In this document: piece by piece, positions 1-64,000 of the stretch | Numbering within the stretch: position 1 is the stretch's first letter | How the letters are laid out: each line of letters opens with the position of its first letter | Source of the DNA: Candidatus Woesearchaeota archaeon | Lineage (GTDB): Archaea; Nanobdellota; Nanobdellia; Woesearchaeales; JACPJR01 | DNA: 64,000 nucleotides | NCBI GenBank assembly: GCA_016187565.1 | Contig: JACPJR010000014.1 | Span: 62,001 to 126,000, forward strand | Direction of reading: 5' to 3' | Made by a program: the position numbers and the translations under genes | The notes under the pieces: model-generated | The model's database searches: none | What the model was told of the DNA's origin: nothing | The model's input: only the letters and a program-made list of their open reading frames with translations

Positions 1-251
1 TTCACATTGGTAATAATGTTGTCCTCAAAAATGTGACCATTGGTCCTTATGTAACGCTTGAGAATGGCGTCATCATCGAAGATAGCACGATCAAAGATAG
101 TATTGTCCACAAGAATGCGATGCTTACGCAAGCAGTATTAACCAAGGCAATTATTGGAAAACACGCACATGTACGAGCGGTAACACAAGAAGGCTTAATG
201 GTTGGTGATCAGCAAAATACGATGGCAGAGCATGGTACTTATTCATTATGA
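1..251 (+). CDS. Sugar-phosphate nucleotidylyltransferase, C-terminal end (partial)
   Basis: The frame is open from base 3 to the stop at 249-251; the start lies outside the window. The visible ~82 residues show hexapeptide-like repeats rich in I/V/G (for example IGNNV, IGPYV, LENGV, IIGKHAHV), as in the left-handed beta-helix tail of glucose-1-phosphate thymidylyl/uridylyl-transferases. Such tails mediate oligomerisation or a second acyl/acetyl activity; the catalytic Rossmann domain is not visible, so the sugar substrate cannot be named. It ends inside the next gene (about 20 nt overlap with the start at 232), which suggests co-transcription with the glycogen debranching enzyme and a link to nucleotide-sugar or glycogen metabolism. 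Family assignment is from the repeat pattern only. Confidence 0.6.
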   Translation, partial: HIGNNVVLKNVTIGPYVTLENGVIIEDSTIKDSIVHKNAMLTQAVLTKAIIGKHAHVRAVTQEGLMVGDQQNTMAEHGTYSL

Positions 252-2130
252 TCGTACTAGCGGTACGATAAAAAAAGAGGTAGCAGGGGCTCCTTTTGGT
301 ATGCTCATAAACCAGAAGGGGTCTTTTCTTTGTCAAACAACACAAGAGAATAGCTCACGCTTTCAGGGATTTTTCTTGAGACATCATGAGACGATGTACA
401 AGGTAATAGAAACACTCATGCCCGAGCATGACCCTGCAGACGTGCTCAGTTCTCAGGGGCCGTGTCTCTATCGTAAAAAAAATGCACGTACAGAAAAAAT
501 TTTTCTTGACCAGGAGAATGCTGTTCTCTATGAAATAAAAGAGTTCTCGGGGAAAATAACACTTACGCTTGATTGTCGTAAGATCTATGATTACCATGAT
601 CAAGGAAGAATATATACCTTCAGCGAAGAAAATGGTACACTCGTCGTCTCATACCATAAATGGAAGAACGAAAGTAGCAAGGACCTTGACTATGAAATCC
701 ATCTGGCAATAATCACCGGAACGCCCTATACCCGACGAGAGAAATGGGTAAAACGTGTATATCCCCTGGATAAAGGAAGGAATTCATCTCCGTTCGAATT
801 GTATACGTATGAAGCAGTAACATACACCGTCAAGAGATATGCACGAATTATTCTTGGTTGTGGCATTTCAAAAGAAGAGGCAATCAAGAACGCAATGCTT
901 CTCGCACGAAACTATGAAGCAAAAGAACGTCATGCCTCATCCTGGTGGATGCACGTGACTCAGGGAAAAGTAACATCACCTATTCCTAACGAAGAAACTG
1001 AAGAAAGAGTAGCGTATGAACAGGCGCTTGGATCACTTCATGCCTTAACCATGACCCTCGAAGGAATAGAAAAGCCTCACACCAAGGGTATTGTTGCAGG
1101 ACTGCCCTGGTTTTTTCAGCTCTGGTCACGTGATGAAGCAGTAAGTCTTGGTGCACTTATCAAAGAAGGATATTATTACGAAACAAAAGAGATACTGTAC
1201 CGGCATTTGCGCTCTATCGATCTCCAAGGAAGAATGCCTGCCCGTTTTCCCGTCGGAGAGAAGACTGCAGACAGTACTGGATGGACGTTTTCTCGACTCT
1301 ATGATCTTCTCGAGACACTGCAAAATGAACGAGAGCTTGAGCGATATTTTATTTTTGAAGATATCGAACTGCTCTATGAAAAGCTTGAAGAGGTTATTGT
1401 AGCATTACTCAAAAATCATACGGTTCAGCAACTTGCAGTTAATGGACCAGGAGAAACATGGATGGATAGTGTGTATGGCAATGACACCAGAAAAGGTGCC
1501 TGTATCGAGATCCAAGCATTACGATTAAAGATGTACCGATGCATGCAGCTCCTCTCTAAAAAACTCGGAAAAAGAAAAGAAGCACAACTCTACTACGATC
1601 TTGAGCAGGCAATGCATAAAAAAGTAAAAAGTCTCTTCTGGCATGACCCTGTTCTTGCCGATAGAGTAGATGAAACCATTGACACAACCATACGACCGAA
1701 CATCTTTCTAGCGTACTCCGTTTACCCAGAATTGCTGAGTAACGAAGAGTGGAAACGCTGTTTGAGGATCACGCTTGAAAAGCTCTGGCTGCCCTGGGGA
1801 GGCATAAGCACCATCGCTAAGGATCATCTTTTATTTTGTTCTCATTCGACCGGTGAAGATAGTAAGAGTTATCATCGAGGAGATTCCTGGTTTTGGATAA
1901 ACAATCTTGCTGCCTGTTGTCTGCACAAGGTTGATAGGAAAGAATTCCGTACGTACATCGAAAACATAAAGAAAGCCAGTACTGAAGCAATGCTCTATCA
2001 TGGAAGTATAGGTAATGCTCCTGAACTAAGTTCTGCGTCATCATTACGTGCAGAAGGATGTTGGAATCAAGCATGGAGCAACGCCACGTACATTGAGCTT
2101 ATGCATGAGATACATACTAGAAAAGTGTAA
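232..2130 (+). CDS. Glycogen debranching enzyme (amylo-alpha-1,6-glucosidase family)
   Basis: About 632 residues, the usual length for archaeal/bacterial GDE-type proteins: an N-terminal beta-rich domain (about residues 1-230) and a C-terminal (alpha/alpha)6 toroid. Recognisable blocks are LPWFFQLWSRDEAVSLG (about residue 290), NGPGETWMDSVYG (about 404) and HRGDSWFWINNLAA (about 549), matching the amylo-alpha-1,6-glucosidase C-terminal domain that hydrolyses alpha-1,6 branch points of glycogen. I chose the ATG at 232 rather than the in-frame ATG at 202: the earlier start would add ten residues unlike the family and lie deep in the preceding gene. It follows a nucleotidylyltransferase with a short overlap, consistent with a polysaccharide operon. 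Cytoplasmic; no signal peptide. Confidence 0.9.
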   Translation: MVLIHYDRTSGTIKKEVAGAPFGMLINQKGSFLCQTTQENSSRFQGFFLRHHETMYKVIETLMPEHDPADVLSSQGPCLYRKKNARTEKIFLDQENAVLYEIKEFSGKITLTLDCRKIYDYHDQGRIYTFSEENGTLVVSYHKWKNESSKDLDYEIHLAIITGTPYTRREKWVKRVYPLDKGRNSSPFELYTYEAVTYTVKRYARIILGCGISKEEAIKNAMLLARNYEAKERHASSWWMHVTQGKVTSPIPNEETEERVAYEQALGSLHALTMTLEGIEKPHTKGIVAGLPWFFQLWSRDEAVSLGALIKEGYYYETKEILYRHLRSIDLQGRMPARFPVGEKTADSTGWTFSRLYDLLETLQNERELERYFIFEDIELLYEKLEEVIVALLKNHTVQQLAVNGPGETWMDSVYGNDTRKGACIEIQALRLKMYRCMQLLSKKLGKRKEAQLYYDLEQAMHKKVKSLFWHDPVLADRVDETIDTTIRPNIFLAYSVYPELLSNEEWKRCLRITLEKLWLPWGGISTIAKDHLLFCSHSTGEDSKSYHRGDSWFWINNLAACCLHKVDRKEFRTYIENIKKASTEAMLYHGSIGNAPELSSASSLRAEGCWNQAWSNATYIELMHEIHTRKV

Positions 2131-2160
2131 ATGAATTTTAGATATTACAGCGCCACAGAT

Positions 2161-2790
2161 TCACGAAAAATGTTTCTTAATGGTCGTAAGAAGATGTTGG
2201 GGTTTTTCAATAAGATAATCTGGCTTTGAGGCTGCTAACAATGATCGAGAGTTGTATCCCCAGCTGACTGAAATAATTGGAATCTGCGCTTTTCTTGCTG
2301 CAATAATATCACGCTGTTCATCGCCGATATAGACAACCTCATCCGGACGAAGCTTTTGACGGGCTATGAAATGCTTCAGAGAACGATGTTTCCCAAGGAC
2401 CGAGCAATCTCCTTGAACCGATAAAAAAATTGAAGCAAGACCAACACGTTCCAGAAAGACAAGAATACTCGATGCCTTGTTCGACGAAAGAATAACAAGG
2501 GGATATGTCAGATGCAGTTTCATTAAAACAGGTTTCATGCCAGGTATAAGTTTGACGTTCTCAACGCTATTGTAAAACCGCTTTTTAAAATCATGAACAA
2601 TAAGTGGAATTTCAAAAAAAGGGATCTGTAATTCATGGATAACCTCTCTGAGTGTCATCCCTCGTAACTTTTCAACATCAGAAATTTTCTTGGTGTGATA
2701 TTTTCTTGCTAACTCATTGTAAATGGTTATACCAACGTTCTCAGAATCTACTAATGTCCCATCAAAATCAAAGAGGATGTATTTGATCAT
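2161..2790 (-). CDS. HAD-family phosphatase (phosphoglycolate phosphatase-like)
   Basis: 209 residues. Motif I is FDFDGTLVDSE with nucleophile Asp8 and acid/base Asp10, a helical cap follows (about 16-80), motif II is LSSN (about 101-104), the motif III Lys lies near 134-139, and motif IV is GDEQRD (Asp157, Asp161). This is the classic subfamily-I HAD hydrolase layout of the Gph/PGP and beta-phosphoglucomutase group: Mg-dependent hydrolysis of a small phosphate ester through an aspartyl-phosphate. The substrate cannot be told from sequence. It is convergent with the debranching enzyme 30 nt away and lies downstream of the tRNA-Gly gene on the same strand. Complete and soluble. Confidence 0.88.
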   Translation of the reverse strand: MIKYILFDFDGTLVDSENVGITIYNELARKYHTKKISDVEKLRGMTLREVIHELQIPFFEIPLIVHDFKKRFYNSVENVKLIPGMKPVLMKLHLTYPLVILSSNKASSILVFLERVGLASIFLSVQGDCSVLGKHRSLKHFIARQKLRPDEVVYIGDEQRDIIAARKAQIPIISVSWGYNSRSLLAASKPDYLIEKPQHLLTTIKKHFS

Positions 2791-2878
2791 GCTTAGAATG
2801 TTCTGAACAGAAGCAGTAGAGGTATATTAATGCTCCGATTTGTTTGTGCATGGAAAAATAAAAATGCGTCGGCCGGGA

Positions 2879-2909
2879 CTTTCGTTCCGAAGGATTAACC
2901 TTTCAGGCA
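2879..2909 (-). other. tRNA-Gly intron 2 (31 nt, between tRNA positions 59 and 60)
   Basis: Once intron 1 is removed, the central helix is TTCG (2915-2912) with CGAA (2884-2881), the 5' bulge is AA|T (cut 2910/2909), the 3' bulge is AG|T (cut 2879/2878), and the outer helix is the T-stem itself (2945-2949 with 2877-2873). Inside, again after two mismatches, a 5-bp stem closes a hairpin. The exon between the introns is only 6 nt (2915-2910). The 5' half of the outer helix is separated from the central helix by intron 1, so ordered splicing is implied. Confidence 0.8.
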
Positions 2910-2915
2910 TTCGAA

Positions 2916-2944
2916 TTTCCGTTGTGGAACCATGTTTCCACCTT
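2916..2944 (-). other. tRNA-Gly intron 1 (29 nt, between tRNA positions 53 and 54)
   Basis: The bulge-helix-bulge motif consists of a 4-bp central helix TCCG (2950-2947) with CGGA (2921-2918), 5' bulge GG|A (cut between 2945 and 2944), 3' bulge AA|T (cut between 2916 and 2915), and an outer helix of 2955-2951 with 2914-2910 (A-T, G-C, T-G, T-A, T-A). Inside, after two mismatches, a 6-bp stem GTGGAA/TTCCAC closes a 6-nt loop. This is the substrate shape of the archaeal tRNA splicing endonuclease. Confidence 0.82.
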
Positions 2945-3134
2945 CCCGGATCAAAGGCTTGGAAGGCCTCTATCCTAGCCATTAGACTACCGACGCGTGA
3001 GGGGCATGAAAAGAGGTTTCTATATAAAGGTTATTGTCTTTTTGAACATCCCTCCTGTATACAGTAAGGCCTCTGTTTCTGGATAATGTAGTATCAGTTA
3101 TTCTCTTATAAACATTTACAAAAGATTTATAGGT

Positions 3135-3536
3135 GTGAGCAGATTTCCTTGTCATAGGGGATGTTCATTGAAAATAGATCCAATTGAATTACCAAATCAT
3201 TTTTTCACATTAATGAGAGCTTTAGATGTCCGCATACTTGCATATAGTATACAGTCCGGGGGTGAAGGTGTTGAGTCAGTAGTAGAGTTCTTTACTACAA
3301 GGGAGGGGTTGGATAAACTTGCAAGCACATACCGCGCTGAAATTGTTCTTCATGGACGTACACCGATTGACGAGATATTCTTTACATCTTCCTCTGTGCC
3401 TGAACCAGGGTATGCCGATAGTAGGCCACTCTTCAGACATACAACAAATTCCGCATTTACAAAAGAACCAATAAATATTGAAGACAAATATATACTTTTT
3501 CCCTATTCTCCTTCAAATTACGGGGAAGAGCTATAA
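3135..3536 (+). CDS. Hypothetical protein, about 120-133 aa
   Basis: I do not recognise this protein. It has no membrane segment or clear motif; it is mixed alpha/beta with an acidic C-terminus. The start is uncertain. A TATA-like CTTATAAA at 3105-3112 would place a leaderless start at the GTG at 3135. A second TTTATA at 3126-3131 and the purine-rich stretch before 3168 would favour the TTG at 3168, giving about 122 residues. The first 11 residues of the longer form (Cys- and Arg-rich) look less natural than the rest. It is isolated between the tRNA-Gly promoter region and a truncated regulator. The reading frame without stops and the flanking promoter support it modestly. Confidence 0.5.
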   Translation: MSRFPCHRGCSLKIDPIELPNHFFTLMRALDVRILAYSIQSGGEGVESVVEFFTTREGLDKLASTYRAEIVLHGRTPIDEIFFTSSSVPEPGYADSRPLFRHTTNSAFTKEPINIEDKYILFPYSPSNYGEEL

Positions 3537-3642
3537 TCCTTTGTCTATTCTCTTCTTTTTCTTACGAATAAGGTCCCTCTGCTTTCTAAACCAGATTTTT
3601 GCTGTTGCTGAACGAATTCTTGCGCAAAGATTGTGACTTCCC

Positions 3643-3939
3643 TTAATCTGGAATGTACTTCAGGATATGGAAGGTGGAAAACCCAAAATAATCAACATCA
3701 TTAATGACATCATGAAATTGTGTTTTAAGTTCGTTGATAAGATTGATCAGTTCAGGAAGATCCTTGACAATTACCTCCATTTCAAAGTCAGCACCGCCAA
3801 TGCTTTTATTGACTTGATAGATATGAGGATGCATCTTACAGACTTGAAAGAGTTCTTTATTTCGTTGTGTCGATACTAAATGAAGATCAACACGGTAAGA
3901 AACATGATGGAATAAGTAAAGAGCAACAAAAGATAACAA
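3643..3939 (-). pseudogene. Truncated Lrp/AsnC-type regulator (effector domain only)
   Basis: About 98 residues opening at a TTG. From about residue 17 the sequence resembles the C-terminal ligand-binding (RAM/AsnC) half of the intact tandem-Lrp protein at 30039-30977: the order HLVSTQRNK..., a short helix, GGADFEMEVIVKDLPEL, then FSTFHILKYIP corresponds segment by segment to IINKNIDEK..., GDPFLEFGLFVKDPYQL and EVSLFQ. The helix-turn-helix DNA-binding part is absent, and the preceding open frame runs straight into the stop codon of the DHH gene (3964-3966). I therefore read it as a 5'-truncated remnant, although a free-standing effector-domain protein translated from the TTG cannot be excluded. 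Confidence 0.55.
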
Positions 3940-3963
3940 CGCTGAAACATGGAGTAAAGAGCG

Positions 3964-5034
3964 TTAGTGTTGTTTCTGCGTTAGTTTAGCACGTTTGAGT
4001 TCTTCCCGAAATTGTGTAAGAAATATATCAAAATCTTGCTTCTTGACAACAACGCCACAGGCATGTTCATGTCCGCCACCTCTGCCTTGGAGTCCATGAA
4101 GTGCAGCAGTAATTAGCGGGGGTAAAATGTAATGAGAAGCCCGGACACTACACTTCAGTTCATCATCTTTTTCACGACCAATAATAATGACTTTATCCGG
4201 GTACATATAGAGGGCCTCGTTTGAAAGCTCCTTGGTCAAGCTTACCTCATCATCATCATAAGAGTAGAGTAAAACCTCGTCTTGCGTTGCTGACGCTTTT
4301 ATTTGCTGAAGCTGTGCATCGTAACTTTCCTGTATTTTCTTTGCTCGTTTAAAGAGATATTTCCCTTGAGAGGTTGTCTGGCGAAGGATCTCGTAAGGAT
4401 CTTCGATTCTCGTCATAATCTTAATTGCTTGGTAAACATCGTGCGTCCGACCCTTCAACATAAAGGCCAAGACACGGATGAGCTCTCCGACGGGCGTACT
4501 AAAAAGAGCCTGATCTGGCTGATGAATCCCGTCAGGGAGTAAGTCAGGATACTGCTGCGAAAAAGACGGAGTAAGATGCATCTGCCAATCTGAAATAACA
4601 CCACAAACTGCTATCCATAGGTCTTGTTGGACAACATCATAACAGATTTTTGAAATACAAGTATTATCCTCTGGATGTTGCTTTCGGGGATTATAGTAAT
4701 GGACCTGTTTTCGTTCAAGAACTGCATGGTGGTCAATCCAGTACACCGGAACATGAACCTTCTCAAGAAACTCTTCTTCAACCACGGCAATATCCAAAAT
4801 AAAGATACAATCTGGGTTATACTCCTGCACTTTCCTGACAAAGGTTTCGTCAATGACAGGAGTAGTATTCACCACAACTCCTTTTCCCTCATGAATAAAC
4901 CGATAGAAGAGAAGAAATGAGCAAAGGCCATCGGGATCACCGTGAAAAAAAAACAAGGGCTTATGGCATTGGGTAAGCTGCTCTCTAATCTCGCGGACCT
5001 GTTTCAGCGGAAGTGTCTTATGTGCTGATCTCAT
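3964..5034 (-). CDS. DHH/DHHA1-family phosphoesterase (RecJ/NrnA-like)
   Basis: 356 residues. The DHH domain has the metal motifs HGDPDG (His31, Asp33, Asp35), Asp81 in LDIAV, IDHH (Asp101-His103) and SDW (Asp149). The DHHA1 domain ends with the Gly/His-rich GRGGGHEHACG (about 317-327), which contacts the nucleic-acid or dinucleotide substrate. The family hydrolyses phosphodiester bonds in oligonucleotides, cyclic dinucleotides or single-stranded nucleic acids using two Mn ions. This compact form without the OB fold of bacterial RecJ is typical of archaeal DHH proteins, including the GAN-like nucleases associated with replication; which substrate applies is not decidable here. It is cytoplasmic, and a truncated regulator fragment follows immediately. 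Confidence 0.88.
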   Translation of the reverse strand: MRSAHKTLPLKQVREIREQLTQCHKPLFFFHGDPDGLCSFLLFYRFIHEGKGVVVNTTPVIDETFVRKVQEYNPDCIFILDIAVVEEEFLEKVHVPVYWIDHHAVLERKQVHYYNPRKQHPEDNTCISKICYDVVQQDLWIAVCGVISDWQMHLTPSFSQQYPDLLPDGIHQPDQALFSTPVGELIRVLAFMLKGRTHDVYQAIKIMTRIEDPYEILRQTTSQGKYLFKRAKKIQESYDAQLQQIKASATQDEVLLYSYDDDEVSLTKELSNEALYMYPDKVIIIGREKDDELKCSVRASHYILPPLITAALHGLQGRGGGHEHACGVVVKKQDFDIFLTQFREELKRAKLTQKQH

Positions 5035-5107
5035 CGATTGGGTGAAGATACCGCCCTATTTAAGCTTAATGTCACAGAAATACGACTGCGAAGTGATAAA
5101 TAAGAGA

Positions 5108-5120
5108 AAGATTTAAATAG
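5108..5120 (+). promoter_or_regulatory. TATA element of the hairpin-led miniprotein gene
   Basis: The A/T-rich element GATTTAAATAG lies about 26 nt before roughly 5138-5140, so transcription would begin at or just inside the inverted repeat at 5135-5168. This is an inference from spacing seen at other genes in the window. Confidence 0.5.
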
Positions 5121-5134
5121 AAGTTCCGTTCCTG

Positions 5135-5168
5135 CCCCTATAACGTCCCTCAAGAGTAGTTATAGGGG
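5135..5168 (+). promoter_or_regulatory. Perfect 10-bp inverted repeat with 14-nt loop at the 5' end of the transcript
   Basis: CCCCTATAAC (5135-5144) and GTTATAGGGG (5159-5168) are perfectly complementary, with a 14-nt loop. The position between the TATA element and the ribosome site (GGTGAG, 5174-5179) of the 43-aa gene means it would be either a 5' untranslated hairpin or an operator for a dimeric repressor. Confidence 0.6.
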
Positions 5169-5183
5169 AGTATAGGTGAGAAT

Positions 5184-5315
5184 ATGGACGACGACTTAGA
5201 ATATCTTGCAGACGAAGAAGACCGACGATCAAAAACAAGAAAGGATTTTGCAAAGATCCTCAGCAAGGACGACCTCTCTGACTTTGAAATGGACGCATTA
5301 TTTTTAGACGAATAA
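5184..5315 (+). CDS. Acidic 43-aa miniprotein
   Basis: An ATG at 5184 is preceded by a good ribosome site GGTGAG (5174-5179), and the frame runs to TAA at 5313-5315. The product is strongly acidic at both ends (it begins MDDDLEYLADEED and ends DALFLDE), with a short basic centre (RRSKTRKDFAK) and a helical appearance; it has no Cys and no membrane segment. I do not recognise the family. The strong Shine-Dalgarno site, promoter and hairpin leader argue that it is expressed. Small acidic proteins of this kind may act as protein-binding adaptors or transcription/translation factors, but nothing in the sequence proves a role. Confidence 0.6.
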   Translation: MDDDLEYLADEEDRRSKTRKDFAKILSKDDLSDFEMDALFLDE

Positions 5316-5448
5316 GTATACGTCTTGTGGATATTTCCTGAGAAGCAGAGAAGGAAAAATACCGAAAATACATAAAGCATAAAATAAGGAAATACTTCCT
5401 TTTACCCTTCTGGTTTTTCGTTTTTTATAATGTGTATATCACCGTACT

Positions 5449-7029
5449 ATGAAAGATTCAGGATACAAACGCAAATTGGAAAATAAAGAGCCTTCCCTGC
5501 TTGACGAGTTGCGACCATCGAACTGGTCTTTTCGTGAGCGATTGTTCTTGATAGGGACACTAGCAGCGTGGTTTACCGGTCTTACTATTGACTACCTCCT
5601 TAGTCATCACGATCAACAAACACCTTCTGGAGTGGCTCATTCTCATCGCTACTCTCAAACACATACTCCTCAGAAATCACTCGAGAGATCAGTACAGGAA
5701 TCACGAGAAGAATCAGTACCGGAACCTTTGTTTGCCAATGAACGAGATGGTGTTGCCTATAGACCAATCGTGCGTGAAGCAATCAATGATTATTTTAGTG
5801 ATTATGATTTCAGAGGACACGAACAAGAACTAAAAACAGGTATAGAAAGGCTTGTGCTCAGTATGTTTATTCAGGAATCAAGGGTTAGCCATTTTGACGA
5901 GAATGGACGAGTAATACACTCACCAAAAGGGGCAGTGGGTGTGGGCCAACATATGCGAATTAATGTACAGGATTTAGGAAACCGTGGTTATGAATTTACC
6001 TGGCGGGGTGTGCAACGTCCCAGGCAGAACGCACAGGCAACTGTTGCCACGGTCCGTGAAAGATTTAGGGATTTTAACATAAGACCTGAAGGAGATCATT
6101 TTAAGGAATCAGATCTCTACAAAGTAGGTGCTTCGTACAATGGGGGAGTAACCAGAGTAACAGAGGCTTGCGAACGATCAAGAAGTACTGATTTTGAACA
6201 ATACCTCAGTCCACGTTATGTCGGTGGTGCTAGTGGAGAAACGCTCCCCTATACACGAGGGCTCGTTGCCTTGATGGCAATGTATGATCCAGCACAGGTC
6301 ACTGACGCAGGAATTCTTACTGCTCATTTTGGTCCTTATACCGATCCTCTTCACCACGAAAATGGATTCAGATATTGGATTACCTTTCTTCCTGCAGAGG
6401 CAGGTGTAGCAGGAGATCCAGTCTATGCCCCTTATCCGGGGAAAGTTGTTTTTGCAGGAAAAAAAAGAGAGGCAACAGGATACGGAAAGTATATCAAATT
6501 AGCATTAGAAGGAGAAGGGATTAAGGAAGGAGCCTATGTTTATCTCATGGATCTCGATGAGATTAAGGTAAGGAGAGGTAGCAAGGTTACTGCGGGCCAA
6601 CAGATTGGAACCATGGGTGATTCCGGCATTGACTATGTTGCAGCACGCCTGATGATTACCTTTGAAGGACAGAATTATCGTGTTCAGACAGCGAGAAGTA
6701 ATCATCCGAGGTACATTGACCCTGGTTTATTTTATGCTGGACCATCACGGTTAGCTACAGTAACAGAAGAGGCACCACCAGAGATAGAATCCAAAGAAAG
6801 TTCAGTGATGGGCTTACCGATAACAGGAATAACACATCTCATCGGAGTTGCCAAAGAAACTCCACGAGAAGCATGGCTCGATGGCCGAGAGCGTGTTGTC
6901 AAAGAGTGCTTAGCACTCAGGGATTATTCTGCTGCAATTGAAGTGTATAAAACTATGCTCCCTGTTGTTGACAATCGTTCTCCTATTGAAGAAAAGATAA
7001 GGACGCTTGAGCACGCCTATCAAAAATAA
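5449..7029 (+). CDS. Membrane-anchored lytic-transglycosylase-like protein with degenerate LytM/M23 domain
   Basis: 526 residues. A short cytoplasmic head is followed by one membrane helix (about 31-51), a polar linker (52-100), and a lysozyme-like SLT domain (about 125-270) with the family marks ES (catalytic-type Glu143), GAVGVGQ (161-167), SYNGG (229-233) and an ET..Y motif (264-268). A LytM-like beta domain follows (about 310-410: GDPVYAPYPGKVVFAG, GYGKYIKL, GSKVTAGQQIGTMGDSG). The zinc ligands of M23 peptidases are missing: the place of HxH is occupied by ARLMI, and YAHL is YLMDL. The C-terminal tail is helical. A TATA element (5421-5430) precedes the ATG by about 24 nt. The substrate is unknown, as archaea lack murein; a bacterial neighbour's wall or a non-enzymatic role are possibilities. 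Confidence 0.75.
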   Translation: MKDSGYKRKLENKEPSLLDELRPSNWSFRERLFLIGTLAAWFTGLTIDYLLSHHDQQTPSGVAHSHRYSQTHTPQKSLERSVQESREESVPEPLFANERDGVAYRPIVREAINDYFSDYDFRGHEQELKTGIERLVLSMFIQESRVSHFDENGRVIHSPKGAVGVGQHMRINVQDLGNRGYEFTWRGVQRPRQNAQATVATVRERFRDFNIRPEGDHFKESDLYKVGASYNGGVTRVTEACERSRSTDFEQYLSPRYVGGASGETLPYTRGLVALMAMYDPAQVTDAGILTAHFGPYTDPLHHENGFRYWITFLPAEAGVAGDPVYAPYPGKVVFAGKKREATGYGKYIKLALEGEGIKEGAYVYLMDLDEIKVRRGSKVTAGQQIGTMGDSGIDYVAARLMITFEGQNYRVQTARSNHPRYIDPGLFYAGPSRLATVTEEAPPEIESKESSVMGLPITGITHLIGVAKETPREAWLDGRERVVKECLALRDYSAAIEVYKTMLPVVDNRSPIEEKIRTLEHAYQK

Positions 7030-7090
7030 GTTTGCATCAAACCACTTCTTGTTCATAATTATTATATATTTCTCATCCATTCCCGTTGTG

Positions 7091-8320
7091 ATGAAACCAC
7101 CTTGGTTTAAAGCTTTACCATTATTAAGCAACCATGAAGAGCACTTCTCACGACAGGTGTATTTTCCATTGAAAAGCCGTTTGTTTGAAAAGCTACAAAC
7201 AGAAACAGCGACAGGATTCCAGGGAAGTAGTCCGAATGTTTTTGTGGGGAGGTTTGGATATCCCCAGGTAAATGTCGGCATTCTTAGCCCTCCAGAACAA
7301 CATGAGGAAGCATGGAAACATGATGCACCAAAATACTGGGCTGGAGAGAATTATCGCATTCCCCAAGTTATTGATTTACGAGGTTCATTGATCAATGCAC
7401 GCTTTGGCGCACACATTACCGACGCGCGCAAAACACAGAAACTTCTGGAGCTATGCAAAGAAATAGGAATGGCAAAGAAGCCAGTTGATGTTGAGGTTAA
7501 CTTGAGTGAAAAACCGCAGCTGAGAATAAATCAAGAGCCCCGTTTAGGAGTTTATGGGCCAAAGGGAAAGTTGAAAAGTGCTGTTATTACAAGCAATCCA
7601 TCGATTGGGCAAAAAGTAGAAAAAGTGGTTGCTGAGGATGATCTTAAGGCAAATGAAGGCATGATGTACCTGTACAAAGCAGGCTATGATGAACAATTTT
7701 TAACAAAACTTCTTTCCATTGGCAATCTTGGTATAAAGGCTGAACGAAAACTTGTTCCAACACGATGGTCTATTACTGCATCTGATGACATTATTGCAAA
7801 AAATCTTCTCAAAAAAGTACGAGATTTCCCGTTGACCGAGCATATGGCTTACTTTGGTGGCTATCTCGGCAATTATTACCTGATTCTTTTTTTTCCACAG
7901 ATGTGGGGATATGAGCTTTTCGAGACCTATGCACCACAAACAAACAGCGAGATAAAATATTCAACAGATTATGAAGGTTATGCAGGAAGAACAACCTATG
8001 CAGAACATACGGTTGGAGGATACTATGCATGCCGTCTTGCTCTTGTAGAAAAATTGATGGCAATGAAACACCAGGCAGCGGTACTAGCACTACGTTTTAT
8101 TACCGATGACTACTACACCCCGCTTGGCGTTTGGGTCGTGAGACAGAGCACACGAAAAGCCTTGGAAAGTAAACCCATTTCCTTCTCTGATAAAGAGTTA
8201 CTGATCCACTATGTACGAATTTTTGTCAAAAAAAGATTCCACATGGACGCTGACCAGCTTCTTAACAAAAGCCTTCTCCTCAAAACAATAACACAAAAAA
8301 GATTAGACGCGTTTGTTTAA
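7091..8320 (+). CDS. nreA: Archaeal DNA-repair protein NreA family
   Basis: 409 residues from the ATG at 7091, chosen because a TATA element (7062-7070) sits 25 nt upstream; the longer open frame from 7007 overlaps the previous gene and would add a spurious hydrophobic head. It has Nre N-terminal and C-terminal domains: FVGRFGYPQVNVG, a DAP..W block followed by VIDLRGSLIN, and late DDYYTPLGVWVVRQS. The extreme C-terminus QKRLDAFV fits a PCNA-interacting (PIP-box) pattern QxxLxxF, as reported for Nre proteins, which act in DNA damage repair with PCNA. No N-terminal zinc finger is seen. Family assignment is from remembered motifs. Confidence 0.82.
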   Translation: MKPPWFKALPLLSNHEEHFSRQVYFPLKSRLFEKLQTETATGFQGSSPNVFVGRFGYPQVNVGILSPPEQHEEAWKHDAPKYWAGENYRIPQVIDLRGSLINARFGAHITDARKTQKLLELCKEIGMAKKPVDVEVNLSEKPQLRINQEPRLGVYGPKGKLKSAVITSNPSIGQKVEKVVAEDDLKANEGMMYLYKAGYDEQFLTKLLSIGNLGIKAERKLVPTRWSITASDDIIAKNLLKKVRDFPLTEHMAYFGGYLGNYYLILFFPQMWGYELFETYAPQTNSEIKYSTDYEGYAGRTTYAEHTVGGYYACRLALVEKLMAMKHQAAVLALRFITDDYYTPLGVWVVRQSTRKALESKPISFSDKELLIHYVRIFVKKRFHMDADQLLNKSLLLKTITQKRLDAFV

Positions 8321-8400
8321 CCGTACTCACTATAAGAACTATAGGAGAAGAGTTTTTAATTTCGCAATATTTAATAAGATGAACTTGTAAATTAAGCAAT

Positions 8401-9126
8401 ATGATGAGAAAAGTTGTTGTTATTAGTGGTGGAACAGAAGGGATAGGTAAAGCAACCGTTGTTCAACTTCTTAGTGAAGGATTCAATGTTGTGACGTTTT
8501 CAAGAGAGAATAATAGATGTAAGAGTTTGAACAATGAATTAAAGAAAAATTTCGATTCTGAGACATTTATAGTTATGCAGGCTGATGTTACCAATGAAAA
8601 AGACATGAGTAATATCGTGAATAAAGCGATTCAAAAATTCAAGAAAATCGATGTGTTGATTAATAATGCAGGCTTTGGATATTTTGTTGCTTGTGATAGA
8701 GTAGATATAAAAAGATTTCAAGAGATGGTACAAACAAATATAGTTGGTGTAGCATTGCTAACAAAATTAACAGTTCCCTATCTGAAAAAGCAAAATTCTG
8801 GATTAATAATAAATCTCGTTTCAATCTCTGGAAAAATGGCATTTGCGCAAGGTGAGTTTTACAGTGCTACAAAGTTTGCCTTAATGGGTTATTCAGAAGG
8901 GATAAGGAAAGAGCTAAAAGATTATGGAATAAAAGTAAGCACCTTATGCCCTGGAATGATAAAGACAAATTTCTTTGATGAAAAAGAGCTTGAGAGGCGT
9001 AAAAAACTTAACAGTGGCCAACTCCCAACATTTCTGGAAGTCGAAGATGTTGTCAGAGTAATTAGTTTTGTTTGTCATCAGTCCCCCCATTCTGATATTC
9101 AAGATGTAACAATAATGCCTTTTTAG
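8401..9126 (+). CDS. Short-chain dehydrogenase/reductase (SDR)
   Basis: 241 residues of a classical SDR: the cofactor motif SGGTEGIG (9-16) replaces TGxxxGxG, NNAG (about 89-92) stabilises the sheet, catalytic Ser lies in LVSISG, and YSATK (Tyr/Lys pair) is near 158. An Arg (SREN, 40s) after strand 2 suggests NADP(H). Substrate unknown; this subgroup acts on alcohols, sugars or fatty-acyl compounds. The gene is A/T-richer than its upstream neighbours and stands alone. A TATA-like TATTTAATA (8368-8376) lies about 28 nt before the ATG, so the mRNA is probably leaderless. Confidence 0.88.
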   Translation: MMRKVVVISGGTEGIGKATVVQLLSEGFNVVTFSRENNRCKSLNNELKKNFDSETFIVMQADVTNEKDMSNIVNKAIQKFKKIDVLINNAGFGYFVACDRVDIKRFQEMVQTNIVGVALLTKLTVPYLKKQNSGLIINLVSISGKMAFAQGEFYSATKFALMGYSEGIRKELKDYGIKVSTLCPGMIKTNFFDEKELERRKKLNSGQLPTFLEVEDVVRVISFVCHQSPHSDIQDVTIMPF

Positions 9127-9270
9127 TACAGGCTATCGTTTTCTTAGTGTTTGGCTCATCGGAAAAATTCACGGTAAGTATATACTTTGATAGTTTATAT
9201 ATTACTTTTTTTATATTTTTTTACTATTTATCTAGTAACATTTAAATATTAGTATAAATTAAGTAATACT

Positions 9271-9930
9271 ATGATAATCTATAACCCCCATAATATAAGA
9301 GTAATGGAAGAAAGAATCAAAAGAGCACAAGTCCTCTTAGATCAAATGCCAATGAAATACTGCTTCATAACAGGATCGTTCATTCATAAGGAAAAATATA
9401 GGGATATTGATCTCTTTGTGATAACGAGATCAAAAAAAGAAATAAAAAAGAACAGTAAACAGGTAAAAATAGCTATTATTGACTTTAATGATTTGTATTC
9501 GTTATTCTATCATTCTGTCTCAAAAAGTTGTATCGCAAAAAATATTCTTCCAATGAAACCACTTAAAATTACCATGTCAGATTACTGGCATGTTGTCAAC
9601 GAAGCAGTTCCTACGCTTCTCAATCAAAAAAACAAATTTCATAAAGATGTTCGTTTTCTTGTCCTTTACACTGAATATTTTAAGACAAAGGAAGTCTTGG
9701 ATACGTTTCAATTAGATAAGAGAATTAAGCTTTTTAGAAACTATGAGGAGGTCTTAAAATACATTAAAGAACATGTTCCAGAGGTAATAAATCAACAGAG
9801 AAAAAAATCTTATTTAAAAAGATTCTTTTATACACAATCAGGGTACTATAGAGATCTTCGTGATTATGATGCACAAAACTTTTTATATGATCTCACGCAC
9901 ACAATAACAAAAGGTTTCTCACATGGTTAG
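9271..9930 (+). CDS. Minimal nucleotidyltransferase-fold protein
   Basis: 219 residues. Near the N-terminus, ITGSFIHKEKYRDIDLFVI carries the GS...DxD pattern of pol-beta-type nucleotidyltransferases (GS-x8-DID, Asp residues about 45 and 47). The C-terminal half is helical and basic. It overlaps the downstream gene by 8 nt, so the pair is translationally coupled. The two-gene arrangement recalls nucleotidyltransferase toxin-antitoxin systems, but the partner is not a recognised antitoxin. The region is clearly A/T-rich compared with flanking core genes, a hint of acquisition. Target (tRNA, protein or small molecule) unknown. Confidence 0.65.
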   Translation: MIIYNPHNIRVMEERIKRAQVLLDQMPMKYCFITGSFIHKEKYRDIDLFVITRSKKEIKKNSKQVKIAIIDFNDLYSLFYHSVSKSCIAKNILPMKPLKITMSDYWHVVNEAVPTLLNQKNKFHKDVRFLVLYTEYFKTKEVLDTFQLDKRIKLFRNYEEVLKYIKEHVPEVINQQRKKSYLKRFFYTQSGYYRDLRDYDAQNFLYDLTHTITKGFSHG

Positions 9931-10300
9931 TCCTGAAGATTTCAAAAATAAAGTCGAAAAGCTGATTTTACAAAGTTATAAAGTAGAATTCTTAGGTAAA
10001 AACTTTGATCAGATAGTATCTCTCCTTACAGACACCAAAGCTGAGAAGATCTATCAATGGGTCGAAGAAGTAGTAAGGAACAAAATTCAGCCAATTCTTG
10101 TTGGATCAAAAAAAGCGTACAAAGAATGGACAGTAAGCGAACTTCTTACATTTCGCTATCCCCTTCGCATAGGAAACACTGATTACAGAATTATGTTCGT
10201 GAAAGTAAAAAATTCGATTTATATTGAGTTTCATTTAGGAGATCATCATTATTATGACAAAGTAAGAAAAGATCTTGATCTGAAGAAAGGAAGTTACTAA
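9923..10300 (+). CDS. Hypothetical partner of the nucleotidyltransferase, 125 aa
   Basis: The gene begins inside the preceding one (8-nt overlap). The N-terminal half is helical (KNKVEKLIL...). The C-terminal half has alternating beta strands with aromatic residues (YRIMFVKVKNSIYIEFHLG, then HHYYDKVRKDL), loosely reminiscent of the beta-sheet of RelE/ParE-like proteins, but I would not assign the family on this. The product is basic, soluble and without Cys. Tight coupling to a nucleotidyltransferase suggests a joint function such as toxin and antidote. A TATA-like element for the next small gene lies directly downstream. Confidence 0.6.
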   Translation: MVSPEDFKNKVEKLILQSYKVEFLGKNFDQIVSLLTDTKAEKIYQWVEEVVRNKIQPILVGSKKAYKEWTVSELLTFRYPLRIGNTDYRIMFVKVKNSIYIEFHLGDHHYYDKVRKDLDLKKGSY

Positions 10301-10379
10301 TCCGATTTTCATGGATTTGATCATGTGCACCATGAAACAATCACATAGTTATATAAATCAGAGAAACCTGTGAATCAAT

Positions 10380-10526
10380 ATGGTCACCAAAATAAAAGAA
10401 TTATACCGATGTGAAGAATGCAAATTGTTCTATAAAGATAGTTCATTTGCTAAAAAGTGTGAAGCGTGGTGTAGAAAAAATAAGTCCTGTAACCTAGAAA
10501 TCACGAAACATGCGACGACTGCCTGA
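10380..10526 (+). CDS. Small Cys-rich metal-binding-type protein, 48 aa
   Basis: The ATG at 10380 lies about 25 nt after a TATA element (TTATATAAA, 10350-10358), which fits a leaderless transcript; TGA is at 10524-10526. The product has a YRCEECKLFYKD knuckle followed by KKCEAWCRKNKSCNLEITKHA, giving five Cys (CxxC, then C-x3-C-x5-C) and a His near the end. The CxxC and CEAWC pattern resembles small proteins I recall from Woesearchaeota-like and other archaeal genomes, sometimes near heavy-metal genes. Zinc or another thiophilic metal is the likely ligand. Function otherwise unknown. Confidence 0.68.
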   Translation: MVTKIKELYRCEECKLFYKDSSFAKKCEAWCRKNKSCNLEITKHATTA

Positions 10527-10573
10527 AATTGAGTGCTACGCCAATGCATCATCCATGAAAAAGGTACAGGTAT

Positions 10574-10942
10574 CTAAGAAGACCTTCTCTTGAAAATGCC
10601 TTTATTGATCTGTTTTGCCCATTGCATGCTTTCCTTTGCAGAAAGACCGAGAACAATACGCTTGTAAGGAGCATTCTGTAATTCAACAGTTAATCCATAC
10701 ATTCCATGTTTAACATACCAAAATTCTTTTCCTTTATCTGTCCAAAATGTTCCTGCCTTCAGAAAAAAAGGAATGTATGTACCAACCCGAAACCATGTCC
10801 AATGTTTCCAAGGAATAGAAGCATCAGCTAAAAGAATACAGTTCCTCGGGATGGTTAATGTGCCTTTTAGAGCAGCTACTTTCTCGAGACCTGCAAAAAC
10901 AATCACGAGCGTATCTTGAGTAAGACGTATCTCCATTCTCAA
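10574..10942 (-). CDS. Hypothetical protein, 122 aa (PH-like fold possible)
   Basis: 122 residues of mostly beta strands ending in one amphipathic helix (SAKESMQWAKQINKGIFKR), an arrangement like bacterial PH-domain proteins. Conserved-looking aromatic/Gly turns (WKHWTWFRVGTYIPFF, GTFWTDKGKEFWYV) also occur in small uncharacterised proteins of bacteria and archaea. There is no signal peptide and no Cys pair. It is transcribed away from repeat copy A, with its promoter between 10943 and 11020. I cannot name a function. Confidence 0.6.
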   Translation of the reverse strand: MRMEIRLTQDTLVIVFAGLEKVAALKGTLTIPRNCILLADASIPWKHWTWFRVGTYIPFFLKAGTFWTDKGKEFWYVKHGMYGLTVELQNAPYKRIVLGLSAKESMQWAKQINKGIFKRRSS

Positions 10943-11020
10943 GCGAGAGTTACCCTTGCTTAAATAATTATGGATAACAATCAGGAAGTATAATAAACGA
11001 TTAGTTTAAACTATTTAGCA

Positions 11021-11382
11021 TTACAGCGGCAATAATGGCGGTGCGACGGTCATTTTGTAACGCAAAATGCCCTACGAGTCACCCCATAAGGGACCCCGAC
11101 TCATCGCACGCCACGCAAACTCATGAAAATCCGTTGGATTTTCAGGATCCTCGAAAACTAAGTTTCCGGGAAACCGGAAATTCAAAGAATTTCCCAGTTC
11201 ACCGAAAATGCCATGCATTTTCGCGTGTTTACCAAAGTTTGATCAATGGGTGTAACATGAAGTTGCACGTCGCGGCCTTCGTGTTGCCTTAATAGCCGCG
11301 CCGAAGAGCTTCATGCTCTTCCTTGCGTGTCAACTGAGCGTAACCAGTTGCGGGGTGTGCGTAGGATTGCTCGCTGAGCAAA
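11021..11382 (+). repeat. Hairpin-mosaic repeat, copy A
   Basis: A non-coding element built from consecutive short hairpins, mostly with 3-nt loops. An outer stem GTGCGA/TCGCAC (11041-11046/11104-11109) encloses hairpins CATTTTG/CAAAATG and GAGTC/GACTC. Then come GAAAATCC/GGATTTTC (11125-11143), GGAAATTC/GAATTTCC (11176-11194), CGAAAATGC/GCATTTTCG (11203-11223), GTGTAAC/GTTGCAC (11250-11268), CGCGGC/GCCGCG (11271-11300), GAAGAGC/GCTCTTC (11303-11321), CAACTG/CAGTTG (11331-11350) and TTGCTC/GAGCAA (11367-11381). Bases 11117-11246 are identical, in reverse complement, to 37605-37734. It ends directly at the TATA element of the next gene. Open frames across it are by-products. Confidence 0.85.
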
Positions 11383-11414
11383 TACTTAAAAAGAACTAAT
11401 GATTTCCCTGATTG

Positions 11415-12071
11415 ATGGCTGATATATCTGACCTCACCGGTGGGATTCCAGCACTGGAAGCATTTGCAGAACAAGCAATGAGTATGCATGATGCCGCGAT
11501 TGCAACTGCACGTACCTCACGCGTTGATATGTCGGTCTATCCCGATATTGTACAGGAGTTAGGATCACTTGCTGACCGAGTTACTGGAGAAGTACCGGGC
11601 TATGTCCTTGGTCGTAAGACTGGTCGTTGGGATGTTGATACCACCAAAAGAACACTTACCTTTCATCCTCTTCATGAAAGAGGCATTGAGAATGCACCCG
11701 TTTATATTCAGGGGATCTTTTATGGAGCTGCTGGTGTTCTCCATCTGCTTCCACGAGCGAGTATTATTGCAGCTCTTCGTGCTGAATTTGAACGTGAACA
11801 CCCTTTCCGTCCAGAGGATCACTATTCTGGACTTCTCGCTTTACGGGAGTCTTTACACGACACGCAAGTGTATGGGATTGAAATCTCTCTTCAAGAAGAT
11901 CATGAGCTTGGCAGAGCCTTTGCTCTAGCGATTGAGCAAAGTCCCCTACGAGACCAGCTTTTGGAACGGACTACGGTAGCAAATAGTGTACCAAGAGAGT
12001 ATGGTTTTGAGCGAAAGATCTTGTATGTACCCGTAACAGAAGCGGAAAGACAGGACGTTATTCTTCTTTAG
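11415..12071 (+). CDS. Hypothetical protein, 218 aa
   Basis: ATG at 11415; an A/T-rich element ATACTTAAAAAG (11382-11393) lies about 26 nt upstream, fitting a leaderless start just outside repeat copy A. Soluble, mixed alpha/beta. The centre (about 95-120) has a hydrophobic stretch (VYIQGIFYGAAGVLHLLP) that is amphipathic rather than membrane-like, and the C-terminus is acidic and ends VILL. There is no Cys and no metal motif. I do not recognise the family. Codon use and G+C look like the other orphan genes of this window rather than a phage-like insert. Confidence 0.6.
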   Translation: MADISDLTGGIPALEAFAEQAMSMHDAAIATARTSRVDMSVYPDIVQELGSLADRVTGEVPGYVLGRKTGRWDVDTTKRTLTFHPLHERGIENAPVYIQGIFYGAAGVLHLLPRASIIAALRAEFEREHPFRPEDHYSGLLALRESLHDTQVYGIEISLQEDHELGRAFALAIEQSPLRDQLLERTTVANSVPREYGFERKILYVPVTEAERQDVILL

Positions 12072-12148
12072 GGATTTATTATAGTCTTAATTTTGCATGC
12101 TCAATACAACCGTAGGGTTAGGGATGATGCTCGAGGTGAAATCCAAAA

Positions 12149-12160
12149 CCTATAAATATC
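12149..12160 (+). promoter_or_regulatory. TATA element of the candidate structured RNA
   Basis: CCTATAAATATC is close to the archaeal TATA consensus and sits about 27 nt before the first base-paired stretch at 12185. There is no open frame of useful length for at least 450 nt downstream, so the promoter would serve a non-coding transcript. Confidence 0.5.
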
Positions 12161-12181
12161 AGTATTACGATATAGTTTTTT

Positions 12182-12340
12182 ATTGGATCTGTGCAAATGG
12201 GTCCTTGGATGAGCTAGAACAGCTTGTTCAGCAATGATTTTGAGACACTATTGCATAGAACAGCCCGACACGAGAGTACTCAATGGAGCTTACGCTGATT
12301 GCAAGCAATGAGCTTGGGAGTTAGTGTTTCGGGCAACAAT
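12182..12340 (+). ncRNA. Candidate structured RNA (three consecutive stem-loops)
   Basis: After the TATA element come stem 1 GGATC/GGTCC (12185-12189/12200-12204, one G-T pair); stem 2 TGTTC/GAACA (12225-12229/12258-12262) continuing into GCAAT/ATTGC (12231-12235/12250-12254); and stem 3 GCCCGA/TCGGGC (12263-12268/12329-12334) continuing with CAC/GTG and ACTC/GAGT. Stem 3 starts the base after stem 2 ends and is followed by A-ACA, the position of the ACA box in H/ACA guide RNAs. A T4 run follows (12352-12355). It shows no match I recognise to SRP RNA, RNase P RNA or 5S rRNA. H/ACA-type guide is a speculation; a structured RNA is a moderate inference. Confidence 0.4.
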
Positions 12341-12652
12341 CCTTTTAACACTTACAAAGTTTCATTTGGAGCAAGCATTCAAGTTCATTTGTTCCTAAAT
12401 CACCTAAACTCTCTGATTTAAGGGGAAAAAGGCCGAATTTTGCCTGTTTCATTAGTTTAGTAGCTTGATCTGCTTGTTCTTAGAGTGCTTACGATTATTG
12501 CGAAAGCAATCAATAAGTAAAAACAGTAAATAAACAGTAAACACAACTATCAAAGTGAGAATCATGCTCATCTTTTCATTACCTCTTTATGAACGGTATG
12601 ATTAGAGATACGAGTAGAGAGCTCTTTCTCGCTTTGTTGTGGAGGGAAGACC
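12341..12652. other. Intergenic region upstream of dnaG
   Basis: No supported gene was found. It contains a small hairpin ATTGC-GAAA-GCAAT with a GNRA-type loop (12497-12510) and a run of AGTAAA-like short repeats (12515-12541). The ribosome site GGAGGGAAG of dnaG is just before 12653. It may hold the 3' part of the preceding RNA or the dnaG leader. Confidence 0.5.
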
Positions 12653-13936
12653 ATGGCAAAGATTAGCCAAGTATCGGCAAAGTATATCATTCATTCCAGT
12701 ATTGATATCGAAGGCGTTGTTGACCGGCCTGATGTTATCGGTGCAATATTTGGACAAACTGAAGGGCTTCTTGGTGCAGACCTTGAGCTAAGAGAGCTTC
12801 AACGGAGTGGACGTATCGGTCGTATTGAGGTAAACGTTGATACCAGAGGAGGAAAAACTAAAGGTAACATTGTTATTCCTTCAAGCCTTGATAAAGCAGA
12901 GACGGCTATTGTTGGTGCTGCCCTAGAGATTATCCAACGAATTGGCCCTTGTAATGCCAAGATTAGGGTTGAAAACATCGAAGATGTTCGTATTTCAAAG
13001 CGAACCTTTGTCATCAATAGAGCAAAGGAACTTCTCAAAAATCTTATGGACAGTGTCATGCCTGATTCTCAGGAACTGGCAGATGAGGTTGCTTACTCTG
13101 TCCGTGTTATGGAAATTCAGGAATATGGTAATGACCGTCTTCCTGCAGGACCAACGGTTGATGAGTCTGATGAGGTTATTGTCGTTGAAGGACGGGCAGA
13201 TGTCCTTAACTTGTTAAAGCATGGCATTAAAAATTCTATTGCTATTAATGGAACCAATGTCCCTGAAACCCTCATTGACTTAAGCAAAAAAAAGGTTCTG
13301 ACTGCCTTTGTTGACGGTGATCGTGGTGGAGATCTCATCATCAAGGAACTGATCAGTGTTGCTGAGATCGATTATGTGACCAAGGCTCCCGACGGAAAAG
13401 AAGTTGAGGAGATAACCAAGAAAGAGATTCATAAAGCACTGAGAAGTAAAGTCTCTGTGGAGCAAATTAAGCTAGAGGGTAATGGAAAGCCACAGTTCAG
13501 TAGCAAGCCAAAGCTCCGTCCGCTTATGAGACAACCTATTGATGAACAACAGCCACAACCGCAGGCACAAGTGCAGAGACCACAGCAACCACGGTATCCT
13601 CCACAACAGAGACCTCAATCCCCGCCGCAGGGAAGGTTATCTGATGAGGAAAAGAAAAAGTTTAAGGATTTACTTGAGGATCTCATCGGAACACGAGGAG
13701 CCTATATCCTTGATGATAAGCTGAATATCCTTGGAAAAGTGCCGTACAGCGAACTCTTGCCAACCATCAAGAACTTAGATTCAAAGGTCTATGCAGTTAT
13801 CTTTGATGGTGTTGTTGATAAGACCCTTGTTACTGTTGCAGAAAAGATCAATGTCACGTATCTGATAGCAATGGACACGAAAGTGAAGGGTTCAGAAACA
13901 CGCATTACCTTGTTGACTGAAGCGAACTTAGCATAA
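12653..13936 (+). CDS. dnaG: Archaeal DnaG-like TOPRIM protein
   Basis: 427 residues. The N-terminal archaeal domain (1-165) is followed by a TOPRIM fold with [17 protein letters not shown] (catalytic-type Glu179) and AFVDGDRGG (Asp221, Asp223), then a Pro/Gln-rich linker (about 285-325) and a helical C-terminal domain (330-427). Archaeal DnaG is known as an RNA-exosome subunit that binds poly(A)-rich RNA and has been reported to have primase activity; the fold matches bacterial primase only in TOPRIM. The start is set by the GGAGGG ribosome site eight bases upstream. Full length. The long Q/P linker is a variable feature of the family. Confidence 0.95.
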
Positions 13937-13986
13937 AGCATTGTTGGCTGTTCGTTTAAGCACAAAGAAATGTTTTTTATATGAAA

Positions 13987-14007
13987 GCCCTTCAGTTACC
14001 GAAGGGC
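13987..14007 (+). terminator. Stem-loop between convergent genes
   Basis: GCCCTTC (13987-13993) and GAAGGGC (14001-14007) form a 7-bp stem with a 7-nt loop; flanking TGAAAG/CTTTCA may extend it. It lies 50 nt after the dnaG stop and before the 3' end of the convergent gene at 14064. It could limit read-through in both directions, but archaeal termination usually depends on T-runs, and only a short TTCTTT follows. Confidence 0.4.
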
Positions 14008-14063
14008 AGCGTTCTTTCATGAAAACTATCTTTCCTTCGATAAGCACGGTCAGAAGCCCATCG

Positions 14064-14768
14064 CTATTCATCCAGAGGACGAGGGCTAATATCAGTCGTT
14101 AAAGCCCTATAGAGCAGAAGTCGAGGCAATGGTTGTCCGTCTTCTGAACAATCTCTCTGCTCAAATGTTGTTGGCGTGATAAATATCTCCTCTTCTCTTC
14201 CTCCCTTAGGAAGACTTCGTAGGTACACAATGTCTATGGGTGTCGAGACCGTATCAATAGGGGCTAGGTGTATGAATGCTTTATTTCTCCAGAGACCTTT
14301 TTTATAATGACTAGGAAGTCCTTCTGGACAAGTAACCTTGGTTCTATCATCAAAGGCTTGATGAAGTCGTTGAAGAAGCCATTCATCACGGTTAGCAATA
14401 TACCCACTTGACCACCACATATTGGTCACTACCATGAGATCAATGTCTGGCCGTATCCCTTGTTTGGTGATTTGCCCTCCAATAACATACACCGAAAAAA
14501 AAGCACAGCCTGTTTTATATGCACCAGTCTCTTGATCCTGCTGTTCAAATGCCCAATCATTCTCGTCAGGCTCTCCTCGGTAGCCTTCCTCTGACTCTCG
14601 TCGTAATTCCTCGTCAGACTCCGTATCGCGAAAATAGTCATTCGCTAAAGCGTCAACGGTGTGGATAAGCGTCTGAACATTCCCCTTGTCTTTAGGGGTT
14701 AGCCTTGCAAGAAACTGGTCTCTTTGCGCAATCTCCTCGAGGGTTAAGGTTTTGTCTACCTGTCTCAT
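14064..14768 (-). CDS. Nucleotidyltransferase-like protein, 234 aa
   Basis: Residues about 95-112 read [22 protein letters not shown], the GG...DID pattern of a pol-beta nucleotidyltransferase fold (Asp pair near 107-109). A third acidic position may be PIDIVYL (about 180). An acidic helical N-terminus precedes it. The start codon overlaps the stop of the upstream parvulin gene (ATGA), so the two are co-transcribed and coupled. The target is unknown; the sequence does not look like CCA-adding, poly(A) or kanamycin transferases. Confidence 0.6.
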
Positions 14769-15775
14769 GGAGTCGTTTGACCGTAGTTAGCAGTTGGTGT
14801 GACATTTCCCTTTGCTGGTTCTTTGTACTTCAGGGTTATATCTGCCTTTTCTTTCAGGTCTTCAAGAAGCTCTGCCAATTTGAGCTGTTGTTCCTGCTGC
14901 GCGAGATAGGTCGTAATACCTTCCTCTACCTCTTCAAAAGGAATCGTGTCTGCTTCCCGCTGGATGATGTGGTATCCAAACTGCGTTTGTGTGACATCAG
15001 ATATTTCGCCAACAGCAAGAGCAAAGGCAGCTTTCTCAAATTCAGGAACCATCTGTCCCTTTCCAAAAAATCCAAGGTCACCACCATTTCTGGCTGAACC
15101 ATCAATGCTGTTTTTTTGTGCTAAGAGAGCAAAATCTTCTCCTTCTTCTAATCGTGTACGGAGTTTATTTGCCTCTTCTTCATCGGCAACGAGAATATGA
15201 CGTGCCCGTATTTGGCCCTCCTGTGCACTAAAGAATGCGCTGTTATTATCATAGTACGCTTGGGCAGTGTCATCATTAACAATAATGGACTTGAAGATGG
15301 TTTCGTTAAGATACTTCGCAACCGTAATTTGGATGGCGATTTTCTCCTTGAAATCTTCTAAGGTTAAGTTCTGCTGGTGTAATAATTCAGTAAATGTTTC
15401 AGGTGAGGGGAATTGAAGGAGAAGGTTTCTGAGGAAATCATCAACTTCTTCTTTGTTTGCTGAAAAGCCCTTTGCCTTGGCTTCCTGGACAAGTAATCGT
15501 TGCCCAATTAACTGTTCTAAGAGCTCACTCTTGGTCATGGTTTGTTGGTAAAAGGGTGCAATCCTATTATATTCAAGCTCGAGTTCATCAATCGTTATCA
15601 CTTCTCCATTTACCGTGGCAGCTTCCTCAGGCCCTTTTGCCCGTCCTGCCAGAAGAAAGATAACCAATGCTACAATAACGATAAGACCGATAATTGCTGA
15701 AACTATTTTGTATGATTGGCGTTTGTTTTCAGTGTTATTTCCTTCACTCGATTTTCCTTGTTTTTTGTCTTTCAT
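14765..15775 (-). CDS. Membrane-anchored parvulin-type peptidyl-prolyl isomerase (PrsA/SurA-like)
   Basis: 336 residues. A basic cytoplasmic head is followed by one membrane anchor (about 23-44), a SurA_N-like helical chaperone domain (50-175), a rotamase (PPIC) domain (about 188-290) with [24 protein letters not shown] and [11 protein letters not shown], and a Thr/Pro-rich tail. Such proteins fold exported proteins outside the membrane; here the likely clients are the large secreted beta-helix proteins and other surface proteins of this window. A GGGGATG ribosome site precedes the start. The gene overlaps the downstream nucleotidyltransferase by 4 nt. Parvulins of this exported type are chiefly bacterial, so transfer is plausible. 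Confidence 0.9.
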
Positions 15776-15873
15776 TTTTCATCCCCTTCACCCCTTTCGG
15801 AAGAGGGGCATGCTCTTTTCAATATAAATTTAATGGTTTTGTCAGTGGGAGAGAACGATAGCTGTGGAATAAC

Positions 15874-16674
15874 CTAAGATTGAGTTGAGGTGCGAGAACC
15901 ATATGCTTCTGGATTTAGGGTTAGCCCATCTTTTGCGGCAATGACATCACCTTTTGTTCTCTTTTTGATGGTTCTTGCCTCGTGAAGCGGATCCTCATTC
16001 ATCATCTTGATACCAAAATGAGTAATGATGGTTAACCGTGGTTTTACCTGCTCTAGGATGGCAATAGCATCTTCGGTACAGAGATGAAATTCTTTTCTGA
16101 GATCGTCTGGATTCTGGACATTGAGGATGAGGATATCAGCTCCCTTGTAATGATCAATAAGGCTTGTATCATAACCCGTATCAGCGCTATACACTAAGGT
16201 AAATAATGATGTCATAAACTTAAATCCTACGGTATGTGGATCCGTATGCTTTGCTGGCAGGGAAACAATCTCCACGTCATTGATAGCTATTTTTTTATGT
16301 GGCTCCATAATGATGAACCGTTCAAGACAGTTTTTATGGAAGGGGGTAATGTACGGAGGCGAGTTTTCCGTACCTTCAAAAAGAGTTTTATTACCGATCA
16401 GCACGCCTTTCCGGTCCAACCCGGCGTGAGTCATAGCCTCGATAACTGCATTGACGTCATTGCAATGGTTAATATGATTATGAGAAACAAGAACCGCTGT
16501 GGTATTTCTCGGATGAATGTCAAACTGTTTCATCCGAACTAAAGAACCAGGACCAGGGTCAATATGGAATTGATTATCATCTATTTCAAGAACAATGCCC
16601 CCAGAAGCACGTACCTGTCTTCCAACAACAATAGCATCTCCCCCTGTTCCGAGAAAGGTGAGCTTTGCCGTCAT
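15874..16674 (-). CDS. Metallo-beta-lactamase-fold hydrolase (RNase Z-like)
   Basis: 266 residues. N-terminal FLGTGG and HIDPGPGSL are typical of the MBL fold. The metal loop reads SHNHINHCND (64-73), i.e. HxHxNH in place of HxHxDH: the Asp ligand of the second zinc site appears as Asn, although Asp73 follows closely. Later ligands are visible as KHTDPHTVG, YSADTGYD and ITHFG. The family includes tRNase Z, phosphodiesterases and other hydrolases; which reaction is catalysed is unclear. It has no membrane segment and stands alone between the parvulin gene and the deoxyribosyltransferase-like gene. Confidence 0.8.
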   Translation of the reverse strand: MTAKLTFLGTGGDAIVVGRQVRASGGIVLEIDDNQFHIDPGPGSLVRMKQFDIHPRNTTAVLVSHNHINHCNDVNAVIEAMTHAGLDRKGVLIGNKTLFEGTENSPPYITPFHKNCLERFIIMEPHKKIAINDVEIVSLPAKHTDPHTVGFKFMTSLFTLVYSADTGYDTSLIDHYKGADILILNVQNPDDLRKEFHLCTEDAIAILEQVKPRLTIITHFGIKMMNEDPLHEARTIKKRTKGDVIAAKDGLTLNPEAYGSRTSTQS

Positions 16675-16755
16675 TATATCAAGAATATCTTCTTCGTTAA
16701 TAAACGTTTCTTAATTAAGGTGGTCAAAACTTAGAAATCACGAGAATAATTTAGT

Positions 16756-17544
16756 CTAACTCTGTTTTTGATTGACTAATTCGCTCAAAACCTTTTTTTG
16801 TGCCACATCGTTATCAATACCATACAGCCTTAATTGTGCAGGATCCCAACCAGTGGGATACATAACACAGTTATTTCCATGACTAATTACCGTTCCATGC
16901 TCTCCATAAAACTCTCCACCTGATCCAAGTCCTCTTGCATAATCTTCCAAAACAGCTCTTCTTGATTCTTGCAATCGTCTATCAGTTCTGTAACCTTCGG
17001 TAAGATGCCCAACTCCCAGAGCAATGGTCAAACTTGCAGCAGTGGCAAGCGCTGTTGTTCTTCTCCAGAGGGCTCTAGTTTTTTGTTCATTTTGTTCAAG
17101 ATTTCCTAAGCGATTTCTCAGTCCTTCTAACCCATCTTCATAATTGTCATACCATACATATTGAACATTTCCAAATGCCTTAGCAGCGCCATCAATAAAC
17201 GTACAGTAATCATGACCCTTTTCTAAAAGCAAAATAAGATTTTTCCCTCTTGCTGTAGTCCAACCAAGTTCCCAATGTGTTGATCGTGCAGATGGTTTAC
17301 CAAGGACTGCAACAACTAACCCAGCTTCTTTATTCCATCGATTATCAATAGGTGTACATTCAGAAGAAGGCCTCATATGTTCTCCATAATCTTCTGTCCG
17401 GTGAGCACTATAAACTTGATAATGATGACGTTCCAATTCTTGAATGACACTCTCAAAAAGTCTACGTTTTTCAGGATCAAATTCATGAGTACTTTTATCG
17501 ATGTATCCTCGAATTGGTCCAATGACCATAGCTTTCTTTGCCAT
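16756..17544 (-). CDS. Nucleoside 2-deoxyribosyltransferase-like protein with a possible membrane segment
   Basis: 262 residues. The N-terminal ~145 residues look like the Rossmann-type NDT/TIR-like fold: MVIGPIRG at the start, SAHRTED, GLVVAVLGKPSARSTHWELGW with the likely catalytic Glu92, and KNLILLLEKG. A moderately hydrophobic Ala/Leu-rich stretch (162-180) may be a membrane helix; the remaining 80 residues are soluble with one Cys. A TATA element on the minus strand (about 17566-17574) is 26 nt from the ATG. NDT-fold proteins serve in nucleotide salvage, in making nucleotide signals, or as NAD-cleaving or nucleotide-sensing defence proteins. The membrane linkage favours signalling but does not prove it. 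Confidence 0.7.
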   Translation of the reverse strand: MAKKAMVIGPIRGYIDKSTHEFDPEKRRLFESVIQELERHHYQVYSAHRTEDYGEHMRPSSECTPIDNRWNKEAGLVVAVLGKPSARSTHWELGWTTARGKNLILLLEKGHDYCTFIDGAAKAFGNVQYVWYDNYEDGLEGLRNRLGNLEQNEQKTRALWRRTTALATAASLTIALGVGHLTEGYRTDRRLQESRRAVLEDYARGLGSGGEFYGEHGTVISHGNNCVMYPTGWDPAQLRLYGIDNDVAQKKVLSELVNQKQS

Positions 17545-17691
17545 AGGTCTTAGTCTCTTATAAGTAGTATATAAAGTTTTTGTTTCAAAAAAATCCTTCC
17601 TTTATTCTCAGCTATACATTTGGATATTATGATCCAGTTGCAGAAACTTTTTTAAATGGAAAAGACTTTCCCCCTCAAAGGGTGGTAAAAA

Positions 17692-19527
17692 ATGCGTGCA
17701 ATGTATGTTTCGTATTTGCTCCATGTTCCTCTGTTTATATTTCTCTTAGTTCCTTTTATGCACGAAGTCATGGCTGCATCATGTACACAGCCGTATGATA
17801 GCGGAGACTGGATCATCCGTGGCAATCTTTCCTGTGAAAATGTCCAGTATGTTATCCAGGGAAACATTACCTTTCTTGATGATGCTGTTGTGACCTGGCG
17901 TAATGTAACGCTCTTTATCAATGCAACGAGCAATGGGTCACATGTCATCAGAAGTTTGCCAAATGCACAAATTTCATGGCTTGATCTTGATGGTGATTTA
18001 CGAACCACAAATGATAAGACCAAATTAGTAAGCCTTAATCCTCAGAATCATTACTATATTGAACTCTTTAATCCTCGAAGTGTTCAGTTGAGAAATGTCG
18101 AAATTGCCCATGTTGGCGATCGTGATTTGTTTGACAATACCAGCGAGGGAAGAGGCTTAAGTATTACCATAGAGAATGGTCAAGGAAAAACGATTGACAT
18201 ACAGGGGGCAGACATTCATGACAGTTCCGTTGGTGTTTATATCAATGGAAATCCAAGTTCACCAGTGCAGGTGTATGCTACAGATAATACGCTTCGTAAT
18301 ATCACGTATATTGGCTTTTCCCTAAACGGGGTTACAAACTCGACTTTTGAAAGAAATAGCTTTGATGGTGTTGCTTTTCATCGTGGCATAATGTGTTCGT
18401 TGTGTATGTACAGTTTGTTTTTGAATAACCATTTTAGGAATGCCCCTGAAGGTGGTGGTATGCTCTTAACCCAACCTTTTCCCAACCAGATTATTGGTAA
18501 CACGTTTGGCGAGGGACTTTTACACTCTATTACCTTAAGTGGAACAAATGGGGTTGTTGTTGAAAATAATATCTTTCGTGATCAGCAGCTTAATGATCTT
18601 CGAAGTGACGTTATTGCATTAATTGATGCAAATAACTCACATATACAATATAATACCTTTACTAACAATACCAGAGGTATACAATATTATGGTGGTAGTG
18701 CACCTGAAACAAACAGTATTAGTAGCAATACCTTTCAGAACAATACCTGGAATGTTCTCTTGGCATTTTCAGTTCGTGATCAACGACTTCCTTACAATTA
18801 TTGGGGTACAACCAATTGTACGTTAATTGATGACCATCTCTGTGATGACGCTAAAGAGGGTTGTAGTGCAGGCCATATTTATACTGACCCTATTCTGAAT
18901 GCGCCTTATCCTTATGGAAATGCTGTTCTCTGTGATAATGGTGATCCTCCTACCACACCGAGAAATGATCTGCCTCTCTACCCATGGAGCAATGATACCC
19001 TTATTCTTGTGGATCCTTTGAATGATACCTCTCTAGGATTCTATAATATCCATATGGTTTATCTTGCTACTGATGAAGAGAATATCTATGTGAGAGTTTC
19101 ATTACAGAATCTGTCTGATGGAGCAGGGATTAGAGCATGCTCCGGAAGTCAAGGAGAAGAATACGCGCTCACGGTTGTCTTAGACACCTCTCCTTTTTGT
19201 GGATGGTTTAGTGTTGACCAGTATGTCCAAAGCGATGGCTGGGGCAATACTTCTTTATCCAAGATGGATATAAGCCAGCGATATAATTATTCTATGCTCA
19301 ACCCATTTATGCCGCAAACTGCCCTTACCAACTTGCCTATTGCCATTAATTGCAACAATCAAAGTATGGATTTTATGGTACCCAAAACATCCTTACGGGA
19401 TTATCAAGGAACACTTCGTGTCGGTATTTTTACCTTCCTTATAACCAGAGATTTGGATGGCAGGAAAGGTATGTACCTGCAAGACGACACGCTTAACAAA
19501 GGGCTGTTACGGTATACTGAACCGTGA
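17692..19527 (+). CDS. Secreted parallel beta-helix protein (NosD-like) with C-terminal beta-sandwich
   Basis: 611 residues. A signal peptide occupies about 1-28 (VPLFIFLLVPFMHEVMAAS). Residues about 60-400 are short repeats with N/G/T-rich turns (NNHFRN, GNTFGEG, ENNIFRD, YNTFTNN, SNTFQNN), the ladder of right-handed beta-helices. About 430-611 is a different beta-rich domain (DPLNDT..., YLATDEENIYVRV, LTVVLDTS) like the DOMON/glucodextranase-type carbohydrate-binding sandwiches. Many NxT/S sites suggest N-glycosylation. There is no C-terminal anchor. A GGGTGG ribosome site precedes the ATG. It lies directly upstream of a larger relative; together they probably form surface or matrix components. 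Confidence 0.85.
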   Translation: MRAMYVSYLLHVPLFIFLLVPFMHEVMAASCTQPYDSGDWIIRGNLSCENVQYVIQGNITFLDDAVVTWRNVTLFINATSNGSHVIRSLPNAQISWLDLDGDLRTTNDKTKLVSLNPQNHYYIELFNPRSVQLRNVEIAHVGDRDLFDNTSEGRGLSITIENGQGKTIDIQGADIHDSSVGVYINGNPSSPVQVYATDNTLRNITYIGFSLNGVTNSTFERNSFDGVAFHRGIMCSLCMYSLFLNNHFRNAPEGGGMLLTQPFPNQIIGNTFGEGLLHSITLSGTNGVVVENNIFRDQQLNDLRSDVIALIDANNSHIQYNTFTNNTRGIQYYGGSAPETNSISSNTFQNNTWNVLLAFSVRDQRLPYNYWGTTNCTLIDDHLCDDAKEGCSAGHIYTDPILNAPYPYGNAVLCDNGDPPTTPRNDLPLYPWSNDTLILVDPLNDTSLGFYNIHMVYLATDEENIYVRVSLQNLSDGAGIRACSGSQGEEYALTVVLDTSPFCGWFSVDQYVQSDGWGNTSLSKMDISQRYNYSMLNPFMPQTALTNLPIAINCNNQSMDFMVPKTSLRDYQGTLRVGIFTFLITRDLDGRKGMYLQDDTLNKGLLRYTEP

Positions 19528-19626
19528 TCTTTTCATTTTCTTTTTTCTTATCTATCTTTCATAAGATTGCCTTTTAGGTAGTATAACCCAAAATTTTTTA
19601 AAGGTGGTTCTCTTTCTAAAGAGTTT

Positions 19627-22600
19627 ATGGAATGGAAAAGAGGCTGGTGTTTGTTCTTTGTTCTCCTGGGACTAGGCATACTTCTTTCTCTTATTTCAAG
19701 CCTTCCTGTTCGCGCAGATAATGTCAACTTTAATGGGACTTCTCTGGTCATCGCTAATGATGGTGGTATGTTTACCTGTGAAAATATGTCTACTTTCCTC
19801 AATAATAATACTCTTATTCAATGGGTCAATGCTTCGAGGATATGTTATCTGAACCAGTCACTTACGGTTGATGGTAAGCTGAACATCACCAATGAAACCT
19901 GGTATTTTACCAAGCGAAAGCCCTCTACGTCAAGCGTAAATCAAAGTGTTTTTATTAATGGAAATCTGACTTTAAGAAATGCGACCTTACAGGTAAATGG
20001 TTCAGTACAAGAGTATGGCTATATGTTTACCTTTACAAGCACAAGTACCGCAACGATTGATACCGTGCGGTTTAGACATTTTGGATCTCCGCTTGTTGAA
20101 CAAGAATACGGGATTGACGTTCAAAATGCAAACATCTCCTTTACGAATGTGGACTTTAAAGACGGATATAATGCTGTTCATTATTCAGGACTGACTCCTT
20201 CAAATATAGTGATCTCCTCATCAAACTTTACCAATCTTACCGGAAAGGGGCTTTGGTTTGTTGCTGGCACGAATGTTAACATAACCGGAAACTTCTTTGC
20301 CAATAATCTTTACAATGCAAGCATCTACATCATGCCATCAGTAGCATTTTCTAATCTACGAATTTGGAATAACACCTTTGTTAATTTGACCAACCAATCC
20401 TCTAACAAAGCATCGGGAATTTATCTTACACCACTAGCGACAACCAATAACATAACCATAGCCAATAACACCTTTAATAATACCCGTGTAGGCGTCTGGT
20501 TTTACACTGATGTACAGACCGGTGATAACTATGTCATTGAGAACAACACATTTCAGGGTGGGTGTAGCGGTGGTAGTGGTGTTGATGTAGGCTCCTGTAT
20601 TATCCTTCGATTTCCCTTAAGTAATGGTCGAGGATATCGTATGGTGAATAACACCTTTATCCAAGGGGATAGAGCTTTCTTTATCTATGGCATTATGAAT
20701 GCTACCATAGCCTACAATACCATGACGGGAATGACTGGAAATGGTATTATCTCCAGCTTTGGTGATGGTACAAGTACCGTGCTTTATACAAACATATCCT
20801 ACAATAATATTAGCAATCTTGTTGCTCCGCTTTCTGGAGGACCGGGAGTAGCATTTTATTTTTATTCTCCTTTTCACAATAACACGGTTCAGTACAATAC
20901 CTTTCAGAACGTGAGTGCTGCTCTGCAACTGCTTAATGATACCGGTGGAGGAAATCTCATCAGCAGGAATTCCTTTTATGATGCTTCAGCAACTGAAACA
21001 ACATGGATTCAATGGAATGCCTCGCCTACTGATAATTTTTTTAATGATTCTTTGTACGGAAACTGGTACGAAAGTGGGATATCACGGGGAGCTGCCGGAA
21101 CAGCAACAGGGCTTTTGAGTATGACCTGGAATTCAAGTATCCCAACCGTAGCTAGAAACTGGCGAGATCAGAAACCAGTTGCCTGTCCCAATGGTTGGAA
21201 CTCGAATGTGGCTTGTTTATCTTTACGCAGCCCAGCAAATAACAGTGGTTCTTCAAGCACGGTTTTTGTTGCACAAACATTTGGTAACACTAATGTTACT
21301 AACTGTACTCTTTACACGAATAACAGCGGTTCTTGGACCGCAAGTGCTTCAAACAGTTCAGTAACTACAGGTCTAAATGTCAGTATGAACTTTACGGTTA
21401 CCCAGCTCCCTGTTATTTGGAATATTGTTTGTACGCAAAGTGATGGTGTAAATATTACCTCTTCTGATAATTACACGCTTCGAAACAATGTTCCCTTGTT
21501 TGTTTCAAACTACCGTCAGAATCTTACGAGTAATGACGCATCAGTTATGGATACCATGATCATGAGCGGCCAGAATGAGAACAACACCGCAGGACTATCC
21601 CAATGGAATTTCATTGGCCGTTCGCTAGGTGGGCCTTTTAGTCTACAAAAGATGCGCACACTCATCAAATGGTCCCCTCTTAATCTTTCGGGAATTACCT
21701 CTTCGAATGTTACGTTGTATCTCCGTCAAACAGCAGCGACAAACATCGGTGGAAATGTCTTAAACAGGGAAGTCGTTGTTAAGGCTTTCCTTGCCAATGC
21801 TTCATGGGCTGAGGGAACTGGATCTCCTGGTCAGTCTGGCATCCCAAGGAATAATGCCACATTGAATGGTACAACCTGGAACCATCGATGGTTTGAGCTC
21901 AACTGGACAGAAACTGGTGGAGATTTTGATTCTTCTCTTTCGGTTAATAGAACACTCTTAAGTAATGCAACAGGTTACACGAGTTTTAATATTACCTCCT
22001 TTATACTCTTATGGCATAATGGAACCTATGAAAATAACGGTCTTTTGCTTAAATCTACCAATGAGAGTTCGAGCAGTGATTATATCTCCGTATCTTCGAG
22101 TGAGTCATCTACGTTTCCCTATGTTGAGTACACCCTGCGCATTGCTGATGTACTTCTCAATACAAGCGCTAATACGACCATTAATGTGAGTGGTGTTTTT
22201 ACTGATCCTGATAACCAGACATTATCGTATAGTTGTAATGCGACATTGGCAAGTTGCAGTTTCAATGATAGCATTCTTACCGTAGCCGCAGGAACAACAA
22301 CGGGTGTAGAATCTATTGTCATTACAGCCAATGATAGTCTCCTGAATGCAACATCGAATACCTTCACGCTTAACGTAACTTCTCCTTCATCTCTATCTAA
22401 TGATTCCTCACCCCCATCTGGAGGAGGTAATTCTTATGGAGGATCAGTTGGATCCGACACACGTTCTCTGCGTGACTCTATTGTTTGGTCGCTTGATAAT
22501 ATCTCTCCTGGCGTGCCTTATGGAATAACTTTTTTCAGCTTTCATTCATTGACCAAGCTAACTATTGTTCCTGCAGTTCGTATCCATGATGCATCGCTTG

Positions 22601-23226
22601 ACATTCGAGAGTTAACACGTTTACCAGACTCTTTCCTTCCATCCGCTACCTTTACTGGAACCACCTATCAATCTTTTCAGGTAGCACTCCAAAATGTTAA
22701 GAATGAAGATGTTGCAGAAGCCTATCTCCAATTTAAGGTGCCAAAAGCATGGATTGATGAGCATGGTTCTATGGAAAATGTTTCCGTGTACCGTTTTGTT
22801 GAAGAAAATGCAACCTGGACTGAACTGTATCCAGCAGTTGTTGCTCTTACCGATGATAACATTTTGTTTTCGGTGAGCCTTCCTCACTTCAGTTATTTTG
22901 TTATTGCAATGCATACGGTTCAGGATACACCTGTTTCTCTTAACGAGTCTGAACAACAAGTGCCTCTTTCTGAGGAATCTTTCGAACAGCAAGCAGAACG
23001 GCCTTCTTTATCTGAAGAAAGAGAAGATCATCAAGAAGGACCTTTACGTCAAAACAACGAGTTTCAATCACCCCAGAACACCTCTTCTTCTCCCACAAAA
23101 AGAGGAGTAATGTTTTTTGCACTATTCACGCTACTCGCTATTGTTATTGCAGGAGGGATTTATTTCTATACCCGTCGTCCTAAAGAACGACTACCTGAGG
23201 AACAGATGCCTATCCAAACGCCCTAG
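19627..23226 (+). CDS. Large membrane-anchored surface protein: beta-helix, DNRLRE-like and PGF-pre-PGF-like domains
   Basis: 1199 residues. A signal peptide (about 8-30) leads into a parallel beta-helix (about 60-490) rich in NNTF/NITNN turns, an Ig-like strand region (535-625), a segment resembling DNRLRE or CBM-like domains (about 640-840: SLQKMRTLIKW, SNVTLYLRQT, RWFELNWTE), a cadherin/Ig-like repeat (845-920) and a Ser/Gly linker. A PGF-pre-PGF-like domain follows (about 955-1100: SFQVALQNVKNEDVAEAYL, FSVSLPHFSYFVIA). An acidic stalk ends in a final membrane helix (about 1160-1180) with a basic tail. N-glycosylation sequons are very numerous. A TATA element (ATTTTTTAAAG, 19592-19602) precedes the ATG at 19627 by about 30 nt. 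Confidence 0.85.
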   Translation: MEWKRGWCLFFVLLGLGILLSLISSLPVRADNVNFNGTSLVIANDGGMFTCENMSTFLNNNTLIQWVNASRICYLNQSLTVDGKLNITNETWYFTKRKPSTSSVNQSVFINGNLTLRNATLQVNGSVQEYGYMFTFTSTSTATIDTVRFRHFGSPLVEQEYGIDVQNANISFTNVDFKDGYNAVHYSGLTPSNIVISSSNFTNLTGKGLWFVAGTNVNITGNFFANNLYNASIYIMPSVAFSNLRIWNNTFVNLTNQSSNKASGIYLTPLATTNNITIANNTFNNTRVGVWFYTDVQTGDNYVIENNTFQGGCSGGSGVDVGSCIILRFPLSNGRGYRMVNNTFIQGDRAFFIYGIMNATIAYNTMTGMTGNGIISSFGDGTSTVLYTNISYNNISNLVAPLSGGPGVAFYFYSPFHNNTVQYNTFQNVSAALQLLNDTGGGNLISRNSFYDASATETTWIQWNASPTDNFFNDSLYGNWYESGISRGAAGTATGLLSMTWNSSIPTVARNWRDQKPVACPNGWNSNVACLSLRSPANNSGSSSTVFVAQTFGNTNVTNCTLYTNNSGSWTASASNSSVTTGLNVSMNFTVTQLPVIWNIVCTQSDGVNITSSDNYTLRNNVPLFVSNYRQNLTSNDASVMDTMIMSGQNENNTAGLSQWNFIGRSLGGPFSLQKMRTLIKWSPLNLSGITSSNVTLYLRQTAATNIGGNVLNREVVVKAFLANASWAEGTGSPGQSGIPRNNATLNGTTWNHRWFELNWTETGGDFDSSLSVNRTLLSNATGYTSFNITSFILLWHNGTYENNGLLLKSTNESSSSDYISVSSSESSTFPYVEYTLRIADVLLNTSANTTINVSGVFTDPDNQTLSYSCNATLASCSFNDSILTVAAGTTTGVESIVITANDSLLNATSNTFTLNVTSPSSLSNDSSPPSGGGNSYGGSVGSDTRSLRDSIVWSLDNISPGVPYGITFFSFHSLTKLTIVPAVRIHDASLDIRELTRLPDSFLPSATFTGTTYQSFQVALQNVKNEDVAEAYLQFKVPKAWIDEHGSMENVSVYRFVEENATWTELYPAVVALTDDNILFSVSLPHFSYFVIAMHTVQDTPVSLNESEQQVPLSEESFEQQAERPSLSEEREDHQEGPLRQNNEFQSPQNTSSSPTKRGVMFFALFTLLAIVIAGGIYFYTRRPKERLPEEQMPIQTP

Positions 23227-23345
23227 AGATTCTATGTTTTCCTTATCCTTATCAGTGATCTTTTTCTTACGTGCCCAAAGATTTATTAATCTGAGGGTTC
23301 TTGTTCACCAGTAGTTTAGTTTACGAGGAGTAAAAAAGAGGTACC

Positions 23346-23951
23346 ATGGCATTTTGGTCGATACTTGTTTCAGGGCTTACCTACTTTTGGGGGCTCTTTG
23401 TGGTTTGGTTAAGTATTTTCTTTGCTCCATTTAAGAATTTCGAAATGCTCTGGATCATTGTTCCTATCTGGATCAATTGGTTTTTTGCCGAGTGGTTTCA
23501 AGAGAAAAAAAGCACCTCTTTTGGAAATGCTATCTCGAATGGAGCCGTAGTTCTTTGGGTGGGTATTGACTGGATCCGCCGTCTTGTTAATTTGATTGCT
23601 GCAGGTCAACTTACCCTTTCAGTAACGCTCTTCCTTAAATTCTTTATCGCTTTTCTTGCTCTGGGGTATGGACTCTTGATTATTATTGAAGGGATTAAAA
23701 CACGACAATTTATCCACTATGTCGGAAGGGTACGAGATACAACCTATGTACTTCTTATGCTGAGTCCTTTTTTTTACGATGTTGTGGATCTTACCTGGAA
23801 GACTACCTTTGTTATGATTTTGTTCTTTCCCGCATGGTATTTCATCATAGAAGCCATTGCACGCTATGCCCCAAATCCTAAAACCTATGATGATGAAGGT
23901 AGTTTACAACAGAAATCAATGCCTCAAGATCTTGGAAATTTAAAATTCTAA
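23346..23951 (+). CDS. Multi-pass membrane protein, 201 aa
   Basis: About five or six hydrophobic segments (roughly 5-25, 33-50, 62-85, 88-118, 130-145, 150-170) with a Trp/Phe-rich composition (YFWGLFVVWLSIFF, WINWFFAEWF) and a soluble C-terminal tail. A GAGGTACC sequence before the ATG at 23346 serves as ribosome site. I do not recognise the family; similar small membrane proteins are common in DPANN-type genomes. It follows the surface-protein gene by 120 nt and could be in the same transcription unit, but a TATA-like TTTATTAATC (23280s) may give it its own promoter. Confidence 0.75.
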   Translation: MAFWSILVSGLTYFWGLFVVWLSIFFAPFKNFEMLWIIVPIWINWFFAEWFQEKKSTSFGNAISNGAVVLWVGIDWIRRLVNLIAAGQLTLSVTLFLKFFIAFLALGYGLLIIIEGIKTRQFIHYVGRVRDTTYVLLMLSPFFYDVVDLTWKTTFVMILFFPAWYFIIEAIARYAPNPKTYDDEGSLQQKSMPQDLGNLKF

Positions 23952-23966
23952 ATATTTAAGAAAATA

Positions 23967-24902
23967 TTAGAACCATTCCCATTCTTTAAAGATCCACAGC
24001 ATGAGAATGGTAATCATTGCCATAGTAAAGAGAATTATCCAAAATGCATACGGAGAATCTTCAAGAGGAAGTCTAACATTCATGCCATAAATTCCCGAAA
24101 TTAAGGTTGGTACCATCACCACAAGAGCAAGTGCCGTTAGTTTCTTGATGAATTCGTTCAATCGTGTGGTTATTCGAATATTTTGAAGATTGAAGAGGTT
24201 GGTAATGACTTCACGCTGGATCTTTTCTCTATCTAGAATTTGAAGTGCGTCATAATATAATTCCTCAAAGGCACGTTTATTTGTGGTTGTGAAATGCTTG
24301 TAATATGCCTTACGCAAGGCATTCAGCACTTCAATGTTTGCAATAAGTGCTTGATTAAAAAAAGAAGAAGTAACACTCAGACTATACAACCGTTCAAAAG
24401 CGATTTCTCCAATTTGCTCTTCTTTCTTTTTAACGGTCTCGACACTGTCAGTTACCCGATCAATATGGGAAAGAAAGTCATCGTTTATCTTATCAAACAC
24501 ATAGTAGAAGAAGAATCCCGGTGTTTTACGAAACAAAAATCTCGCTCGTTTTTTCAGGATCATCTCCTCGAGATCTTCAAGGATCGGGAGAGGTGTTTTT
24601 TCAATGGTAATGATCTGGTTGTTAATCTGGAAAAAAGATACCGGAATGGTAATAACCTCGGTTTTCATGCGGTAGGGTGCACGATAAATAATCTCGACAT
24701 ACTTGGTTATATTTAACTTCGGACGTTGATCCTCTTCAATAGATTCTCTAAACTCCTCAATGGGAATTTCAGAAAGGTCGCTTAATATCTTGAGATCTTC
24801 TTCGACAGGATTCACACACCGTACCCAGGTTAACATCCGTGGATTTACTTCTTCAAGCGGAATACTGACAACGTCTTCTTTGATTAAGGTATATGCCCGC
24901 AT
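23967..24902 (-). CDS. corA: CorA-type magnesium/divalent cation transporter
   Basis: 311 residues. A soluble N-terminal alpha/beta domain, long helices with a charged coiled part (about 145-250) and two C-terminal membrane helices (254-271 and 286-306) are joined by the signature YGMN (272-275). CorA forms pentamers that pass Mg2+ (or Co2+/Ni2+) down the gradient. The C-terminus is basic/aromatic (KEWEWF). The ATG is about 26 nt from a minus-strand TATA element (TATAAAAAG, 24925-24933), so the transcript is leaderless. Convergent with the membrane-protein gene, with a 15-nt gap. Confidence 0.93.
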   Translation of the reverse strand: MRAYTLIKEDVVSIPLEEVNPRMLTWVRCVNPVEEDLKILSDLSEIPIEEFRESIEEDQRPKLNITKYVEIIYRAPYRMKTEVITIPVSFFQINNQIITIEKTPLPILEDLEEMILKKRARFLFRKTPGFFFYYVFDKINDDFLSHIDRVTDSVETVKKKEEQIGEIAFERLYSLSVTSSFFNQALIANIEVLNALRKAYYKHFTTTNKRAFEELYYDALQILDREKIQREVITNLFNLQNIRITTRLNEFIKKLTALALVVMVPTLISGIYGMNVRLPLEDSPYAFWIILFTMAMITILMLWIFKEWEWF

Positions 24903-24964
24903 GTCGCTAGAGTACTCTCGGCGTATAAAAAGGTTTCTAAAATCCTTTTTCTATCAGTTGAGAA

Positions 24965-25690
24965 CTAGTAGTCGGGATTTACAGATTTTTCACGACCGTA
25001 TTGTTGTAGAAATGCTTCAGTTGTTGTAAACCCGCTCAGCAGAGGAATTTCACCGACAAATTTCATCCGTTCAAGAACTTTATCTCTTTCTCTGGATACT
25101 AATCGTCGCGGTTCTTTGAGCGATGCATCTTCGATCATCGTTATGTGATGCTGTCCTATCCATAATTCCTCGGCCGTGGTTTTCAGACAGGGAAGATAGC
25201 TCCCTGCTAAGAAAACGGTTCTACACACACCAATTTCACGGTATGCCTGTCCTTTAGAGAGGCTTCCTCCTCCGTTAAATGGTGTTAAGACGACAGATTC
25301 AATGTCTCCCTTAACCAATCGTTGTCGTGAATCATGGACATACAGTTCAGGGAAATCAAAAATAACAGTTTGAATTTTTTGTGGATCTCTTTCAGTGAGT
25401 AATCGCTCCAGATTTCTGAAATAGGTTCTCTCATCCTCTCCATGGGGAGATTCACGTGAACCATCAATAAGTATATGTCCAGCATAGGCGTGATTAATTA
25501 CAAGTACTGCATCAGCAGTTATGCTCCTTTTGTGGCGATCAATATCCTGTTGTGCTTCACCAGGCAATGCACTTGTGGAAAGATTATCCCATCCATGCTT
25601 ATTCACATGCATAGTATAAGCACTATGGCTCAAAATTCTCTGGAGTACCGCTTTCCATTTCTCTTGAAAATCGGTTTCGTTGGTTGTCAT
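24965..25690 (-). CDS. Hypothetical protein, about 241 aa
   Basis: I chose the ATG at 25690; an in-frame TTG at 25714 would add eight residues. It is a soluble alpha/beta protein: strands AVLVINHAYAGHILIDGS, VIFDFPELYVHD and CRTVFLAGSYLPCL suggest a Rossmann-like or three-layer fold. Two Cys (about 165 and 177) flank the GSYLP turn. There is no recognisable motif for a named enzyme family; the resemblance to isochorismatase-like hydrolases is too weak to use. The region upstream is very A/T-rich and contains the promoter. Confidence 0.6.
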   Translation of the reverse strand: MTTNETDFQEKWKAVLQRILSHSAYTMHVNKHGWDNLSTSALPGEAQQDIDRHKRSITADAVLVINHAYAGHILIDGSRESPHGEDERTYFRNLERLLTERDPQKIQTVIFDFPELYVHDSRQRLVKGDIESVVLTPFNGGGSLSKGQAYREIGVCRTVFLAGSYLPCLKTTAEELWIGQHHITMIEDASLKEPRRLVSRERDKVLERMKFVGEIPLLSGFTTTEAFLQQYGREKSVNPDY

Positions 25691-25770
25691 AGCAAGAAAA
25701 GAAATATTTTCCAATTAACTTGTTTTAAATTAAAATTATCAGTGGAAATATAGCAAAAGACACAATAATT

Positions 25771-27564
25771 CTATTTCTTTTTTTCAGGTAATGCTAGTTT
25801 AAGGTTGAGCTCCTCGAGCTGGTCTTTTGCAACCTCAGATGGAGCTTCGTCAAGCAAAGAAATACAATGCTTGTTCTTTGGAAATGCAATAACCTCACGA
25901 ATAGATTCATTGTTGGTCATTAAAGCGACTAATCGATCAAGACCAAAGGCAATGCCTCCATGAGGGGGGGCTCCATAACGAAATGCTTCGAGAAGGAATC
26001 CGAATTTTGCTTCTGCTTCCTTCTTACTAATGCCCAGCAAGGTGAACACTTTTTCTTGAACATCCCGTTGATGAATACGAATGCTTCCTCCTCCTACTTC
26101 GACGCCATTGAGGACTAAATCATAAGCTTTTGCTCGAATCTTCGCGAGTTCTTCATGCTTGTTTGATCCAAGATAGACCATATCCTCATCCTTAGGACTA
26201 GTAAACGGATGATGGACAGCAACATGTCGTTGTTGGTCCTCGTCATATTCAAGCAGAGGAAAATCAGTAATCCAGCAGAAATTCCATTCTTTGTCATTGA
26301 TAAGCTGTAATCGTTTCCCTAGTTCTAAACGTAGATGGCCTAAGGCAACATTAGTCGTATGATGCTTGTGGTCTGCCACAAATAACAGCAGATCTCCTTC
26401 TTTTGCTTTTGTTTCCTTTGCCACTGCCTTAAGTACATCTTCGGGAAAGAATTTGACAATGGAACTTTCGAGCCTTCCTTCTTTTGTCATCTTCATCCAG
26501 GCCAGTCCACCAGAACCATGGATTTTGACGGTCTCGGTGAGTTCCTCAATATCTTTGCGTGAGAATGTTGCACAGCCAGGAGCGTTAATACATTTTACCG
26601 AGCCATTGGCCTTAAGCACATTCAGGAATACTGAAAAGTTACTCTTCTCCATAATCTGAGAGACATCATGTAAGGGCAACGCAAATCGAAGATCGGGTTT
26701 ATCACTTCCGTAGATATTCATTGCCTCTTGATAGGTCATGCGTCTGAAAGGAATTTTCAGTTCAACATCAAGGACTTTTTTGAAAAGTTCTTTCACTAAG
26801 CCTTCATTCAACATAAAAATATCTTCTTCTTCAACAAAACTCATCTCAATATCAATCTGGGTAAATTCTGGCTGTCTATCCGCTCGTAGGTCTTCATCTC
26901 TAAAACAACGGGCAATCTGGAAATATCTGTCTAACCCACTGACCATGAAGAGTTGCTTGAAGAGTTGTGGCGATTGGGGCAAGGCAAAGAACTTTCCTGG
27001 ATGTACTCGTGAGGGAACGAGGTAATCACGTGCTCCTTCAGGAGTAGAGCGTGCCAGCATTGGTGTTTCTATCTCAAGAAATTGATGCGCATCAAGGTAC
27101 TGTCTCGTCACTTGGTAGACCTTGTGGCGAAGGACTAAGTTTTTCTGCATCAAAGGCCTTCGTAAATCAATGTAACGGTATTTTAACCTGATTTCTTCAT
27201 TACTGTTTGCTCGATCGTCAACCTCAAGTGGCGGGGTGTCTGCTTTGCTGAGTAAACTAACCTCATCAACAAGTACCTCAATCTGTCCTGTTGCTAACTT
27301 TAGATTCTCCAACCGCTCGCCCCTTGGTCGTACAGTCCCTTTAATCTGGAGAACATCCTCTCGACTTACCTTTTCTGCAATTTGGTGAACAGCTTTTTGA
27401 TGCTTGGGATCAAAAACAACCTGCGTAAGTCCATACCTATCTCGCAGATCAATAAAGATTATTCCTCCATGGTCTCGCCTACTCTGATTCCAGCCACAGA
27501 GCATAACCTTCTTTTTGTTATCATTAAGGCGTAATTCTCCACAGGTATGGGTTCTCATGGGCAT
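25771..27564 (-). CDS. aspS: Aspartyl-tRNA synthetase, bacterial type with GAD domain
   Basis: About 597 residues, the length of bacterial AspRS rather than archaeal/eukaryotic forms (about 430-440). It has an N-terminal OB fold (anticodon binding), class II motif 1, motif 2 with FRDEDLRADRQPEFTQ, a GAD insertion (about 290-400), and motif 3 GIAFGLDRLVALM near the end. The reaction is charging tRNA(Asp), possibly also tRNA(Asn), with aspartate. I place the start at 27564 because AGGTG lies 8 nt upstream; ATG 27558 and GTG 27573 are alternatives. A TATA element lies at 27591-27597. A bacterial-type enzyme here indicates gene replacement by transfer. Confidence 0.92.
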   Translation of the reverse strand: MPMRTHTCGELRLNDNKKKVMLCGWNQSRRDHGGIIFIDLRDRYGLTQVVFDPKHQKAVHQIAEKVSREDVLQIKGTVRPRGERLENLKLATGQIEVLVDEVSLLSKADTPPLEVDDRANSNEEIRLKYRYIDLRRPLMQKNLVLRHKVYQVTRQYLDAHQFLEIETPMLARSTPEGARDYLVPSRVHPGKFFALPQSPQLFKQLFMVSGLDRYFQIARCFRDEDLRADRQPEFTQIDIEMSFVEEEDIFMLNEGLVKELFKKVLDVELKIPFRRMTYQEAMNIYGSDKPDLRFALPLHDVSQIMEKSNFSVFLNVLKANGSVKCINAPGCATFSRKDIEELTETVKIHGSGGLAWMKMTKEGRLESSIVKFFPEDVLKAVAKETKAKEGDLLLFVADHKHHTTNVALGHLRLELGKRLQLINDKEWNFCWITDFPLLEYDEDQQRHVAVHHPFTSPKDEDMVYLGSNKHEELAKIRAKAYDLVLNGVEVGGGSIRIHQRDVQEKVFTLLGISKKEAEAKFGFLLEAFRYGAPPHGGIAFGLDRLVALMTNNESIREVIAFPKNKHCISLLDEAPSEVAKDQLEELNLKLALPEKKK

Positions 27565-27773
27565 TGTTATCACCTATTTATCAGGAATAGTTATAAAGAG
27601 TGGGAAGGTACCCACTACAGAGGAACTATAACCTCTCCAGTATTTTCTCTTCTCTATTTAAAGATTGTGCAAAATTTATGGAACTGAAGGAATAAAATGA
27701 GAACTCTGAAACTTGAAGACAATGTTTCAAGGAGAGAATAATTTATATATTCGATGTTTATCTTATAAAGAAT

Positions 27774-28805
27774 ATGTCTCCAAAAAACATTCGAGTCACT
27801 AATGAGGAGTTTTATATTGCAACTGAGTGGAGTATTATTACCGCGATTAGGGGAGTAGAGAAGTCTCTGAAAGACGTTGCATTACAGGCAGCAACTGATG
27901 TTGGTGTTGAAGTTGATCGTAGCAGGGTTGTAGAAGGGTATTATGGTATACCTCTTGAATTGCATGAAGAAGGTTTGGATAGTTTAAGGGAGTTCTTCTT
28001 TACAGTTAAAGCACTCCAAAAAGGTGTCCCTAACGGAACAGTACGATCCGAAGCATTACAAAGATTGGATAAACTCTATCATAGTCCTGCGTTCGGAACT
28101 GGTCCAGAACGACCAACTGTTTACCATCCTGAACCTCCAATGGGTTGGGAGTTTAGGGAACATGAACCTCGTTTCCTCTCAGGTGTTGTTGATGGAATTT
28201 ATCTTGCAATGAGGGAGAACGGTTGGAATTCTCGAGATCATAATACCCAAGCCATAGTAAGAGAGGCTGTAGAATTGCAACGCACAGGGAAACTTGGAGT
28301 CAATCTTGTAGCACTGGCAACACTGGTTGATGATAAGGAACATCAGTATGATGGACAGATTGATCCCGTCTGTCTGACGTACTCGTTATTCACCACGGTT
28401 CTTTCAAGAGCAGAGGCGAGAGGTGGTGGCGCACCAGTCAAGTTTACGTATCAGTGGAATGTTGATTCGGAAGTAGAGGAACTTGGTGCTGCGGTTGTGA
28501 ATGCTTATAATCAAGCGTTTGCACAGGCTCTTCCGAAAGAAAGAATCCAAGCAACACCATTCCATAAAGCTGATGCAGAAAGATGCAGTTATGCTGCAAA
28601 TGCTAGCGATTTGCGGTTAGGAAGGGAACGGATTGTAAGGGTTGATAGTCATGATATTGAAGGAATCTTGCATTGGGCAGTGCGGTGGAATGGAAAGAGA
28701 TACGTAACACTTACCTTTACATCTCCGGAGATTGTTGATCCTGTTGCCTATAAAAAAGATCCTCGGATAATTGATGCGTATAGTCCGAAACCAACAATTG
28801 GTTGA
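27774..28805 (+). CDS. Hypothetical protein, 343 aa
   Basis: 343 residues, soluble, largely helical with mixed strands near the C-terminus (ILHWAVRWNGKRYVTLTFTSPEIV). A TTTATATATTC TATA element (27741-27751) lies about 27 nt before the ATG, so it is leaderless. No domain recognised, no Cys pairs, no membrane span. An internal SYAANASD turn and the acidic N-terminus are not diagnostic. It resembles the other long orphan genes in the window (11415, 24965, 39228) in composition, suggesting a lineage-specific protein rather than a recent insertion. Confidence 0.62.
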   Translation: MSPKNIRVTNEEFYIATEWSIITAIRGVEKSLKDVALQAATDVGVEVDRSRVVEGYYGIPLELHEEGLDSLREFFFTVKALQKGVPNGTVRSEALQRLDKLYHSPAFGTGPERPTVYHPEPPMGWEFREHEPRFLSGVVDGIYLAMRENGWNSRDHNTQAIVREAVELQRTGKLGVNLVALATLVDDKEHQYDGQIDPVCLTYSLFTTVLSRAEARGGGAPVKFTYQWNVDSEVEELGAAVVNAYNQAFAQALPKERIQATPFHKADAERCSYAANASDLRLGRERIVRVDSHDIEGILHWAVRWNGKRYVTLTFTSPEIVDPVAYKKDPRIIDAYSPKPTIG

Positions 28806-28874
28806 GGTGAAGCATACGATTTTTGCCACAACTAATGTATGGATGTTCTCTTGTATTGTTGTCAGAGAAGCAAC

Positions 28875-30011
28875 ATGAAACAAGCCTTATCTTCATTGGA
28901 ATTGTATTATCTCTGTCAAGAGTTTCAAGAGTTAGTTAGTGGAAAAGTCGACAAGATCTATCAGCCGAGTAAGGAAGAGTTTCTCTTTTCTTTCCATGTG
29001 CCGAATAAAGGAAAGAAAATGCTCAAAGTATTTTTACCTGGATTCTGTTATCTGACAGATTACAAAGGTCAACAGCCAGATAAGCCTTCCGGATTTTGTC
29101 TTTTCCTTCGTCGTCATTTAACCAATGCACGGCTTCAAGAAGTAACGCAGCTTGCTTTTGAAAGAATCCTTTTTTTTACCTTTACGACAAAGGATGATGT
29201 GATAACCTTAATTATAGAACTTATTCCACCCGGCAATGTTATCCTTTGTAATAAAGAACATAAGATAATATCTGCTGCAACAACACAAACAAGAAAAGAC
29301 CGTACGGTTCGTGGTGGTGTGTTGTACGAGGCACTTCATCAGCCGTATAATTTTTTAATCTTAACAAAGGAAGATTTACAACAGGTAGTTGAAAAAAGCA
29401 CCAAAGATAGCCTGGTGAAAACCCTAGCACTTGATCTTGGTTTAGGTGGGATTTATGCAGAGGAGCTCTGTCTTCGTGCACTAGTGGACAAGCAAAAAAA
29501 GATCTTTACCGTACAAGAGATGCATCAACTCTTTACTGCAATGACAACCCTGCGAACCATGCAGATCAATGCACAAATTGTCACTGATGAGCATAACGCT
29601 GTTCATGACATTACTCCTTTTATTCTCTTGCGCTATGCACAAGAAAAAGCATTTGTTCTCAAGCCAATGCAAAGCTATAATGCCGCATTGGATGAATGTT
29701 TAACAGAGAGAAAAATGGTTGAGGTGAAAAAAAAGACTCTCTCTCATTATGATACCTCCATTGGAAAATTACAGCTGATTCTTCAGGAACAGGAAGAAAA
29801 AGTCAAAGAATATGAGAAGAGCGAAGCCTTGTATAAAAGTTACGGAGAACTCTTATATCAACATTATTCTCTGGTGCAGAGTCTCTTGCAAGAGTTAAAC
29901 AAGGCCAGAAAGGAACATTCCTGGGAAGAGATTAAAGAAAAGGCAAAAGGCCATCCGCACATTAAACAGATCCTTGAAAAAGAAGGAAAGATTGTTCTTG
30001 CATTGGAGTAA
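28875..30011 (+). CDS. NFACT-N domain protein (RqcH/Tae2-like), lacking the C-terminal NFACT-R part
   Basis: About 378 residues from the ATG at 28875. The N-terminal NFACT-N domain (1-160) contains KIYQPSKEEFLFSFH, LRRHLTNARLQ and LIIELIPPGNVILCN; a helix-hairpin-helix-like part (LALDLGLGGIYAEELCLRA, about 190) and a coiled coil (about 265-340) follow, ending GKIVLALE. The family (Rqc2/Tae2/RqcH) binds stalled 60S/50S subunits and adds C-terminal Ala tails. Usual archaeal members are about 600-700 residues with an NFACT-R domain after the coiled coil; here the gene stops just where that domain would begin. The missing half is not seen in the following 400 nt in any frame. Confidence 0.8.
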   Translation: MKQALSSLELYYLCQEFQELVSGKVDKIYQPSKEEFLFSFHVPNKGKKMLKVFLPGFCYLTDYKGQQPDKPSGFCLFLRRHLTNARLQEVTQLAFERILFFTFTTKDDVITLIIELIPPGNVILCNKEHKIISAATTQTRKDRTVRGGVLYEALHQPYNFLILTKEDLQQVVEKSTKDSLVKTLALDLGLGGIYAEELCLRALVDKQKKIFTVQEMHQLFTAMTTLRTMQINAQIVTDEHNAVHDITPFILLRYAQEKAFVLKPMQSYNAALDECLTERKMVEVKKKTLSHYDTSIGKLQLILQEQEEKVKEYEKSEALYKSYGELLYQHYSLVQSLLQELNKARKEHSWEEIKEKAKGHPHIKQILEKEGKIVLALE

Positions 30012-30038
30012 ATGGTAATAACAAAGTAGTTTATGTTG

Positions 30039-30977
30039 CTATTCAAAAACACAAAGTGGTGGTCCAACAGAGACAAACTCTTTTTGAAAGAGGGAGACCT
30101 CAATTACTCTATTATTAGGAAAGTTTTCCTCTATTTCTTGTAATTTCTCCCTCAGTTGGTATGGATCTTTAACGAATAATCCAAATTCCAGAAATGGATC
30201 TCCGACATATTCAGCAAGAAAGGAAACATGGGTATGTTGTGTTAGATAATTGATGAGTTTTTGTTTTTCATCAATGTTTTTATTTATAATAAAAATGCTA
30301 TATTGAAATAATCCTAATTTTGAAATATCAACAAAAAGAGAATAATTTTCTATATGCCCGCTTGCCTCTAATTGTTTCATTCTTTTTGTGATGGCAGGAG
30401 CTGTTAAAGAAATTTTTTGAGACAGCGCAACACTACCAATCCTTGAGTTTTTAGCTAGTTCTTTGAGGATAATTTTATCTTTGTTATCAATACTATAACC
30501 TTTATATTGTTTATTACTTCGTTGTTTAGGCGATGCTCCAAAATACTTTTCATAAAAAAACAGCGATCTTCTATGAAGTGTAAAGCGATGGTCTATAATC
30601 GCGTCTTTGAATGTATTATATATTTGAAGGAATCTCTCATCTAATTCTGCATTTGTTTTAGCGGTTATAGAAAGACCAAAACTCCAGACTCCGGAGAGTT
30701 CTGCCACCCAAGAGACGAACGGTGTTTCTGCTAGGAATTGTTTAAATCTTTTTTGATGGGTTGCTTTAACATTCACAAAAACGGCAGCGCCAACAAAACC
30801 AAGTTTCTCTCTATTTATTTCAGTGACAAAATCGAGAATGATACCTTCTTTCTTTAATCGGTTGAGGCGATACGTGGCAACCTCCCGCGAAACTTTCAGT
30901 TTTTTTGCTAGTTGGGTAAGAGGAATTCTTGAATCTTGCATTAAGATTCTGAGTAAATAGGTGTCTATTTTGTCCAT
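30039..30977 (-). CDS. Tandem Lrp/AsnC-family transcription regulator
   Basis: 312 residues made of two Lrp units: HTH 1 (about 2-52, DTYLLRILMQDSRIP... VSREVATYRLNRLKK) with effector domain 1 (60-140), then HTH 2 (about 165-215, SLTAPAITKRMKQLEASG) with effector domain 2 (220-305). Lrp proteins bind promoter DNA as dimers and respond to amino acids or related ligands. The two-in-one form is seen in archaea. A truncated relative of the second effector domain lies at 3643-3939. The gene is convergent with the NFACT gene; its upstream region to 31072 is A/T-rich and shared with the divergent queuosine gene. Confidence 0.88.
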   Translation of the reverse strand: MDKIDTYLLRILMQDSRIPLTQLAKKLKVSREVATYRLNRLKKEGIILDFVTEINREKLGFVGAAVFVNVKATHQKRFKQFLAETPFVSWVAELSGVWSFGLSITAKTNAELDERFLQIYNTFKDAIIDHRFTLHRRSLFFYEKYFGASPKQRSNKQYKGYSIDNKDKIILKELAKNSRIGSVALSQKISLTAPAITKRMKQLEASGHIENYSLFVDISKLGLFQYSIFIINKNIDEKQKLINYLTQHTHVSFLAEYVGDPFLEFGLFVKDPYQLREKLQEIEENFPNNRVIEVSLFQKEFVSVGPPLCVFE

Positions 30978-31072
30978 TATTTACATAATAAACGTTTAGT
31001 ACTATATAAACTTTATTAGTGTAAGTTTTCTGCTAACATGTTTTATATATCTTATCCTATAGCCATTTATTA

Positions 31073-32005
31073 GTGGTTACAATAAATAGACTCGAAAGTT
31101 TAGAACCCGTACGCAAACAAGCAACTCATGTTCATGTAAATAGGGATAAGGTCAGAGATTTTGCGGGAAGTTTTGATAGAACAAGACTCGCTCATTGGTT
31201 ATGTGTTTCTCCATTTGATTTAGATCAGTTGGATGAAAAAGAAAAACTTGGCTTTTTATTTACGCTTAACGCAATGAGTTTTAGTTACTGGGGAACTCCT
31301 AAATGGAGAGTTGTATATCAGGGAATGGAATATGATGGTGCAAAGGCAATGATCGCTTGTTTAGGAAGAGCAAGAGAAAATGGCGTTTGTTTTAATCCTG
31401 ATTATTTAGCCAATATTCAGCGAGAGGATTTAGAAAACATTTTGCGAGGGAATGTTGAGATCCCCTTATTGGACGAACGGCTATATATTTTAAAGGAAGT
31501 TGGCGCTGTTACCCAAAGAAGTTTCAGAGGTGATTTTAGATACATTGTTGACAGATCGCAGGGTGATGCTTTACACCTCGTTGATTTACTTGTAGGTCAT
31601 TTTCCATCTTTTGAGGATTCGGCAATTTATGGAGGAAGAAAAGTCGAGTTTAGCAAGCGGGCACAGTTATTAGCATCTGATGTGGATTATTTGTTTGATA
31701 GCTTAGATAATAGCCATAGATTAACTGCTTGTGCAGATTACAAACTTCCTCAAGTATTACGGCGCTATGGTATTTTAGCGTATTCTGCTGAGTTACAAAG
31801 CAGCATTAGAGTAGGAAAGGAAATTCCAGCACACAGCGAAGAGGAAGTAGAGATAAGGGCACATACCATTCATGCAGTAGAGTTAATAAAAGCAGATATT
31901 ACCGGTGTAACCTCTCGTCAAGTCAATGATTATGTATGGTTGGAAGGACAGATAAAACTACCAACCGATGAGCCCTACCATCTCACCCGAACAACAGCGT
32001 ATTAA
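31073..32005 (+). CDS. Queuosine-salvage protein family (DUF2419/Qng1-like glycosidase)
   Basis: 310 residues. The sequence FDLDQLDEKEKLGFLFTL, NAMSFSYWGTPKWRVVYQG, DYLFDS... and ADYKLPQVLRRYGILAYS fits the Q-salvage family (human QNG1/C9orf64), which releases queuine from queuosine 5'-phosphate so that the base can be re-used for tRNA modification. The GTG at 31073 lies 25-30 nt after TTTATATATC (31043-31052) and is taken as a leaderless start. In archaea the related 7-deazaguanine is archaeosine, so the substrate here may be a salvaged queuosine or archaeosine nucleotide. Assignment rests on remembered family motifs. Confidence 0.75.
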   Translation: MVTINRLESLEPVRKQATHVHVNRDKVRDFAGSFDRTRLAHWLCVSPFDLDQLDEKEKLGFLFTLNAMSFSYWGTPKWRVVYQGMEYDGAKAMIACLGRARENGVCFNPDYLANIQREDLENILRGNVEIPLLDERLYILKEVGAVTQRSFRGDFRYIVDRSQGDALHLVDLLVGHFPSFEDSAIYGGRKVEFSKRAQLLASDVDYLFDSLDNSHRLTACADYKLPQVLRRYGILAYSAELQSSIRVGKEIPAHSEEEVEIRAHTIHAVELIKADITGVTSRQVNDYVWLEGQIKLPTDEPYHLTRTTAY

Positions 32006-32053
32006 ATCCCAAATCGATATGTTTTTATATCCCAGTCACATTTAGCAGATAGT

Positions 32054-32254
32054 ATGGCTGAAACAATAACTAGAGAAGTGGCGGAAGATTTAAGAGAAAT
32101 TAAGAACGATTTAAGGTACATTAAGGAGCATATGGTGGATATTGATTCAATATTGTCAGATGATGACAGGATTGCTATGAGGCAAGCTAGAAGAGAGCTT
32201 AAAGAAGGAAAGACAACAACACTATCTGCTCTAAAAAAAGAGCTTGGGCTATAA
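32054..32254 (+). CDS. Antitoxin of a RelE-type pair
   Basis: 66 residues, highly charged and helical, with a heptad-like N-terminal half (EVAEDLREIKNDLRYIKEHM) and a C-terminal arm RQARRELKEGKTTTLSALKKELGL of the kind that wraps RelE toxins. The gene's stop overlaps the toxin start by one base (TAATG). A TATA element (TTTTTATATC, 32021-32030) lies about 28 nt before the ATG at 32054. By analogy it neutralises the toxin and, with it, represses the operon. No DNA-binding fold is evident. Confidence 0.8.
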   Translation: MAETITREVAEDLREIKNDLRYIKEHMVDIDSILSDDDRIAMRQARRELKEGKTTTLSALKKELGL

Positions 32255-32508
32255 TGTTCACTATTGAATTCTCAAACAAGTCCAAGAAATTTCTCAAAAG
32301 ATCTGACAAACAGCTAGCTGTAAGAATAATTGAAAAGATAGAATTGCTAAAACATAATCCAGTGATTCATGACTCAAAAAAAATTATTGGACAAGATAGG
32401 GCTTTCAGGATACGTATTGGAGATTATAGGGTATTGTATGAAATTGATTGGAATAACAACATAATTCTTGTTGATAAGATAGATAAAAGATCAAGAGCTT
32501 ATGATTAG
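32254..32508 (+). CDS. RelE/ParE-superfamily toxin
   Basis: 84 residues of the compact RelE fold: FTIEFSNKSKKFLKRSDKQ, a helix, NPVIHDSKKIIGQDRAFRIRIGDYRVLYEID, then the last strand IILVDKIDKRSRAYD. The order 'helix - FRIRIGDYRVLYEI - KIDKRSRAYD' is the usual archaeal RelE layout; the basic residues and C-terminal Tyr are the catalytic-type positions for ribosome-dependent mRNA cleavage. It is downstream of and coupled to its antitoxin. Confidence 0.88.
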   Translation: MFTIEFSNKSKKFLKRSDKQLAVRIIEKIELLKHNPVIHDSKKIIGQDRAFRIRIGDYRVLYEIDWNNNIILVDKIDKRSRAYD

Positions 32509-32523
32509 CTCCTTAGCCCCCCT

Positions 32524-33426
32524 TTACCCAATCACCGGTAACTTATGTTTTTCAAAGACAAGTAAGCCTGCACCGATAACACCGGCATCATCACCGAGCT
32601 TGTTCTTTACAATGCGTACTGATCTTCCTAGGGGAGGATACACTAATTGTTGAAATTCCTTGTTGAGTTGTTTGTAGTAGGAAAGGTTACTTAAACCACC
32701 GCCCATGACAATGCGTTCAGGATTCAGAATATTGGTGAGACAGGCTAAATTCCACGCAAGATAGTGGATCATTTCATGGTATACTGTTCGTGCAAGAGGA
32801 TCTTTTGATTGGACAAGGGTAAAGACAGTAGGATCTTTTATTTTTCCACCATGAGCTTTGTACCTCCTCACAAGGTTTGGTCCAGAAATCCAATCCTCCA
32901 TAGTTGACTCCTTTGGGTATGTTTTTTTTGCATACGGACTGATATGCATATGACCTGGCTCACCTGCCCCTCCGAGAAAACCTTTATAGATTTTTTTATC
33001 GATAATGATCCCTAATCCATATCCTGTTCCTTGAATAACCCCGAGCATATGTCTGGTGTTTTTTCCTGCTCCTAACCTATTCTCAGCAAAAGCAAAACAG
33101 TTGGCATCGTTTTCTATGATTACTGGAAATCCTATTTTTTCGGAAAGATGTTTTTGCACAGGGACATGCATCAGGCTTGGGATGTTATAACATGACGCTA
33201 ATTTTCCATTGGGCATGACAAACCCGGGTGTTCCAATACCTATCCCTCTGATCTTTTTTGTGGCTCTTAATCTTCTCGAGAAACTGATAATGTTCGCTAT
33301 TATTTCATTTCCTCCTTTCCTTGCTTCGGTGGGAACAAGCATTTTGGTAATGACATGTCCCTGTGCATCCAGAAGAGCGCCAGACATTTTTGTTCCGCCA
33401 ATATCAATACCTACTGCATAGTCCAT
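32524..33426 (-). CDS. ROK-family sugar kinase
   Basis: 300 residues. The phosphate-binding loop is GIDIGGTKMSGALLD (6-20); GIGTPGF, ENDANCFAFAE with the catalytic-type Asp, and GVIQGTGYGLGIIIDKKI follow. The zinc-binding CxCGxxGC element found in many ROK kinases and repressors is absent; GHMHISPYAKKT stands in its place. There is no N-terminal DNA-binding domain, so it is a kinase rather than a NagC-type repressor. Likely it phosphorylates glucose or an amino sugar with ATP, feeding glycolysis. Convergent with the RelE toxin gene with 15 nt between. Confidence 0.88.
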   Translation of the reverse strand: MDYAVGIDIGGTKMSGALLDAQGHVITKMLVPTEARKGGNEIIANIISFSRRLRATKKIRGIGIGTPGFVMPNGKLASCYNIPSLMHVPVQKHLSEKIGFPVIIENDANCFAFAENRLGAGKNTRHMLGVIQGTGYGLGIIIDKKIYKGFLGGAGEPGHMHISPYAKKTYPKESTMEDWISGPNLVRRYKAHGGKIKDPTVFTLVQSKDPLARTVYHEMIHYLAWNLACLTNILNPERIVMGGGLSNLSYYKQLNKEFQQLVYPPLGRSVRIVKNKLGDDAGVIGAGLLVFEKHKLPVIG

Positions 33427-33539
33427 GTACTCTTATGAGCTTTTAGAATATTTAAATCTTTAGCTGCAAACCCTTTTTTTGGATGAAGCTGCTGTAAACA
33501 TTAGAAACATTAAAAAACATCTTGTCCCTTTTTGATGGT

Positions 33540-33884
33540 ATGATTCAGAATCAGACAAAAAAGACAACACTTGTTGCTAACGTAATCTATGCTCGTACTT
33601 CCTGGCAGAAGGCACGGGGATTGATGTTTCAAAAACCGCTTCAAAACACAGCACTTATTTTCCCCTTTACAAAAGAAAAATTGGTTCCCTTACATATGTG
33701 CTTTGTTTCTTTTCCCATAGATGTGCTTTTCTTAAACAAAGACAAACAGATCGTCGAAATAAAAGAAAACTTTACACCATGGCATTTCTATAAGCCGAAA
33801 AAGAAAGCAAGCTTTGTTATCGAGCTTCCCCAGGGTGTTGTTCAAAAAAGTTGTTCTCAGGTTGGTGATAGTATTTTATTTTGA
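33540..33884 (+). CDS. DUF192 family protein
   Basis: 114 residues from the ATG at 33540, chosen over the TTG at 33522 since an A/T-rich ATTAAAAAAC element lies about 27 nt upstream. It has the DUF192 pattern: TSWQKARGLMF, ALIFPFTKE, PLHMCFVSFPIDVLFLNKDKQIV, PWHFYKPKKKASFVIELPQGVV, QVGDSILF. The small beta-barrel family occurs in bacteria and archaea, often next to exported proteins; its function is unknown, although a carbohydrate or membrane-associated role has been suggested. Here there is no signal peptide. It ends 3 nt before the convergent folate gene. Confidence 0.85.
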   Translation: MIQNQTKKTTLVANVIYARTSWQKARGLMFQKPLQNTALIFPFTKEKLVPLHMCFVSFPIDVLFLNKDKQIVEIKENFTPWHFYKPKKKASFVIELPQGVVQKSCSQVGDSILF

Positions 33885-33887
33885 GCT

Positions 33888-34478
33888 TTAGGGATGATTC
33901 GATTTGCTTTTTACATTGATAACGCCTTTTTCCGTCACAAGAATGTCCATAGCCACATCCCATGGATCAACCGGAATCTTTTCCTGAATTTGGCAGGCAA
34001 ACGCTACTCCTATCTTGAGAAATTCTTTATCCTCTAAGAACTTATCATAATATCCCTTGCCATAGCCGAGACGATAACCGTGTCGGTCAAAGCCAAGACC
34101 AGGAATAAGCGCAACATCAATAACACTCGGATCACATTCGTCAAGGCTTCCTAGTTCTGGTTCAAGTACGTCGTAGCTGCCTGGCTTTAAGTCATTAAGA
34201 CTTTTAATCTGGGCAATTCCCAACTCCCTTTTTTCAGGATGCATAAAAGGTACGTACATCTTTCTTTGTTTTTGACGAAGCATGTCTCTGATCATCGTCA
34301 GCGTTTCTACTTCACTTTTGAAAGAAACATAGAATAAAATATCGTGAGCTTTCTTTAGTTGTGGGAGTTCAAAAAGAAGATCTTTAATCTGTTGACTCTT
34401 TGTGTGTCTTTGTGAGATTGGAATGGATTTTCTTTGCTCTTGAAGATGTTTGCGTAGTGTTTCCTTGTCGATGTTCAT
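33888..34478 (-). CDS. 5-formyltetrahydrofolate cyclo-ligase
   Basis: 196 residues. The ATP/folate motif LGFDRHGYRLGYGKGYYDKFL (about 127-147, longer than shown in parts) and N-terminal basic KHLQEQRKSIP, with VPFMHPEKREL, mark the MTHFS family. The enzyme converts 5-formyl-THF to 5,10-methenyl-THF with ATP, returning formyl folate to the one-carbon pool. Its start codon overlaps the purD stop (ATGA), so it is the last gene of a purF-purD-fcl operon. The combination makes sense because PurH in this genome needs 10-formyl-THF. Confidence 0.9.
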   Translation of the reverse strand: MNIDKETLRKHLQEQRKSIPISQRHTKSQQIKDLLFELPQLKKAHDILFYVSFKSEVETLTMIRDMLRQKQRKMYVPFMHPEKRELGIAQIKSLNDLKPGSYDVLEPELGSLDECDPSVIDVALIPGLGFDRHGYRLGYGKGYYDKFLEDKEFLKIGVAFACQIQEKIPVDPWDVAMDILVTEKGVINVKSKSNHP

Positions 34479-35818
34479 GGCTCTTTTGATTCTTTTGTTG
34501 TTTTTGTTTTCACTTTCAACAGTTTGTTCATATGATCGACGCGTTTCTTGAGTAATTCTTTTGTTCCAATATCTTCTCTGAAAAACACCTTTCCTTTTAC
34601 CTTGCTTACAGCATCTTGGACAATTTTTTCAGCTTCTTCAATACTCGGAGCGATACCAACCATGGCAATTGCTCGCGAAGAGCTCATGATCAGTTTTCCA
34701 TTGTGCTCGTCAACTGAGGCATAATATTTGCGTGCTTTTTTTCCACATGCAGAGATATCGATGACTGCTCCTTTTACTGGATGCGTTGGATACCCTTCAG
34801 GAACAAGGTATTTGCAAACCGTTGCTTTTTGTGCAAATGCTAAGGTAATCGTATCTAATTTTCCTTTGGTGAGAGCATCGGCAACCTTCACAAAGTCGTT
34901 TTTAATAATAGGCAATACATTCATTGCTTCAGGATCGCCAAATCGAGCATTGTACTCGATGAGCTTTACTCCGGTATTGGTGAGCATAAAACCACCATAC
35001 AGGATACCTTTATAGTGTTCACCAGTCTCTTTGGTTAATGCATGAGCAACCTGTTCGGTAATGGTCACAGCCTCTTGTATATGCTCTTTCTTCAGGAAAG
35101 GCAAGAGATGATCTGCACATGAATAAGATCCCATGCCTCCGGTGTTGGGCCCAGTGTCATTGCTGTATGCACGTTTATGATCTTGTGCCGGTGGCATTGC
35201 AAGCACGGTTTTTCCATCAGTCAAACATTGTAGGCTAAATTCCTCTCCGTCAAGTTTCTCCTCAACAACGACTGTTTCCTGTTTTGCAAAAAGCTCTTTA
35301 CAATAATCCAAAGCCTCTTGGATATCGTGGAAGTGATCGCCCTGTACCTTTACTCCTTTTCCGCCAGTTAATCCATCAGGCTTAACAACAATGCCGGAAA
35401 GTTGTTGCATAAAGAATTCAAGTCCAGCATCATGAGAAAATACCTTATATGCTGGCAAGCCCTTGATCTGATACTTCTTCATCAAATCGCGCAAGAACGA
35501 TTTACTGGTTTCGACCTGTGCCAGTACACGCGTCGGTCCAATGCATCTGATATGGAATCCGTGCAGAAAATCAACAATGCCTGCTGCTAAGGGTGCTTCA
35601 GGACCAATGACCGCTATTTCTGGCATTACCTCATCAATGAATTCTTTGAGTTTATCAAAATCATCCAGCTTTCCCAGCATGTATTTTTGAGAACAAGCTA
35701 TAATCCCTGGATTATTTGCATGCATCCACGAAAATAACGTAGCATCAGGACTTCGGGTAATCCATTCTGCAAGAGCATGCTCTCGTGCACCGTTTCCCAC
35801 CAGTAATACATGAACCAT
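34475..35818 (-). CDS. purD: Phosphoribosylamine--glycine ligase
   Basis: 447 residues. It begins VLLVGNGAREHALAEWI (dinucleotide-like loop) and has an ATP-grasp core with KPDGLTGGKGVKV, EEKLDGEEFSLQCLTDG, QDHKRAYSNDTGPNTGGMGSY and EYNARFGDPEAMNVLP. Catalyses the second step of purine synthesis: 5-phosphoribosylamine + Gly + ATP to GAR. The ribosome site AAGGTG is 8-10 nt upstream, and the gene starts 21 nt after purF stops, so the two are one transcription unit. The C-terminus is Lys/Thr-rich. Confidence 0.95.
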   Translation of the reverse strand: MVHVLLVGNGAREHALAEWITRSPDATLFSWMHANNPGIIACSQKYMLGKLDDFDKLKEFIDEVMPEIAVIGPEAPLAAGIVDFLHGFHIRCIGPTRVLAQVETSKSFLRDLMKKYQIKGLPAYKVFSHDAGLEFFMQQLSGIVVKPDGLTGGKGVKVQGDHFHDIQEALDYCKELFAKQETVVVEEKLDGEEFSLQCLTDGKTVLAMPPAQDHKRAYSNDTGPNTGGMGSYSCADHLLPFLKKEHIQEAVTITEQVAHALTKETGEHYKGILYGGFMLTNTGVKLIEYNARFGDPEAMNVLPIIKNDFVKVADALTKGKLDTITLAFAQKATVCKYLVPEGYPTHPVKGAVIDISACGKKARKYYASVDEHNGKLIMSSSRAIAMVGIAPSIEEAEKIVQDAVSKVKGKVFFREDIGTKELLKKRVDHMNKLLKVKTKTTKESKEP

Positions 35819-35839
35819 GGTAACACCTTACCTTTATCC

Positions 35840-37294
35840 TTAACAGCTCTTTGCCAGTATCCGTTGTTCTTCAATGGCTTTGAGAACCTCTGGCGTTACA
35901 TCTCCTGTTGGATAATTCCCATCAAAACAGGCTGTACAGAAGGCTTTGATTGCCGGATTGCCTGCGCGAGATGCCTTGATCATCCCTTCCATGGTCTGAT
36001 AAAAGAGTGCATCTGCACCAATAATTTTTTTGATCTCTTCAATACTATGATCTCTTGCAATAAACTCTCTCCTTGTTTGCATATCAATACCATAGACGTC
36101 TGGATATCGTATCGGTGGACAGCTTGAAGCAAAGTACACTTTTCTTGCACCAGCATTGCGCACCATTTGAATAATCCGTTTAGAGGTAGTTCCCCGAACA
36201 ATGCTATCATCAACAAGAAGTACTCTTTTTCCTTTGAGTTCAATGGTTACTGGCGTTAGTTTGAACTTGACTGAAACCTCTCTGAGCTCTTGACTGTGCA
36301 TAATGAATGTCCTGCCAATATATCTGTTTTTGAGTAATCCTTCTCGATACTTTACCTTGAGTTTTGCTGCCAGTGCTAATGCGCATGCCCGTGAAGTGTC
36401 TGGTACAGGAACAACAACATCAATAGGAACATTTGCCTTTGCAACGACTTTGGCTAGTTCCTTTCCTAATCGTAATCTTGTTTTGTAGACACTGATTTTG
36501 TCAATGATTGAATCTGGACGAGCGAAATAGACATACTCAAAAATGCATGGCGTTCCCTTATTAGGGCCAACCTGTTTGTGATGGACATTACCTTCTCTAT
36601 CGATAAAAAATGCTTCTCCTGCAGCCACATCCCTGACAATACTGTAACCAAGTGCAGACAAGGCACACGATTCTGAGGCAAACATATAGTTCTCTTTTCC
36701 ATTCACTGTTTTTTTTCCTAAAATCAGGGGTCGAATGCCATGAGGATCGCGGACAGCATAGAGTCCTTTATTTCCGATAAGCCCGACCATCGAATAACTG
36801 CCTTTGACGTTTTGGAAGAGATAGGCAACTGCTTTGTAGAAATTTTGAACTGAGAACTCTTTTTTTGCATGTTCCAGAAGTCCTTCTGCCAGAATATTAA
36901 GGATGGCTTCAGAATCAGAACTGGACTGTAATTGCCTATGGAGTTTGTTGATAAGGAGATCTCGTAACTGTCCATAATTAGTCGAGTTTCCATTATGGGC
37001 AATGGAGATACCGTACGGATGCGTCAGAATAAATGGTTGTGCCTCTTGCGCTGACAGGGCATAACCTGCAGTTGGATAGCGAACATGACCAATACCCATG
37101 GTTCCTTTTAAGTTCTTTAATTTCCGTTCGGTAAATACTTCTTGGACAAGTCCTAGACCTTTCTCTAAATGGAAACAGTCTGTACAGGTGTTAATCCCTG
37201 CTGCATCCTGTCCTCGGTGCTGGAGCATGATTAATCCTGCATACAGTTCAGGAGCAACATTCTCTTGACCAATAATTCCGATAATACCACACAT
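35840..37294 (-). CDS. purF: Amidophosphoribosyltransferase
   Basis: 484 residues. The mature nucleophile Cys2 directly follows Met1 (MCGIIGIIG), with no propeptide. The glutaminase domain contains LQHRGQDAAGI and AHNGNSTN. The phosphoribosyltransferase domain has VVPVPDTSRACALALA and the PRPP loop LLVDDSIVRGTTSKR. The first committed step of purine synthesis. The late Cys residues (AFCTACFDGNYP) fit the Fe-S or zinc-binding C-terminal pattern of the family in part. TATA element about 37333-37342, short leader with GAGGGT ribosome site. It lies between repeat copy B and purD. Confidence 0.96.
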   Translation of the reverse strand: MCGIIGIIGQENVAPELYAGLIMLQHRGQDAAGINTCTDCFHLEKGLGLVQEVFTERKLKNLKGTMGIGHVRYPTAGYALSAQEAQPFILTHPYGISIAHNGNSTNYGQLRDLLINKLHRQLQSSSDSEAILNILAEGLLEHAKKEFSVQNFYKAVAYLFQNVKGSYSMVGLIGNKGLYAVRDPHGIRPLILGKKTVNGKENYMFASESCALSALGYSIVRDVAAGEAFFIDREGNVHHKQVGPNKGTPCIFEYVYFARPDSIIDKISVYKTRLRLGKELAKVVAKANVPIDVVVPVPDTSRACALALAAKLKVKYREGLLKNRYIGRTFIMHSQELREVSVKFKLTPVTIELKGKRVLLVDDSIVRGTTSKRIIQMVRNAGARKVYFASSCPPIRYPDVYGIDMQTRREFIARDHSIEEIKKIIGADALFYQTMEGMIKASRAGNPAIKAFCTACFDGNYPTGDVTPEVLKAIEEQRILAKSC

Positions 37295-37411
37295 CTGACC
37301 CTCGTTTTCTTGTATTTTCTTAGGTTTTCTCGTCTTATAAATAGTGAACGGAGTATATAAAGCTTGTGTATGAAGTGAATACTTGTCTAAACCTGTGAAT
37401 CATAAACTGCA

Positions 37412-37761
37412 CGCCACCACAAGGGCGGCTGACGGATTTGCTCGTTGAGCAAATCCTACGCAACACCCCGGAGGGGGCAAGCCCCGTTGCGTCAGCGCCC
37501 AACTGGTTACGCTCAGTTGACACGCAAGGGAGAGCATGAAACTCTCCGACGCGGCTATACTGGCAGCACGCGGGCCGCGGTGTGTAACTTCAGGTTACAC
37601 CCATTTGATCAAACTTTGGTAAACACGCGAAAATGCATGGCATTTTCGGTGAACTGGGAAATTCTTTGAATTTCCGGTTTCCCGGAAACTTAGTTTTCGA
37701 GGATCCTGAAAATCCAACGGATTTTCATGAGTTTCGTCGCACCGCCTACAGCGGCGCTGTA
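37412..37761 (-). repeat. Hairpin-mosaic repeat, copy B (inverted relative to copy A)
   Basis: A second copy of the element at 11021-11382, in opposite orientation: 37605-37734 is identical to the reverse complement of 11117-11246 (130 nt). Further hairpins are TACAGC/GCTGTA (37747-37761), GTGTAAC/GTTACAC (37582-37600), CGCGGC/GCCGCG (37550-37579), GGAGAG/CTCTCC (37529-37547), CAACTG/CAGTTG (37500-37519), ACGCAAC/GTTGCGT (37458-37492, with an inner G/C-rich stem) and GGATTTGCTC/GAGCAAATCC (37434-37456). Relative to copy A it lacks the 3-way hairpin block near the core and has an extra G/C-rich hairpin. Stem differences between copies are compensated. Lies between purA and the purF promoter. 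Confidence 0.85.
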
Positions 37762-37785
37762 ATCGTAAAAGATTTACTTTGGAGT

Positions 37786-39147
<1,362 letters not shown>

Positions 39148-39227
39148 TTATATAAAAAGGTATTGGGAAATAAAAATCACTCGGTGTTGTTTTTTCTTGG
39201 TTAGGGATCCACTACCGTTAGTTAGTT

Positions 39228-39632
39228 TCACCCTAGTTCAGCATCAAGTTCTTTTACTCGGGAGAGATAATCTGCCAATGAAACGGTTTCACAGACAACC
39301 TCTTCTGGAAGTGAAGAAGGGCTGTGATGAATTGCATATCTATCCCAGTTACTAAGGACGACGATGGTCTCTCCTACATCATTCCACGTTCGTAGATGCA
39401 CTACGCGTGGGTGAGTTGAATCTTTTCCTGTATCTTTTGCATCATAAGCAACATCAAGAGTTCCACAGCCTTGGCGGTCTAATCCAATATGGTATCCTTT
39501 TTCTCTGAAGAACTCTCCCATTGCACCAAATCCTACGCAGAGGTTTACGTATGACGCACTTTCTTCGACTGCTGGTGAGAGCCGTACACCTGCTTGTATA
39601 AGTTGTTCAAGCGGTGCAATAAGTTCTGGCAT
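39228..39632 (-). CDS. Hypothetical protein, 134 aa
   Basis: 134 residues, soluble and acidic. Internal elements are GFGAMGEFFREKGYHIGLDRQGCGTLDVAYDAKD and VVLSNWDRYAIHHS (shown only in part as motifs), without a family I can name. It begins one base after the stop of the secreted paralogue at 39634 and has a GAGGAGGG ribosome site overlapping that stop, so it is co-translated with the secreted-protein island. It lacks a signal peptide, unlike its upstream neighbours, and might be a cytoplasmic partner. Confidence 0.6.
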   Translation of the reverse strand: MPELIAPLEQLIQAGVRLSPAVEESASYVNLCVGFGAMGEFFREKGYHIGLDRQGCGTLDVAYDAKDTGKDSTHPRVVHLRTWNDVGETIVVLSNWDRYAIHHSPSSLPEEVVCETVSLADYLSRVKELDAELG

Positions 39633-39633
39633 G

Positions 39634-40227
39634 TTAATTCCCTCCTCTATTGTTTCTTAGTTGTTCTAATCTTCCAAGCTGTGCTTGCGAGGCATTGTAG
39701 GCTCTCTCAGCAGTTGAGGCTTCTATCCGTTGACGCATGGCTTCTCGTGCATCTGGTTCTGAATCCTTAAAGACGCCCATGAGGAATAATTTTCCGCTTG
39801 TTTCCTGATCTGCAGGATGAATCTCAAACCCATTTCTCGTAACCTTGTACCACGGATTACTGTTCTTCAAATCACTGAATCCATTACTTGATCCCATTGC
39901 AATATAATCTCCCGAAGAGAGGGTTCTGTTTTTGTCCCAGTCATAGACTTCTACTTGCATAGTCTCGTTAGGTGCAGCAAGAGTAAGACTGTAGAGTGTT
40001 GCTTCTTTCCGTCCTTGGTTATTTGTTCCTTCTTTGTAAGGATTATTTGTTCCTTCTTTGTAAGGAGTAGCCTTTCCTGATCTGAATGCGTCACCTGCTA
40101 CTTCTGCAATGAGTGCGTATTGTGGCGTACCTGCTGCATAACTTGTAGGGGCCTGCGCCTGTGCGTTGAGCGGAGCAGCAGTTATGTATGCTGCAATTAG
40201 TCCATTGACAAGGGTATTGAGTCTCAT
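39634..40227 (-). CDS. Secreted protein with EF-hand-like motif, paralogue 1
   Basis: 197 residues. The signal peptide is about 1-24 (NTLVNGLIAAYITAAPLNAQAQ). The mature part has VEVYDWDKNRTLSSGDYIAMG (about 108-128), an Asp/Asn-rich loop D-x-D-x-N-x-x-L-S-x-G-D like Ca-binding EF-hand or dockerin loops, then NPWYKVTRNGFEIHPAD and a helical tail with regularly spaced Ala/Gln. It shares all these with 40685 and 41290. A tandem octapeptide PYKEGTNN appears twice (bases 40019-40066). RBS AGGTGAAA precedes the start. Probably exported and membrane-external; function unknown. Confidence 0.7.
   Translation of the reverse strand: MRLNTLVNGLIAAYITAAPLNAQAQAPTSYAAGTPQYALIAEVAGDAFRSGKATPYKEGTNNPYKEGTNNQGRKEATLYSLTLAAPNETMQVEVYDWDKNRTLSSGDYIAMGSSNGFSDLKNSNPWYKVTRNGFEIHPADQETSGKLFLMGVFKDSEPDAREAMRQRIEASTAERAYNASQAQLGRLEQLRNNRGGN
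40019..40066 (-). repeat. Two tandem 24-bp units inside paralogue 1
   Basis: Bases 40019-40042 and 40043-40066 are identical 24-bp units encoding PYKEGTNN twice in frame. The equivalent place in the paralogue at 40685-41293 has a shorter imperfect duplication (TKEG, IKEG). This marks a slippage-prone, length-variable site in the mature secreted protein. Confidence 0.85.
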
Positions 40228-40266
40228 GCTTTCACCTGTATGTTTTGTAAAGAGTACAAATTGATT

Positions 40267-40638
40267 TTATTTATTGCCGTTCGATGTCGCAACTGGTGTT
40301 TCTGCTAACGCTAAAATATCACATTCCATTCCTGTATATCCGCCACCATCTACTTTAAAGTAAACACCAAACCCTGTCAAATTTCCATATTCAAGAAGAG
40401 GTGATAAACCAATCGCTGGATGCTTAGTGCCATAATCAACAATTCTGTCTGTTAACTCGCAGGTATAGGGTACGGGTTTGTCAGTATTTAATAGGTGATA
40501 TCCAGGAAGCCGTTTTTCAATTTCGCTTTGCGGTTTTGGAGTAGTAGCATCCATTGCTTGAGGTGCTGTATCTCCGCCACATCCACTTAACCCTAAGACT
40601 AATGCTCCAATGCCAAGCGCCTGTTGTATTTTGTTCAT
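40267..40638 (-). CDS. Putative lipoprotein, 123 aa
   Basis: I chose the ATG at 40638, because AGGTAAAACC precedes it and the product then begins with a clean signal peptide: MNKIQQALGIGALVLGLSGCGG. LSGC fits the bacterial lipobox consensus, so Cys20 may be lipidated. The mature part has two further Cys (CELT and MECD) that could pair and Gly-rich beta turns (YGNLTGFGVYFKVDGGGYTG). Function unknown. It sits between two members of the secreted paralogue family and probably belongs to the same transcript (46-nt gap from the upstream gene). Confidence 0.7.
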   Translation of the reverse strand: MNKIQQALGIGALVLGLSGCGGDTAPQAMDATTPKPQSEIEKRLPGYHLLNTDKPVPYTCELTDRIVDYGTKHPAIGLSPLLEYGNLTGFGVYFKVDGGGYTGMECDILALAETPVATSNGNK

Positions 40639-40684
40639 GGTTTTACCTCTTACCTTTATTGATCTCTGAACCGTTGGTGGACTT

Positions 40685-41293
40685 CTACGCCTCATGAAGA
40701 TGTTGCCCTAGTTTTTGTATTTGTCCTTGAGAGACGTCGTAGGTTGCTCGAGCAATGAGGTCTTCCACCTTTAGAATCACGGCATCTCGTTTTTGATCTA
40801 GTACCTCTCGTCCTCCAGGTATGGCCATACTCATTTTCGAGTATACATCCTCAATAGTTATTCCATTTGCAGGATGAATCTCGACACCATTATTCGTAAC
40901 CCTATACCATGGATTATCGTACTTCAAATCGCTTGAGATACTATTGGGTACACCTATGGTAATCTCATCTCCGGTAGAGAGGGTTCTGTTTTGGTCAAAA
41001 TCATCGATTCTTACAACAAGATCACTAGACGGAGAAACAGCAAATTTTGCCTGGTACGTCAGTCCTTCTTTAATTCCTTCTTTAGTCCAAACCATATACT
41101 GACTGTCTTCCCCTGATTGAAATGCCACTCTAGCTGCTTTTTGAAGGGTCTGGTATTCAGACGAGGTAGCCGCGTAGGTGGTTGGTGCTTGCATCGGTGC
41201 ATTCACTTGATCACCAGTCTGCGTCTGTGCGTTACTTGGTGTAAGAGCTACATACATTCCAATTAATCCATTGACAAGATTGTTTAGTTTCAT
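40685..41293 (-). CDS. Secreted protein with EF-hand-like motif, paralogue 2
   Basis: 202 residues from the ATG at 41293, which overlaps the stop of paralogue 3 (ATGA); a longer frame from 41335 would run into that gene. The signal peptide is about 1-25 (LNNLVNGLIGMYVALTPSNAQ). The mature region has RIDDFDQNRTLSTGDEITIG, the same D-x-D-x-N-x-x-L-S-x-G-D loop, then NPWYRVTNNGVEIHPANG and a helical tail ending in ATYDVSQGQIQKL. About the same length as its relatives. Probably exported; translation is coupled to the upstream paralogue. Confidence 0.7.
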   Translation of the reverse strand: MKLNNLVNGLIGMYVALTPSNAQTQTGDQVNAPMQAPTTYAATSSEYQTLQKAARVAFQSGEDSQYMVWTKEGIKEGLTYQAKFAVSPSSDLVVRIDDFDQNRTLSTGDEITIGVPNSISSDLKYDNPWYRVTNNGVEIHPANGITIEDVYSKMSMAIPGGREVLDQKRDAVILKVEDLIARATYDVSQGQIQKLGQHLHEA

Positions 41294-41901
41294 TGTTTCA
41301 CTGGTCTTAATATTATCATTTGTGTCCCTTGCCATAGTCTGTCGAGTTGTTCTTGAGAGCTCTGATATGTTCTACGTGCAAATTGAGCCTCTAAATCTTT
41401 ACTAGGAGCGTCGGTATCACTTTTCTGGGAGGTACTGTCTACTACAGTTCCCCAGTACATCATATCTGAGACTGAAGGGATTATGGTTAATCCATTGTTG
41501 GTAGCAATGTATGATGGATGAAACGCATCTAATCTTGTTCCAATTCCAGGTTCTCCTACCATCACCACATCTCCAACTGAAAGGGTACGGTTCTTATCGA
41601 AGTCATAGACTCCTACTTGAAGGGTATCATTCGGGGTAGTAAAGATACGTGCATAACAGGGACCTTCTCTTACTTCTTCATTCAGATCAATTCCATTCCC
41701 ATCAATGTTAAAAGTTCTTATCTTGGAAGAAGTAGGAGGAATTCCTGAGCTAAGGGCGTCATTGGTTACTTTTCCAATGAGCAAGTACTGCTCTGAACCT
41801 TTTGCGTAATGAGGAGCAGTTTGTGTCTGCGCCTGTGCGTTGAGCGGAGCAAGAGCAAATCCAGCTCCAATTAATCCATTTACAATCTGGTTTAGTTGCA
41901 T
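41290..41901 (-). CDS. Secreted protein with EF-hand-like motif, paralogue 3
   Basis: 203 residues. The signal peptide is about 1-25 (LNQIVNGLIGAGFALAPLNAQAQ). The mature part has GVYDFDKNRTLSVGDVVMVG, then HPSYIATNNGLTIIPS and the common helical tail (RRTYQSSQEQLDRLW). The three paralogues share the start LNxxVNGLIG, the AQAQ-type cleavage site, the acidic loop, a 'WY/SY-x-x-T-x-N-G' strand and the tail, and so arose by tandem duplication. Ribosome site GGTG is 8-9 nt before the ATG. First gene of the block after the 163-aa gene. Confidence 0.7.
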   Translation of the reverse strand: MQLNQIVNGLIGAGFALAPLNAQAQTQTAPHYAKGSEQYLLIGKVTNDALSSGIPPTSSKIRTFNIDGNGIDLNEEVREGPCYARIFTTPNDTLQVGVYDFDKNRTLSVGDVVMVGEPGIGTRLDAFHPSYIATNNGLTIIPSVSDMMYWGTVVDSTSQKSDTDAPSKDLEAQFARRTYQSSQEQLDRLWQGTQMIILRPVKQ

Positions 41902-41932
41902 TGTTTTTCACCTGTTGGTTTAGTTTACTGAC

Positions 41933-42424
41933 TTAATAACGAAGAAATGGGTTGGCTCTGTGGCGTCTTTCCCGAGGAACAAGGTCATTAAAAAGATTTT
42001 CGGGAAGAGGATCCATGCTTACTCTCGTAATTGGTCCATAGATTCCCGCGATGGTATCACTCGTATATCCTACTCCAGAGAGATAATTACCTACAACAAC
42101 ATCTCCTGTTCCGTCAGCTTTCCATGGGAAGTAGAAATTGTTAGCGGGTTGTTTTGAAACTCGGAAAGTGATAAGCGTCGGTATTCCTGATGCAGCGCTA
42201 GGCCCATTTATCACCTGCGCATCTGGGTATTGTTCTAATAATGTGTCTAATGTGGCCATCAATCCAGACGTGTTTGCGGTGTGAATTTCTGGGATGTTAT
42301 CAAAACGGCTTTTTCTCGCTGATAGTGGTAGTTGTATTACCAAGCTTCCGACAAGCGGTTGAGATTGGCTGCTTTCATCTGGATGTCCTTCTATAAGCTT
42401 TTGATAGACACGTATATGTTGCAT
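41933..42424 (-). CDS. Hypothetical protein, 163 aa
   Basis: 163 residues, no signal peptide. Alternating strands and turns (PLVGSLVIQLPLSARKS, VVGNYLSGVGYTSDTIAGIYGPITRV) suggest a beta-rich fold; a Arg/His-rich C-terminus (VPRERRHRANPFLRY) is basic. I do not recognise the family. A GGGAGTG ribosome site precedes the ATG, and a TATA element (TTTATATAG, 42492-42500 on the minus strand) is about 70 nt upstream. It is the first gene of the secreted-protein block and probably shares its promoter. Confidence 0.6.
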   Translation of the reverse strand: MQHIRVYQKLIEGHPDESSQSQPLVGSLVIQLPLSARKSRFDNIPEIHTANTSGLMATLDTLLEQYPDAQVINGPSAASGIPTLITFRVSKQPANNFYFPWKADGTGDVVVGNYLSGVGYTSDTIAGIYGPITRVSMDPLPENLFNDLVPRERRHRANPFLRY

Positions 42425-42551
42425 AGTATCACTCCCAATTCAACTGTTTTACTTGATGTACCTTTGCAGGTTGTGTAGGGAGAATTGCTTTCCTATATAA
42501 AGGTTTCCCTTTTTGTCACTCAACGGTGGCACTTCCCCCCGTGCCCCATCT

Positions 42552-42601
42552 ACTAATTACTAATGAGTAAATCTAGATATAAGTACTCATTACTGATTAG
42601 T
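42552..42601. repeat. Long inverted repeat upstream of the secreted-protein block
   Basis: Arms 42552-42569 and 42584-42601 (18 nt each) match at 16 of 18 positions; a 14-nt A/T-rich spacer separates them. It is followed immediately by the perfect 10-bp palindrome TGTACGTACA (42601-42610). It lies upstream of the TATA element of the gene starting at 42424 and after the MazF-like gene. It could be an operator for a dimeric regulator or a transcript-end hairpin. Confidence 0.65.
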
Positions 42602-42645
42602 GTACGTACATCTCAATAAAATTACCGACGTTGGATGAGAAGAAG

Positions 42646-42978
42646 TTATTTTATTATTTTTGAGATCGTGGATATTATTTGGGAATATTTACCCTCATTT
42701 ATTTTACAAATCCTTTTGATTATTTGCTGTTTGCTTGCAGTGAAAATCATGTTGCATCTAACAAAACTATCGATAGCGAGTGAGCCTTCACGTGTTTCAC
42801 CTGCTTTAATTTCTACCGCATATGTATCTCTTTTAACTTTTTGAGAGGTTATTTGACAAAGGATAACATCTTCATCCATTTCATCAGAGATAACCAAGCA
42901 GGGCCTTACTTTCCTTTCGCTTAAATCAGTATACGGAAAAGGAAAAATCACTATATCTCCTTTTGTAAATGTTTCCAT
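42646..42978 (-). CDS. MazF/PemK-type toxin
   Basis: 110 residues: METFTKGDIVIFPFPYTDLSERKVRPCLVIS, DVILCQITSQ, EGSLAIDSFVRCNMIFTASK (segments named by pattern), the MazF/PemK beta-barrel with the conserved GDIV..PFP, RP.LVIS and S..R..K/..I positions. These toxins cleave mRNA at short motifs or act on rRNA/tRNA. The gene starts within the end of its antitoxin (28-nt overlap), the common layout for such pairs. Three Cys are unusual but not diagnostic. The product ends in a basic helix. Confidence 0.88.
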   Translation of the reverse strand: METFTKGDIVIFPFPYTDLSERKVRPCLVISDEMDEDVILCQITSQKVKRDTYAVEIKAGETREGSLAIDSFVRCNMIFTASKQQIIKRICKINEGKYSQIISTISKIIK

Positions 42979-43199
42979 GCAGTATCCTCTTCTGCTGAGA
43001 GCCAGTTCTTTGCCAATGATTTTTCGCTTGCTTTGGAGGTAAACAAACCTCCAATGAGTTCGTTTTCTTCCTCAAACAGTTTTTCTCTCATTGTTTCTCT
43101 AATAAAATCTTGTAAGCTATCAAATCCTCTAACTTCTGCAACTGTTTTGGCTGCGTTAAACATTTTTTCAGACAATTTTAGACTTATTTGGGTACTCAT
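42951..43199 (-). CDS. Antitoxin of the MazF pair (ribbon-helix-helix type)
   Basis: 82 residues. The N-terminal strand TQISLKLSEKMFNAAKTVAEVRGF with the following helices SLQDFIRETMREKL fits a ribbon-helix-helix DNA-binding domain. The acidic C-terminal part (EENELIGGLF ... AEEDTAWKHLQKEI) would bind the toxin. Leaderless: a TATA element (43223-43230) lies 26 nt before the start. Two direct repeats ATAAATAC overlap the start region and are probable operators. Two-gene operon with MazF. Confidence 0.82.
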   Translation of the reverse strand: MSTQISLKLSEKMFNAAKTVAEVRGFDSLQDFIRETMREKLFEEENELIGGLFTSKASEKSLAKNWLSAEEDTAWKHLQKEI

Positions 43200-43231
43200 A
43201 AATACCGATAAATACTCATTGGTATATAAAT
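43198..43231 (-). promoter_or_regulatory. Promoter with direct-repeat operator of the MazF pair
   Basis: On the plus strand ATAAATAC occurs at 43198-43205 and again at 43208-43215, a 10-bp period that would place two RHH dimers on one face of the DNA. TATATAAA (43223-43230), read on the minus strand as TTTATATA, is the TATA element. Repressor binding here would block transcription initiation and the first codon. Confidence 0.5.
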
Positions 43232-43325
43232 GTACCTGTTAGACTGTTTTTTTGAGACAAATGTTATGAATCAACACAAGGTAATAAGTCTTTTCAATAA
43301 AAATCCGAAAAAACATCGCCTCCTT

Positions 43326-43976
43326 TCACTTCGGCTTATGATTACCAATGTGGAAGACATAACGTAAACCAACCTGTCCCTTGCCAATCGATGTTTCTAG
43401 TACCTGCCGTCCTGGTTCAATCACCGTCTGTAAGGTTCCGGTTGTGTTCGTTGTTCCGTCTGGATTTCGGACAAAATCAACTGCTCCTCGTACTCGATCA
43501 GCAAGTCCTACTCCGAGGGTTAAGCCTACTCCTGACCCATTATAGGCTACCTCATTCCCATTTACCCCAACGCTACCCCACACTCGTGGATCAACAGTTA
43601 CTCTACCGTAATCCCCGGTCATATAAACGGTTGGCTCAAGTCCAACACCAGAATCATGCAGCGAAACTCCAAAGCCAACTTGGGCATTGGCTGTCCAATG
43701 TTGAGGAAGTGCATCATCGATTAAAAGTCCAAGGCCACCACCAACTGCTGTTAATTCTCCGTTCTGTGTTGGAAGAGCAATTGCTGCAAACAGATCATCC
43801 CCAAAATACTTGAGGATTGGCTTATAGCTCGTTCCTGCTGGCGTAATAGCTATCCGCTGGTCTGCATGGGTTCTTGTCGGCGCTCTCTGGCCGTCATACA
43901 TTTCTGCCTGTGCAGGTCCTGCTAGTGCGCTGAGCATTCCTGCAGTATAAAGTCCTTTTTTCATTGTTTGGTTCAT
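43326..43976 (-). CDS. Secreted beta-rich (beta-barrel-like) protein
   Basis: About 216 residues from the ATG at 43976, which is 9 nt after an AGGAGG site; the upstream ATG at 43985 touches that site and is too close. The signal peptide ends around LAGPAQA-E, a bacterial SPase I-type site. The mature chain alternates short amphipathic strands with Gly-rich turns (VGGGLGLLI, NAQVGFGVSLHDSGVGLEPTVYM, GSVGVNGNEVAYNGSGVGLTLGVG, QVGLRYVFHI), as in small outer-membrane beta-barrels of bacteria. No outer membrane is expected in this archaeon, so either the fold is a soluble beta protein or it inserts into another cell's membrane. Family not identified. Confidence 0.65.
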   Translation of the reverse strand: MNQTMKKGLYTAGMLSALAGPAQAEMYDGQRAPTRTHADQRIAITPAGTSYKPILKYFGDDLFAAIALPTQNGELTAVGGGLGLLIDDALPQHWTANAQVGFGVSLHDSGVGLEPTVYMTGDYGRVTVDPRVWGSVGVNGNEVAYNGSGVGLTLGVGLADRVRGAVDFVRNPDGTTNTTGTLQTVIEPGRQVLETSIGKGQVGLRYVFHIGNHKPK

Positions 43977-43989
43977 GGTTTTCATCCTC

Positions 43990-44052
43990 CTATTCGTAAT
44001 GTACCTCTACTTTCTCTTCTTCAAACATCTCGACAATCTCTCTCCAATTCAT
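43990..44052 (-). CDS. Possible 20-aa leader ORF
   Basis: An ATG at 44052, preceded by AGGTGAACC, opens a short acidic frame (MNWREIVEMFEEEKVEVHYE) that stops 5 nt before the ribosome site of the downstream secreted protein. It may be translated as a leader that couples or regulates expression, or it may be just untranslated leader sequence. Confidence 0.35.
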   Translation of the reverse strand: MNWREIVEMFEEEKVEVHYE

Positions 44053-44149
44053 GATGGTTCACCTATGGTTCGTCACGGTTTATCTTGTAATCACCTTATA
44101 GTGGCAAAATCTACTCTTTAGTAAGAACGAACTTCTTTATTAATTCTTG

Positions 44150-44167
44150 TGGTGGTAAATACCACCA
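44150..44167. promoter_or_regulatory. 18-bp palindrome, possible operator
   Basis: TGGTGGTA (44150-44157), AA, TACCACCA (44160-44167): perfect 8-bp arms with a 2-bp centre. It lies in the 400-nt region between the divergent secreted beta-rich gene and the TrmB-type regulator. Two-fold symmetry with a short centre suits a dimeric regulator, possibly the TrmB protein itself. A short A-run follows on the plus strand, so a terminator is the alternative. Confidence 0.5.
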
Positions 44168-44293
44168 AAAAAGAAACATTCTTAAATAACTGTTCATTGA
44201 ATCAAATTCTGAGCAAACCCCTGAGAGATTAATTCATTAAAAAAGATATAATTTAATTGTAAAATCTCATTTTAAAATACTCTCAAAAAAGAT

Positions 44294-44444
44294 ATGCAAA
44301 CGATCCCTCTCCATGACCATCTGAAAATCTATCAACAAACCTATGAGGAGATTCTGGATGAATGCCGAAGAACTACGACATAAGCATTACGATGATAAGC
44401 GTAAAGAACTGGGATTTAAGAAAAGTTCTTATTATGGGAGTTGA
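44294..44444 (+). pseudogene. Possible frameshifted small gene upstream of the TrmB regulator
   Basis: Two overlapping short frames adjoin: 44294-44383 encodes a 29-residue start (MQTIPLHDHLKIYQQTYEEILDECRR...) and 44358-44444 encodes a 28-residue end (...LRHKHYDDKRKELGFKKSSYYGS). Both look protein-like, and a one-base shift near 44370-44378 would join them into about 50 residues. A TATA-like TTTTAAAATAC is 22-28 nt upstream of 44294. It may be a decayed small gene or a sequencing error; the joined protein is not recognised. Confidence 0.35.
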
Positions 44445-44449
44445 AAAGA

Positions 44450-45208
44450 ATGTACGAATCAATCCTTCGAGATATTGGCTTAAGCCCGAATGAAGCACGA
44501 GTGTATGAAGCACTCCTCCAGCTTGGTGAGGCCTCTGTTCAGACAATCTCAACAAAGGCACAAGTTCATCGACGGAATGTGTATGATTCTTTAGTTAAAC
44601 TTACGGATAAGGGGCTTGTCTCGCTTGCTATTGAGAAAGGTGAGGGGAATTATCGGGCAACTGATCCCCAACGACTCCTCATCATCCTTAAGGAGAAAGA
44701 AGACAACTTGACAAAGGTTTTGCCTGACCTTAAACTGCGTTACCATACCTTGCCTCAAAAGGAACAGGCCTATATCTACCGAGGGGTTAAGGGATTCCGT
44801 AACTACATGCAGGACATCCTTGATGTGGGTGAGGATTTCTATTGTATTGGTGCAAAGGGTGGCTGGTTTGACCCTCGATTACGGGCGTTCAGAGTTCGCT
44901 TCTATCGAGAATTGAGGGAGAAAGGCATTCATTGTTATCACTTGTTCGATTATGAGATGAAACACCATGTTGGAAAAGGCATAGAAAGTCCTGTTCCTGA
45001 GCATCTGCATGAGGCGCGTTTTCTCCCTCCCCAGAGTTCAACAAACTGTGCGATTGATTTTTTTGGTGATAGGATCGTAACCTTTACTGGCTTAACAATA
45101 AACCATCTTGACGATGATATGGTTCAGTTTGTTCTCATCAGTAGAAAGCTCGTTGAAGGTTACAAAAAATGGTTTTGGTTTATGTGGGACCATTGTGCTG
45201 AGGAATAA
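44450..45208 (+). CDS. TrmB-family transcription regulator
   Basis: 252 residues from the ATG at 44450, which has a GGAG site 9 nt upstream; the TTG at 44441 is less likely. N-terminal winged helix (about 1-75): LRDIGLSPNEARVYEALLQLGEASVQTISTKA then RRNVYDSLVKLTDKGLV. The C-terminal effector domain (85-250) resembles the TrmB sugar-binding/PLD-like regulatory domain (FYCIGAKGGWFDPRL, FFGDRIVTFTG). These proteins control sugar uptake or metabolic genes in archaea, responding to sugars or other metabolites. The likely regulon includes the neighbouring palindrome. Alone on its strand, just before an MNT/HEPN pair. Confidence 0.87.
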   Translation: MYESILRDIGLSPNEARVYEALLQLGEASVQTISTKAQVHRRNVYDSLVKLTDKGLVSLAIEKGEGNYRATDPQRLLIILKEKEDNLTKVLPDLKLRYHTLPQKEQAYIYRGVKGFRNYMQDILDVGEDFYCIGAKGGWFDPRLRAFRVRFYRELREKGIHCYHLFDYEMKHHVGKGIESPVPEHLHEARFLPPQSSTNCAIDFFGDRIVTFTGLTINHLDDDMVQFVLISRKLVEGYKKWFWFMWDHCAEE

Positions 45209-45247
45209 CAGTAGATTTATATACCACTCGTCATTTTAATCTACCAA

Positions 45248-45766
45248 ATGATAGAAAAATCTACTAATCAAATAGTACTTAGTATCTTTTTTGAAAATCC
45301 CACCACAGAATTTTACCTCAGAGAGCTCTCACGCCGTCTTAAACTCTCAATGCCAACTATCGTTTCAGTTACGGATATGCTGGCAAAGGACAAACTGGTT
45401 ATCAAGATAAAGGGCAAAGCACTTACGATTGTTAGGGCAAATAGGGAAAACATTACTTTTATTCGGTATAAGCGTTTATATAACCTGCAACAAATATATA
45501 GTTCGGGTATTGTTGATGACCTTACTGAACGCTATAATCATCCCAAAGCTATTGTTCTCTTTGGAAGCTATGCTCGGGGAGATGATACAGAGTTGAGCGA
45601 TATTGACATTGCGGTAATGACCCACAAACAGTTGCAATTGCCTCTTGAGGACTACCAGAAGCAGCTCCATCGCCCCATGAGTATCCATGAGATTGATCTT
45701 ATGAAGCTGAGTGAAGAGTTTAAAGCAAACCTTGCAAATGGGATTGTCCTAGAGGGATTTTGGTGA
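45248..45766 (+). CDS. Winged-helix + MNT-type nucleotidyltransferase (antitoxin of a HEPN pair)
   Basis: 172 residues: a winged-helix-like N-terminus (1-65, TEFYLRELSRRLKLSMPTIVSVTDMLAKDKL) fused to a minimal nucleotidyltransferase with FGSYARGDDTELSDIDIAV, i.e. GS-x10-DxD (Asp residues about 118 and 120). In MNT-HEPN systems this motif marks the enzyme that AMPylates and so inactivates the HEPN toxin. The DNA-binding part could autoregulate the operon. TATA element TTTATATAC (45217-45225) is about 26 nt before the ATG. Overlaps the next gene by 4 nt. Confidence 0.88.
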   Translation: MIEKSTNQIVLSIFFENPTTEFYLRELSRRLKLSMPTIVSVTDMLAKDKLVIKIKGKALTIVRANRENITFIRYKRLYNLQQIYSSGIVDDLTERYNHPKAIVLFGSYARGDDTELSDIDIAVMTHKQLQLPLEDYQKQLHRPMSIHEIDLMKLSEEFKANLANGIVLEGFW

Positions 45767-46173
45767 GAGATTTTGCCTATTATCTAAAAAATGGAAGTGT
45801 AAAAAAACAGAAACCTGACGCACATTTATCAAAAGCTACCTTCAAGGAAAGTTGCGAACGGTTTGCCCTTGCGACGAATCTATGGGGACGCGAAAAACCA
45901 AAGTATGTTCTTGAGAATGCTTATGAAGCAATGAGAGAGGCTGCAGATGCAGTCCTTTATGAAGAAGGCTTTAAGTCTTACTCACATGAGGCATCGATTG
46001 TTTATCTTCTAAAGAAAGGATTTAGCCAGCAAGAAGTGTCTGAGTTTGATCGTTTTCGAAAGATACGAAATAGCATTAAGTACTATGGAGGAGATTGTGA
46101 TCCGGTAGATGCTCAGCAGGCTATTCTGTTAGCAAAAAGTCTTATTCCAAAAATACAAAAGCTCTTATCATGA
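45763..46173 (+). CDS. HEPN-domain protein (toxin-like partner)
   Basis: About 136 residues from the GTG at 45763 (GTGA overlap with the MNT gene). All-helical: HLSKATFKESCERFALATNLWG, AYEAMREAADAVLYEEGF, and near the end FDRFRKIRNSIKYYGG. The HEPN RNase signature R-x4-6-H lacks its His here: RN-SIK-YY has Tyr in its place, so ribonuclease activity may be lost or changed; Tyr is also the residue modified by MNT enzymes. The pair is probably a toxin-antitoxin or stress-response module. Confidence 0.8.
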   Translation: MRDFAYYLKNGSVKKQKPDAHLSKATFKESCERFALATNLWGREKPKYVLENAYEAMREAADAVLYEEGFKSYSHEASIVYLLKKGFSQQEVSEFDRFRKIRNSIKYYGGDCDPVDAQQAILLAKSLIPKIQKLLS

Positions 46174-46236
46174 ACGAAATTTAGCAATGAAGAAAAGCAC
46201 GAAATTATTATATAGGTCAGAAGATTCTTGCTTTTC

Positions 46237-46836
46237 ATGGAAATAGATTATTCTTCCAAGCAGATTGCTTTTACCAAAGAACTTAATGCTTTAGATCGAT
46301 TTGTCATTTCCTTTACTGATATCTTGAACAAGCAAAAGATTCACTATGTCATTGTCTCAGGCTACGTTGCTATCCTTTTTGGGAGAAATAGGGCTTCTGA
46401 GGATGTTGACATTTTTATCGAAAAGATGAGCTTTGCTGCGTTTAGCTGTCTATGGGAAAAGCTTAAAGAGTTTTTTATTTGTTTGCAGACTGATAATCCT
46501 AAGCGTGCATATGAGGAGTATCTCCAAGAAGGATACGCTCTTCGTTTTTCTTTTCTTCATGCATTTATCCCAAATATGGAACTTAAATTCCCCAAAACTG
46601 ATATTGATCGTTGGACTCTCAGTCAAAAAAAGAAAACTCTGGTAAACAATAACCCCCTTTATATTTCATCAATTGAGATGCAGATCGCTTTTAAATTGTC
46701 TCTCGGAAGCGAGAAGGACATCGAGGATGCTCGTTATCTCTACAATATTTTCGAGGAATTTCTTGATAAAGATCTGCTTGATCAATGTCTTCGCAACCTT
46801 AATATACCAAAACGTGCTCTTCAATATCTACCATGA
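46237..46836 (+). CDS. Nucleotidyltransferase-like protein (AbiEii-type)
   Basis: 199 residues from the ATG at 46237, 26 nt after a TATA element (ATTATATAG, 46206-46214). The motif YVIVSGYVAILFGRNRASEDVDIFIE (Asp pair about 58-60; motif given in part) is like the G..A...R.T.DVDI pattern of DUF1814/AbiEii-like nucleotidyltransferases, with SSIEMQIAFKLSLGSEKDIEDARYLY near the C-terminus also typical. These act as toxins with a small or DNA-binding antitoxin, or in tRNA modification. The stop overlaps the start of a 51-aa gene (ATGA). Confidence 0.78.
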   Translation: MEIDYSSKQIAFTKELNALDRFVISFTDILNKQKIHYVIVSGYVAILFGRNRASEDVDIFIEKMSFAAFSCLWEKLKEFFICLQTDNPKRAYEEYLQEGYALRFSFLHAFIPNMELKFPKTDIDRWTLSQKKKTLVNNNPLYISSIEMQIAFKLSLGSEKDIEDARYLYNIFEEFLDKDLLDQCLRNLNIPKRALQYLP

Positions 46837-46988
46837 AAATTCCAACAATTACTGCTGAAGAAATGGAAGCTTTTAAGAAGGAAAATTTTAAGCAGCGACT
46901 CAAGTTTATTGATGAGTATGCGGCATGGGTTAAAAAGACACCAAACAAGGTATGGAGTTCACAGCAGAAGAAAATTATTGGTGAATGA
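46833..46988 (+). CDS. 51-aa partner of the AbiEii-like nucleotidyltransferase
   Basis: ATG at 46833 overlaps the stop of the preceding gene (ATGA), TGA at 46986-46988. The product (start MKIPTITAEEMEAFKKENF, end WSSQQKKIIGE) is helical, with a core FIDEYAAWVKKTPNKVW that looks conserved in small archaeal proteins I recall next to nucleotidyltransferases. It is probably the antitoxin or an activity partner. Too short for long open-frame searches. Confidence 0.68.
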   Translation: MKIPTITAEEMEAFKKENFKQRLKFIDEYAAWVKKTPNKVWSSQQKKIIGE

Positions 46989-46991
46989 GAG

Positions 46992-47924
46992 CTATCGTTT
47001 TCTTATTTTAGTCACAAAGAACCCTTCAGTGTCATTATCCTGGGGCCAGATGCGCAAGCATTTCTCTACCTTAGATGTGTAGGTTTTTCCTTCAAACTCC
47101 ATGATAGCAGGACTTGTTTTGAGCGGGAGGGTAATTTCCTCAAGCATTGCATCAAGATGGTTTGTCAAAAAGGTATCAATGACCCCTTCATTCTCCTCGG
47201 GTTCACACGAACAGGTACTGTAGACTAGAACCCCATTGTCATGAAGAAGTGCAAATGCCCGTTCCAAGAGTTTTTGCTGGACTCGTGCAAGCCGTTTGAC
47301 CATCCCGGGATTCCACATGGTGAGAATTTTAAAACTCTTCCGTATAGCTCCTGTTCCTGAACATGGCGCATCGAGAAGTATTTTATCGAACATGAGCTGA
47401 GGAAATCGCATGCCATTATTCAGCGTAATGACGGTATTCGTAATCCCCATTCGTTGGATATTAATTCCCAGTGCTTTGAGTCGTTCCCCACTCACATCGT
47501 TTGCTATAATTACTCCGGTATTTTCCATCATTGCGGCTATCTGCGATGTTTTTGATCCTGGAGATGCACAGACATCAAGTACAACGTCTCCTTTGGTCGG
47601 TTGCAGAACCACTGGAGGAATCATACTGGCTGCTTCCTGGATGTATATATAGCCTAATTGGTGTTCTACCGTATTGCCAATGTCGCGTCGATACTCTTCC
47701 CCTTTTCCTTTGTGGTCAATCCAGAATCCATCAGCACACCAAGGAATAGGTGTTAAGCTCCATTCTTTTTGCAATCTATCTTTTACTTCTGCGATGGATC
47801 TTTTGAGCGTATTTACCCGAAGAGAACGTCGTAAGAACCGCCGAGAATACTCTTCAAAGAGAGGATAGTCTGTTAATTGTTGATATCGTTCAATAAATGC
47901 GGGCTTAAAGACAACTCTTTCCAT
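46992..47924 (-). CDS. NOL1/NOP2/Sun-family RNA m5C methyltransferase
   Basis: 310 residues. A short N-terminal RNA-binding part (1-85) precedes the SAM fold: LDVCASPGSKTSQIAAMM (motif I), DAPCSGTG with the motif IV Cys, and STCSCEPEENEGVID with the catalytic motif VI Cys. Transfers methyl groups to cytosine C5 in tRNA or rRNA. It lacks a PUA extension. A minus-strand TATA element (about 47944-47951) is 24 nt from the ATG, so leaderless. Ends 3 nt after the convergent 51-aa gene. Confidence 0.92.
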   Translation of the reverse strand: MERVVFKPAFIERYQQLTDYPLFEEYSRRFLRRSLRVNTLKRSIAEVKDRLQKEWSLTPIPWCADGFWIDHKGKGEEYRRDIGNTVEHQLGYIYIQEAASMIPPVVLQPTKGDVVLDVCASPGSKTSQIAAMMENTGVIIANDVSGERLKALGINIQRMGITNTVITLNNGMRFPQLMFDKILLDAPCSGTGAIRKSFKILTMWNPGMVKRLARVQQKLLERAFALLHDNGVLVYSTCSCEPEENEGVIDTFLTNHLDAMLEEITLPLKTSPAIMEFEGKTYTSKVEKCLRIWPQDNDTEGFFVTKIRKR

Positions 47925-48041
47925 AAGGTATGGAGCTTCTTACGTTATAAAAAAGTTCCTGTTTTGCTTTTCTTCATCTTTCCTCGTATGTTTATAATCT
48001 TTATAAAAAGCTTTAAATATCCGTTCGTCTTGGGTCTGCGG

Positions 48042-48176
48042 ATGCAGTCCAGACAAGATATGACGTTTCGAGCATTCCAGTACTTGCTCAACAAGAACAT
48101 TTGTGAAGTTTCTATTCTGCAAAAGAGAGGAGTACGCTTACGGAAGTATAAATGGGTTGAATTTGAGGCTTCCTAA
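48042..48176 (+). CDS. Possible small basic protein, 44 aa
   Basis: ATG at 48042 is 26 nt after CTTTAAATAT (48011-48020), like other leaderless genes here. The product reads MQSRQDMTFRAFQYLLNKNIC... and ends RKYKWVEFEAS, with a basic centre (KRGVRLRKYK). The frame extends further upstream without support. It lies in the short space between two minus-strand genes and ends 4 nt before the zinc-ribbon gene. I do not recognise it, and it might be non-coding. Confidence 0.42.
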   Translation: MQSRQDMTFRAFQYLLNKNICEVSILQKRGVRLRKYKWVEFEAS

Positions 48177-48180
48177 GTTA

Positions 48181-48447
48181 TCACTTTTTCTTTGCCTGTT
48201 GTGTTGAGAGAAATTCACTGAGTGGAAAGAGTTTTTTACAGCGTTGGCACTGAAAAACAAGCTCTCCTGTCGGTGTTGGGAAGTCAGAGTCTTCTATCTT
48301 CTTTGACTTACACTTGGGACAGGCCATTTCTTCTTCCTGTAGCTGGAAAAAGGCATTACAGGTCCTGCAGAAATAATGATTTTCTTTATAGCCGATTATT
48401 TTATGTGCCGGTGTGTCGCAAAATGGACAAAAATTGAGTTCAGGCAT
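48181..48447 (-). CDS. Double zinc-ribbon protein
   Basis: 88 residues with two zinc ribbons: CPFC...CRTC (7-31) and CPKC...CQRC (43-76). The second ribbon and the spacing recall TFS/TFIIS-like or RPB9-type ribbons, but the DE/QxRSxDE tip of TFS is not present (TPTGELVFQCQRC instead). Zinc ribbons of this size bind nucleic acid or ribosomal/transcription partners. The C-terminal tail is basic (QQAKKK). Neighbouring m5C methyltransferase and L10e genes suggest an information-processing role. TATA-like ATTTAAG just upstream. Confidence 0.75.
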   Translation of the reverse strand: MPELNFCPFCDTPAHKIIGYKENHYFCRTCNAFFQLQEEEMACPKCKSKKIEDSDFPTPTGELVFQCQRCKKLFPLSEFLSTQQAKKK

Positions 48448-48541
48448 AATCCATCTGAAAGGTGGTCTGAAGAGACTTCTATTTAAGCCTTTCTGAAGAA
48501 AGTTTTATAAATAACCCATATTTCCACTCTTTTGATAGAAG

Positions 48542-49057
48542 ATGGCAAAGCTCAGAAAATTTTGTTCATATAGACGCTTAGAACGTCCGTACACCAGAAA
48601 ATCAAAATATCGGGAAAAAAGTTATATCCGTGCTAGTCCGGCCAGTAAAGTCGTTCGTTATGAAATGGGAACCGTAGATCAACATTTTAGTACTCGATTA
48701 GAGCTCGTTGCAAAGACCGCTCTGCAAATTCGCCATAATGCTATTGAGTCTGCCCGACAGTCGAGTAACCGTTATTTGGAGAAAATAATGGGTAAAGGAA
48801 ACTATCATATGAAAATTATGATCTATCCTCATCATATTCTTCGTGAAAACCCTCTCGCATCCGGTGCAGGTGCAGACCGTATGAGCACAGGAATGAAATT
48901 AAGCTTTGGAAAGCCTATTGGATCTGCAGCTCAGGTGAAGAGAGGTCAAACCTTGATTTTATTACGCTGTGAAAAACAACATCTTGAAGCTGCACGAGAA
49001 GCAATGCGACGAGCAGCCAATAAATTCCCCTGTTCATGCAGTGTACGGGTTAGTTAA
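48542..49057 (+). CDS. 50S ribosomal protein L10e (uL16)
   Basis: 171 residues. MAKLRKFCSYRRLERPYTRKSK at the start, ARQSSNRYLEKIMGKGNYHM and IYPHHILRENPLASGAGADRMSTGM in the middle, then GSAAQVKRGQTLI and the C-terminal CSCSVRV. The archaeal/eukaryal L10e form, placed near the central protuberance and the A site tRNA. A TATA element (TTTTATAAATA, 48502-48512) leads to a very short leader. Complete length. Confidence 0.96.
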   Translation: MAKLRKFCSYRRLERPYTRKSKYREKSYIRASPASKVVRYEMGTVDQHFSTRLELVAKTALQIRHNAIESARQSSNRYLEKIMGKGNYHMKIMIYPHHILRENPLASGAGADRMSTGMKLSFGKPIGSAAQVKRGQTLILLRCEKQHLEAAREAMRRAANKFPCSCSVRVS

Positions 49058-49141
49058 GTTTTTGATTCTAAGGAATTTTTTTGTCAGTTCTCTTTTAAAT
49101 AACTTTCTTTTCAATGATGAGAAAGTCCTACAACAAAAATA

Positions 49142-50530
49142 CTAGTAATACTCCCTAGTGAAAGGATACGCCGTCTGAACACTTTTTTCCGTAAGCTCGC
49201 CACGGAGATTTTCCATCATACGCTTTTTTACTTCTGTTTTTGGATAATTGCTGAGTAGCCAGGCAAGCTTCAGGAAGGTTGTTTCAGCAGTCATATCAGA
49301 ATAATTCCCTAGAATTCCGATTGCTTGCGCATTGCGCTGGTCGTCATACACGTTCAGAACAATTCTTCCAAAAATAGTTTGTGCAGCCTCGACAATAATG
49401 ACGCCACGTTGCGTTAGCGTTTTCAGCGCTTCATAGATCTTTCCTGATTCTGCTGTTGTTGCATCCTTTTGGGTTATGGGAAGACAACCCAATCCCGTTG
49501 ATTCAATGACCAGGCCATCATAATCTTTGTAAAAGAGAAATTGTTCAGCGTACATATGGGTGTGCATTTTTAGAATAGCAACCTTAAGATCTTCCTTAAA
49601 TGGTTTTACTGTTACTTTCCGAGTAGCTTTTTTTCCATAGTGTGTAGCATAATAGTCGATCTGTTTGGTTACATAGTTAACCCGTGCCCAGGGGGAGGTA
49701 TTAATAGGCTTAAAGGCATCTCTCCGAGAGGTATGCATCTTGCGTGTTTTTGTTGCGGGTAAGATCAAACAATTTTCATCATCACTTTTTTCATGCATAC
49801 AGATGCCAACCTCTCCAAAATCAGTATGAGTAATAAAGAAGACCGCATTCGTCATGTTCAGTGCTGCATCCGTACTTCCTCGGTCAGAACTCCGTTGTGC
49901 TCCAACGATAATCACTGGTTTTCCAAGGTCTTCGAGAGCAAAGGCAAGTGCTGCACTAGTATAGTGTAAGGTATCGGTTCCTTGACTGATGATGATTCCC
50001 TCAGCCCCGTTCTCAATTTCTTCTGCAACAGCTTTTGCAAGTAAATTGTAATGCACAAATCGCATATCTTGAGACCAAATATTACAAATAAGTCGTGAGC
50101 GGATATTGGCAAATTCTTTTAATTCAGGAAACATGGCAATAATCTCTTCAGAGGTAAATTGTGGTTTTACTCCTCCAGTAACATAGTCAACCTTTGAGGC
50201 AATGGTGCCACCAACATGGAGGATTGTAACCGTCGGTTTCTCTCCTTGCTCTTTCTTTTTTTGTTTTGTTTGGGTTTCTGCTTTTATTTTTTTTGAAGAA
50301 CTTTTCGATGTATTCTTTTCAGGGCTTTTTTTCTCAGTCTCTTTTTTTTCAGGAAGCTGTGCTTTGGTTATCGATTTAATCTTTTGTTTGTTGATCCCGA
50401 TATTATACCCGTCTTTCAACTTTACAACAATGAACGATGATGATTCTTGTGGCATCAATCTTCCTGTGAGGGTTGTGTTCTCCAACGTAATCGTTACCCA
50501 ATCTCCGGTGGTGTAGGCTGTCTGGCTCAT
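49142..50530 (-). CDS. gatD: Glutamyl-tRNA(Gln) amidotransferase subunit D
   Basis: 462 residues. An N-terminal SH3-like domain (1-60), a Lys/Glu/Ser-rich linker (61-95) and a type I asparaginase-like fold: VGGTIASKVDYVTGGVKP, the Thr-Asp SQGTDTLHYTSAALAFAL, VIVGAQRSSDRGSTDAA and LKMHTHMYAEQF. With GatE it converts Glu-tRNA(Gln) to Gln-tRNA(Gln), the archaeal route. Ribosome site AGGAGTG before the ATG, 12 nt after the Nif3-like gene, so the two are co-transcribed. GatE is not in this window. Confidence 0.95.
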   Translation of the reverse strand: MSQTAYTTGDWVTITLENTTLTGRLMPQESSSFIVVKLKDGYNIGINKQKIKSITKAQLPEKKETEKKSPEKNTSKSSSKKIKAETQTKQKKKEQGEKPTVTILHVGGTIASKVDYVTGGVKPQFTSEEIIAMFPELKEFANIRSRLICNIWSQDMRFVHYNLLAKAVAEEIENGAEGIIISQGTDTLHYTSAALAFALEDLGKPVIIVGAQRSSDRGSTDAALNMTNAVFFITHTDFGEVGICMHEKSDDENCLILPATKTRKMHTSRRDAFKPINTSPWARVNYVTKQIDYYATHYGKKATRKVTVKPFKEDLKVAILKMHTHMYAEQFLFYKDYDGLVIESTGLGCLPITQKDATTAESGKIYEALKTLTQRGVIIVEAAQTIFGRIVLNVYDDQRNAQAIGILGNYSDMTAETTFLKLAWLLSNYPKTEVKKRMMENLRGELTEKSVQTAYPFTREYY

Positions 50531-50542
50531 TTCTTATCACTC

Positions 50543-51313
50543 CTAAAGTCCGGTACGGACGTCAATAAAAATAGTTTCTATGTTAAAGCGTTTTTGCAGG
50601 AGCTTTGCTAACGCCAAAACTCCAAAGCGTTCTGAAGCATAATGGCCGAGAGAGACAACATTTATTTTTCTCTCTTTTATCTCATGATAATGGTGATGCA
50701 GTACTTCTCCGGTAAGCAATACGTCAAGATTATTTTCTGCAGTTTCTGAAAGAGCAAATGCCCCACTTCCTGAGACAATACCTATTTTTTTTACTCTTTT
50801 GTTACCAAACGTATAGGATGTTGGCGTAGATGCTAGCTTTTTCTTGATGAGTTTCATCAACTGTTCAAAAGAGAGCTCGTGCTTTAATGTTCCCTGTACA
50901 CCCCAGATACTTCCTTTGTAATTCCCAAACGGTTTGATCTGCTTTAATCCAAGGAGTTTTGCCATCTGGGCATTATTTCCATAGGAACGATGGCAATCAA
51001 GAGGAAGGTGGGCAGCATACAAGCTCATTTCGTTTTTTATAAGAAAACGTAATCTTTTGTATAACAGCCCAGTAATCGGCTGTACACCTCCCCAGAATAG
51101 ACCATGGTGTACTATAAGCATATCACTGTTGTTTTGCTGAGCCTTGGTAAAGGTTTCAAGACTTGCATCGACGGCAATTGCTATTTTCTTGATGTTTTGT
51201 CTTCCCTCAACCTGTAATCCATTGATCGCTCCTTCTTGAAGGTCTTTTACGTGCAACTCTTTATCTAAGAATACTACTATCTGTTGTAAGGTTGTCATCT
51301 GCAGTCCTGTCAT
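50543..51313 (-). CDS. Nif3-like dinuclear metal-centre protein
   Basis: About 256 residues. I chose the ATG at 51313, about 26-30 nt after a TATA-like ACCTTTATG on the minus strand; ATG 51298 is an equal alternative. Motifs: INGLQVEGRQNIKKIAIAVDAS, MLIVHHGLFWGG (metal-binding His pair), YAAHLPLDCHRSYGNN, SGSGAFAL and SLGHYASERFGVLALAKLL. Family Nif3/YbgI/DUF34: a two-metal protein (GTP cyclohydrolase 1 type 2-like); exact role uncertain. Upstream partner of gatD. Confidence 0.88.
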   Translation of the reverse strand: MTGLQMTTLQQIVVFLDKELHVKDLQEGAINGLQVEGRQNIKKIAIAVDASLETFTKAQQNNSDMLIVHHGLFWGGVQPITGLLYKRLRFLIKNEMSLYAAHLPLDCHRSYGNNAQMAKLLGLKQIKPFGNYKGSIWGVQGTLKHELSFEQLMKLIKKKLASTPTSYTFGNKRVKKIGIVSGSGAFALSETAENNLDVLLTGEVLHHHYHEIKERKINVVSLGHYASERFGVLALAKLLQKRFNIETIFIDVRTGL

Positions 51314-51395
51314 CTTGAAAATAAAAACACGCAAGAATACATAAAGGTTTCGCTCAGATACGGGTTTGGCTAGATACCTTATTACGGCTTTATAC

Positions 51396-51490
51396 TATAA
51401 TAGAAAACCTAAATTTTTAATATTATTTGTTAGGTTTTCTAGTATATAATAGAGGAAAAAACATATTAAATACTATTGTCCTCTATTATA
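51396..51490 (+). repeat. 95-bp direct repeat with two hairpins, copy 1
   Basis: Matches 55267-55361 with two mismatches. It contains TAGAAAACCTA/TAGGTTTTCTA (51401-51411/51431-51441, 11 bp) and TATAATAGAGGA/TCCTCTATTATA (51445-51456/51479-51490, 12 bp), and TATAATAG starts while CTATTATA ends the unit. It lies between the Nif3-like gene's promoter and the lipase gene's 3' end. Confidence 0.9.
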
Positions 51491-51558
51491 CAAAAGTTAA
51501 TTGTTATAGCAGAGGACACTAATAACCGTAACTTTATGTCCTTTGCTTTAAATTCTTG

Positions 51559-54054
51559 TCACTCAAGTGCTTTTTTAATAGCGGTGTATACTTCAGGATA
51601 ACGTGCAGTATTGAGAAGTTCGGTATGCAACAGTTTGAATCGTTCGCACGTGCCATTAATGAGTGTGGTATGTGCACCTTCGAGCAGGGCATCTTCTTGA
51701 AGGACGATGCCATCTCCTTGTTGCCCATCCATATCACAGCCAGTACCAACAATATTATAGATGGGAATTGTAGGTATTTCTTCTCGATTAAGCTTGTTCA
51801 TAAATAAACTATTGGCATTCATATCACGGCATTCAAGTTCTCCTCCAAACACCGTACAGTACTTTGCAACATCTCCTTTAATTCCTTTGTTCGGTGTGCC
51901 TACTACGATGAGCTTTGCAACAGCATCAGTACCAAAGATCTGGAGATACCGTCGAGCAACAAGACCTCCCATACTGTGTGCGATAATAACTATCTTTGGT
52001 TTTCCTGTACGCTGTTGAATGGTATCAATAAGTTCTTTGAGGCGAATCGCATAGGTATCAATATTCTCGCTCTTTGTCTGAACAATGACATAGTCCTCTT
52101 GTTCCTGAAAAAGATCAAGATAGTAACTTGCTTTCAGTGTTACGGGAACATTAAAGACGCTGAGTGGTGGAATCGCTTCAGAGGAAGAAGTGGTGAGTGA
52201 TATTGCTCCTCCGTTAATGTATCCTTCTTGCTCAAGTTCTTTTTGCAGATCGTTAAAGATATCAAGGCTGTAATCTGCTGCTGTCTCTGCGCTTAATGCA
52301 TGTCCATGCAAGAAAACAAGAGGGAATGTTTCTGGATCATTTTGACAGCTAGGATCATTACAGCACGGATTGCATTGCTTAAATACACAACATTGCGCCG
52401 ATGAAAGTGAAAAAGAGATGTTCAACAGTGGACCAAGTCTTTCAGGTACTACAAGTATGTTTTCTGGTTGTGGTCCTAACGCAGGAAGTTTTGTTGTAAC
52501 CTCCTCACACGCTGCAGGTTGATTTCTCATCAATAATTCTTCTATTGTTGTGTTGGTCATATTTGTTGTATTCTCTTGAGCCAGTATATTTGCGAGAGCA
52601 ATCTCGGTAGTATTTATTTCTGTTAGAATAATTTCTTTGAGTGCGAGACTGTCCGGCGCATCGAGAGGTAATCCCTCGAGATAGTCCTGCAAGATTTCCT
52701 TTTTTGTATTCTGAAAGAGCAGAAGGGTATCTATCGCGGTGCTCTTTGTTTTATCTACTTCAATTATTCCTTCTCCATTTTCTCCTTCTCCATTTATCGA
52801 GGAATTATAGATCTCTTCATAGAATCTATGCAACTCCGCCATATCGTTACAGGTTTTTTCAGCATCAACCGATGTTTGGTTTTCCCATTTACTTATTGAT
52901 GATTGTAATGACGGTTTTTCACAATTGATATTCAAACGACAAGCCAACTCATAATCAACATCGCTCTGAATGATCTTTGTCATGGTTTCATACTGGATTG
53001 CACTTGGTATCGCTTCATAACTGTTCTGTGTGTTATTAAATATATAGTCAACAACAACCTGTTTTTGTTCACGTGAAGTGCGTTGACTAACAAATTGTTG
53101 CACTGACGAAAAATCCTCAGTTTCCTGCTTAATCTCTTGTGCTTGTTCATCATCTAAGAGATATAGCTGCTGAAGTTCTTCAAGCCAGTGGTGGCTCTGA
53201 TTGAGTTTTTTTATAACCTCATTATATTCAGCAACCATACTGGTGAGATTATTGAACATCTCCTCTGCTTGCTGGGCATAGAGGCTTGCAGTGGGAATAA
53301 ACGAAACATATTCGTCTTTGACGCTTTGATATCTTTCTGCGCGCCACACTTGCTCTAAATGTTCTAGTTTACTGATTTGTTCGGTAACATTCCTTTGTAA
53401 CAGGTTGAGCGATATTTGAAATTCGTCCGTTATAATATATGGATCAACGAGCACACGTATTCGGTTACTTTCGGTAAGTGTATTGGTCGTTGTTGTCATG
53501 GTTTGTGCAAGTTCATTCAGTTCTGGAAAAAGCTTTTCTCGAAGAATATCCTCAGATACAGTACGTTCATAGGAGACTAACACGAGAACATTTCTGGTTG
53601 TGTCTTCTTCTTTGGTATGGCAAAGCGCACTTTGCTTTCCCTGGCAGGTTATATCAAAGCGATAGAGAAGATACCCTTCACCATACAGAGGCGTTTGAAT
53701 GCCATAGGTTTTAGTTACGGGTATGCCTGCTTGTACGCTGAAGTTTTCTGGAACGTTAGAGGTTTCTGTACTTAGATCTTCAAATTGAACGAAACATATC
53801 GCTTTACAGAACGTATTTGCTTTTGCATTAACGGTAAAGGTAATATTGTCTTCTTCTCCGTGCAAGAGTGTTATATAATCCTTGTCTGTAGTAACTTTAA
53901 TGATGATATCATTCCCTAAAATAAACTGAAAATACAGCCAGCCTTTTGCACTAATGAATAAGAGAAGAATAAGCAAACTAATTCCTAAACCAATCAAGAG
54001 TTTATGGTCTCGGAGCCATCCCACGACTTCATTTTTCTCCTCTTTTTTTTCCAT
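51559..54054 (-). CDS. Membrane-anchored alpha/beta hydrolase (lipase-like) with long extracellular helical region
   Basis: About 831 residues from the ATG at 54054; the longer frame to 54210 overlaps the divergent gene and lacks promoter support. A TATA element (TTATATAAT, 54078-54086) is 24-28 nt upstream. One membrane helix (about 19-36), a large extracellular section with coiled-coil/helical character (about 120-500) and a Cys-rich segment (about 550-568: CC, C, CC, C) precede an alpha/beta hydrolase domain: FLHGHA with the oxyanion type loop, nucleophile AHSMGG (Ser694), a late acidic residue and ending His region (LLHTEL). PGAP1/LCAT-like esterase or lipase; substrate unknown. Many N-glycosylation sequons. 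Confidence 0.8.
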   Translation of the reverse strand: MEKKEEKNEVVGWLRDHKLLIGLGISLLILLLFISAKGWLYFQFILGNDIIIKVTTDKDYITLLHGEEDNITFTVNAKANTFCKAICFVQFEDLSTETSNVPENFSVQAGIPVTKTYGIQTPLYGEGYLLYRFDITCQGKQSALCHTKEEDTTRNVLVLVSYERTVSEDILREKLFPELNELAQTMTTTTNTLTESNRIRVLVDPYIITDEFQISLNLLQRNVTEQISKLEHLEQVWRAERYQSVKDEYVSFIPTASLYAQQAEEMFNNLTSMVAEYNEVIKKLNQSHHWLEELQQLYLLDDEQAQEIKQETEDFSSVQQFVSQRTSREQKQVVVDYIFNNTQNSYEAIPSAIQYETMTKIIQSDVDYELACRLNINCEKPSLQSSISKWENQTSVDAEKTCNDMAELHRFYEEIYNSSINGEGENGEGIIEVDKTKSTAIDTLLLFQNTKKEILQDYLEGLPLDAPDSLALKEIILTEINTTEIALANILAQENTTNMTNTTIEELLMRNQPAACEEVTTKLPALGPQPENILVVPERLGPLLNISFSLSSAQCCVFKQCNPCCNDPSCQNDPETFPLVFLHGHALSAETAADYSLDIFNDLQKELEQEGYINGGAISLTTSSSEAIPPLSVFNVPVTLKASYYLDLFQEQEDYVIVQTKSENIDTYAIRLKELIDTIQQRTGKPKIVIIAHSMGGLVARRYLQIFGTDAVAKLIVVGTPNKGIKGDVAKYCTVFGGELECRDMNANSLFMNKLNREEIPTIPIYNIVGTGCDMDGQQGDGIVLQEDALLEGAHTTLINGTCERFKLLHTELLNTARYPEVYTAIKKALE

Positions 54055-54077
54055 CGTTCTTCCTATTGAGGTAGGAT

Positions 54078-54105
54078 TATATAATTCTTGCGTTATCTTT
54101 TTATA
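54078..54105. promoter_or_regulatory. Divergent TATA elements
   Basis: TTATATAAT (54078-54086) is placed 24-28 nt from the ATG of the minus-strand lipase (54054), and TTTTTATA (54098-54105) 26 nt from the plus-strand ATG at 54128. Both genes would be leaderless, from one 73-nt promoter region. Confidence 0.6.
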
Positions 54106-54127
54106 CCATGATACTTTTCTTCTTTTT

Positions 54128-55219
54128 ATGCAGGACATTCTTGGGGATCTCATTGCCCATCTTCGGGTTAATACCGAAGAGCTGGAAGAGAGTGCAAAAA
54201 ATAGTGCCAATGAAGCTCATGAAGTTATATTCTCTGAAGCTGGCTACACCACTTTTCCTTTTGCTGCAGCAAATTTTCACCACATCCAACCTTACTCTCC
54301 CAACACTTCGCTTAACCTTACCTTCCTTTTTGTTGATGGTGGAAATGCTGAAATTCTTGAATCATCCTGTTTTTCGTTACAGCAGTTACGGACAGCTGCA
54401 GTCATGGTGAAGAACAATAAACGAGTTGCCTTTTACCGCAGTAATTGGTTATGTATGATTTCTCCTCTTACCCAAAAGGATCATGTCTATTTTAAAGTAA
54501 AACTATATGCCTCAGAAAAGTCATTGTTTTCCGTTCCTCAACAGTTCCTTATTGATGCGATGGATGAATCATTACGCCTTGGACAACAACGCGTCGCATT
54601 AAATAAAATCGGAGAACTCATCAGAAGAATATTAGAACTTCGTATGGCTCAGTTTATGGTTCAGCAAAGCGATCCAGGTGCTATCCTTGTTCTTGATGGT
54701 TCACTACAGATCACTCATCGTGAAGAGCAAAAGGTATTTGAAACACTCTCTCATGAAGCTACCAGTAAGCAGATACTTTTGTGCGGACTATGTAAAACAA
54801 ATTCAATCATCACCAAGAAAGGAACATCTATTGTTCCACTCCTGCAACAACATGCACCTGCTGAGGGGATATGGTACTATACTCCTCTTGCCGTACGTCA
54901 GGACTATTCTGATAAGACATTATTGTCATTTGTTAAGCTTCACTCTACTGCACGCTATATTTTTTTGTTTGAAAGTATCCATGATGAGCATTGTGACCTT
55001 GCAAAAGTCGTTGCTGGACTTGCCCAAAATGCTCGAGATGCTATTTTTCCAGGTTATCCGTATGGGTTAATCTCAGCAGACCAGTTTGCTCGTATCAGCC
55101 ATCAGGAAAAAGAGCTTCTCAAGACCCAACTCATGGTTCATGCAGGAAGCCACTGGAAACTTATTGAACATTCCTTGCGCACGAAGAACGCTCACGCTGT
55201 TTTGGATACTATCCTTTAA
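54128..55219 (+). CDS. NurA-domain nuclease-like protein
   Basis: 363 residues from the ATG at 54128 (TATA spacing 26 nt); the long upstream extension of the frame overlaps the divergent gene and is spurious. N-terminal coil (1-40), then LTFLFVDGGNAEI (Asp70 of the NurA DGS/DGG motif), AILVLDGSLQ, PLAVRQDYSDKTLLSFVKLH, IFLFESIHDE and a C-terminal FPGYPYGLISADQFARIS (motif parts), as in NurA 5'-3' nucleases that partner HerA in DNA-end processing. No HerA in the window. Identity as NurA is from motifs only. Confidence 0.75.
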   Translation: MQDILGDLIAHLRVNTEELEESAKNSANEAHEVIFSEAGYTTFPFAAANFHHIQPYSPNTSLNLTFLFVDGGNAEILESSCFSLQQLRTAAVMVKNNKRVAFYRSNWLCMISPLTQKDHVYFKVKLYASEKSLFSVPQQFLIDAMDESLRLGQQRVALNKIGELIRRILELRMAQFMVQQSDPGAILVLDGSLQITHREEQKVFETLSHEATSKQILLCGLCKTNSIITKKGTSIVPLLQQHAPAEGIWYYTPLAVRQDYSDKTLLSFVKLHSTARYIFLFESIHDEHCDLAKVVAGLAQNARDAIFPGYPYGLISADQFARISHQEKELLKTQLMVHAGSHWKLIEHSLRTKNAHAVLDTIL

Positions 55220-55266
55220 TTTTAAGATCTGCTTCTTTTGAATGAGATTCTATCACAATACCATCA

Positions 55267-55361
55267 TATAATAGAAAACCTACATTTTTAATATTATTTG
55301 TTAGGTTTTCTAGTATATAATAGAGGAAAAAACATAGTAAATACTATTGTCCTCTATTATA
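55267..55361 (+). repeat. 95-bp direct repeat with two hairpins, copy 2
   Basis: Same unit as 51396-51490, same orientation, two mismatches, with both hairpins intact. It sits between the NurA-domain gene and the TATA element of argS (55372-55380). The pair brackets a 3.8-kb segment holding the lipase and NurA-like genes. Confidence 0.9.
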
Positions 55362-55401
55362 ATTCCAAACCTTTTTATATCAACATTATTTTATGGAGTT
55401 T

Positions 55402-57117
55402 ATGGCCGATCTGTTTCGTGAGGAAATTATTACCCTTCTAAAGAAATCATTAAACCTAGATAGAGAAGTAATCCTTGAGGTTCCTCCTTCTCCGGAGTTA
55501 GGAGATTACGCATTTCCCTGTTTTCCCTTAGCTAAAATAATGAAAAAATCTCCCCAAGAAATTGCCCAAGACTTAAGTAAACAATTGAAACCTTCTCCCC
55601 TCATTGAGCGTATCGAAGCTCATGGGCCATACGTTAATTTCTTTCTTGATCAACATACCCAAGCAATAGACACGTTGCAGCATATTCTGAAAGAAAAAGA
55701 GAACTATGGCAGAAAAAAGAGCTTGAAAAAAAAGGTTGTTATTGAATTTGTTGGACCGAATACCAATAAGCCGCTCCACCTTGGTCATGTAAGGAATATG
55801 GTTCTGGGTGTTGCTCTTGGAAATATTCTTGAAGTTGGTGGCTGTACGGTTGTTCCGGTAAACATTAATAACGATCGTGGGGTGCATATCTGCAAATCAA
55901 TGCTTGCATATAAAAAATGGGGAAACGATGATTCTCCAGAAAAATCAGGGCTTAAATCTGATCATTTTGTTGGAAAGTATTATGTTAAGTTTGCTCAAGA
56001 AGCAAAGAATAATCCTGAACTTGAACAAGAAGTACAGGCCATGCTTGCACAGTGGGAAGCCCATGATCCTACGGTTATAGCCTTATGGAAAAACATGAAT
56101 ACCTGGGCACTTGCTGGATTTCAGGAAACATATGCATTATTTGGCGTTCGCTTTGCCAAGGAATATTATGAGAGTGAGACCTATCTCCACGGAAAGGAAA
56201 TCGTTTTAGAAGGATTACAAAAAGGGATTTTTAGTCAAGAGGCTGATGGGGCTATTGTTGTTGATTTACATAGCCAGGGATATGGTAAAAAAGTCCTGCT
56301 TCGTTCAAATGGAACTGCTGTCTATATTACCCAGGATTTATACGTAGCAAAACTACGTTATGAAGATTATCATTACGATCAATGCATCTATGTTGTTGCC
56401 AATGAGCAAAACCATCATTTTCAGGTGTTGTTTACGGTGTTACGTCTTCTCGGAATGCCCTTTGCTGATAAATGCTATCACTTTTCTTATGGTATGGTTA
56501 ACTTACCTACGGGAAAGATGAAATCACGCGAAGGAACGGTTGTTGATGCTGATGATTTGGTGGCTGAGATGGTTACCTTGGCAAAACAAGAAACCGTAAA
56601 GCGACATCCCCGTTTAAGTGCAACTGATATCGAGGCTCGTGCTCAGCAGATAGCCATGGCTGCAATACGATTTTACCTGTTAAAGCATGATCCAAGTAAG
56701 GATATCCTTTTCCATCCAGAGGAATCCCTTGCATTCGAGGGCGAAACCGGACCGTATGTCCAATATGCCCATGCACGGATCTGCTCCATTCTTCGAAAGG
56801 CGAGGTTTACTGCAACTCCAGAAATTCTGAAAGAAATCTCTTTTGCCGAGCAACTTCCCCAGGAGAAAGAACTTATTGCTCTCCTTGCCCGCTACCCTGG
56901 TATTGTGGAAGATACCATTAGCACGTACCGGCTATCCTTAATCCCTCGTTATTTACTTGATCTTGCGCAGCAATGTAATGAATTTTATCATTCCTGCCCA
57001 ATCTTAAAAGCGCCTCCTGGAATAAAGTTGCGTCGTTTAATGATCATTGCTGCAGTCCGCCAGGTCTTGCAGAATGGACTTACCTTGTTAGCCATTGATG
57101 CTCCTGAACGGATGTAA
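55402..57117 (+). CDS. argS: Arginyl-tRNA synthetase
   Basis: 571 residues from the ATG at 55402, exactly 26 nt after the centre of TTTTTATAT; ATG 55393 is possible. N-terminal additional domain (1-110), class I motif HLGH in KPLHLGHVRNMVLG, VNINNDRGVHI, and MKSREG in GKMKSREGTVV (KMSK equivalent), followed by the helical DALR anticodon domain (HARICSILRKA, YHSCPIL). Charges tRNA(Arg). Complete. Its promoter borders the 95-bp repeat. Confidence 0.95.
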   Translation: MADLFREEIITLLKKSLNLDREVILEVPPSPELGDYAFPCFPLAKIMKKSPQEIAQDLSKQLKPSPLIERIEAHGPYVNFFLDQHTQAIDTLQHILKEKENYGRKKSLKKKVVIEFVGPNTNKPLHLGHVRNMVLGVALGNILEVGGCTVVPVNINNDRGVHICKSMLAYKKWGNDDSPEKSGLKSDHFVGKYYVKFAQEAKNNPELEQEVQAMLAQWEAHDPTVIALWKNMNTWALAGFQETYALFGVRFAKEYYESETYLHGKEIVLEGLQKGIFSQEADGAIVVDLHSQGYGKKVLLRSNGTAVYITQDLYVAKLRYEDYHYDQCIYVVANEQNHHFQVLFTVLRLLGMPFADKCYHFSYGMVNLPTGKMKSREGTVVDADDLVAEMVTLAKQETVKRHPRLSATDIEARAQQIAMAAIRFYLLKHDPSKDILFHPEESLAFEGETGPYVQYAHARICSILRKARFTATPEILKEISFAEQLPQEKELIALLARYPGIVEDTISTYRLSLIPRYLLDLAQQCNEFYHSCPILKAPPGIKLRRLMIIAAVRQVLQNGLTLLAIDAPERM

Positions 57118-57191
57118 GGCAATGGAGAACTCAGGACTAAAAAACACGATACCCCAAAATCCTGAAATCAAGGTGATGCTAAGGTGATACC

Positions 57192-58061
57192 ATGATGACA
57201 AAAAAACCACTCTTTGTAGCGAATTGGAAGATGAACAAGACCCATGAAGAGGCAGCAGCTTTTTGTAAAGACTTGGTTGCTGTTGTTGGACAAACAGCTG
57301 ATCGTGACATTGTTATCTGTCCTTCATTTACTGCACTTGCGTCCTGCAATACTATTCTTGGGAACGTTGGAAGCACCGTTGCACTTGGCGCACAACATAT
57401 GCATTACAAAGATGCTGGGGCTTATACCGGCGAAATCTCTCCGCTCATGCTCCAGGCATTAGGCTGCACCTACGTTATTCTCGGCCATTCTGAACGTCGG
57501 GAATTCTTTGGCGAAACAAACGATGCTGTCCGGAAAAAGGTTCTTGCTGCATTGAATCATGGATTAATCCCTATTGTCTGCATTGGTGAAACTCTTCAGG
57601 AACGTGAACAACGGTATACCAAGGCAAAGGTAAGTATGCAGCTGAAAGAAATTCTTGCTAGTCTTGAACATGAAGAACTTGACCGTCTTGTTGTTGCGTA
57701 TGAGCCAATCTGGGCCATTGGAACAGGAAAAACAGCAACGCCTGAACAAGCCCAAGAGGTCCATGCCTATATCCGTCAATTGCTCAAGGAACATTTTGAT
57801 CCTACCCTTGGAAAGGCCATCAAGATTCTGTACGGCGGCAGTGTTAAGCCAGAGAATGCAAAGGTATTACTTGACCAGAAAGACATTGACGGGTTTTTAA
57901 TAGGTGGTGCAAGTCTTGATCTTGAATCATTTAAGGCTATCCTTAAGGTACTTCCATGGCCTGAACAGATGATGTCTTCCTCAGCAATGCTTCCGCCTGA
58001 TGACCTGCCAAAGCCTCAATCACCCGAAGATAATGATTCATCACCACTTATTTCCTGGTAA
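57192..58061 (+). CDS. tpiA: Triosephosphate isomerase, bacterial type with C-terminal extension
   Basis: 289 residues. Catalytic residues are visible: NWKMN (Asn/Lys), GHSERREFFGE (His) and VVAYEPIWAIGTGKTATPEQ (Glu), then ILYGGSVKPENA and the phosphate loop GGASLD. The core, about 250 residues, is bacterial/eukaryotic in length; archaeal enzymes are about 225. About 35 extra residues at the end are Ser/Pro/Asp-rich and disordered-looking. Interconverts DHAP and glyceraldehyde 3-phosphate. Ribosome site AAGGTG precedes the ATG. Possibly acquired from bacteria. Confidence 0.96.
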   Translation: MMTKKPLFVANWKMNKTHEEAAAFCKDLVAVVGQTADRDIVICPSFTALASCNTILGNVGSTVALGAQHMHYKDAGAYTGEISPLMLQALGCTYVILGHSERREFFGETNDAVRKKVLAALNHGLIPIVCIGETLQEREQRYTKAKVSMQLKEILASLEHEELDRLVVAYEPIWAIGTGKTATPEQAQEVHAYIRQLLKEHFDPTLGKAIKILYGGSVKPENAKVLLDQKDIDGFLIGGASLDLESFKAILKVLPWPEQMMSSSAMLPPDDLPKPQSPEDNDSSPLISW

Positions 58062-58065
58062 TTTT

Positions 58066-58614
58066 TTACCTTACTTCAACATAGATTTTTGCAGTCCCAT
58101 AGACTTGGGGTGGTGCAATACCGTTTTCTACCTTGACATTGAAGATATAAGTTCCTGCTTGGGCATCGTTTGGCACAAGAAACCCTACCAGAAAGGTGTA
58201 ATCTTCGTTGTTCTTGAGGGTTATCGTTCTTTGGGCATTTTGTATCCATGACTGGGCTTCTGCTTGACAGGGAGAACAGATGGTTGTTTTATCGGTACGA
58301 TAACCTGCTCCTGGCTCAATGCTTAGCGTAAAGGTTTCTTGATTACCCAGAACATTGAGGACACCAATACCAAACGTGACAAGATCATTCCGTTGGACCT
58401 CTTTCTGATTCAAGGGAATAGCTACCCGTGAGCCATCCAGCAAGAGCTGTTCTATTTGTTTTTCAGTCTGTTCATCCAGCTGGAGTTTTGTTTGTTGCGC
58501 TTTACCAAAAAGATCAGTAGCAAACAAAATGCCAAAAATTAACGCTGCAATGCCAAGAATCAGCATAACAAGATACGTAACGGTAAATTCAAACCCTTTT
58601 TTTGAACGCATCAT
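58066..58614 (-). CDS. Type IV pilin-like secreted protein
   Basis: 182 residues. A class III-type signal MMRSKKG|FEFTVTYLVMLILGIAALIFG: basic head, KKG then a hydrophobic helix (10-32), the shape of archaeal prepilins cleaved by EppA/PibD-like peptidases. The rest is a beta-sandwich-like domain (SRVAIPLNQKEV, GIGVLNVLGN, TLSIEPG, DYTFLVGFLVPNDAQAGTYIFNVKV) with a CSPC pair. Third gene of a minus-strand operon with 58874 and 59386. No assembly ATPase in the window. Confidence 0.72.
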   Translation of the reverse strand: MMRSKKGFEFTVTYLVMLILGIAALIFGILFATDLFGKAQQTKLQLDEQTEKQIEQLLLDGSRVAIPLNQKEVQRNDLVTFGIGVLNVLGNQETFTLSIEPGAGYRTDKTTICSPCQAEAQSWIQNAQRTITLKNNEDYTFLVGFLVPNDAQAGTYIFNVKVENGIAPPQVYGTAKIYVEVR

Positions 58615-58655
58615 TTTACTGAGGAGGTTATGTTTTCCTGTTTTCCAACAGTTAA

Positions 58656-58874
58656 TTACTGGATCACTTCATATTCTCGGACAATGAGAATGAGCATCAG
58701 GACAAGCACAATCGCTCCGACAACAACAAAGCTCAATCCTTTTGTAACACTGTAGTCTCCAACAGTCATCTGGTATGCGCCAAAGAGCATTACTAACACA
58801 CCAATCCAGAGGAATTTATCCAGGACGAGTTTCATCACTTCAAACTCTTCCTGACGGGTTAATCGTTTTTTCAT
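58656..58874 (-). CDS. Two-helix membrane protein, 72 aa
   Basis: From the ATG at 58874 (MKKRLTRQEEFEV); GAGGTG 6-9 nt upstream acts as ribosome site. A short basic N-terminus with a soluble helix is followed by two hydrophobic helices (about 20-36 and 45-65: LWIGVLVMLFGAY and GLSFVVVGAIVLVLMLILI). Unknown family. It is located between the two pilin-like genes with 2-nt and 41-nt gaps, so it is part of one transcript and may be a membrane partner in assembling them. Confidence 0.68.
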   Translation of the reverse strand: MKKRLTRQEEFEVMKLVLDKFLWIGVLVMLFGAYQMTVGDYSVTKGLSFVVVGAIVLVLMLILIVREYEVIQ

Positions 58875-58885
58875 GAGCATCACCT

Positions 58886-59386
58886 CTATTTGACCTGGAT
58901 AAAGAACTGGGTCTGAGCGAATACATTTGTTAGTTGAGCTTGTGGGGTCATCACAATCTTACAAGCATATTTTCCTGAAGCTGTTCCTGAAGGAACTGCG
59001 GCAAGAATCTTAAATTGTGCTGCTGTTGCAGCGGTTACGGTTTGTGGTAGTCCTGTAATGAATAGACTTGTTGGAGCAGCATTTATCACACAGGTAATAG
59101 CGGGAAAACAGTCAGTACAGGGATCTGTCTGGGTGTTATAAAAGTTGAAGCTGAATTCGGTGTCCTTATTTTGCTCGATGGGCATAACCGTGAGAGGAAC
59201 AACAAGGGGATCCTCTGCAGTTGCCGGATAATCCGGCGGAGGGATCTCAAGTTTGCTCTGAAGTTTAGAGAACATCCCTTTGGTAAATGCTAACCCAAGA
59301 CCAAGCATGGCTATGGCCAATACAAGAACGACAACCGCATTAATAGAAAGGCTTAAACTTCCCTTTTTTTTATGGAAGAAAATCAT
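58886..59386 (-). CDS. Type IV pilin-like secreted protein
   Basis: 166 residues. MIFFHKKKG|SLSLSINAVVVLVLAIAMLGLGL: class III-like signal with KKG before the hydrophobic helix. The mature part is beta-rich and carries CTDCFPAITC and a later Cys, giving possible disulphides. RBS GAGGTG upstream. First gene of the operon. It shares the general layout with the 182-aa protein (helix, linker, beta-sandwich, CxxC) but little sequence identity. Confidence 0.72.
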   Translation of the reverse strand: MIFFHKKKGSLSLSINAVVVLVLAIAMLGLGLAFTKGMFSKLQSKLEIPPPDYPATAEDPLVVPLTVMPIEQNKDTEFSFNFYNTQTDPCTDCFPAITCVINAAPTSLFITGLPQTVTAATAAQFKILAAVPSGTASGKYACKIVMTPQAQLTNVFAQTQFFIQVK

Positions 59387-59549
59387 TCAATTCACCTCTT
59401 TTGTGATACAGCGCACACTCTGTATCCTCTGAGCATCTACTTATTTATATATGTTTCGCTTCTGTCTCTCGAAGAGAATCTCGAAAAAAGCGATATTCTT
59501 GCATTTGTCATAATCTTTTTATAGGAGTAGCCCTCTCCAGCAGCACGTT

Positions 59550-61151
59550 ATGATCAAACGCGCTTTGGTGAGTGTTTCCAATAAAGAAGGGATTGTTGCG
59601 TTTGTTTCTCAGTTGGTTTCTTTAGGTGTTGAAATAGTCTCCACAGGAGGTACGGCTGCATTACTCAAGAAGCACAAGCTTCCTGTTGTTGATGTTGCAA
59701 GCTACACACAATTCCCTGAGATGTTAGACGGACGAGTAAAAACTCTCCATCCAAAGGTATTTGCTGGTATCCTTGCCCAACGTGCTAACAATGATCATCT
59801 CAAACAAATGGAGACGGCAAAGATCCCGTTCATTGATATGGTCGTTGTTAATCTTTATCCTTTTGAGGAGACCATTGCTCATGCAAAGGTAACCGAAGCA
59901 GAGGCTATTGAGCAGATTGATGTTGGAGGTCCAAGCTTACTCCGAGCAGCAGCAAAGAACTATGCAGATGTCATAGTGGTATGCGATCCTTCTGATTATA
60001 CCATGATTACTGATGCATTGCGTAACGGTAATGTCCCTCAGGAAATGCGAAGGCAGTTAGCGTTTAAAGTGTTTCAGCGAGTTTCTCTGTATGATGCTGC
60101 CATTAGTACGTATCTGCAGCAAATGTGCGGGCAAAGCAGCCATGACAAGCAAAGCTGTCAACCATCACAAAACAACGAGAATAAAGAGATTTTTCCCTCT
60201 ATGCTCGATCTCCATTTTAGTTTGGTTCAGCATTTGCGCTATGGAGAAAACCCTTATCAACAGGGAGCATTTTATCGTGAACAAAATATACCTGAACCTT
60301 GCATTGCAAATGCCAAACAGCTTCATGGAAAGGGGCTTTCCTACAATAACATCTTAGACGCTAACGATGCCATTGAATTAATCAAGGAATTTACCGCACC
60401 AACAGCAGCGGTGTTGAAACATACCAATCCCTGTGGCGTGGCTAGCGCTACCTCTATTGAACAGGCCATTCACTTAGCAATGGGCTCTGATAGTATGTCA
60501 GCCTTTGGTGGTGTTGTGATATTAAACAGAAACTGTACCAAAGCTGTTGCTGAATATCTCAAGCCATTATTTCTTGAGATCATTATTTGTCCTGCCTTTC
60601 AAAAGGATGCACTGGCCATTCTCCAAGAGAAAAAGAACATCCGTCTATTGGAAACAGGAAAACTTGTTCGTACAACTGCTGGTTTTGACATGAAAAAGGT
60701 TCTTGGTGGCATACTTATCCAGACAAGAACGTTTCCTAAACTTACGAAAGAAGGTCTTCGTGTAGTCACCAAACAAAAGCCCAATGATGCGCAAAGCAAG
60801 GCCATGATGTTTGCATGGTCAGTCTGTAAACAGGTAAAATCAAATGCCATTGTCTATGCTCAGATGCTTAAGGACGGTGAACTGCAAACAACAGGTATAG
60901 GAGCGGGACAGATGTCACGAGTAGATGCAGTGAAAATCGCTTCGTTTAAAGCAGGAGATCTTGCACGTTCCTCAGTTATGGCCTCTGATGCGTTCTTTCC
61001 CTTCCGTGATGGGCTTGATGAGGCTGCAAAGGCAGGAATAAAAGCTATCATCCAACCGGGAGGATCTATCCGTGATCAAGAGGTAATCGATGCAGCAGAC
61101 GAGCATGGCATGGTCATGGTATTTACTGGTTTCCGAACCTTCAAACACTAG
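59550..61151 (+). CDS. purH: Bifunctional AICAR formyltransferase/IMP cyclohydrolase
   Basis: 533 residues: MGS-like IMP cyclohydrolase domain (1-150; [53 protein letters not shown]) fused to AICAR transformylase (200-533; [64 protein letters not shown]). Uses 10-formyl-THF to finish IMP. Most archaea use separate PurP/PurO; a fused PurH is bacterial-type. TATA element (59515-59523) is about 28 nt from the ATG. Confidence 0.96.
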
Positions 61152-61229
61152 TTCTATTCAGTTAGAAACCATTTTTGGATGAGCGTGAATAATGAAAACC
61201 TTTATATGCTTATAACCTACGGTAGAGCT

Positions 61230-61757
61230 ATGAAGAAGAGACAAGTCCTGATTGGCATTGTAATGATTATTATGACCACGGGACTCCTTACCTTAACGAT
61301 TGGACGCCAACTTATCCAAGGCATTGAGCCTAGTCTCTCTTCCTTCTTTATTGTTCATTTTGCAGGATACCTGGTCTTTCTCCACATGCCGGTTGAAGTC
61401 CTTATTCCCTTCTATGTTAGCTATGGCTATGATCCCTTTATTCTGTTCATTGGTGCAATAGGCACGGCAATGGTCGCACAGTTCATTGATTATGGCATAG
61501 GTTATCTTTTTAGTTACAGCATCATCCACCATGTTATTGGAGAGAGAAAATCTGAAAAATTAAAGAGGGCAATTGAAAAGTATGGGAACATTGCAATTTT
61601 TGGTTTTAATCTCTTGCCGTTATCCTCACCAATTCTCATCACGACCGTAGCTATGGTAAGATATCCTTTTCGTCTTGCAGTTTTCTATAGTTTTCTTGGT
61701 TTAACCGTAAAGTACCTTATCCTCATCTATGGATTCTATTTTTTTGGAGGATCATGA
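61230..61757 (+). CDS. DedA/VTT-like membrane protein
   Basis: 175 residues from the ATG at 61230, 26 nt after TTTATATG (61201-61208); the in-frame ATG at 61179 has no promoter. Four or five hydrophobic segments with the DedA/VTT-like arrangement: HMPVEVLIPFYVSYGYDPFILFIGAIGTAMVAQFIDYGIGY (in part), KYGNIAIFGFNLLPLSSPILITTVAMVRYPF (in part). DedA-superfamily proteins move or scramble phospholipids or undecaprenyl-type carriers. The 3' end overlaps the convergent proB gene by 22 nt. Confidence 0.78.
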   Translation: MKKRQVLIGIVMIIMTTGLLTLTIGRQLIQGIEPSLSSFFIVHFAGYLVFLHMPVEVLIPFYVSYGYDPFILFIGAIGTAMVAQFIDYGIGYLFSYSIIHHVIGERKSEKLKRAIEKYGNIAIFGFNLLPLSSPILITTVAMVRYPFRLAVFYSFLGLTVKYLILIYGFYFFGGS

Positions 61758-62890
61758 AGCACAAGATTTTCTTTACGGACAATAGCATCAGAGGGAGCAT
61801 ATCCTAGAATCTGTGGGATCTCTTTTGTTTGTTTTCCTTTAATTTTAACAATATCCTGAACAGCATATTCAACCAATCCTTGACCGATAACAACATCTTT
61901 CTTCTCTGAATTCATCAATGAACTCGTTTGGAGAGAGACAAGATCACCAACCTGAAATGTTCCCTTGACATCTTTAATTCCCGACGGAAGCAGACTTTTT
62001 TGGTGGAAAAGCGCATTTTTTGCACCATCATCAATAATAAGGACGCCCTTTGGTTTCGTGAAGAGAATCCATCGCTCTCGACTTGCGATTTTCTTTTGGG
62101 CTACAAAAAGCGTACCAAAGGCCTTTCCTGCGACAATATCAGTAATAATCTGCTGTTGTTTCCCTTTGGCAATAATCATATGAACACCAGATTGCATACA
62201 TATCCGTGCAGCATTAATCTTGGTCTTCATACCGCCAACACCTAAGCTTGTTTTTTTCTTCCCTGCAAAATTCTCTACCTCAGTATTTAACTCACATACT
62301 TCCGGGACAAGCTTGGCATGGTGAAATTCCTTAGGGTTACGATCATACAGGCCCTCAATATCAGAAAGCATAATCAGAAGATCAGCATTGATATTGGTTG
62401 CTACATAAGCTGCTAAGGTATCATTATCACCAAGCTTCAGTTCATGGGTTGCAACCGGATCGTTTTCATTCACAACAGGAATAACCTGACGGGCAAAAAG
62501 AGCTTGTAATGTATTCCTGAAATTAAGGTAACGTTCTCTATTCGTAAAATCCTCTTCAGCTAGTAAGAGTTGTGCAGTATGCATACCTGCGCGCTGAAAT
62601 TCCATTTCGTACAGATGCATCAGGTGGCCTTGACCAACCGCAGCACAGGCCTGTAACTCGGCAAGAATACGCGGCCGTTTATTCATGTTCAGGAGCATCA
62701 TGCCAGCGCCAACAGCACCTGAAGAAACAACAACAACATCACGGTTGAATGATTGAGCCTGCTTTAAACGAACAATCTGCTGGATTAAATGCTCCAAGTG
62801 CTTCTGATCAATCGTACCATCATGTTGAGTAATCGTATGTGTCCCAATTTTGATAACAATACGCTTACATTCCTTGAATTGTTCTCGCAT
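61736..62890 (-). CDS. proB: Glutamate 5-kinase
   Basis: 384 residues. Amino-acid kinase fold (1-255): VIKIGTHTI, VVSSGAVGAGM, PVVNENDPVATHELKLGDNDTLAAYVA and LLIMLSDIEGLYDRNP, VGGMKTKINAA. C-terminal PUA domain (about 275-375, KGVLIIDDGAKNAL, VKGTFQVGDLVSLQT). Phosphorylates glutamate for proline synthesis; proA and proC are not in the window. Convergent with the membrane gene and overlapping it by 22 nt. Confidence 0.94.
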   Translation of the reverse strand: MREQFKECKRIVIKIGTHTITQHDGTIDQKHLEHLIQQIVRLKQAQSFNRDVVVVSSGAVGAGMMLLNMNKRPRILAELQACAAVGQGHLMHLYEMEFQRAGMHTAQLLLAEEDFTNRERYLNFRNTLQALFARQVIPVVNENDPVATHELKLGDNDTLAAYVATNINADLLIMLSDIEGLYDRNPKEFHHAKLVPEVCELNTEVENFAGKKKTSLGVGGMKTKINAARICMQSGVHMIIAKGKQQQIITDIVAGKAFGTLFVAQKKIASRERWILFTKPKGVLIIDDGAKNALFHQKSLLPSGIKDVKGTFQVGDLVSLQTSSLMNSEKKDVVIGQGLVEYAVQDIVKIKGKQTKEIPQILGYAPSDAIVRKENLVLHDPPKK

Positions 62891-62898
62891 AAAACACC

Positions 62899-63639
62899 CT
62901 ACACGGTAGCTCTATTTATATATTTTGGTGTTGCGACAACATACAATGTCCGTGATGTTGCCAGAGCGAAATCTCCATTATAAATCCCTGAAAATAGCCT
63001 AACTGAAAACGGAACATGATTTATCCCCCGTGATAATAAGCCCCATCTCATGTCAGTACTGCACTGTGCATGCCGTACTTTTTCGAGCATTCCTGTCATA
63101 AAACCAATAAGGGGATATTGCCCGAGTATTTGCTCAACCTGAAATCCACTGTCATCGATAAGAGCTTCAAGGTCTTCTTTGGTATAGGTATGTTCATGTG
63201 ATTCATTATGATCTACAAGGTTCTTTCCATTGGGGACCGATAAAAATAACATCCCTTGTTCATGGATATGTTCTCGGAATAGTCTCAGCACCTTATCAGG
63301 ATGAGCTACATGTTCAAGCACTTCAAATAACGAGATAATAGTAAAAACTTGGTCAGGATAAACCGAAGGGTCTTCAATATCTCCGTGAACATAAGTTACT
63401 TTTGGATGAGCATACCTTTCTTGTGCATGAGTTATCGCTTCAGCAGACGAGTCTATACCGGTTACTTCTAATGCCCTTTCAGCCAACATAGATGAACCAT
63501 ATCCTGAACCACATCCAGCATCTAAAACAACAGAATCGCTTTTTGTATAGCTCAAAACATGACGATAACGCCGTAGATGAGCGTATCGTGATAATGCCAT
63601 GATATGCTTATCATAATAAGGATCAACACGTTCATGCAT
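62899..63639 (-). CDS. SAM-dependent class I methyltransferase
   Basis: 246 residues from the ATG at 63639 (leaderless, TATA element TTTATAAAA around 63664-63672); the much longer frame to 63846 overlaps the divergent PEP synthase gene. Motif I VVLDAGCGSGYGSSML, motif II VTGIDSSAEAI, then HGDIED and FEVLEHVAHPDK with the post-motif I pattern of UbiE/Coq5-like and type 11/12 methyltransferases. The late SHEHTYTKEDLEALIDDSGF resembles small-molecule/lipid methyltransferases. Substrate unknown. Confidence 0.85.
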   Translation of the reverse strand: MHERVDPYYDKHIMALSRYAHLRRYRHVLSYTKSDSVVLDAGCGSGYGSSMLAERALEVTGIDSSAEAITHAQERYAHPKVTYVHGDIEDPSVYPDQVFTIISLFEVLEHVAHPDKVLRLFREHIHEQGMLFLSVPNGKNLVDHNESHEHTYTKEDLEALIDDSGFQVEQILGQYPLIGFMTGMLEKVRHAQCSTDMRWGLLSRGINHVPFSVRLFSGIYNGDFALATSRTLYVVATPKYINRATV

Positions 63640-63742
63640 TGTAGATTTAGGAAATGAAGATTGTTTTATAAATACATCTCCAATTTTATCTCTTTCTTCC
63701 CAAACCTTTAAAAAGAATTCATGGTTTTCTTGGGATGATAAT

Positions 63743-64000
63743 ATGACGACGATTGCATGGTTTAACAATATAACAAAAGAACACGTTGCTACGGTTGGAG
63801 GCAAAGGGGCATCACTTGGGGAGATGTACAACGCAGGCATGCCCATTCCTCCGGGATTCTGTGTAACGGCGCAGGCATACGCTCTCTTTCTGAAAGAGAA
63901 TAGATTACATGATGGTATTGCAAAACTGCTTAAGGGATTAGATGTAGAGGAAACAGCAAAACTCGATGCTGTTGCAGAAAAGATTCAAGAAAAAATTCTC
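63743..64000 (+). CDS. ppsA: Phosphoenolpyruvate synthase, N-terminal part (partial)
   Basis: The ATG at 63743 opens a frame that runs off the window end at 64000 (86 codons). TIAWFNNITKEHVATVGGKGASLGEM (in part), PIPPGFCVTAQAYALFL is the start of the ATP-binding domain of PEP synthase/pyruvate phosphate dikinase. A TATA-like CCTTTAAAAAG (63703-63713) lies about 30-38 nt upstream. Makes PEP from pyruvate and ATP, gluconeogenic or reversible; pairs metabolically with tpiA and the debranching enzyme. Divergent from the methyltransferase gene. Confidence 0.9.
   Translation, partial: MTTIAWFNNITKEHVATVGGKGASLGEMYNAGMPIPPGFCVTAQAYALFLKENRLHDGIAKLLKGLDVEETAKLDAVAEKIQEKIL

Follow-up and report, generated by a model that had tools for sequence, protein, structure and literature searches.

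A tRNA-Gly(UCC) gene with two T-loop introns predicted to be spliced in order, and a single alpha-type splicing endonuclease gene, in a member of the Woesearchaeales

Introduction

Archaeal tRNA genes that carry several introns at non-canonical positions, to be removed in a set order, are well established, chiefly from the Thermoproteales. In these and other archaea two or three short bulge-helix-bulge (BHB) introns interrupt a single tRNA, and the systems have been described together with (alpha-beta)2 splicing endonucleases. Some tRNA introns lie so close to one another that the motif of the next takes shape only once its predecessor has been excised (PMC8450103, tRNAscan-SE 2.0), and ordered splicing as such is therefore not new. 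Multiple order-dependent introns are also credited to Sugahara 2008 and Tocchini-Valentini 2009 in the account given by PMC6379350. Endonucleases of the alpha4 type are narrow in specificity, and relaxed motifs, classed as hBH, HBh' and BHL (PMC6379350), are removed efficiently by (alpha-beta)2 and epsilon2 enzymes only (PMC6379350, PMC4033280). In the accepted account, diversification of tRNA introns was possible only in lineages whose endonuclease had acquired either a second subunit or a specificity loop.

Here we describe a tRNA-Gly(UCC) gene in a 64,000-nucleotide stretch of DNA (the window) from a genome of the Woesearchaeales, one that stands alone in its family among the genomes compared. 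As in the Thermoproteales, the introns are short, of BHB type and at non-canonical positions. Unlike the described cases, both lie in one T-loop round a 6-nt exon, the pair recurs in several families, and the endonuclease gene found (EndA) is a single one of alpha type. What is new is the lineage, the recurrence and the mismatch with the enzyme. A search of the literature for tRNA introns in Woesearchaeota by title, abstract and term counts returned none, which is weak evidence, with subscription journals mostly outside its coverage.

A tRNA-Gly(UCC) gene interrupted twice in the T-loop

The gene, identified from the sequence and by a BHB and cloverleaf search, occupies positions 2865..2996 of the window on the minus strand, to which all features below also belong, and comprises 132 nt including two introns; the mature tRNA has 72 nt. 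Exon 1 (2945..2996, tRNA positions 1-53) supplies the 5' strand of the acceptor stem, the D arm, the anticodon arm, the variable loop and the 5' strand of the T-stem. It is followed by intron 1 (AAGGTGGAAACATGGTTCCACAACGGAAA, 29 nt, 2916..2944) at 53/54, by the 6-nt exon 2 (TTCGAA, positions 54-59, 2910..2915), by intron 2 (TGCCTGAAAGGTTAATCCTTCGGAACGAAAG, 31 nt, 2879..2909) at 59/60, and by exon 3 (2865..2878), which runs from position 60 to the discriminator 73. Both introns were read directly and returned by the search, and the T arm is laid out as CCGGG / 29 nt / TTCGAA / 31 nt / TCCCGG. The spliced product, GCGTCGGTAGTCTAATGGCTAGGATAGAGGCCTTCCAAGCCTTTGATCCGGGTTCGAATCCCGGCCGACGCA, has the anticodon TCC. 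Its acceptor stem (GCGTCGG/CCGACGC), D arm, anticodon arm (loop CTTCCAA) and T arm are all intact, and its T-loop reads TTCGAAT, the universal sequence. Like other archaeal BHB tRNA introns, both are short and their removal restores a functional-looking tRNA. Group I and group II introns are excluded by lengths of 29 and 31 nt, which are far too short, and if the two introns left as one piece together with the exon between them, TTCGAA would go too and the T-loop would be destroyed.

Our own script sought BHB introns anywhere and scored the spliced product as a cloverleaf, with the intron sites not supplied. It returned exactly these two introns with a score of 30.5; under the same scoring, five intact tRNAs from the same genome reach 27.5-31.5, and with zero or one intron removed from the locus the search gives no tRNA. 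The top score among 2000 dinucleotide shuffles is 20.5. Elsewhere in the window it is 23, on tiles that lack the whole tRNA-Gly(UCC) gene and serve as a control only. The T-loop inserts are real, and the blind search confirms the preliminary description of this DNA, which had placed the same two introns round the same 6-nt exon and proposed a BHB search as a check.

Scans of the window with ARAGORN, and with Rfam at its gathering score, gave no hit at all and so missed the gene; with a loose threshold Rfam matched the locus at E 0.1. Because the standard tRNA finders used here miss doubly interrupted genes, woesearchaeal tRNA sets are probably under-called. A short match to intron 1 within the same genome (contig C13) reads as coding sequence and was taken as chance.

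A tRNA search of the 1.94-Mb, 96.7%-complete genome, for which the tRNA inventory is partial, found this locus as the sole UCC gene. A separate intact tRNA-Gly(UCC) gene, a prospect raised in the preliminary description, was sought genome-wide, and none was found. Gly(GCC) is intact in this genome, and Gly(CCC) carries a 43-nt anticodon-loop intron. GGA, which by standard pairing is read by the UCC anticodon only, is the most used Gly codon in the long ORFs of the window (456/1031). Inspection by eye further suggests a candidate TATA-box-like element (TTTATATA, 3021..3028) about 25-32 nt upstream of the tRNA 5' end and a T-rich run (TTTTTATTTTT, 2854..2864), a candidate terminator, adjoining the 3' end of the gene. 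Given these flanking elements, the common use of GGA and the sole UCC gene found, we consider it very likely that the gene is expressed and that the cell needs it.

Predicted splice motifs and order of splicing

The motif predicted for intron 1, BHB1, draws its partners from exon 1, intron 1 and the 6-nt exon only. It consists of a 5-bp helix h (5' strand TTTGA, 2951..2955, paired with TCGAA, 2914-2910), a 3-nt bulge (AA/T), a 4-bp helix H (5' strand TCCG, 2947..2950, paired with CGGA, 2921-2918), a 5x2 internal loop in which the 5' site (GG/A) lies, and a 6-bp hairpin. Pair probabilities in the primary transcript are 0.91-0.98 for h and 0.96-0.98 for H. For intron 2, sequence and folds indicate that the 5-bp T-stem itself acts as h of BHB2 (CCGGG, 2945..2949, paired with CCCGG, 2877-2873), followed by the bulge AG/T, a 4-bp H (5' strand TTCG, 2912..2915, paired with CGAA, 2884-2881) backed by the covariation at position 57 described below, a 5x2 internal loop with AA/T, and a hairpin. 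The junction of intron 2 carries a one-base ambiguity (T at both ends), the tRNA consensus fixes the 59/60 junction to within one base, and a paired H helix arises only from the register given here.

Both introns have the 4-bp H and the 3-nt 3' bulge of archaeal BHB tRNA introns. Because both 5' sites lie in 5x2 internal loops, the predicted motifs are of the relaxed hBH form rather than the strict symmetric BHB (hBHBh'), and they share one common design. The BHB that the preliminary description saw at each junction holds as regards the presence of a motif and fails as regards its symmetry; the likeness it noted between the introns, two mismatches and then a short hairpin, corresponds to this hBH design with its 5x2 loop. 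One feature of BHB1 counts against our preferred interpretation: its five-pair h takes in two nucleotides of the anticodon stem, so that complete formation of the one precludes that of the other.

In the primary transcript, TTTGATCCG would pair with CGGA..TCGAA to form BHB1. The splicing endonuclease, most likely the single alpha-type EndA and probably a homotetramer, would then cut intron 1 (53/54) at BHB1, and a ligase would join GGG to TTC. With intron 1 gone, the T-stem 5' strand would lie beside TTCG, CCGGG-TTCG could pair with CGAA..CCCGG to form BHB2, and removal of intron 2 (59/60) through this motif would leave the mature T arm. The T-stem adjoins TTCG, and BHB2 is contiguous, only when intron 1 has been removed; since BHB2 needs the T-stem beside TTCG, it would arise only after intron 1 leaves. 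As the exon helix of BHB2 is absent beside H until that step and BHB1 is independent of it, removal of intron 1 first is strongly predicted.

The predicted folds give H of BHB2 a pair probability of 0.02 in the primary transcript and of about 0.1 in the intermediate lacking intron 1. In that intermediate the cloverleaf combined with BHB2 lies 3.2 kcal/mol above the minimum, and BHB2 is not the minimum-energy fold at 37 C, a point against our interpretation. The earlier claim was that splicing is possible in one order only; that the second motif depends on the loss of intron 1 is borne out, and the strict "only" is a strong structural prediction. The arrangement resembles the twintrons of group II/III in that neighbouring introns would be removed in order. 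It differs from them in that the introns are adjacent, protein-spliced and provided with a common exon as pairing partner, neither lying inside the other; with the exon TTCGAA separating them, they do not form a strict twintron.

T-loop introns across the Woesearchaeales

When the mature tRNA was aligned to 240 genomes of the order, many Gly tRNA matches stopped at the T-loop. Splicing these matches in silico revealed 59/60 introns in the Gly tRNAs of 14 other genomes from 12 families, as well as a 53/54 intron in genome G020 (L192); another 53/54 intron, in G116 (L193), was recognized by eye. In the source genome (G000), 59/60 introns occur in six tRNA genes: Gly(UCC), Lys(UUU), Ile(GAU), Ala(UGC), Pro(CGG) and Asp(GUC). 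A loose pattern search of this genome (132 versus 123 in the control) only supplied candidates, which were then checked by their spliced fold. The five genes found in addition to Gly(UCC), together with the many such introns across the order, bear out the earlier suggestion that the T-loop is an intron hot spot and that further T-loop introns should be sought in the genome.

Throughout the order the 59/60 introns end alike on the 3' side, in most cases with (C/T)GAAAG or (C/T)GAATG ahead of T. Like the relaxed hBH motif (PMC6379350), they keep h, the 3' bulge and H, and mostly have a loose 5' side. Exon position 57 covaries with its intron partner across 24 introns (G-C 16, A-T 7, G-G 1, swapped 0; Fisher p 4e-6 on the 23 standard pairs), in a set that was picked from truncated matches, in which at least 3/4 H pairs were demanded and related species are non-independent.

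The double arrangement was defined as a 53/54 3' site, TTCRAA and a 59/60 3' site within reach. This pattern matched 4/352 genomes of the order, the source genome being among the four by construction, and 0 in the reversed control; some 170 genomes from the rest of the class gave no match. The other double genes, tRNA-Gly(UCC) in G084 and G067 and tRNA-His(GUG) in G185, represent three families, keep the 6-nt exon and give spliced tRNAs that score 29.5-30. Each carries a third intron, located in the anticodon loop in G084 and G185 and in the D-loop in G067. Their 53/54 introns look like the HBh' form of PMC6379350. Their intron 2 is relaxed on the 5' side, with 4x1 to 6x3 loops, and would therefore need the T-stem.

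A single alpha-type splicing endonuclease gene

One EndA gene was found in the assembly, encoding a 177-aa protein of alpha type in which the catalytic residues Y113, H123 and K154 are invariant. Its closest named relatives are from Candidatus Woesearchaeota, and among solved structures it is most like the Nanoarchaeum alpha subunit, followed by the Methanocaldococcus jannaschii alpha4 enzyme. EndA is present in 92/99 genomes of the order, with a single match in 90/92. Searches for a second subunit with PF01974, PF02778 (N-domain), an order-specific profile at E<=10 and the NCBI beta-subunit model found none; a weak second PF01974 match (E 0.89) and a PF02778 match (E 0.17) each belong to an unrelated protein. 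The separate beta-subunit gene of an (alpha-beta)2 heterotetramer is absent from these searches.

In comparison with 1a79 and with Sulfolobus chains, the specificity-loop region of EndA is short. Among 110 sequences of the order no insertion of at least 4 residues relative to this EndA was found, and the CSL/ASL specificity loops are therefore absent; the lineage-specific loop insertion with a conserved Lys that characterizes broad-specificity CSL/ASL enzymes was not found. The features present are those of an alpha4 enzyme, namely a single gene of ~180 aa, the catalytic triad and an acidic L10-type self-pairing loop, conserved in the order as VD.E.DVTYYE. The M. jannaschii alpha4 EndA (PDB 1a79) is alike in its single gene, similar length, Tyr/His/Lys, acidic self-pairing loop and lack of a specificity loop, and differs in having Tyr where the order has a conserved Trp174. 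This Trp aligns with Trp384 of the broad-specificity ARMAN-2 enzyme, a residue that stacks on the bulged base (PMC12397907).

The preliminary description, noting that a heterotetrameric endonuclease handles multiple non-canonical introns, had inferred a broad-specificity enzyme in this lineage and had proposed establishing its type from the genome. A heterotetramer is unsupported: judged by its sequence the enzyme is a single alpha-type EndA, with neither a beta subunit nor a crenarchaeal- or ARMAN-type loop, and the failure of the heterotetramer inference is the most interesting part of the analysis.

Discussion

We consider it highly probable that the locus is a working, probably essential tRNA-Gly(UCC) gene whose two BHB-type T-loop introns are spliced by protein, in order, and cut by the single alpha-type EndA. 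Chance, or splice sites drawn wrongly, would be a most improbable source of the pattern: the one-base ambiguity at intron 2 leaves a little room for such an error, but the shuffles peak at 20.5 against 30.5, and the H helix pairs in one register only and covaries across species. Barely more probable is a decaying pseudogene, with GGA read by another tRNA. An assembly that is 96.7% complete could favour it; however, all stems and conserved positions are intact once the introns are removed, an intact UCC gene would rank among the strong Rfam matches and none does, and the double design is kept in three other families.

The order of removal might not be fixed if EndA could cut intron 2 first through H (TTCG/CGAA) and the intron hairpin alone. 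The primary transcript already offers the H of BHB2, and one-bulge motifs are tolerated by broad-specificity enzymes (PMC6379350), but we regard this course as improbable: without the T-stem there is neither a 3' bulge nor an exon helix, the 5' side is a 5x2 internal loop, H is hardly populated in the predicted primary transcript, and the other three double genes likewise have a loose 5' side at intron 2. A somewhat better chance, though still an unlikely one, attaches to a hetero-oligomer with a second subunit that has diverged too far to be recognized or is encoded in the ~3% absent from the assembly. As a rule, relaxed motifs are found together with (alpha-beta)2 or epsilon2 enzymes (PMC6379350), and the Nanoarchaeum alpha subunit, the closest solved relative, works with a beta subunit. 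Against such a partner stand the Pfam, order-profile and NCBI beta-model searches, which give no second match, the single match in nearly all EndA-bearing genomes of the order, and the acidic L10-type loop, which is conserved here and missing from Nanoarchaeum alpha.

For the order as a whole, we judge the chances about even that the Woesearchaeales use a homotetrameric, alpha-only EndA, with neither beta subunit nor CSL/ASL loop, that accepts relaxed BHB motifs, and that their tRNAs have become filled with T-loop introns, among them obligatorily ordered pairs round a 6-nt exon. The published rule counts against this proposal, since by that rule an alpha-only EndA without a specificity loop cuts strict motifs only (PMC6379350, PMC4033280), and neither of the enzyme types said to cut relaxed motifs efficiently was found here. 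Either this simple EndA would be broader than the rule allows, perhaps helped by Trp174, or a partner exists. If true, the homotetrameric alpha-only reading breaks the rule that makes an (alpha-beta)2 or epsilon2 enzyme a precondition of intron diversity. This large, well-sampled order combines heavily interrupted tRNA genes and relaxed motifs with what is, by sequence, only a simple enzyme. One protein and a few short RNAs would therefore suffice for a direct test of the diversity rule, and tRNA-Gly(UCC), with two introns and a common 6-nt exon, offers a compact natural system for ordered splicing.

Other interrupted tRNA genes

About 32 tRNA genes were seen in the source genome, and roughly two thirds of them look interrupted. 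D-loop introns in company with others appear in tRNA-Asp(GUC) (L233, G000:C26:9340-9510), tRNA-Arg(CCU) (L236, G000:C10) and a tRNA read as Arg(UCG) (L235, G000:C28). A heavily interrupted gene, probably tRNA-Trp, was recognized by eye at G000:C15:25050-25500 (minus strand, L234); its intron contains, again by eye, box C/D-like GATGA and CTGA, like the guide-RNA introns of euryarchaeal tRNA-Trp. A tRNA with a long variable arm (G000:C9:38559-38644, L020 1501-1586) is assigned the anticodon AAC by ARAGORN, which is odd in an archaeon, and is perhaps a misread or unusual Leu/Ser tRNA.

Elsewhere in the order, a tRNA-Gly(UCC) in G165 (C2 ~201233, L185) carries a 59/60 intron of 12 nt in which an 8-nt loop follows immediately on H; this extremely short intron of bulge-helix-loop design resembles the BHL form of PMC6379350. 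In G154 (L174, L183) the Gly tRNAs with anticodons UCC and GCC are each interrupted at 59/60, and the two introns resemble one another at the start and at the 3' end. In the source genome, Glu(CUC) (L022, G000:C3 ~14636-14760) and Glu(UUC) (L027, C33 ~27310-27430) carry nearly identical D-loop introns, whose motif by eye looks like HBh', the opposite relaxed type; their likeness suggests recent intron copying between the two genes.

Follow-up and report, generated by a model that had tools for sequence, protein, structure and literature searches.

Two inverted copies of a structured repeat

The window, the whole 64,000-nt stretch of contig JACPJR010000014.1 from a Candidatus Woesearchaeota archaeon that was analyzed, contains two inverted copies of a non-coding repeat, copy A at 11.02–11.39 kb and copy B at 37.41–37.78 kb. 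The preliminary description of this DNA had reported a perfect inverted core, and the 130-nt stretches at 11117–11246 and 37605–37734 are indeed 100% complementary, while the adjoining 113 nt are 85% complementary between the copies. The chain of short perfect or near-perfect hairpins described there is present in the sequence, and the stem pairs quoted are confirmed (GAAGAG/CTCTTC against GGAGAG/CTCTCC, and GTTGCAC against GTTACAC). Folded as single-stranded DNA, the region 11000–11400 gives –80.7 kcal/mol, compared with –51.3 ± 4.6 kcal/mol for shuffled sequences (z = –6.3, 0/100). The corresponding value for copy B is z = –6.6, and RNA folding of either strand gives z of about –6.

Copy A begins with a left T-module at 11022–11112, a three-way junction whose GTAG strand is the minus strand (80.3 bits, E = 3.8e-15 with covariance model R1; 36.1 bits with R2). 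Read on that strand, the outer stem comprises GGCG/CGCC and GTGCGA/TCGCAC, the arm hp2 is CGAGTC/GACTC in its Watson–Crick form, and the arm hp1, CATTTTG/CAAAATG, lies between GTAG and CGTC. The DNA fold of this module gives the three-way junction, with z = –4.9. A cargo of short hairpins follows at 11115–11350; it recurs in many copies in the genome, with hairpins gained or lost. It contains the core, which reads on the plus strand, and its hairpins include GAAAATCC-GTT-GGATTTTC (11125–11143) and CGAAAATGCCATGCATTTTCG (11203–11223), of which the loop of the first is inverted to AAC, and the center of the second inverted, in copy L004. Four further hairpins are identified by sequence and fold: GGAAATTC-AAA-GAATTTCC (11176–11194), GTGTAAC..GTTGCAC (11250–11268), GAAGAGC-TTCAT-GCTCTTC (11303–11321) and CAACTGAGCGTAACCAGTTG (11331–11350). 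The copy ends at 11351–11385 on the plus strand with the remnant of a right T-module, comprising GTAG (11361–11364) and hp1; comparison with full right modules shows that it is cut off before the outer stem. Thus copy A retains its left module, the cargo and the stump of its right module.

Copy B retains the other end. Its right T-module is complete (37408–37499, GTAG strand minus; 94.8 bits, E = 5.7e-18 with R2; DNA fold z = –3.6), and is followed at 37500–37734 by cargo that is the reverse complement of that in copy A and contains the core. The left T-module (37735–37769, plus strand) is reduced to its outer stems, the arms being replaced by cargo hairpins, and R1 matches only 37736–37759 at 12 bits. 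Beyond it, at 37773–37780 on the minus strand, TTTACTTT is the inner part of a terminal motif, TGTAAAGTAA, reading inward; the best match on this flank is 8/10.

The host genome is 1.94 Mb in size and 97% complete, and its DnaG is at most 73% identical to those of Candidatus Woesearchaeota and related MAGs, which identifies the host as a woesearchaeote. A BLAST search with copy A found 57 pieces within it, corresponding to about 20–30 elements, and the covariance model gave 37 matches. The element is a modular, non-coding, dispersed repeat, in agreement with the earlier proposal of a modular structured element, and the gain and loss of whole hairpins noted between A and B is seen in further copies (e.g. 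L004 and L013). Besides the higher copy number, the picture changes in that the conserved part is formed by the three-way-junction modules at 11022–11112 and 37408–37499 and not by the hairpin chain. The cores of the elements are about 180–360 bp, and like MITEs they are short, multi-copy and without protein-coding capacity. In the shortest complete elements (L015, L017 and L019, with a core of about 180 bp) the hairpin chain is lacking, and there are just two inverted modules, each a three-way junction. The cargo lies between the modules in L009 and L010, and in L005–L008 it occupies the loop of hp2 in the right module; L021 and L024 have a shorter version of it, and L015–L019 none. A BLAST search with the cargo matched only loci of its own genome, and none in the sequences fetched from other genomes. 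The hairpin chain is lineage-specific cargo, not the core of the element. Six contigs of the genome start at or beside a T-module (L096, L097 and L098–L101). Assembly was thus probably interrupted by the repeats, making the copy numbers underestimates.

The T-module and its folded strand

The conserved unit is the T-module of ~95 nt, in which an outer stem and two arms, hp2 and hp1, meet at a three-way junction. On one strand hp1 lies between RYAG, usually GTAG, on its 5′ side and CGTC on its 3′ side. T-modules are commonly single, and in many elements are present as two inverted copies. Covariance models were made from left modules (R1) and right modules (R2, a three-way junction of 90 positions). 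Each finds the modules of the other, showing that left and right modules are homologous inverted units. How general is the T-module? Among relatives, every one of a different family, R2 matched 16 of 60 genomes, and the richest of these hold about 30 modules. In a sample of the phylum it matched 34 of 371 genomes, where all the matches fall in a single order, the Woesearchaeales, within a sample whose make-up by order is not listed.

The search of relatives by covariance model that had been suggested reveals strong covariation across the order. In an alignment of 55 modules 86% of cells are paired and 24 of 28 pairs exhibit double changes, with a covariation score of 0.437 that falls to at most 0.096 when the partners are slid. 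A further 100 modules from other genomes gave 86.8% and 0.457, compared with at most 0.092 when slid. Both alignments were fitted to the model structure, so that the percentages lean towards it, but slid and shuffled controls remain well apart. Individual sequences fold unaided into the three-way junction as their minimum free energy structure in most cases tested, with DNA z values from –3.6 to –8.6. L096 does not, as its hp2 has the GA/GA form discussed below and energy models give GA tandems little reward. The unpaired tags are well preserved in 174 modules, with RYAG in 151 (GTAG in 107, ATAG and GCAG in 21 each) and CGTC in 128; a GTAG tag beside a hairpin is also a characteristic of REPs and REPINs.

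Whole helices can differ between closely related copies. In the orthologous pairs L235/L244 and L239/L246, from two genomes of the same genus (G330 and G052), complete inner helices differ, whereas the outside stems and flanks agree. Similarly, two hairpin loops are inverted in L004 relative to copy A. Helices are therefore exchanged or inverted in blocks, and the covariation between copies A and B alone could stem from such exchange. The preliminary description had taken that covariation as evidence that the structure is maintained. Block exchange of helices makes the two-copy argument weak; maintenance of the structure is instead indicated by the order-wide alignment, and by a strand-specific exchange at the base of hp2. 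A different change is seen at one intergenic site, which has a doublet in G330 (L237) and a different single T-module in G052 (L252); this could be either a hot spot or the replacement of one element by another.

At the base of hp2 two neighboring pairs adopt one of two forms. Of 50 modules, 27 have two Watson–Crick pairs here, 22 have exactly 5′-GA/5′-GA on the GTAG strand, and one has neither. In the 100 further modules 65 are Watson–Crick (in many base combinations), 29 GA/GA and six other, and the reverse form is found in none. In total 92 of 150 modules are Watson–Crick and 51 of 150 GA/GA on the GTAG strand. As the 100 further modules were gathered with a model that favors Watson–Crick pairs, the sampling runs counter to this result. 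In RNA, as in single-stranded DNA, tandem GA pairs are stable, while the complementary TC/TC is not. G-T also exceeds A-C on the GTAG strand, by 60 to 28 in the first set and 126 to 45 in the 100 further modules, although these cells are not independent. By contrast hp1, which is the most variable arm, is nearly free of wobble, with just two G-T or A-C cells in 379. The switch to GA/GA is always on the GTAG strand, and G-T is preferred there. We infer that the single-stranded fold of the GTAG strand matters, and that selection acts on the fold of this one strand. This would be compatible with either RNA or single-stranded DNA. From sequence alone, the switch between Watson–Crick and GA/GA pairs offers an easy test of strand-specific folding, applicable to other palindromic repeats.

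Ends, signs of mobility and genomic context

The motif TGTAAAGTAA is found outside the modules on both sides, directed inward. It is matched in at least 8 of 10 positions on 23 of 56 flanks, compared with 3.4% of flanks further out, and on the opposite strand in just two of the 56. The p value of 1.5e-19 is too good, as the motif was partly derived from the sequences tested, but the orientation control is unaffected by this. A second terminal class ends in GGCTTCATCCAAAAA, with 25 matches in the host genome and 39 in G030, and none for the reversed pattern. MITEs with these ends have target duplications of 9–10 bp, and in G030 some of them hold a T-module; in the host genome too there is a GGCTTCATCCAAAAA end beside a T-module. 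In the GGCTTCATCC class target duplications of 9–10 bp are clear. Both this class and the TGTAAAGTAA-like motif constitute terminal inverted repeats of the kind found in MITEs. The association of T-modules with more than one terminal class suggests that module and ends may have separate histories. Six loci of the host genome (L265, L267, L279, L283, L285 and L289) represent a second family of MITEs, whose ends are GGCTTCATCC/AGCTTCATCC and whose target duplications are of 9 bp; this family carries an hp2-like hairpin, CCGACAAGGGGGATGTCCC..GGGGAATGTCGG.

In the TGTAAAGTAA class, to which the window copies belong, most copies are old or truncated. A generic scan for target duplications in 28 of these elements gave no excess over mismatched flanks. 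Single 5-bp duplications look right in L019 (AGAAA), L237 (TATTT) and L087 (CACCA). An empty site had been suggested as a check, and one was found in relatives at L240/L254. The element in G330, which is truncated, lies between 12-bp direct repeats GCTTTCGGTTTT that occur once in G052. For copy A itself, the flanking genes have no orthologues around DnaG in the named relatives. A solo right end (G000:C3:38583) considered as an autonomous copy proved to be a remnant adjoining a tRNA. Thus the earlier proposal of a mobile non-autonomous repeat gains from three signs of mobility, namely the terminal motif, one class of MITE with target duplications, and the empty site. The evidence is stronger for mobility of the family than for a function of the fold.

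Which enzyme might mobilize the elements? GTAG beside a hairpin first brought to mind a RAYT or IS200 enzyme, and the host genome has five Y1_Tnp matches. However, two of these proteins were tested and are of IS200 type, scoring under the RAYT cut-off. Moreover Y1_Tnp is absent from six of the 15 T-module genomes (G003, G052, G046, G033, G034 and G036), including G003 (97% complete, with 30 modules) and G052 (96%), two genomes that hold 15–30 modules. A model search around 15 Y1 loci of relatives found no T-module. RAYT/IS200 was consequently rejected as a general mobilizer. The TG..CA ends suggested DDE integrases of the rve family, of which there are none in six genomes. SWIM-type IS5-like genes of the DDE_Tnp_1 family are present in four of six genomes, but are absent from G330 and G052, and their ends do not match. 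No cognate autonomous transposon was found among the Y1_Tnp, rve and DDE_Tnp_1 matches in these incomplete assemblies. The terminal-repeat anatomy, that of MITEs, points to an ordinary transposase acting in trans, at least for one class.

The elements are intergenic, with four of 31 solitary modules overlapping a predicted ORF of at least 120 codons. Relative to the upstream neighbor 11 solitary modules are sense and 19 antisense, and relative to the downstream neighbor 14 and 16. With orientation to flanking genes unbiased, a cis-regulatory RNA of fixed orientation was rejected. The 49 intergenic spaces with elements, based on a crude gene call, comprise 25 co-directional, 19 divergent and five convergent. 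A match to a known non-coding RNA family had been named as a possible refutation; Rfam 15 has none for the window, and for six T-module loci gave nothing except tRNA at E values up to 1.

Relation to known elements and possible roles

The T-module elements share many features with REPINs and BIMEs (PMC3116915, PMC3733652), being short, intergenic and present in high copy number, with inverted doublets, GTAG adjoining a hairpin, hairpins predicted in the single strand, and stems that vary while the tags stay. They differ in that the T-module is a three-way junction of ~95 nt with GTAG and CGTC flanking one arm, in being archaeal, in the lack of a RAYT, and in having terminal motifs plus, in one class, target duplications. 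Nor is the T-module the simple stem-loop of 20–40 nt that defines a REP. REPs favor unidirectional and convergent spaces, with a preference for 3′ ends (PMC3733652), whereas our elements show no excess in convergent spaces (5 of 49, compared with 19 divergent ones, by the crude gene call). As both the RAYT and the simple stem-loop fail, we do not class the element as a REPIN, though it is REPIN-like in its working.

With the MITEs of DDE transposons they have in common small size, lack of an ORF, inverted termini, and target duplications of 9–10 bp in the GGCTTCATCC class. They differ in the structured, strand-specific module conserved across an order, and no cognate transposase was found among the families searched. 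Parvovirus inverted terminal repeats are also T-shaped, with an outer stem and two short arms; the likeness is one of shape only, as here there is no virus and no Rep protein, and the element is not terminal. Bacteria have other dispersed palindromic, structured, non-coding repeats, such as Correia/NEMIS, RPE and bcr1, from which the T-module elements differ in sequence and architecture. A literature search on MITEs or repeats of Woesearchaeota or DPANN, which lay mostly outside subscription journals, returned nothing relevant and no description of this family. REP-like repeats and their enzymes have been described for bacteria, and these REPIN-like, MITE-type non-autonomous elements are apparently new for archaea.

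We therefore favor, with a probability a little under 60%, a reading in which copies A and B are MITE-type non-autonomous elements of the Woesearchaeales that are moved by a transposase in trans and whose GTAG-strand fold is used. The body comprises one or two inverted T-modules, plus extra hairpin cargo in the host lineage. The transposase would recognize the ends and move the element, and the T-module would be kept because its GTAG strand acts in single-stranded form, most likely by being recognized by a trans-acting protein in mobilization or replication, as in REPIN/REP systems. Recombination or template switching could swap helices between copies in blocks, so generating the modular variation.

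Alternatively the elements might be an independent archaeal counterpart of REPINs, where folded single-stranded DNA is moved throughout the Woesearchaeales by a non-Y1 enzyme recognizing the GTAG-hairpin-CGTC junction; this we regard as rather unlikely. We are similarly doubtful that the GTAG strand is transcribed into a structured RNA, acting in cis or in trans and spread by hitch-hiking on MITEs. Selection on a single strand with GA/GA tandems and G-U wobble would fit with RNA, as would the presence of the T-module with different terminal classes. Against this, orientation to flanking genes is unbiased, Rfam has no match, inverted doublets place GTAG modules on opposite strands, and the near absence of wobble pairs from hp1 (2/379) would be unusual for an evolving RNA helix. 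An order-wide archaeal family with a fold selected on one strand and no RAYT would point to either a new partner that processes single strands or an RNA.

A REPIN/RAYT-like system proper, with a HUH tyrosine transposase cutting and pasting the folded GTAG strand, is improbable. It would account for the GTAG-type tag directly 5′ to a hairpin on the selected strand and for the inverted, intergenic, high-copy doublets, and there are the Y1_Tnp matches in the host genome. Yet six T-module genomes lack Y1_Tnp, no module lies near the 15 Y1 loci of relatives searched, the two proteins tested fall below the RAYT cut-off, and a 95-nt three-way module is unlike a 20–40-nt hairpin. In addition, IS200 was the only subclass of Y1 nucleases that a survey recovered from archaea, with RAYTs described as absent there (PMC6006769). 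Neutral palindromes, inverted-repeat DNA that is not selected for any function and owes its perfection to gene conversion and template switching, are very improbable as a full explanation. The helix swaps between orthologues, the inverted loops of L004 and the near-perfect hp1 stems might be so produced, but the unpaired tags conserved across families and the joint switch of two pairs to GA/GA, always on the same strand, would be left unexplained.

Other repeats were noticed in the course of the analysis. A 95-nt direct repeat (98%) at 51396–51490 and 55267–55361 of the window consists of two palindromes, TATAATAGAAAACCT..AGGTTTTCTA and TATAATAGAGG..CCTCTATTATA, and has relatives in L102 (G000:C14, about 29.2 kb) and in L033, where it adjoins an IS200-type gene. 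At 2600–3090 of L031 and 200–620 of L033 there are repeats that look like the template and variable regions of a diversity-generating retroelement; adjoining them are IS200-type genes and an ORF for a possible target protein. Lastly, 39634–41906 of the window contains three similar tandem ORFs (direct repeats D1, D2 and D4), which begin with a signal-like peptide.

Follow-up and report, generated by a model that had tools for sequence, protein, structure and literature searches.

The two hairpin clusters of the window (the whole 64,000-nt stretch analysed here, part of a draft genome of 1.94 Mb in 35 contigs) are probably composite copies from an element family that is mobile, structured and non-coding and belongs to one Woesearchaeota-type order. 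The observation made in the preliminary description was largely right, both clusters being composites of hairpins. The element is small and consists of nested hairpins.

Two inverted composite copies in the window

Copy B lies within a purine gene run, between purA (37786-39129, minus strand) and purF (35840-37294, minus strand), and copy A between 10574-10942 and a gene starting near 11412. As had been described, they are inverted copies ∼26 kb apart; 11117-11246 and 37605-37734 are 100% identical over 130 nt, and a second block (11245-11357 and 37493-37605, 113 nt) is 85% identical. When folded as DNA, copy B was superior to its shuffled versions (z = -6.3; 0 of 100 shuffles equally good), as was copy A (z = -6.8). 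Used as a query on its own genome, copy B returned 34 matching pieces at ∼24 places. An Rfam search of the window gave 0 matches, with no family at the gathering score, and a search of 12 element loci at E ≤ 1 retrieved tRNA only. A likeness of the motif CGCTC...CGCAAGG to the twister-sister ribozyme received no support from an Rfam search at E ≤ 1.

It had also been proposed that copies A and B might recombine as a pair, inverting the intervening 26 kb. The 130 nt of perfect inverted identity would favour such an event, which was nevertheless not borne out and appears highly improbable: the order and direction of purA and purF across copy B are the same in the two relatives where both genes were seen to share a contig, genomes G037 and G228 (the relatives compared belong to the same order, none of them being closer), and in the single assembly the flanks of A and B showed neither repeats nor swapped repeats.

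Table 1. Features of copies A and B in the window, read in the sense of copy B
Feature	Position	Strand	Evidence
Copy B, composite element between purA and purF	37400-37765	+	Self-genome match; inverted identity to copy A
Left three-way module: closing stem CTGACG/CGTCAG, hairpin 37434-37456, arm 37458-37464/37486-37492	37424-37499	+	Fold; copy comparison
Conserved core, 30 nt: hairpin CAACTG-GTTACGCT-CAGTTG followed by ACACGCAAGG	37500-37529	+	Order-wide searches; covariation
Hairpin hp2, directly after the core	37529-37547	+	Composite alignment
Hairpin hp3	37550-37579	+	Covaries across the order
Hairpin hp4	37582-37600	+	Covaries across the order
hp5, 5′ part; stem split by the inserted multi-hairpin block	37605-37627	+	Copy comparison
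Inserted multi-hairpin block	37628-37734	+	107/107 identical to copy A; absent in the L003 copy
Right three-way module remnant (3′ strand CGTCGCAC, 37735-37742) and right-end hairpin (37747-37761)	37735-37761	+	Copy comparison
Copy A, composite; left module truncated; core after 5′ half of second arm	11017-11398	-	Fold; identity to copy B
Right three-way module, intact in copy A	11040-11116	-	Fold; copy comparison

The full intergenic form consists of a left three-way module with two hairpin arms, the core and the hairpins that follow it, and a right three-way module whose closing stem is GTGCGACG/CGTCGCAC. Four short copies (L014, L017, L018 and L019) contain the two three-way modules only. 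L007 and L011 have the core block inside the loop of the second arm of the left module; B, L003, L004 and L006 have it beyond that module, which is then closed. The stem of hp5 is interrupted by the multi-hairpin block in A, B and L004 and partly so in L005, the block being missing from L003 and L006. Several unrelated hairpins occupy one and the same place in the right module, the slot running from GTAGG to CCGTnGCAC (18 slots extracted); 16 left slots were extracted between CTGACG and CTAC/T (19 copies compared overall). Of 36 pairs, spread over five hairpins and a closing stem in the alignment of 19 composite sequences, 21 showed double changes. When the flanks of the composites were aligned, some common AT-rich sequence was seen upstream and downstream, with weak similarity at the ends; clean terminal repeats were not found.

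A 30-nt core found across one order

A DNA search with copy B yielded matches in 20 of 60 genomes (E ≤ 1e-3, including its own genome), and many of these matches fell on the core. Of the 352 genomes searched in the order, a covariance model built on the core recognised 83 (E ≤ 1e-3), and in a draw of 371 genomes of the phylum, whose out-of-order share is not shown, 44 were positive, all 44 belonging to this same order. Scanning the GTDB r220 species genomes for the exact core pattern gave 36 stretches, with titles reading Woesearchaeota, Nanoarchaeia, Nanoarchaeota or plain 'archaeon', which would make the order Woesearchaeales; in viral contigs the exact pattern was found 0 times. Among the matches listed, the core was present (E ≤ 1e-3) 12 times in the genome holding the window and 15 times in each of genomes G040 and G178.

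From 178 covariance-model matches (170 loci), drawn among the matches listed and biased towards high scores, 140 non-redundant copies were retained; the redundancy filter removed copies with identical 25-nt surroundings, so near relatives stay among the 140. Pairing in the core stem was kept in 98.7% of cells (88.5% when shuffled), with double changes in five of six pairs. The stem cells comprised 773 Watson-Crick, 40 G-U, 5 A-C and 4 other combinations. Since G-U exceeds A-C on the strand read (40 versus 5), the selected form would be a single strand, and the strand as read most likely acts single-stranded, as RNA.

A sister core, CAGCT-TCTTGCTA-AGCTG-GCACGCA, was seen at the same T-loop place in three tRNA-Val introns (L225, L226 and L227) and in L098 and L111. 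Model R1 was not made for this sister core, which means that the family probably has more members than were counted.

Core copies in tRNA genes

Directly after the start of the tRNA T-loop stand 49 of the 140 copies. In 45 of these 49 the geometry is a full bulge-helix-bulge: TTCR takes part in a helix of 4 bp, the bulge measures 3 nt (AGT or AAT) and the 5-bp T-stem is complete. This figure applies to T-loop copies and not to those of the window. When the downstream sequence was shuffled, helix and stem together were obtained in a mean of 2.98 copies, and in 0.12 when the AGT/AAT bulge was included. The four misses were L061, L086 and L130, which lie at contig ends with no readable 3′ side, and L060, which has another bulge. 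Residue 57, at which the 4-bp helix varies, covaries with its partner (32 A-T, 15 G-C, 1 other). Such geometry is that of archaeal introns, and the T-loop copies would be excised by splicing. Further core sites were the tRNA anticodon loop, the D-loop, the starts of protein genes and intergenic DNA.

After removal of the insert, ARAGORN recognised a tRNA in 58 of the 140 copies and in 0 of 24 composites. This removal test was rejected as proof of splicing, being also positive where a direct-repeat copy precedes a whole tRNA. The 5′ and 3′ ends of the introns paired with a mean of -6.1 kcal/mol, compared with -5.0 kcal/mol in swapped pairs, several cases being weak. Gene conversion among tRNA genes could account for the spread of some T-loop introns. 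At L038, ∼100 nt upstream of the core, there are core-less T-loop introns with a plain stem and the same splice borders, in the same genomes.

Direct repeats and an empty site

In about two dozen copies the sequence preceding the core recurs just after the element; this is often the 5′ part of a tRNA or protein gene, the intact copy of which comes next. Direct repeats with a score of at least 13 were present in 24 of 140 copies, those with flanks too short for the test being scored as misses, and in 11 of 405 mismatched pairs (P = 4e-8). Their lengths vary from about 13 to 60. The repeat at L144 is hairpin sequence and not target. At two of the copies with repeats, L058 and L173, element and target form tandem series, in which the upstream target copies are more degraded with distance from the intact gene.

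The one clean empty/filled pair found involves two genomes of the same genus, G300 (empty) and G301 (filled). Their left flanks, comprising the leader and the tRNA start, are identical at 87 of 98 positions and their right flanks at 50 of 50. The insert in G301 is 86 nt long (core, hairpin and tail) and lies in the D-loop of a tRNA; the target duplication, of 25 bp (31 with its drifted end), restores the tRNA. The anticodon intron of this same tRNA bears the core in G301, and is short and plain in G300. In another genus, which is not that of the window, the orthologous tRNA-Val introns of G108 and G109 are distinguished by a single core hairpin unit that G109 alone has. Copies A and B had no flanking direct repeats, and no empty site was found for them, so their own transposition is deduced from the core they have in common with the other copies.

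Hairpins gained, lost and exchanged among copies

Copy B had been described as lacking a GTGCGA-closed three-way block found in copy A and as having two stems of its own. The block is indeed present in A (11040-11116) and missing from B. The stems have another explanation: TACAGC/GCTGTA (37747-37761) is B's form of a common right end, present in various forms in all 20 right-end sequences compared, and ACGCAAC/GTTGCGT (37458-37492) belongs to the left module as its second arm and is present in most copies compared. Copy A is without this arm because its left end is truncated, its core following the 5′ half of the arm. Both of B's supposedly private stems are regular family parts that A has lost.

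It had further been suggested that whole hairpins are the units of insertion and deletion, leaving their neighbours intact. This held for copies of the same genome as the window, in which slot hairpins are swapped, the core is placed in the loop or after the module, and the multi-hairpin block is all-or-none in most copies, and it held for the G108/G109 intron; it failed at the right end of B and at L012 and L015, where cuts fall near or within stems. The deletion in B starts at a module border and ends within the closing stem; what it takes from the right block is the 5′ strand together with the two inner hairpins. As the 3′ strand CGTCGCAC is left behind, this deletion does not respect the outer stem. 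Indels thus look to prefer hairpin borders, not absolutely, a view drawn from curated events and block identities, which carry no P value, since pairwise alignments of copies gave spurious gaps.

The core and hp2 of copy B match L003 at 48 of 49 positions and A at 46 of 49; for hp3-hp4 the figures are 53/54 for L003 and 43/53 for A. The multi-hairpin block, in contrast, is identical to that of A (107/107). With an L003-like stretch from core to hp4 and an A-identical block, copy B is a chimera of two sub-types. These comparisons support the idea that whole hairpins are inserted, lost and swapped among copies.

Nature of the element and of its mover

The composites could be an RNA gene family in their own right: five of their hairpins covary, they are kept in several families, and chimeric copies occur. 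Hairpins promote slippage, and a family of structured non-coding RNA genes multiplying by ordinary recombination, its hairpin differences due to slippage in palindromes, would share these features. As an account of the whole family this is nevertheless unlikely, given the identical core within tRNA genes and at protein-gene starts with direct repeats, the G300/G301 empty/filled site, and the multiple copies of the core counted above in three genomes among the matches listed.

Two kinds of mover were considered. REP/BIME-like repeats would be moved by a RAYT-type Y1 (HUH) transposase, with single-strand hairpin units cut and pasted at GTAG tags. By eye, the right slot hairpin stands between GTAG and CGTC, and the left one reads GTAG-hairpin-CGTC on the other strand; GTAG was found at the palindrome foot of the slot hairpins (18 right and 16 left slots), the core hairpin being without it. 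The genome holding the window has five Y1 matches, and Y1 occurs in 36 of 83 core carriers versus 86 of 269 other genomes, a weak association (P = 0.065). None of the 10 Y1 loci inspected lay between a pair of slot hairpins, element-like fragments being present near two loci of G178. Target duplication is not known from Y1 transposition, and this reading is quite unlikely. SINE-like retro-insertion, in which a tailed core RNA is reverse-transcribed into a nicked target with variable target duplications, would agree with the variable direct repeats, the defined 5′ end at the core, the apparent single-strand (RNA) constraint and the A-rich 3′ tail of some copies, e.g. that of G301. It is rendered rather improbable by the distribution of reverse transcriptase, which shows no association with the core (19 of 83 carriers versus 76 of 269 others); G010, a single-contig genome, has five core copies among the matches listed and no reverse transcriptase match. 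The pooled tails are hardly A-rich either (A at 111 of 308 positions), and the tail was dropped as proof of retrotransposition.

Y1 genes of ∼170-210 aa (L211, L214-L216, L219 and L220) have a near-identical upstream stretch, GACATACTCCCAAAATAAATCC..., in several families of the order; it is partly masked in L219. The reverse transcriptase matches of the window's own genome are in two separate pieces (G000:C5:50493-51100, L211), ∼1.4 kb downstream of a Y1 match.

A possible mechanism

For a mobile hairpin element, the reading preferred here, the mobile unit would be ∼50-130 nt long, consisting of the 30-nt core and a second hairpin, sometimes with more. Its insertion would copy a variable stretch of the target. 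Insertions in essential genes may survive if the duplication restores the gene, or if the splicing endonuclease can excise the insert. Intergenic insertions would nest within hairpin loops of older copies, producing mosaics such as A and B, which recombination between copies might then shuffle. The moving enzyme would probably act in trans; none was found, neither reverse transcriptase nor Y1 transposase convincingly tracking the element in the 352 genomes of the order. More tentatively, the family may represent an order-wide class of archaeal mobile element, in which a structured, RNA-like hairpin unit of 50-130 nt duplicates a variable stretch of target and also serves as a spliceable tRNA intron; many tRNA introns of these archaea would then be captured hairpin transposons.

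Relation to known systems

MITEs are small, non-coding, multi-copy elements that duplicate their target, with terminal inverted repeats and a fixed duplication length. The element described here is likewise small, non-coding, multi-copy and target-duplicating; membership was rejected, since it has no clear terminal inverted repeats and repeats of about 13-60 in place of a fixed length. This variation also sets it apart from the products of fixed-stagger transposases. Membership among non-LTR retroelements or SINEs was rejected on the reverse transcriptase and tail counts given above. The palindromic elements of Rickettsia are non-coding units found within and between genes. The present element is also palindromic and non-coding, inside and between genes; unlike them, it has insertions in tRNA genes with splice geometry or a gene-restoring duplication. 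It resembles archaeal bulge-helix-bulge tRNA introns in its T-loop, anticodon and D-loop positions and in its splice geometry, and differs from them in having as its intron body a conserved repeat that occurs outside tRNAs as well.

REP/BIME sequences and GTAG- or CGTC-tagged palindromes, as portrayed in the parts of PMC3733652 drawn on here, are also short multi-copy intergenic palindromes that form larger mosaics, and GTAG and CGTC stand beside the slot hairpins; unlike REP/BIME, the present element has an order-wide 30-nt core, sites in tRNA genes and long target duplications, with no dedicated transposase shown. The same parts of that paper mention the Rickettsia elements and describe CGTC repeats apparently without a dedicated transposase. 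Gain of tRNA introns via a 1.8-kb mobile element with a predicted recombinase gene has been proposed (PMC3293823), and direct repeats near intron borders in general have been reported (PMC11782384). A survey of palindromes in bacteria and archaea (PMC12306157) makes no mention of Woesearchaeota in its main text. No description of the element was found in a literature search that mostly covered papers outside subscription.

The finding bears on how archaeal tRNA genes gain introns. One repeat, in one order, occurs as intergenic composites, as target-duplicating insertions and as inserts in T-loops whose splice geometry is intact, and has an empty site in a sister species; these three forms, together with the empty site, open the gain of introns through a mobile hairpin to direct testing. 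Woesearchaeota are known nearly exclusively from metagenomes, and the family would give them a defined mobile non-coding element.
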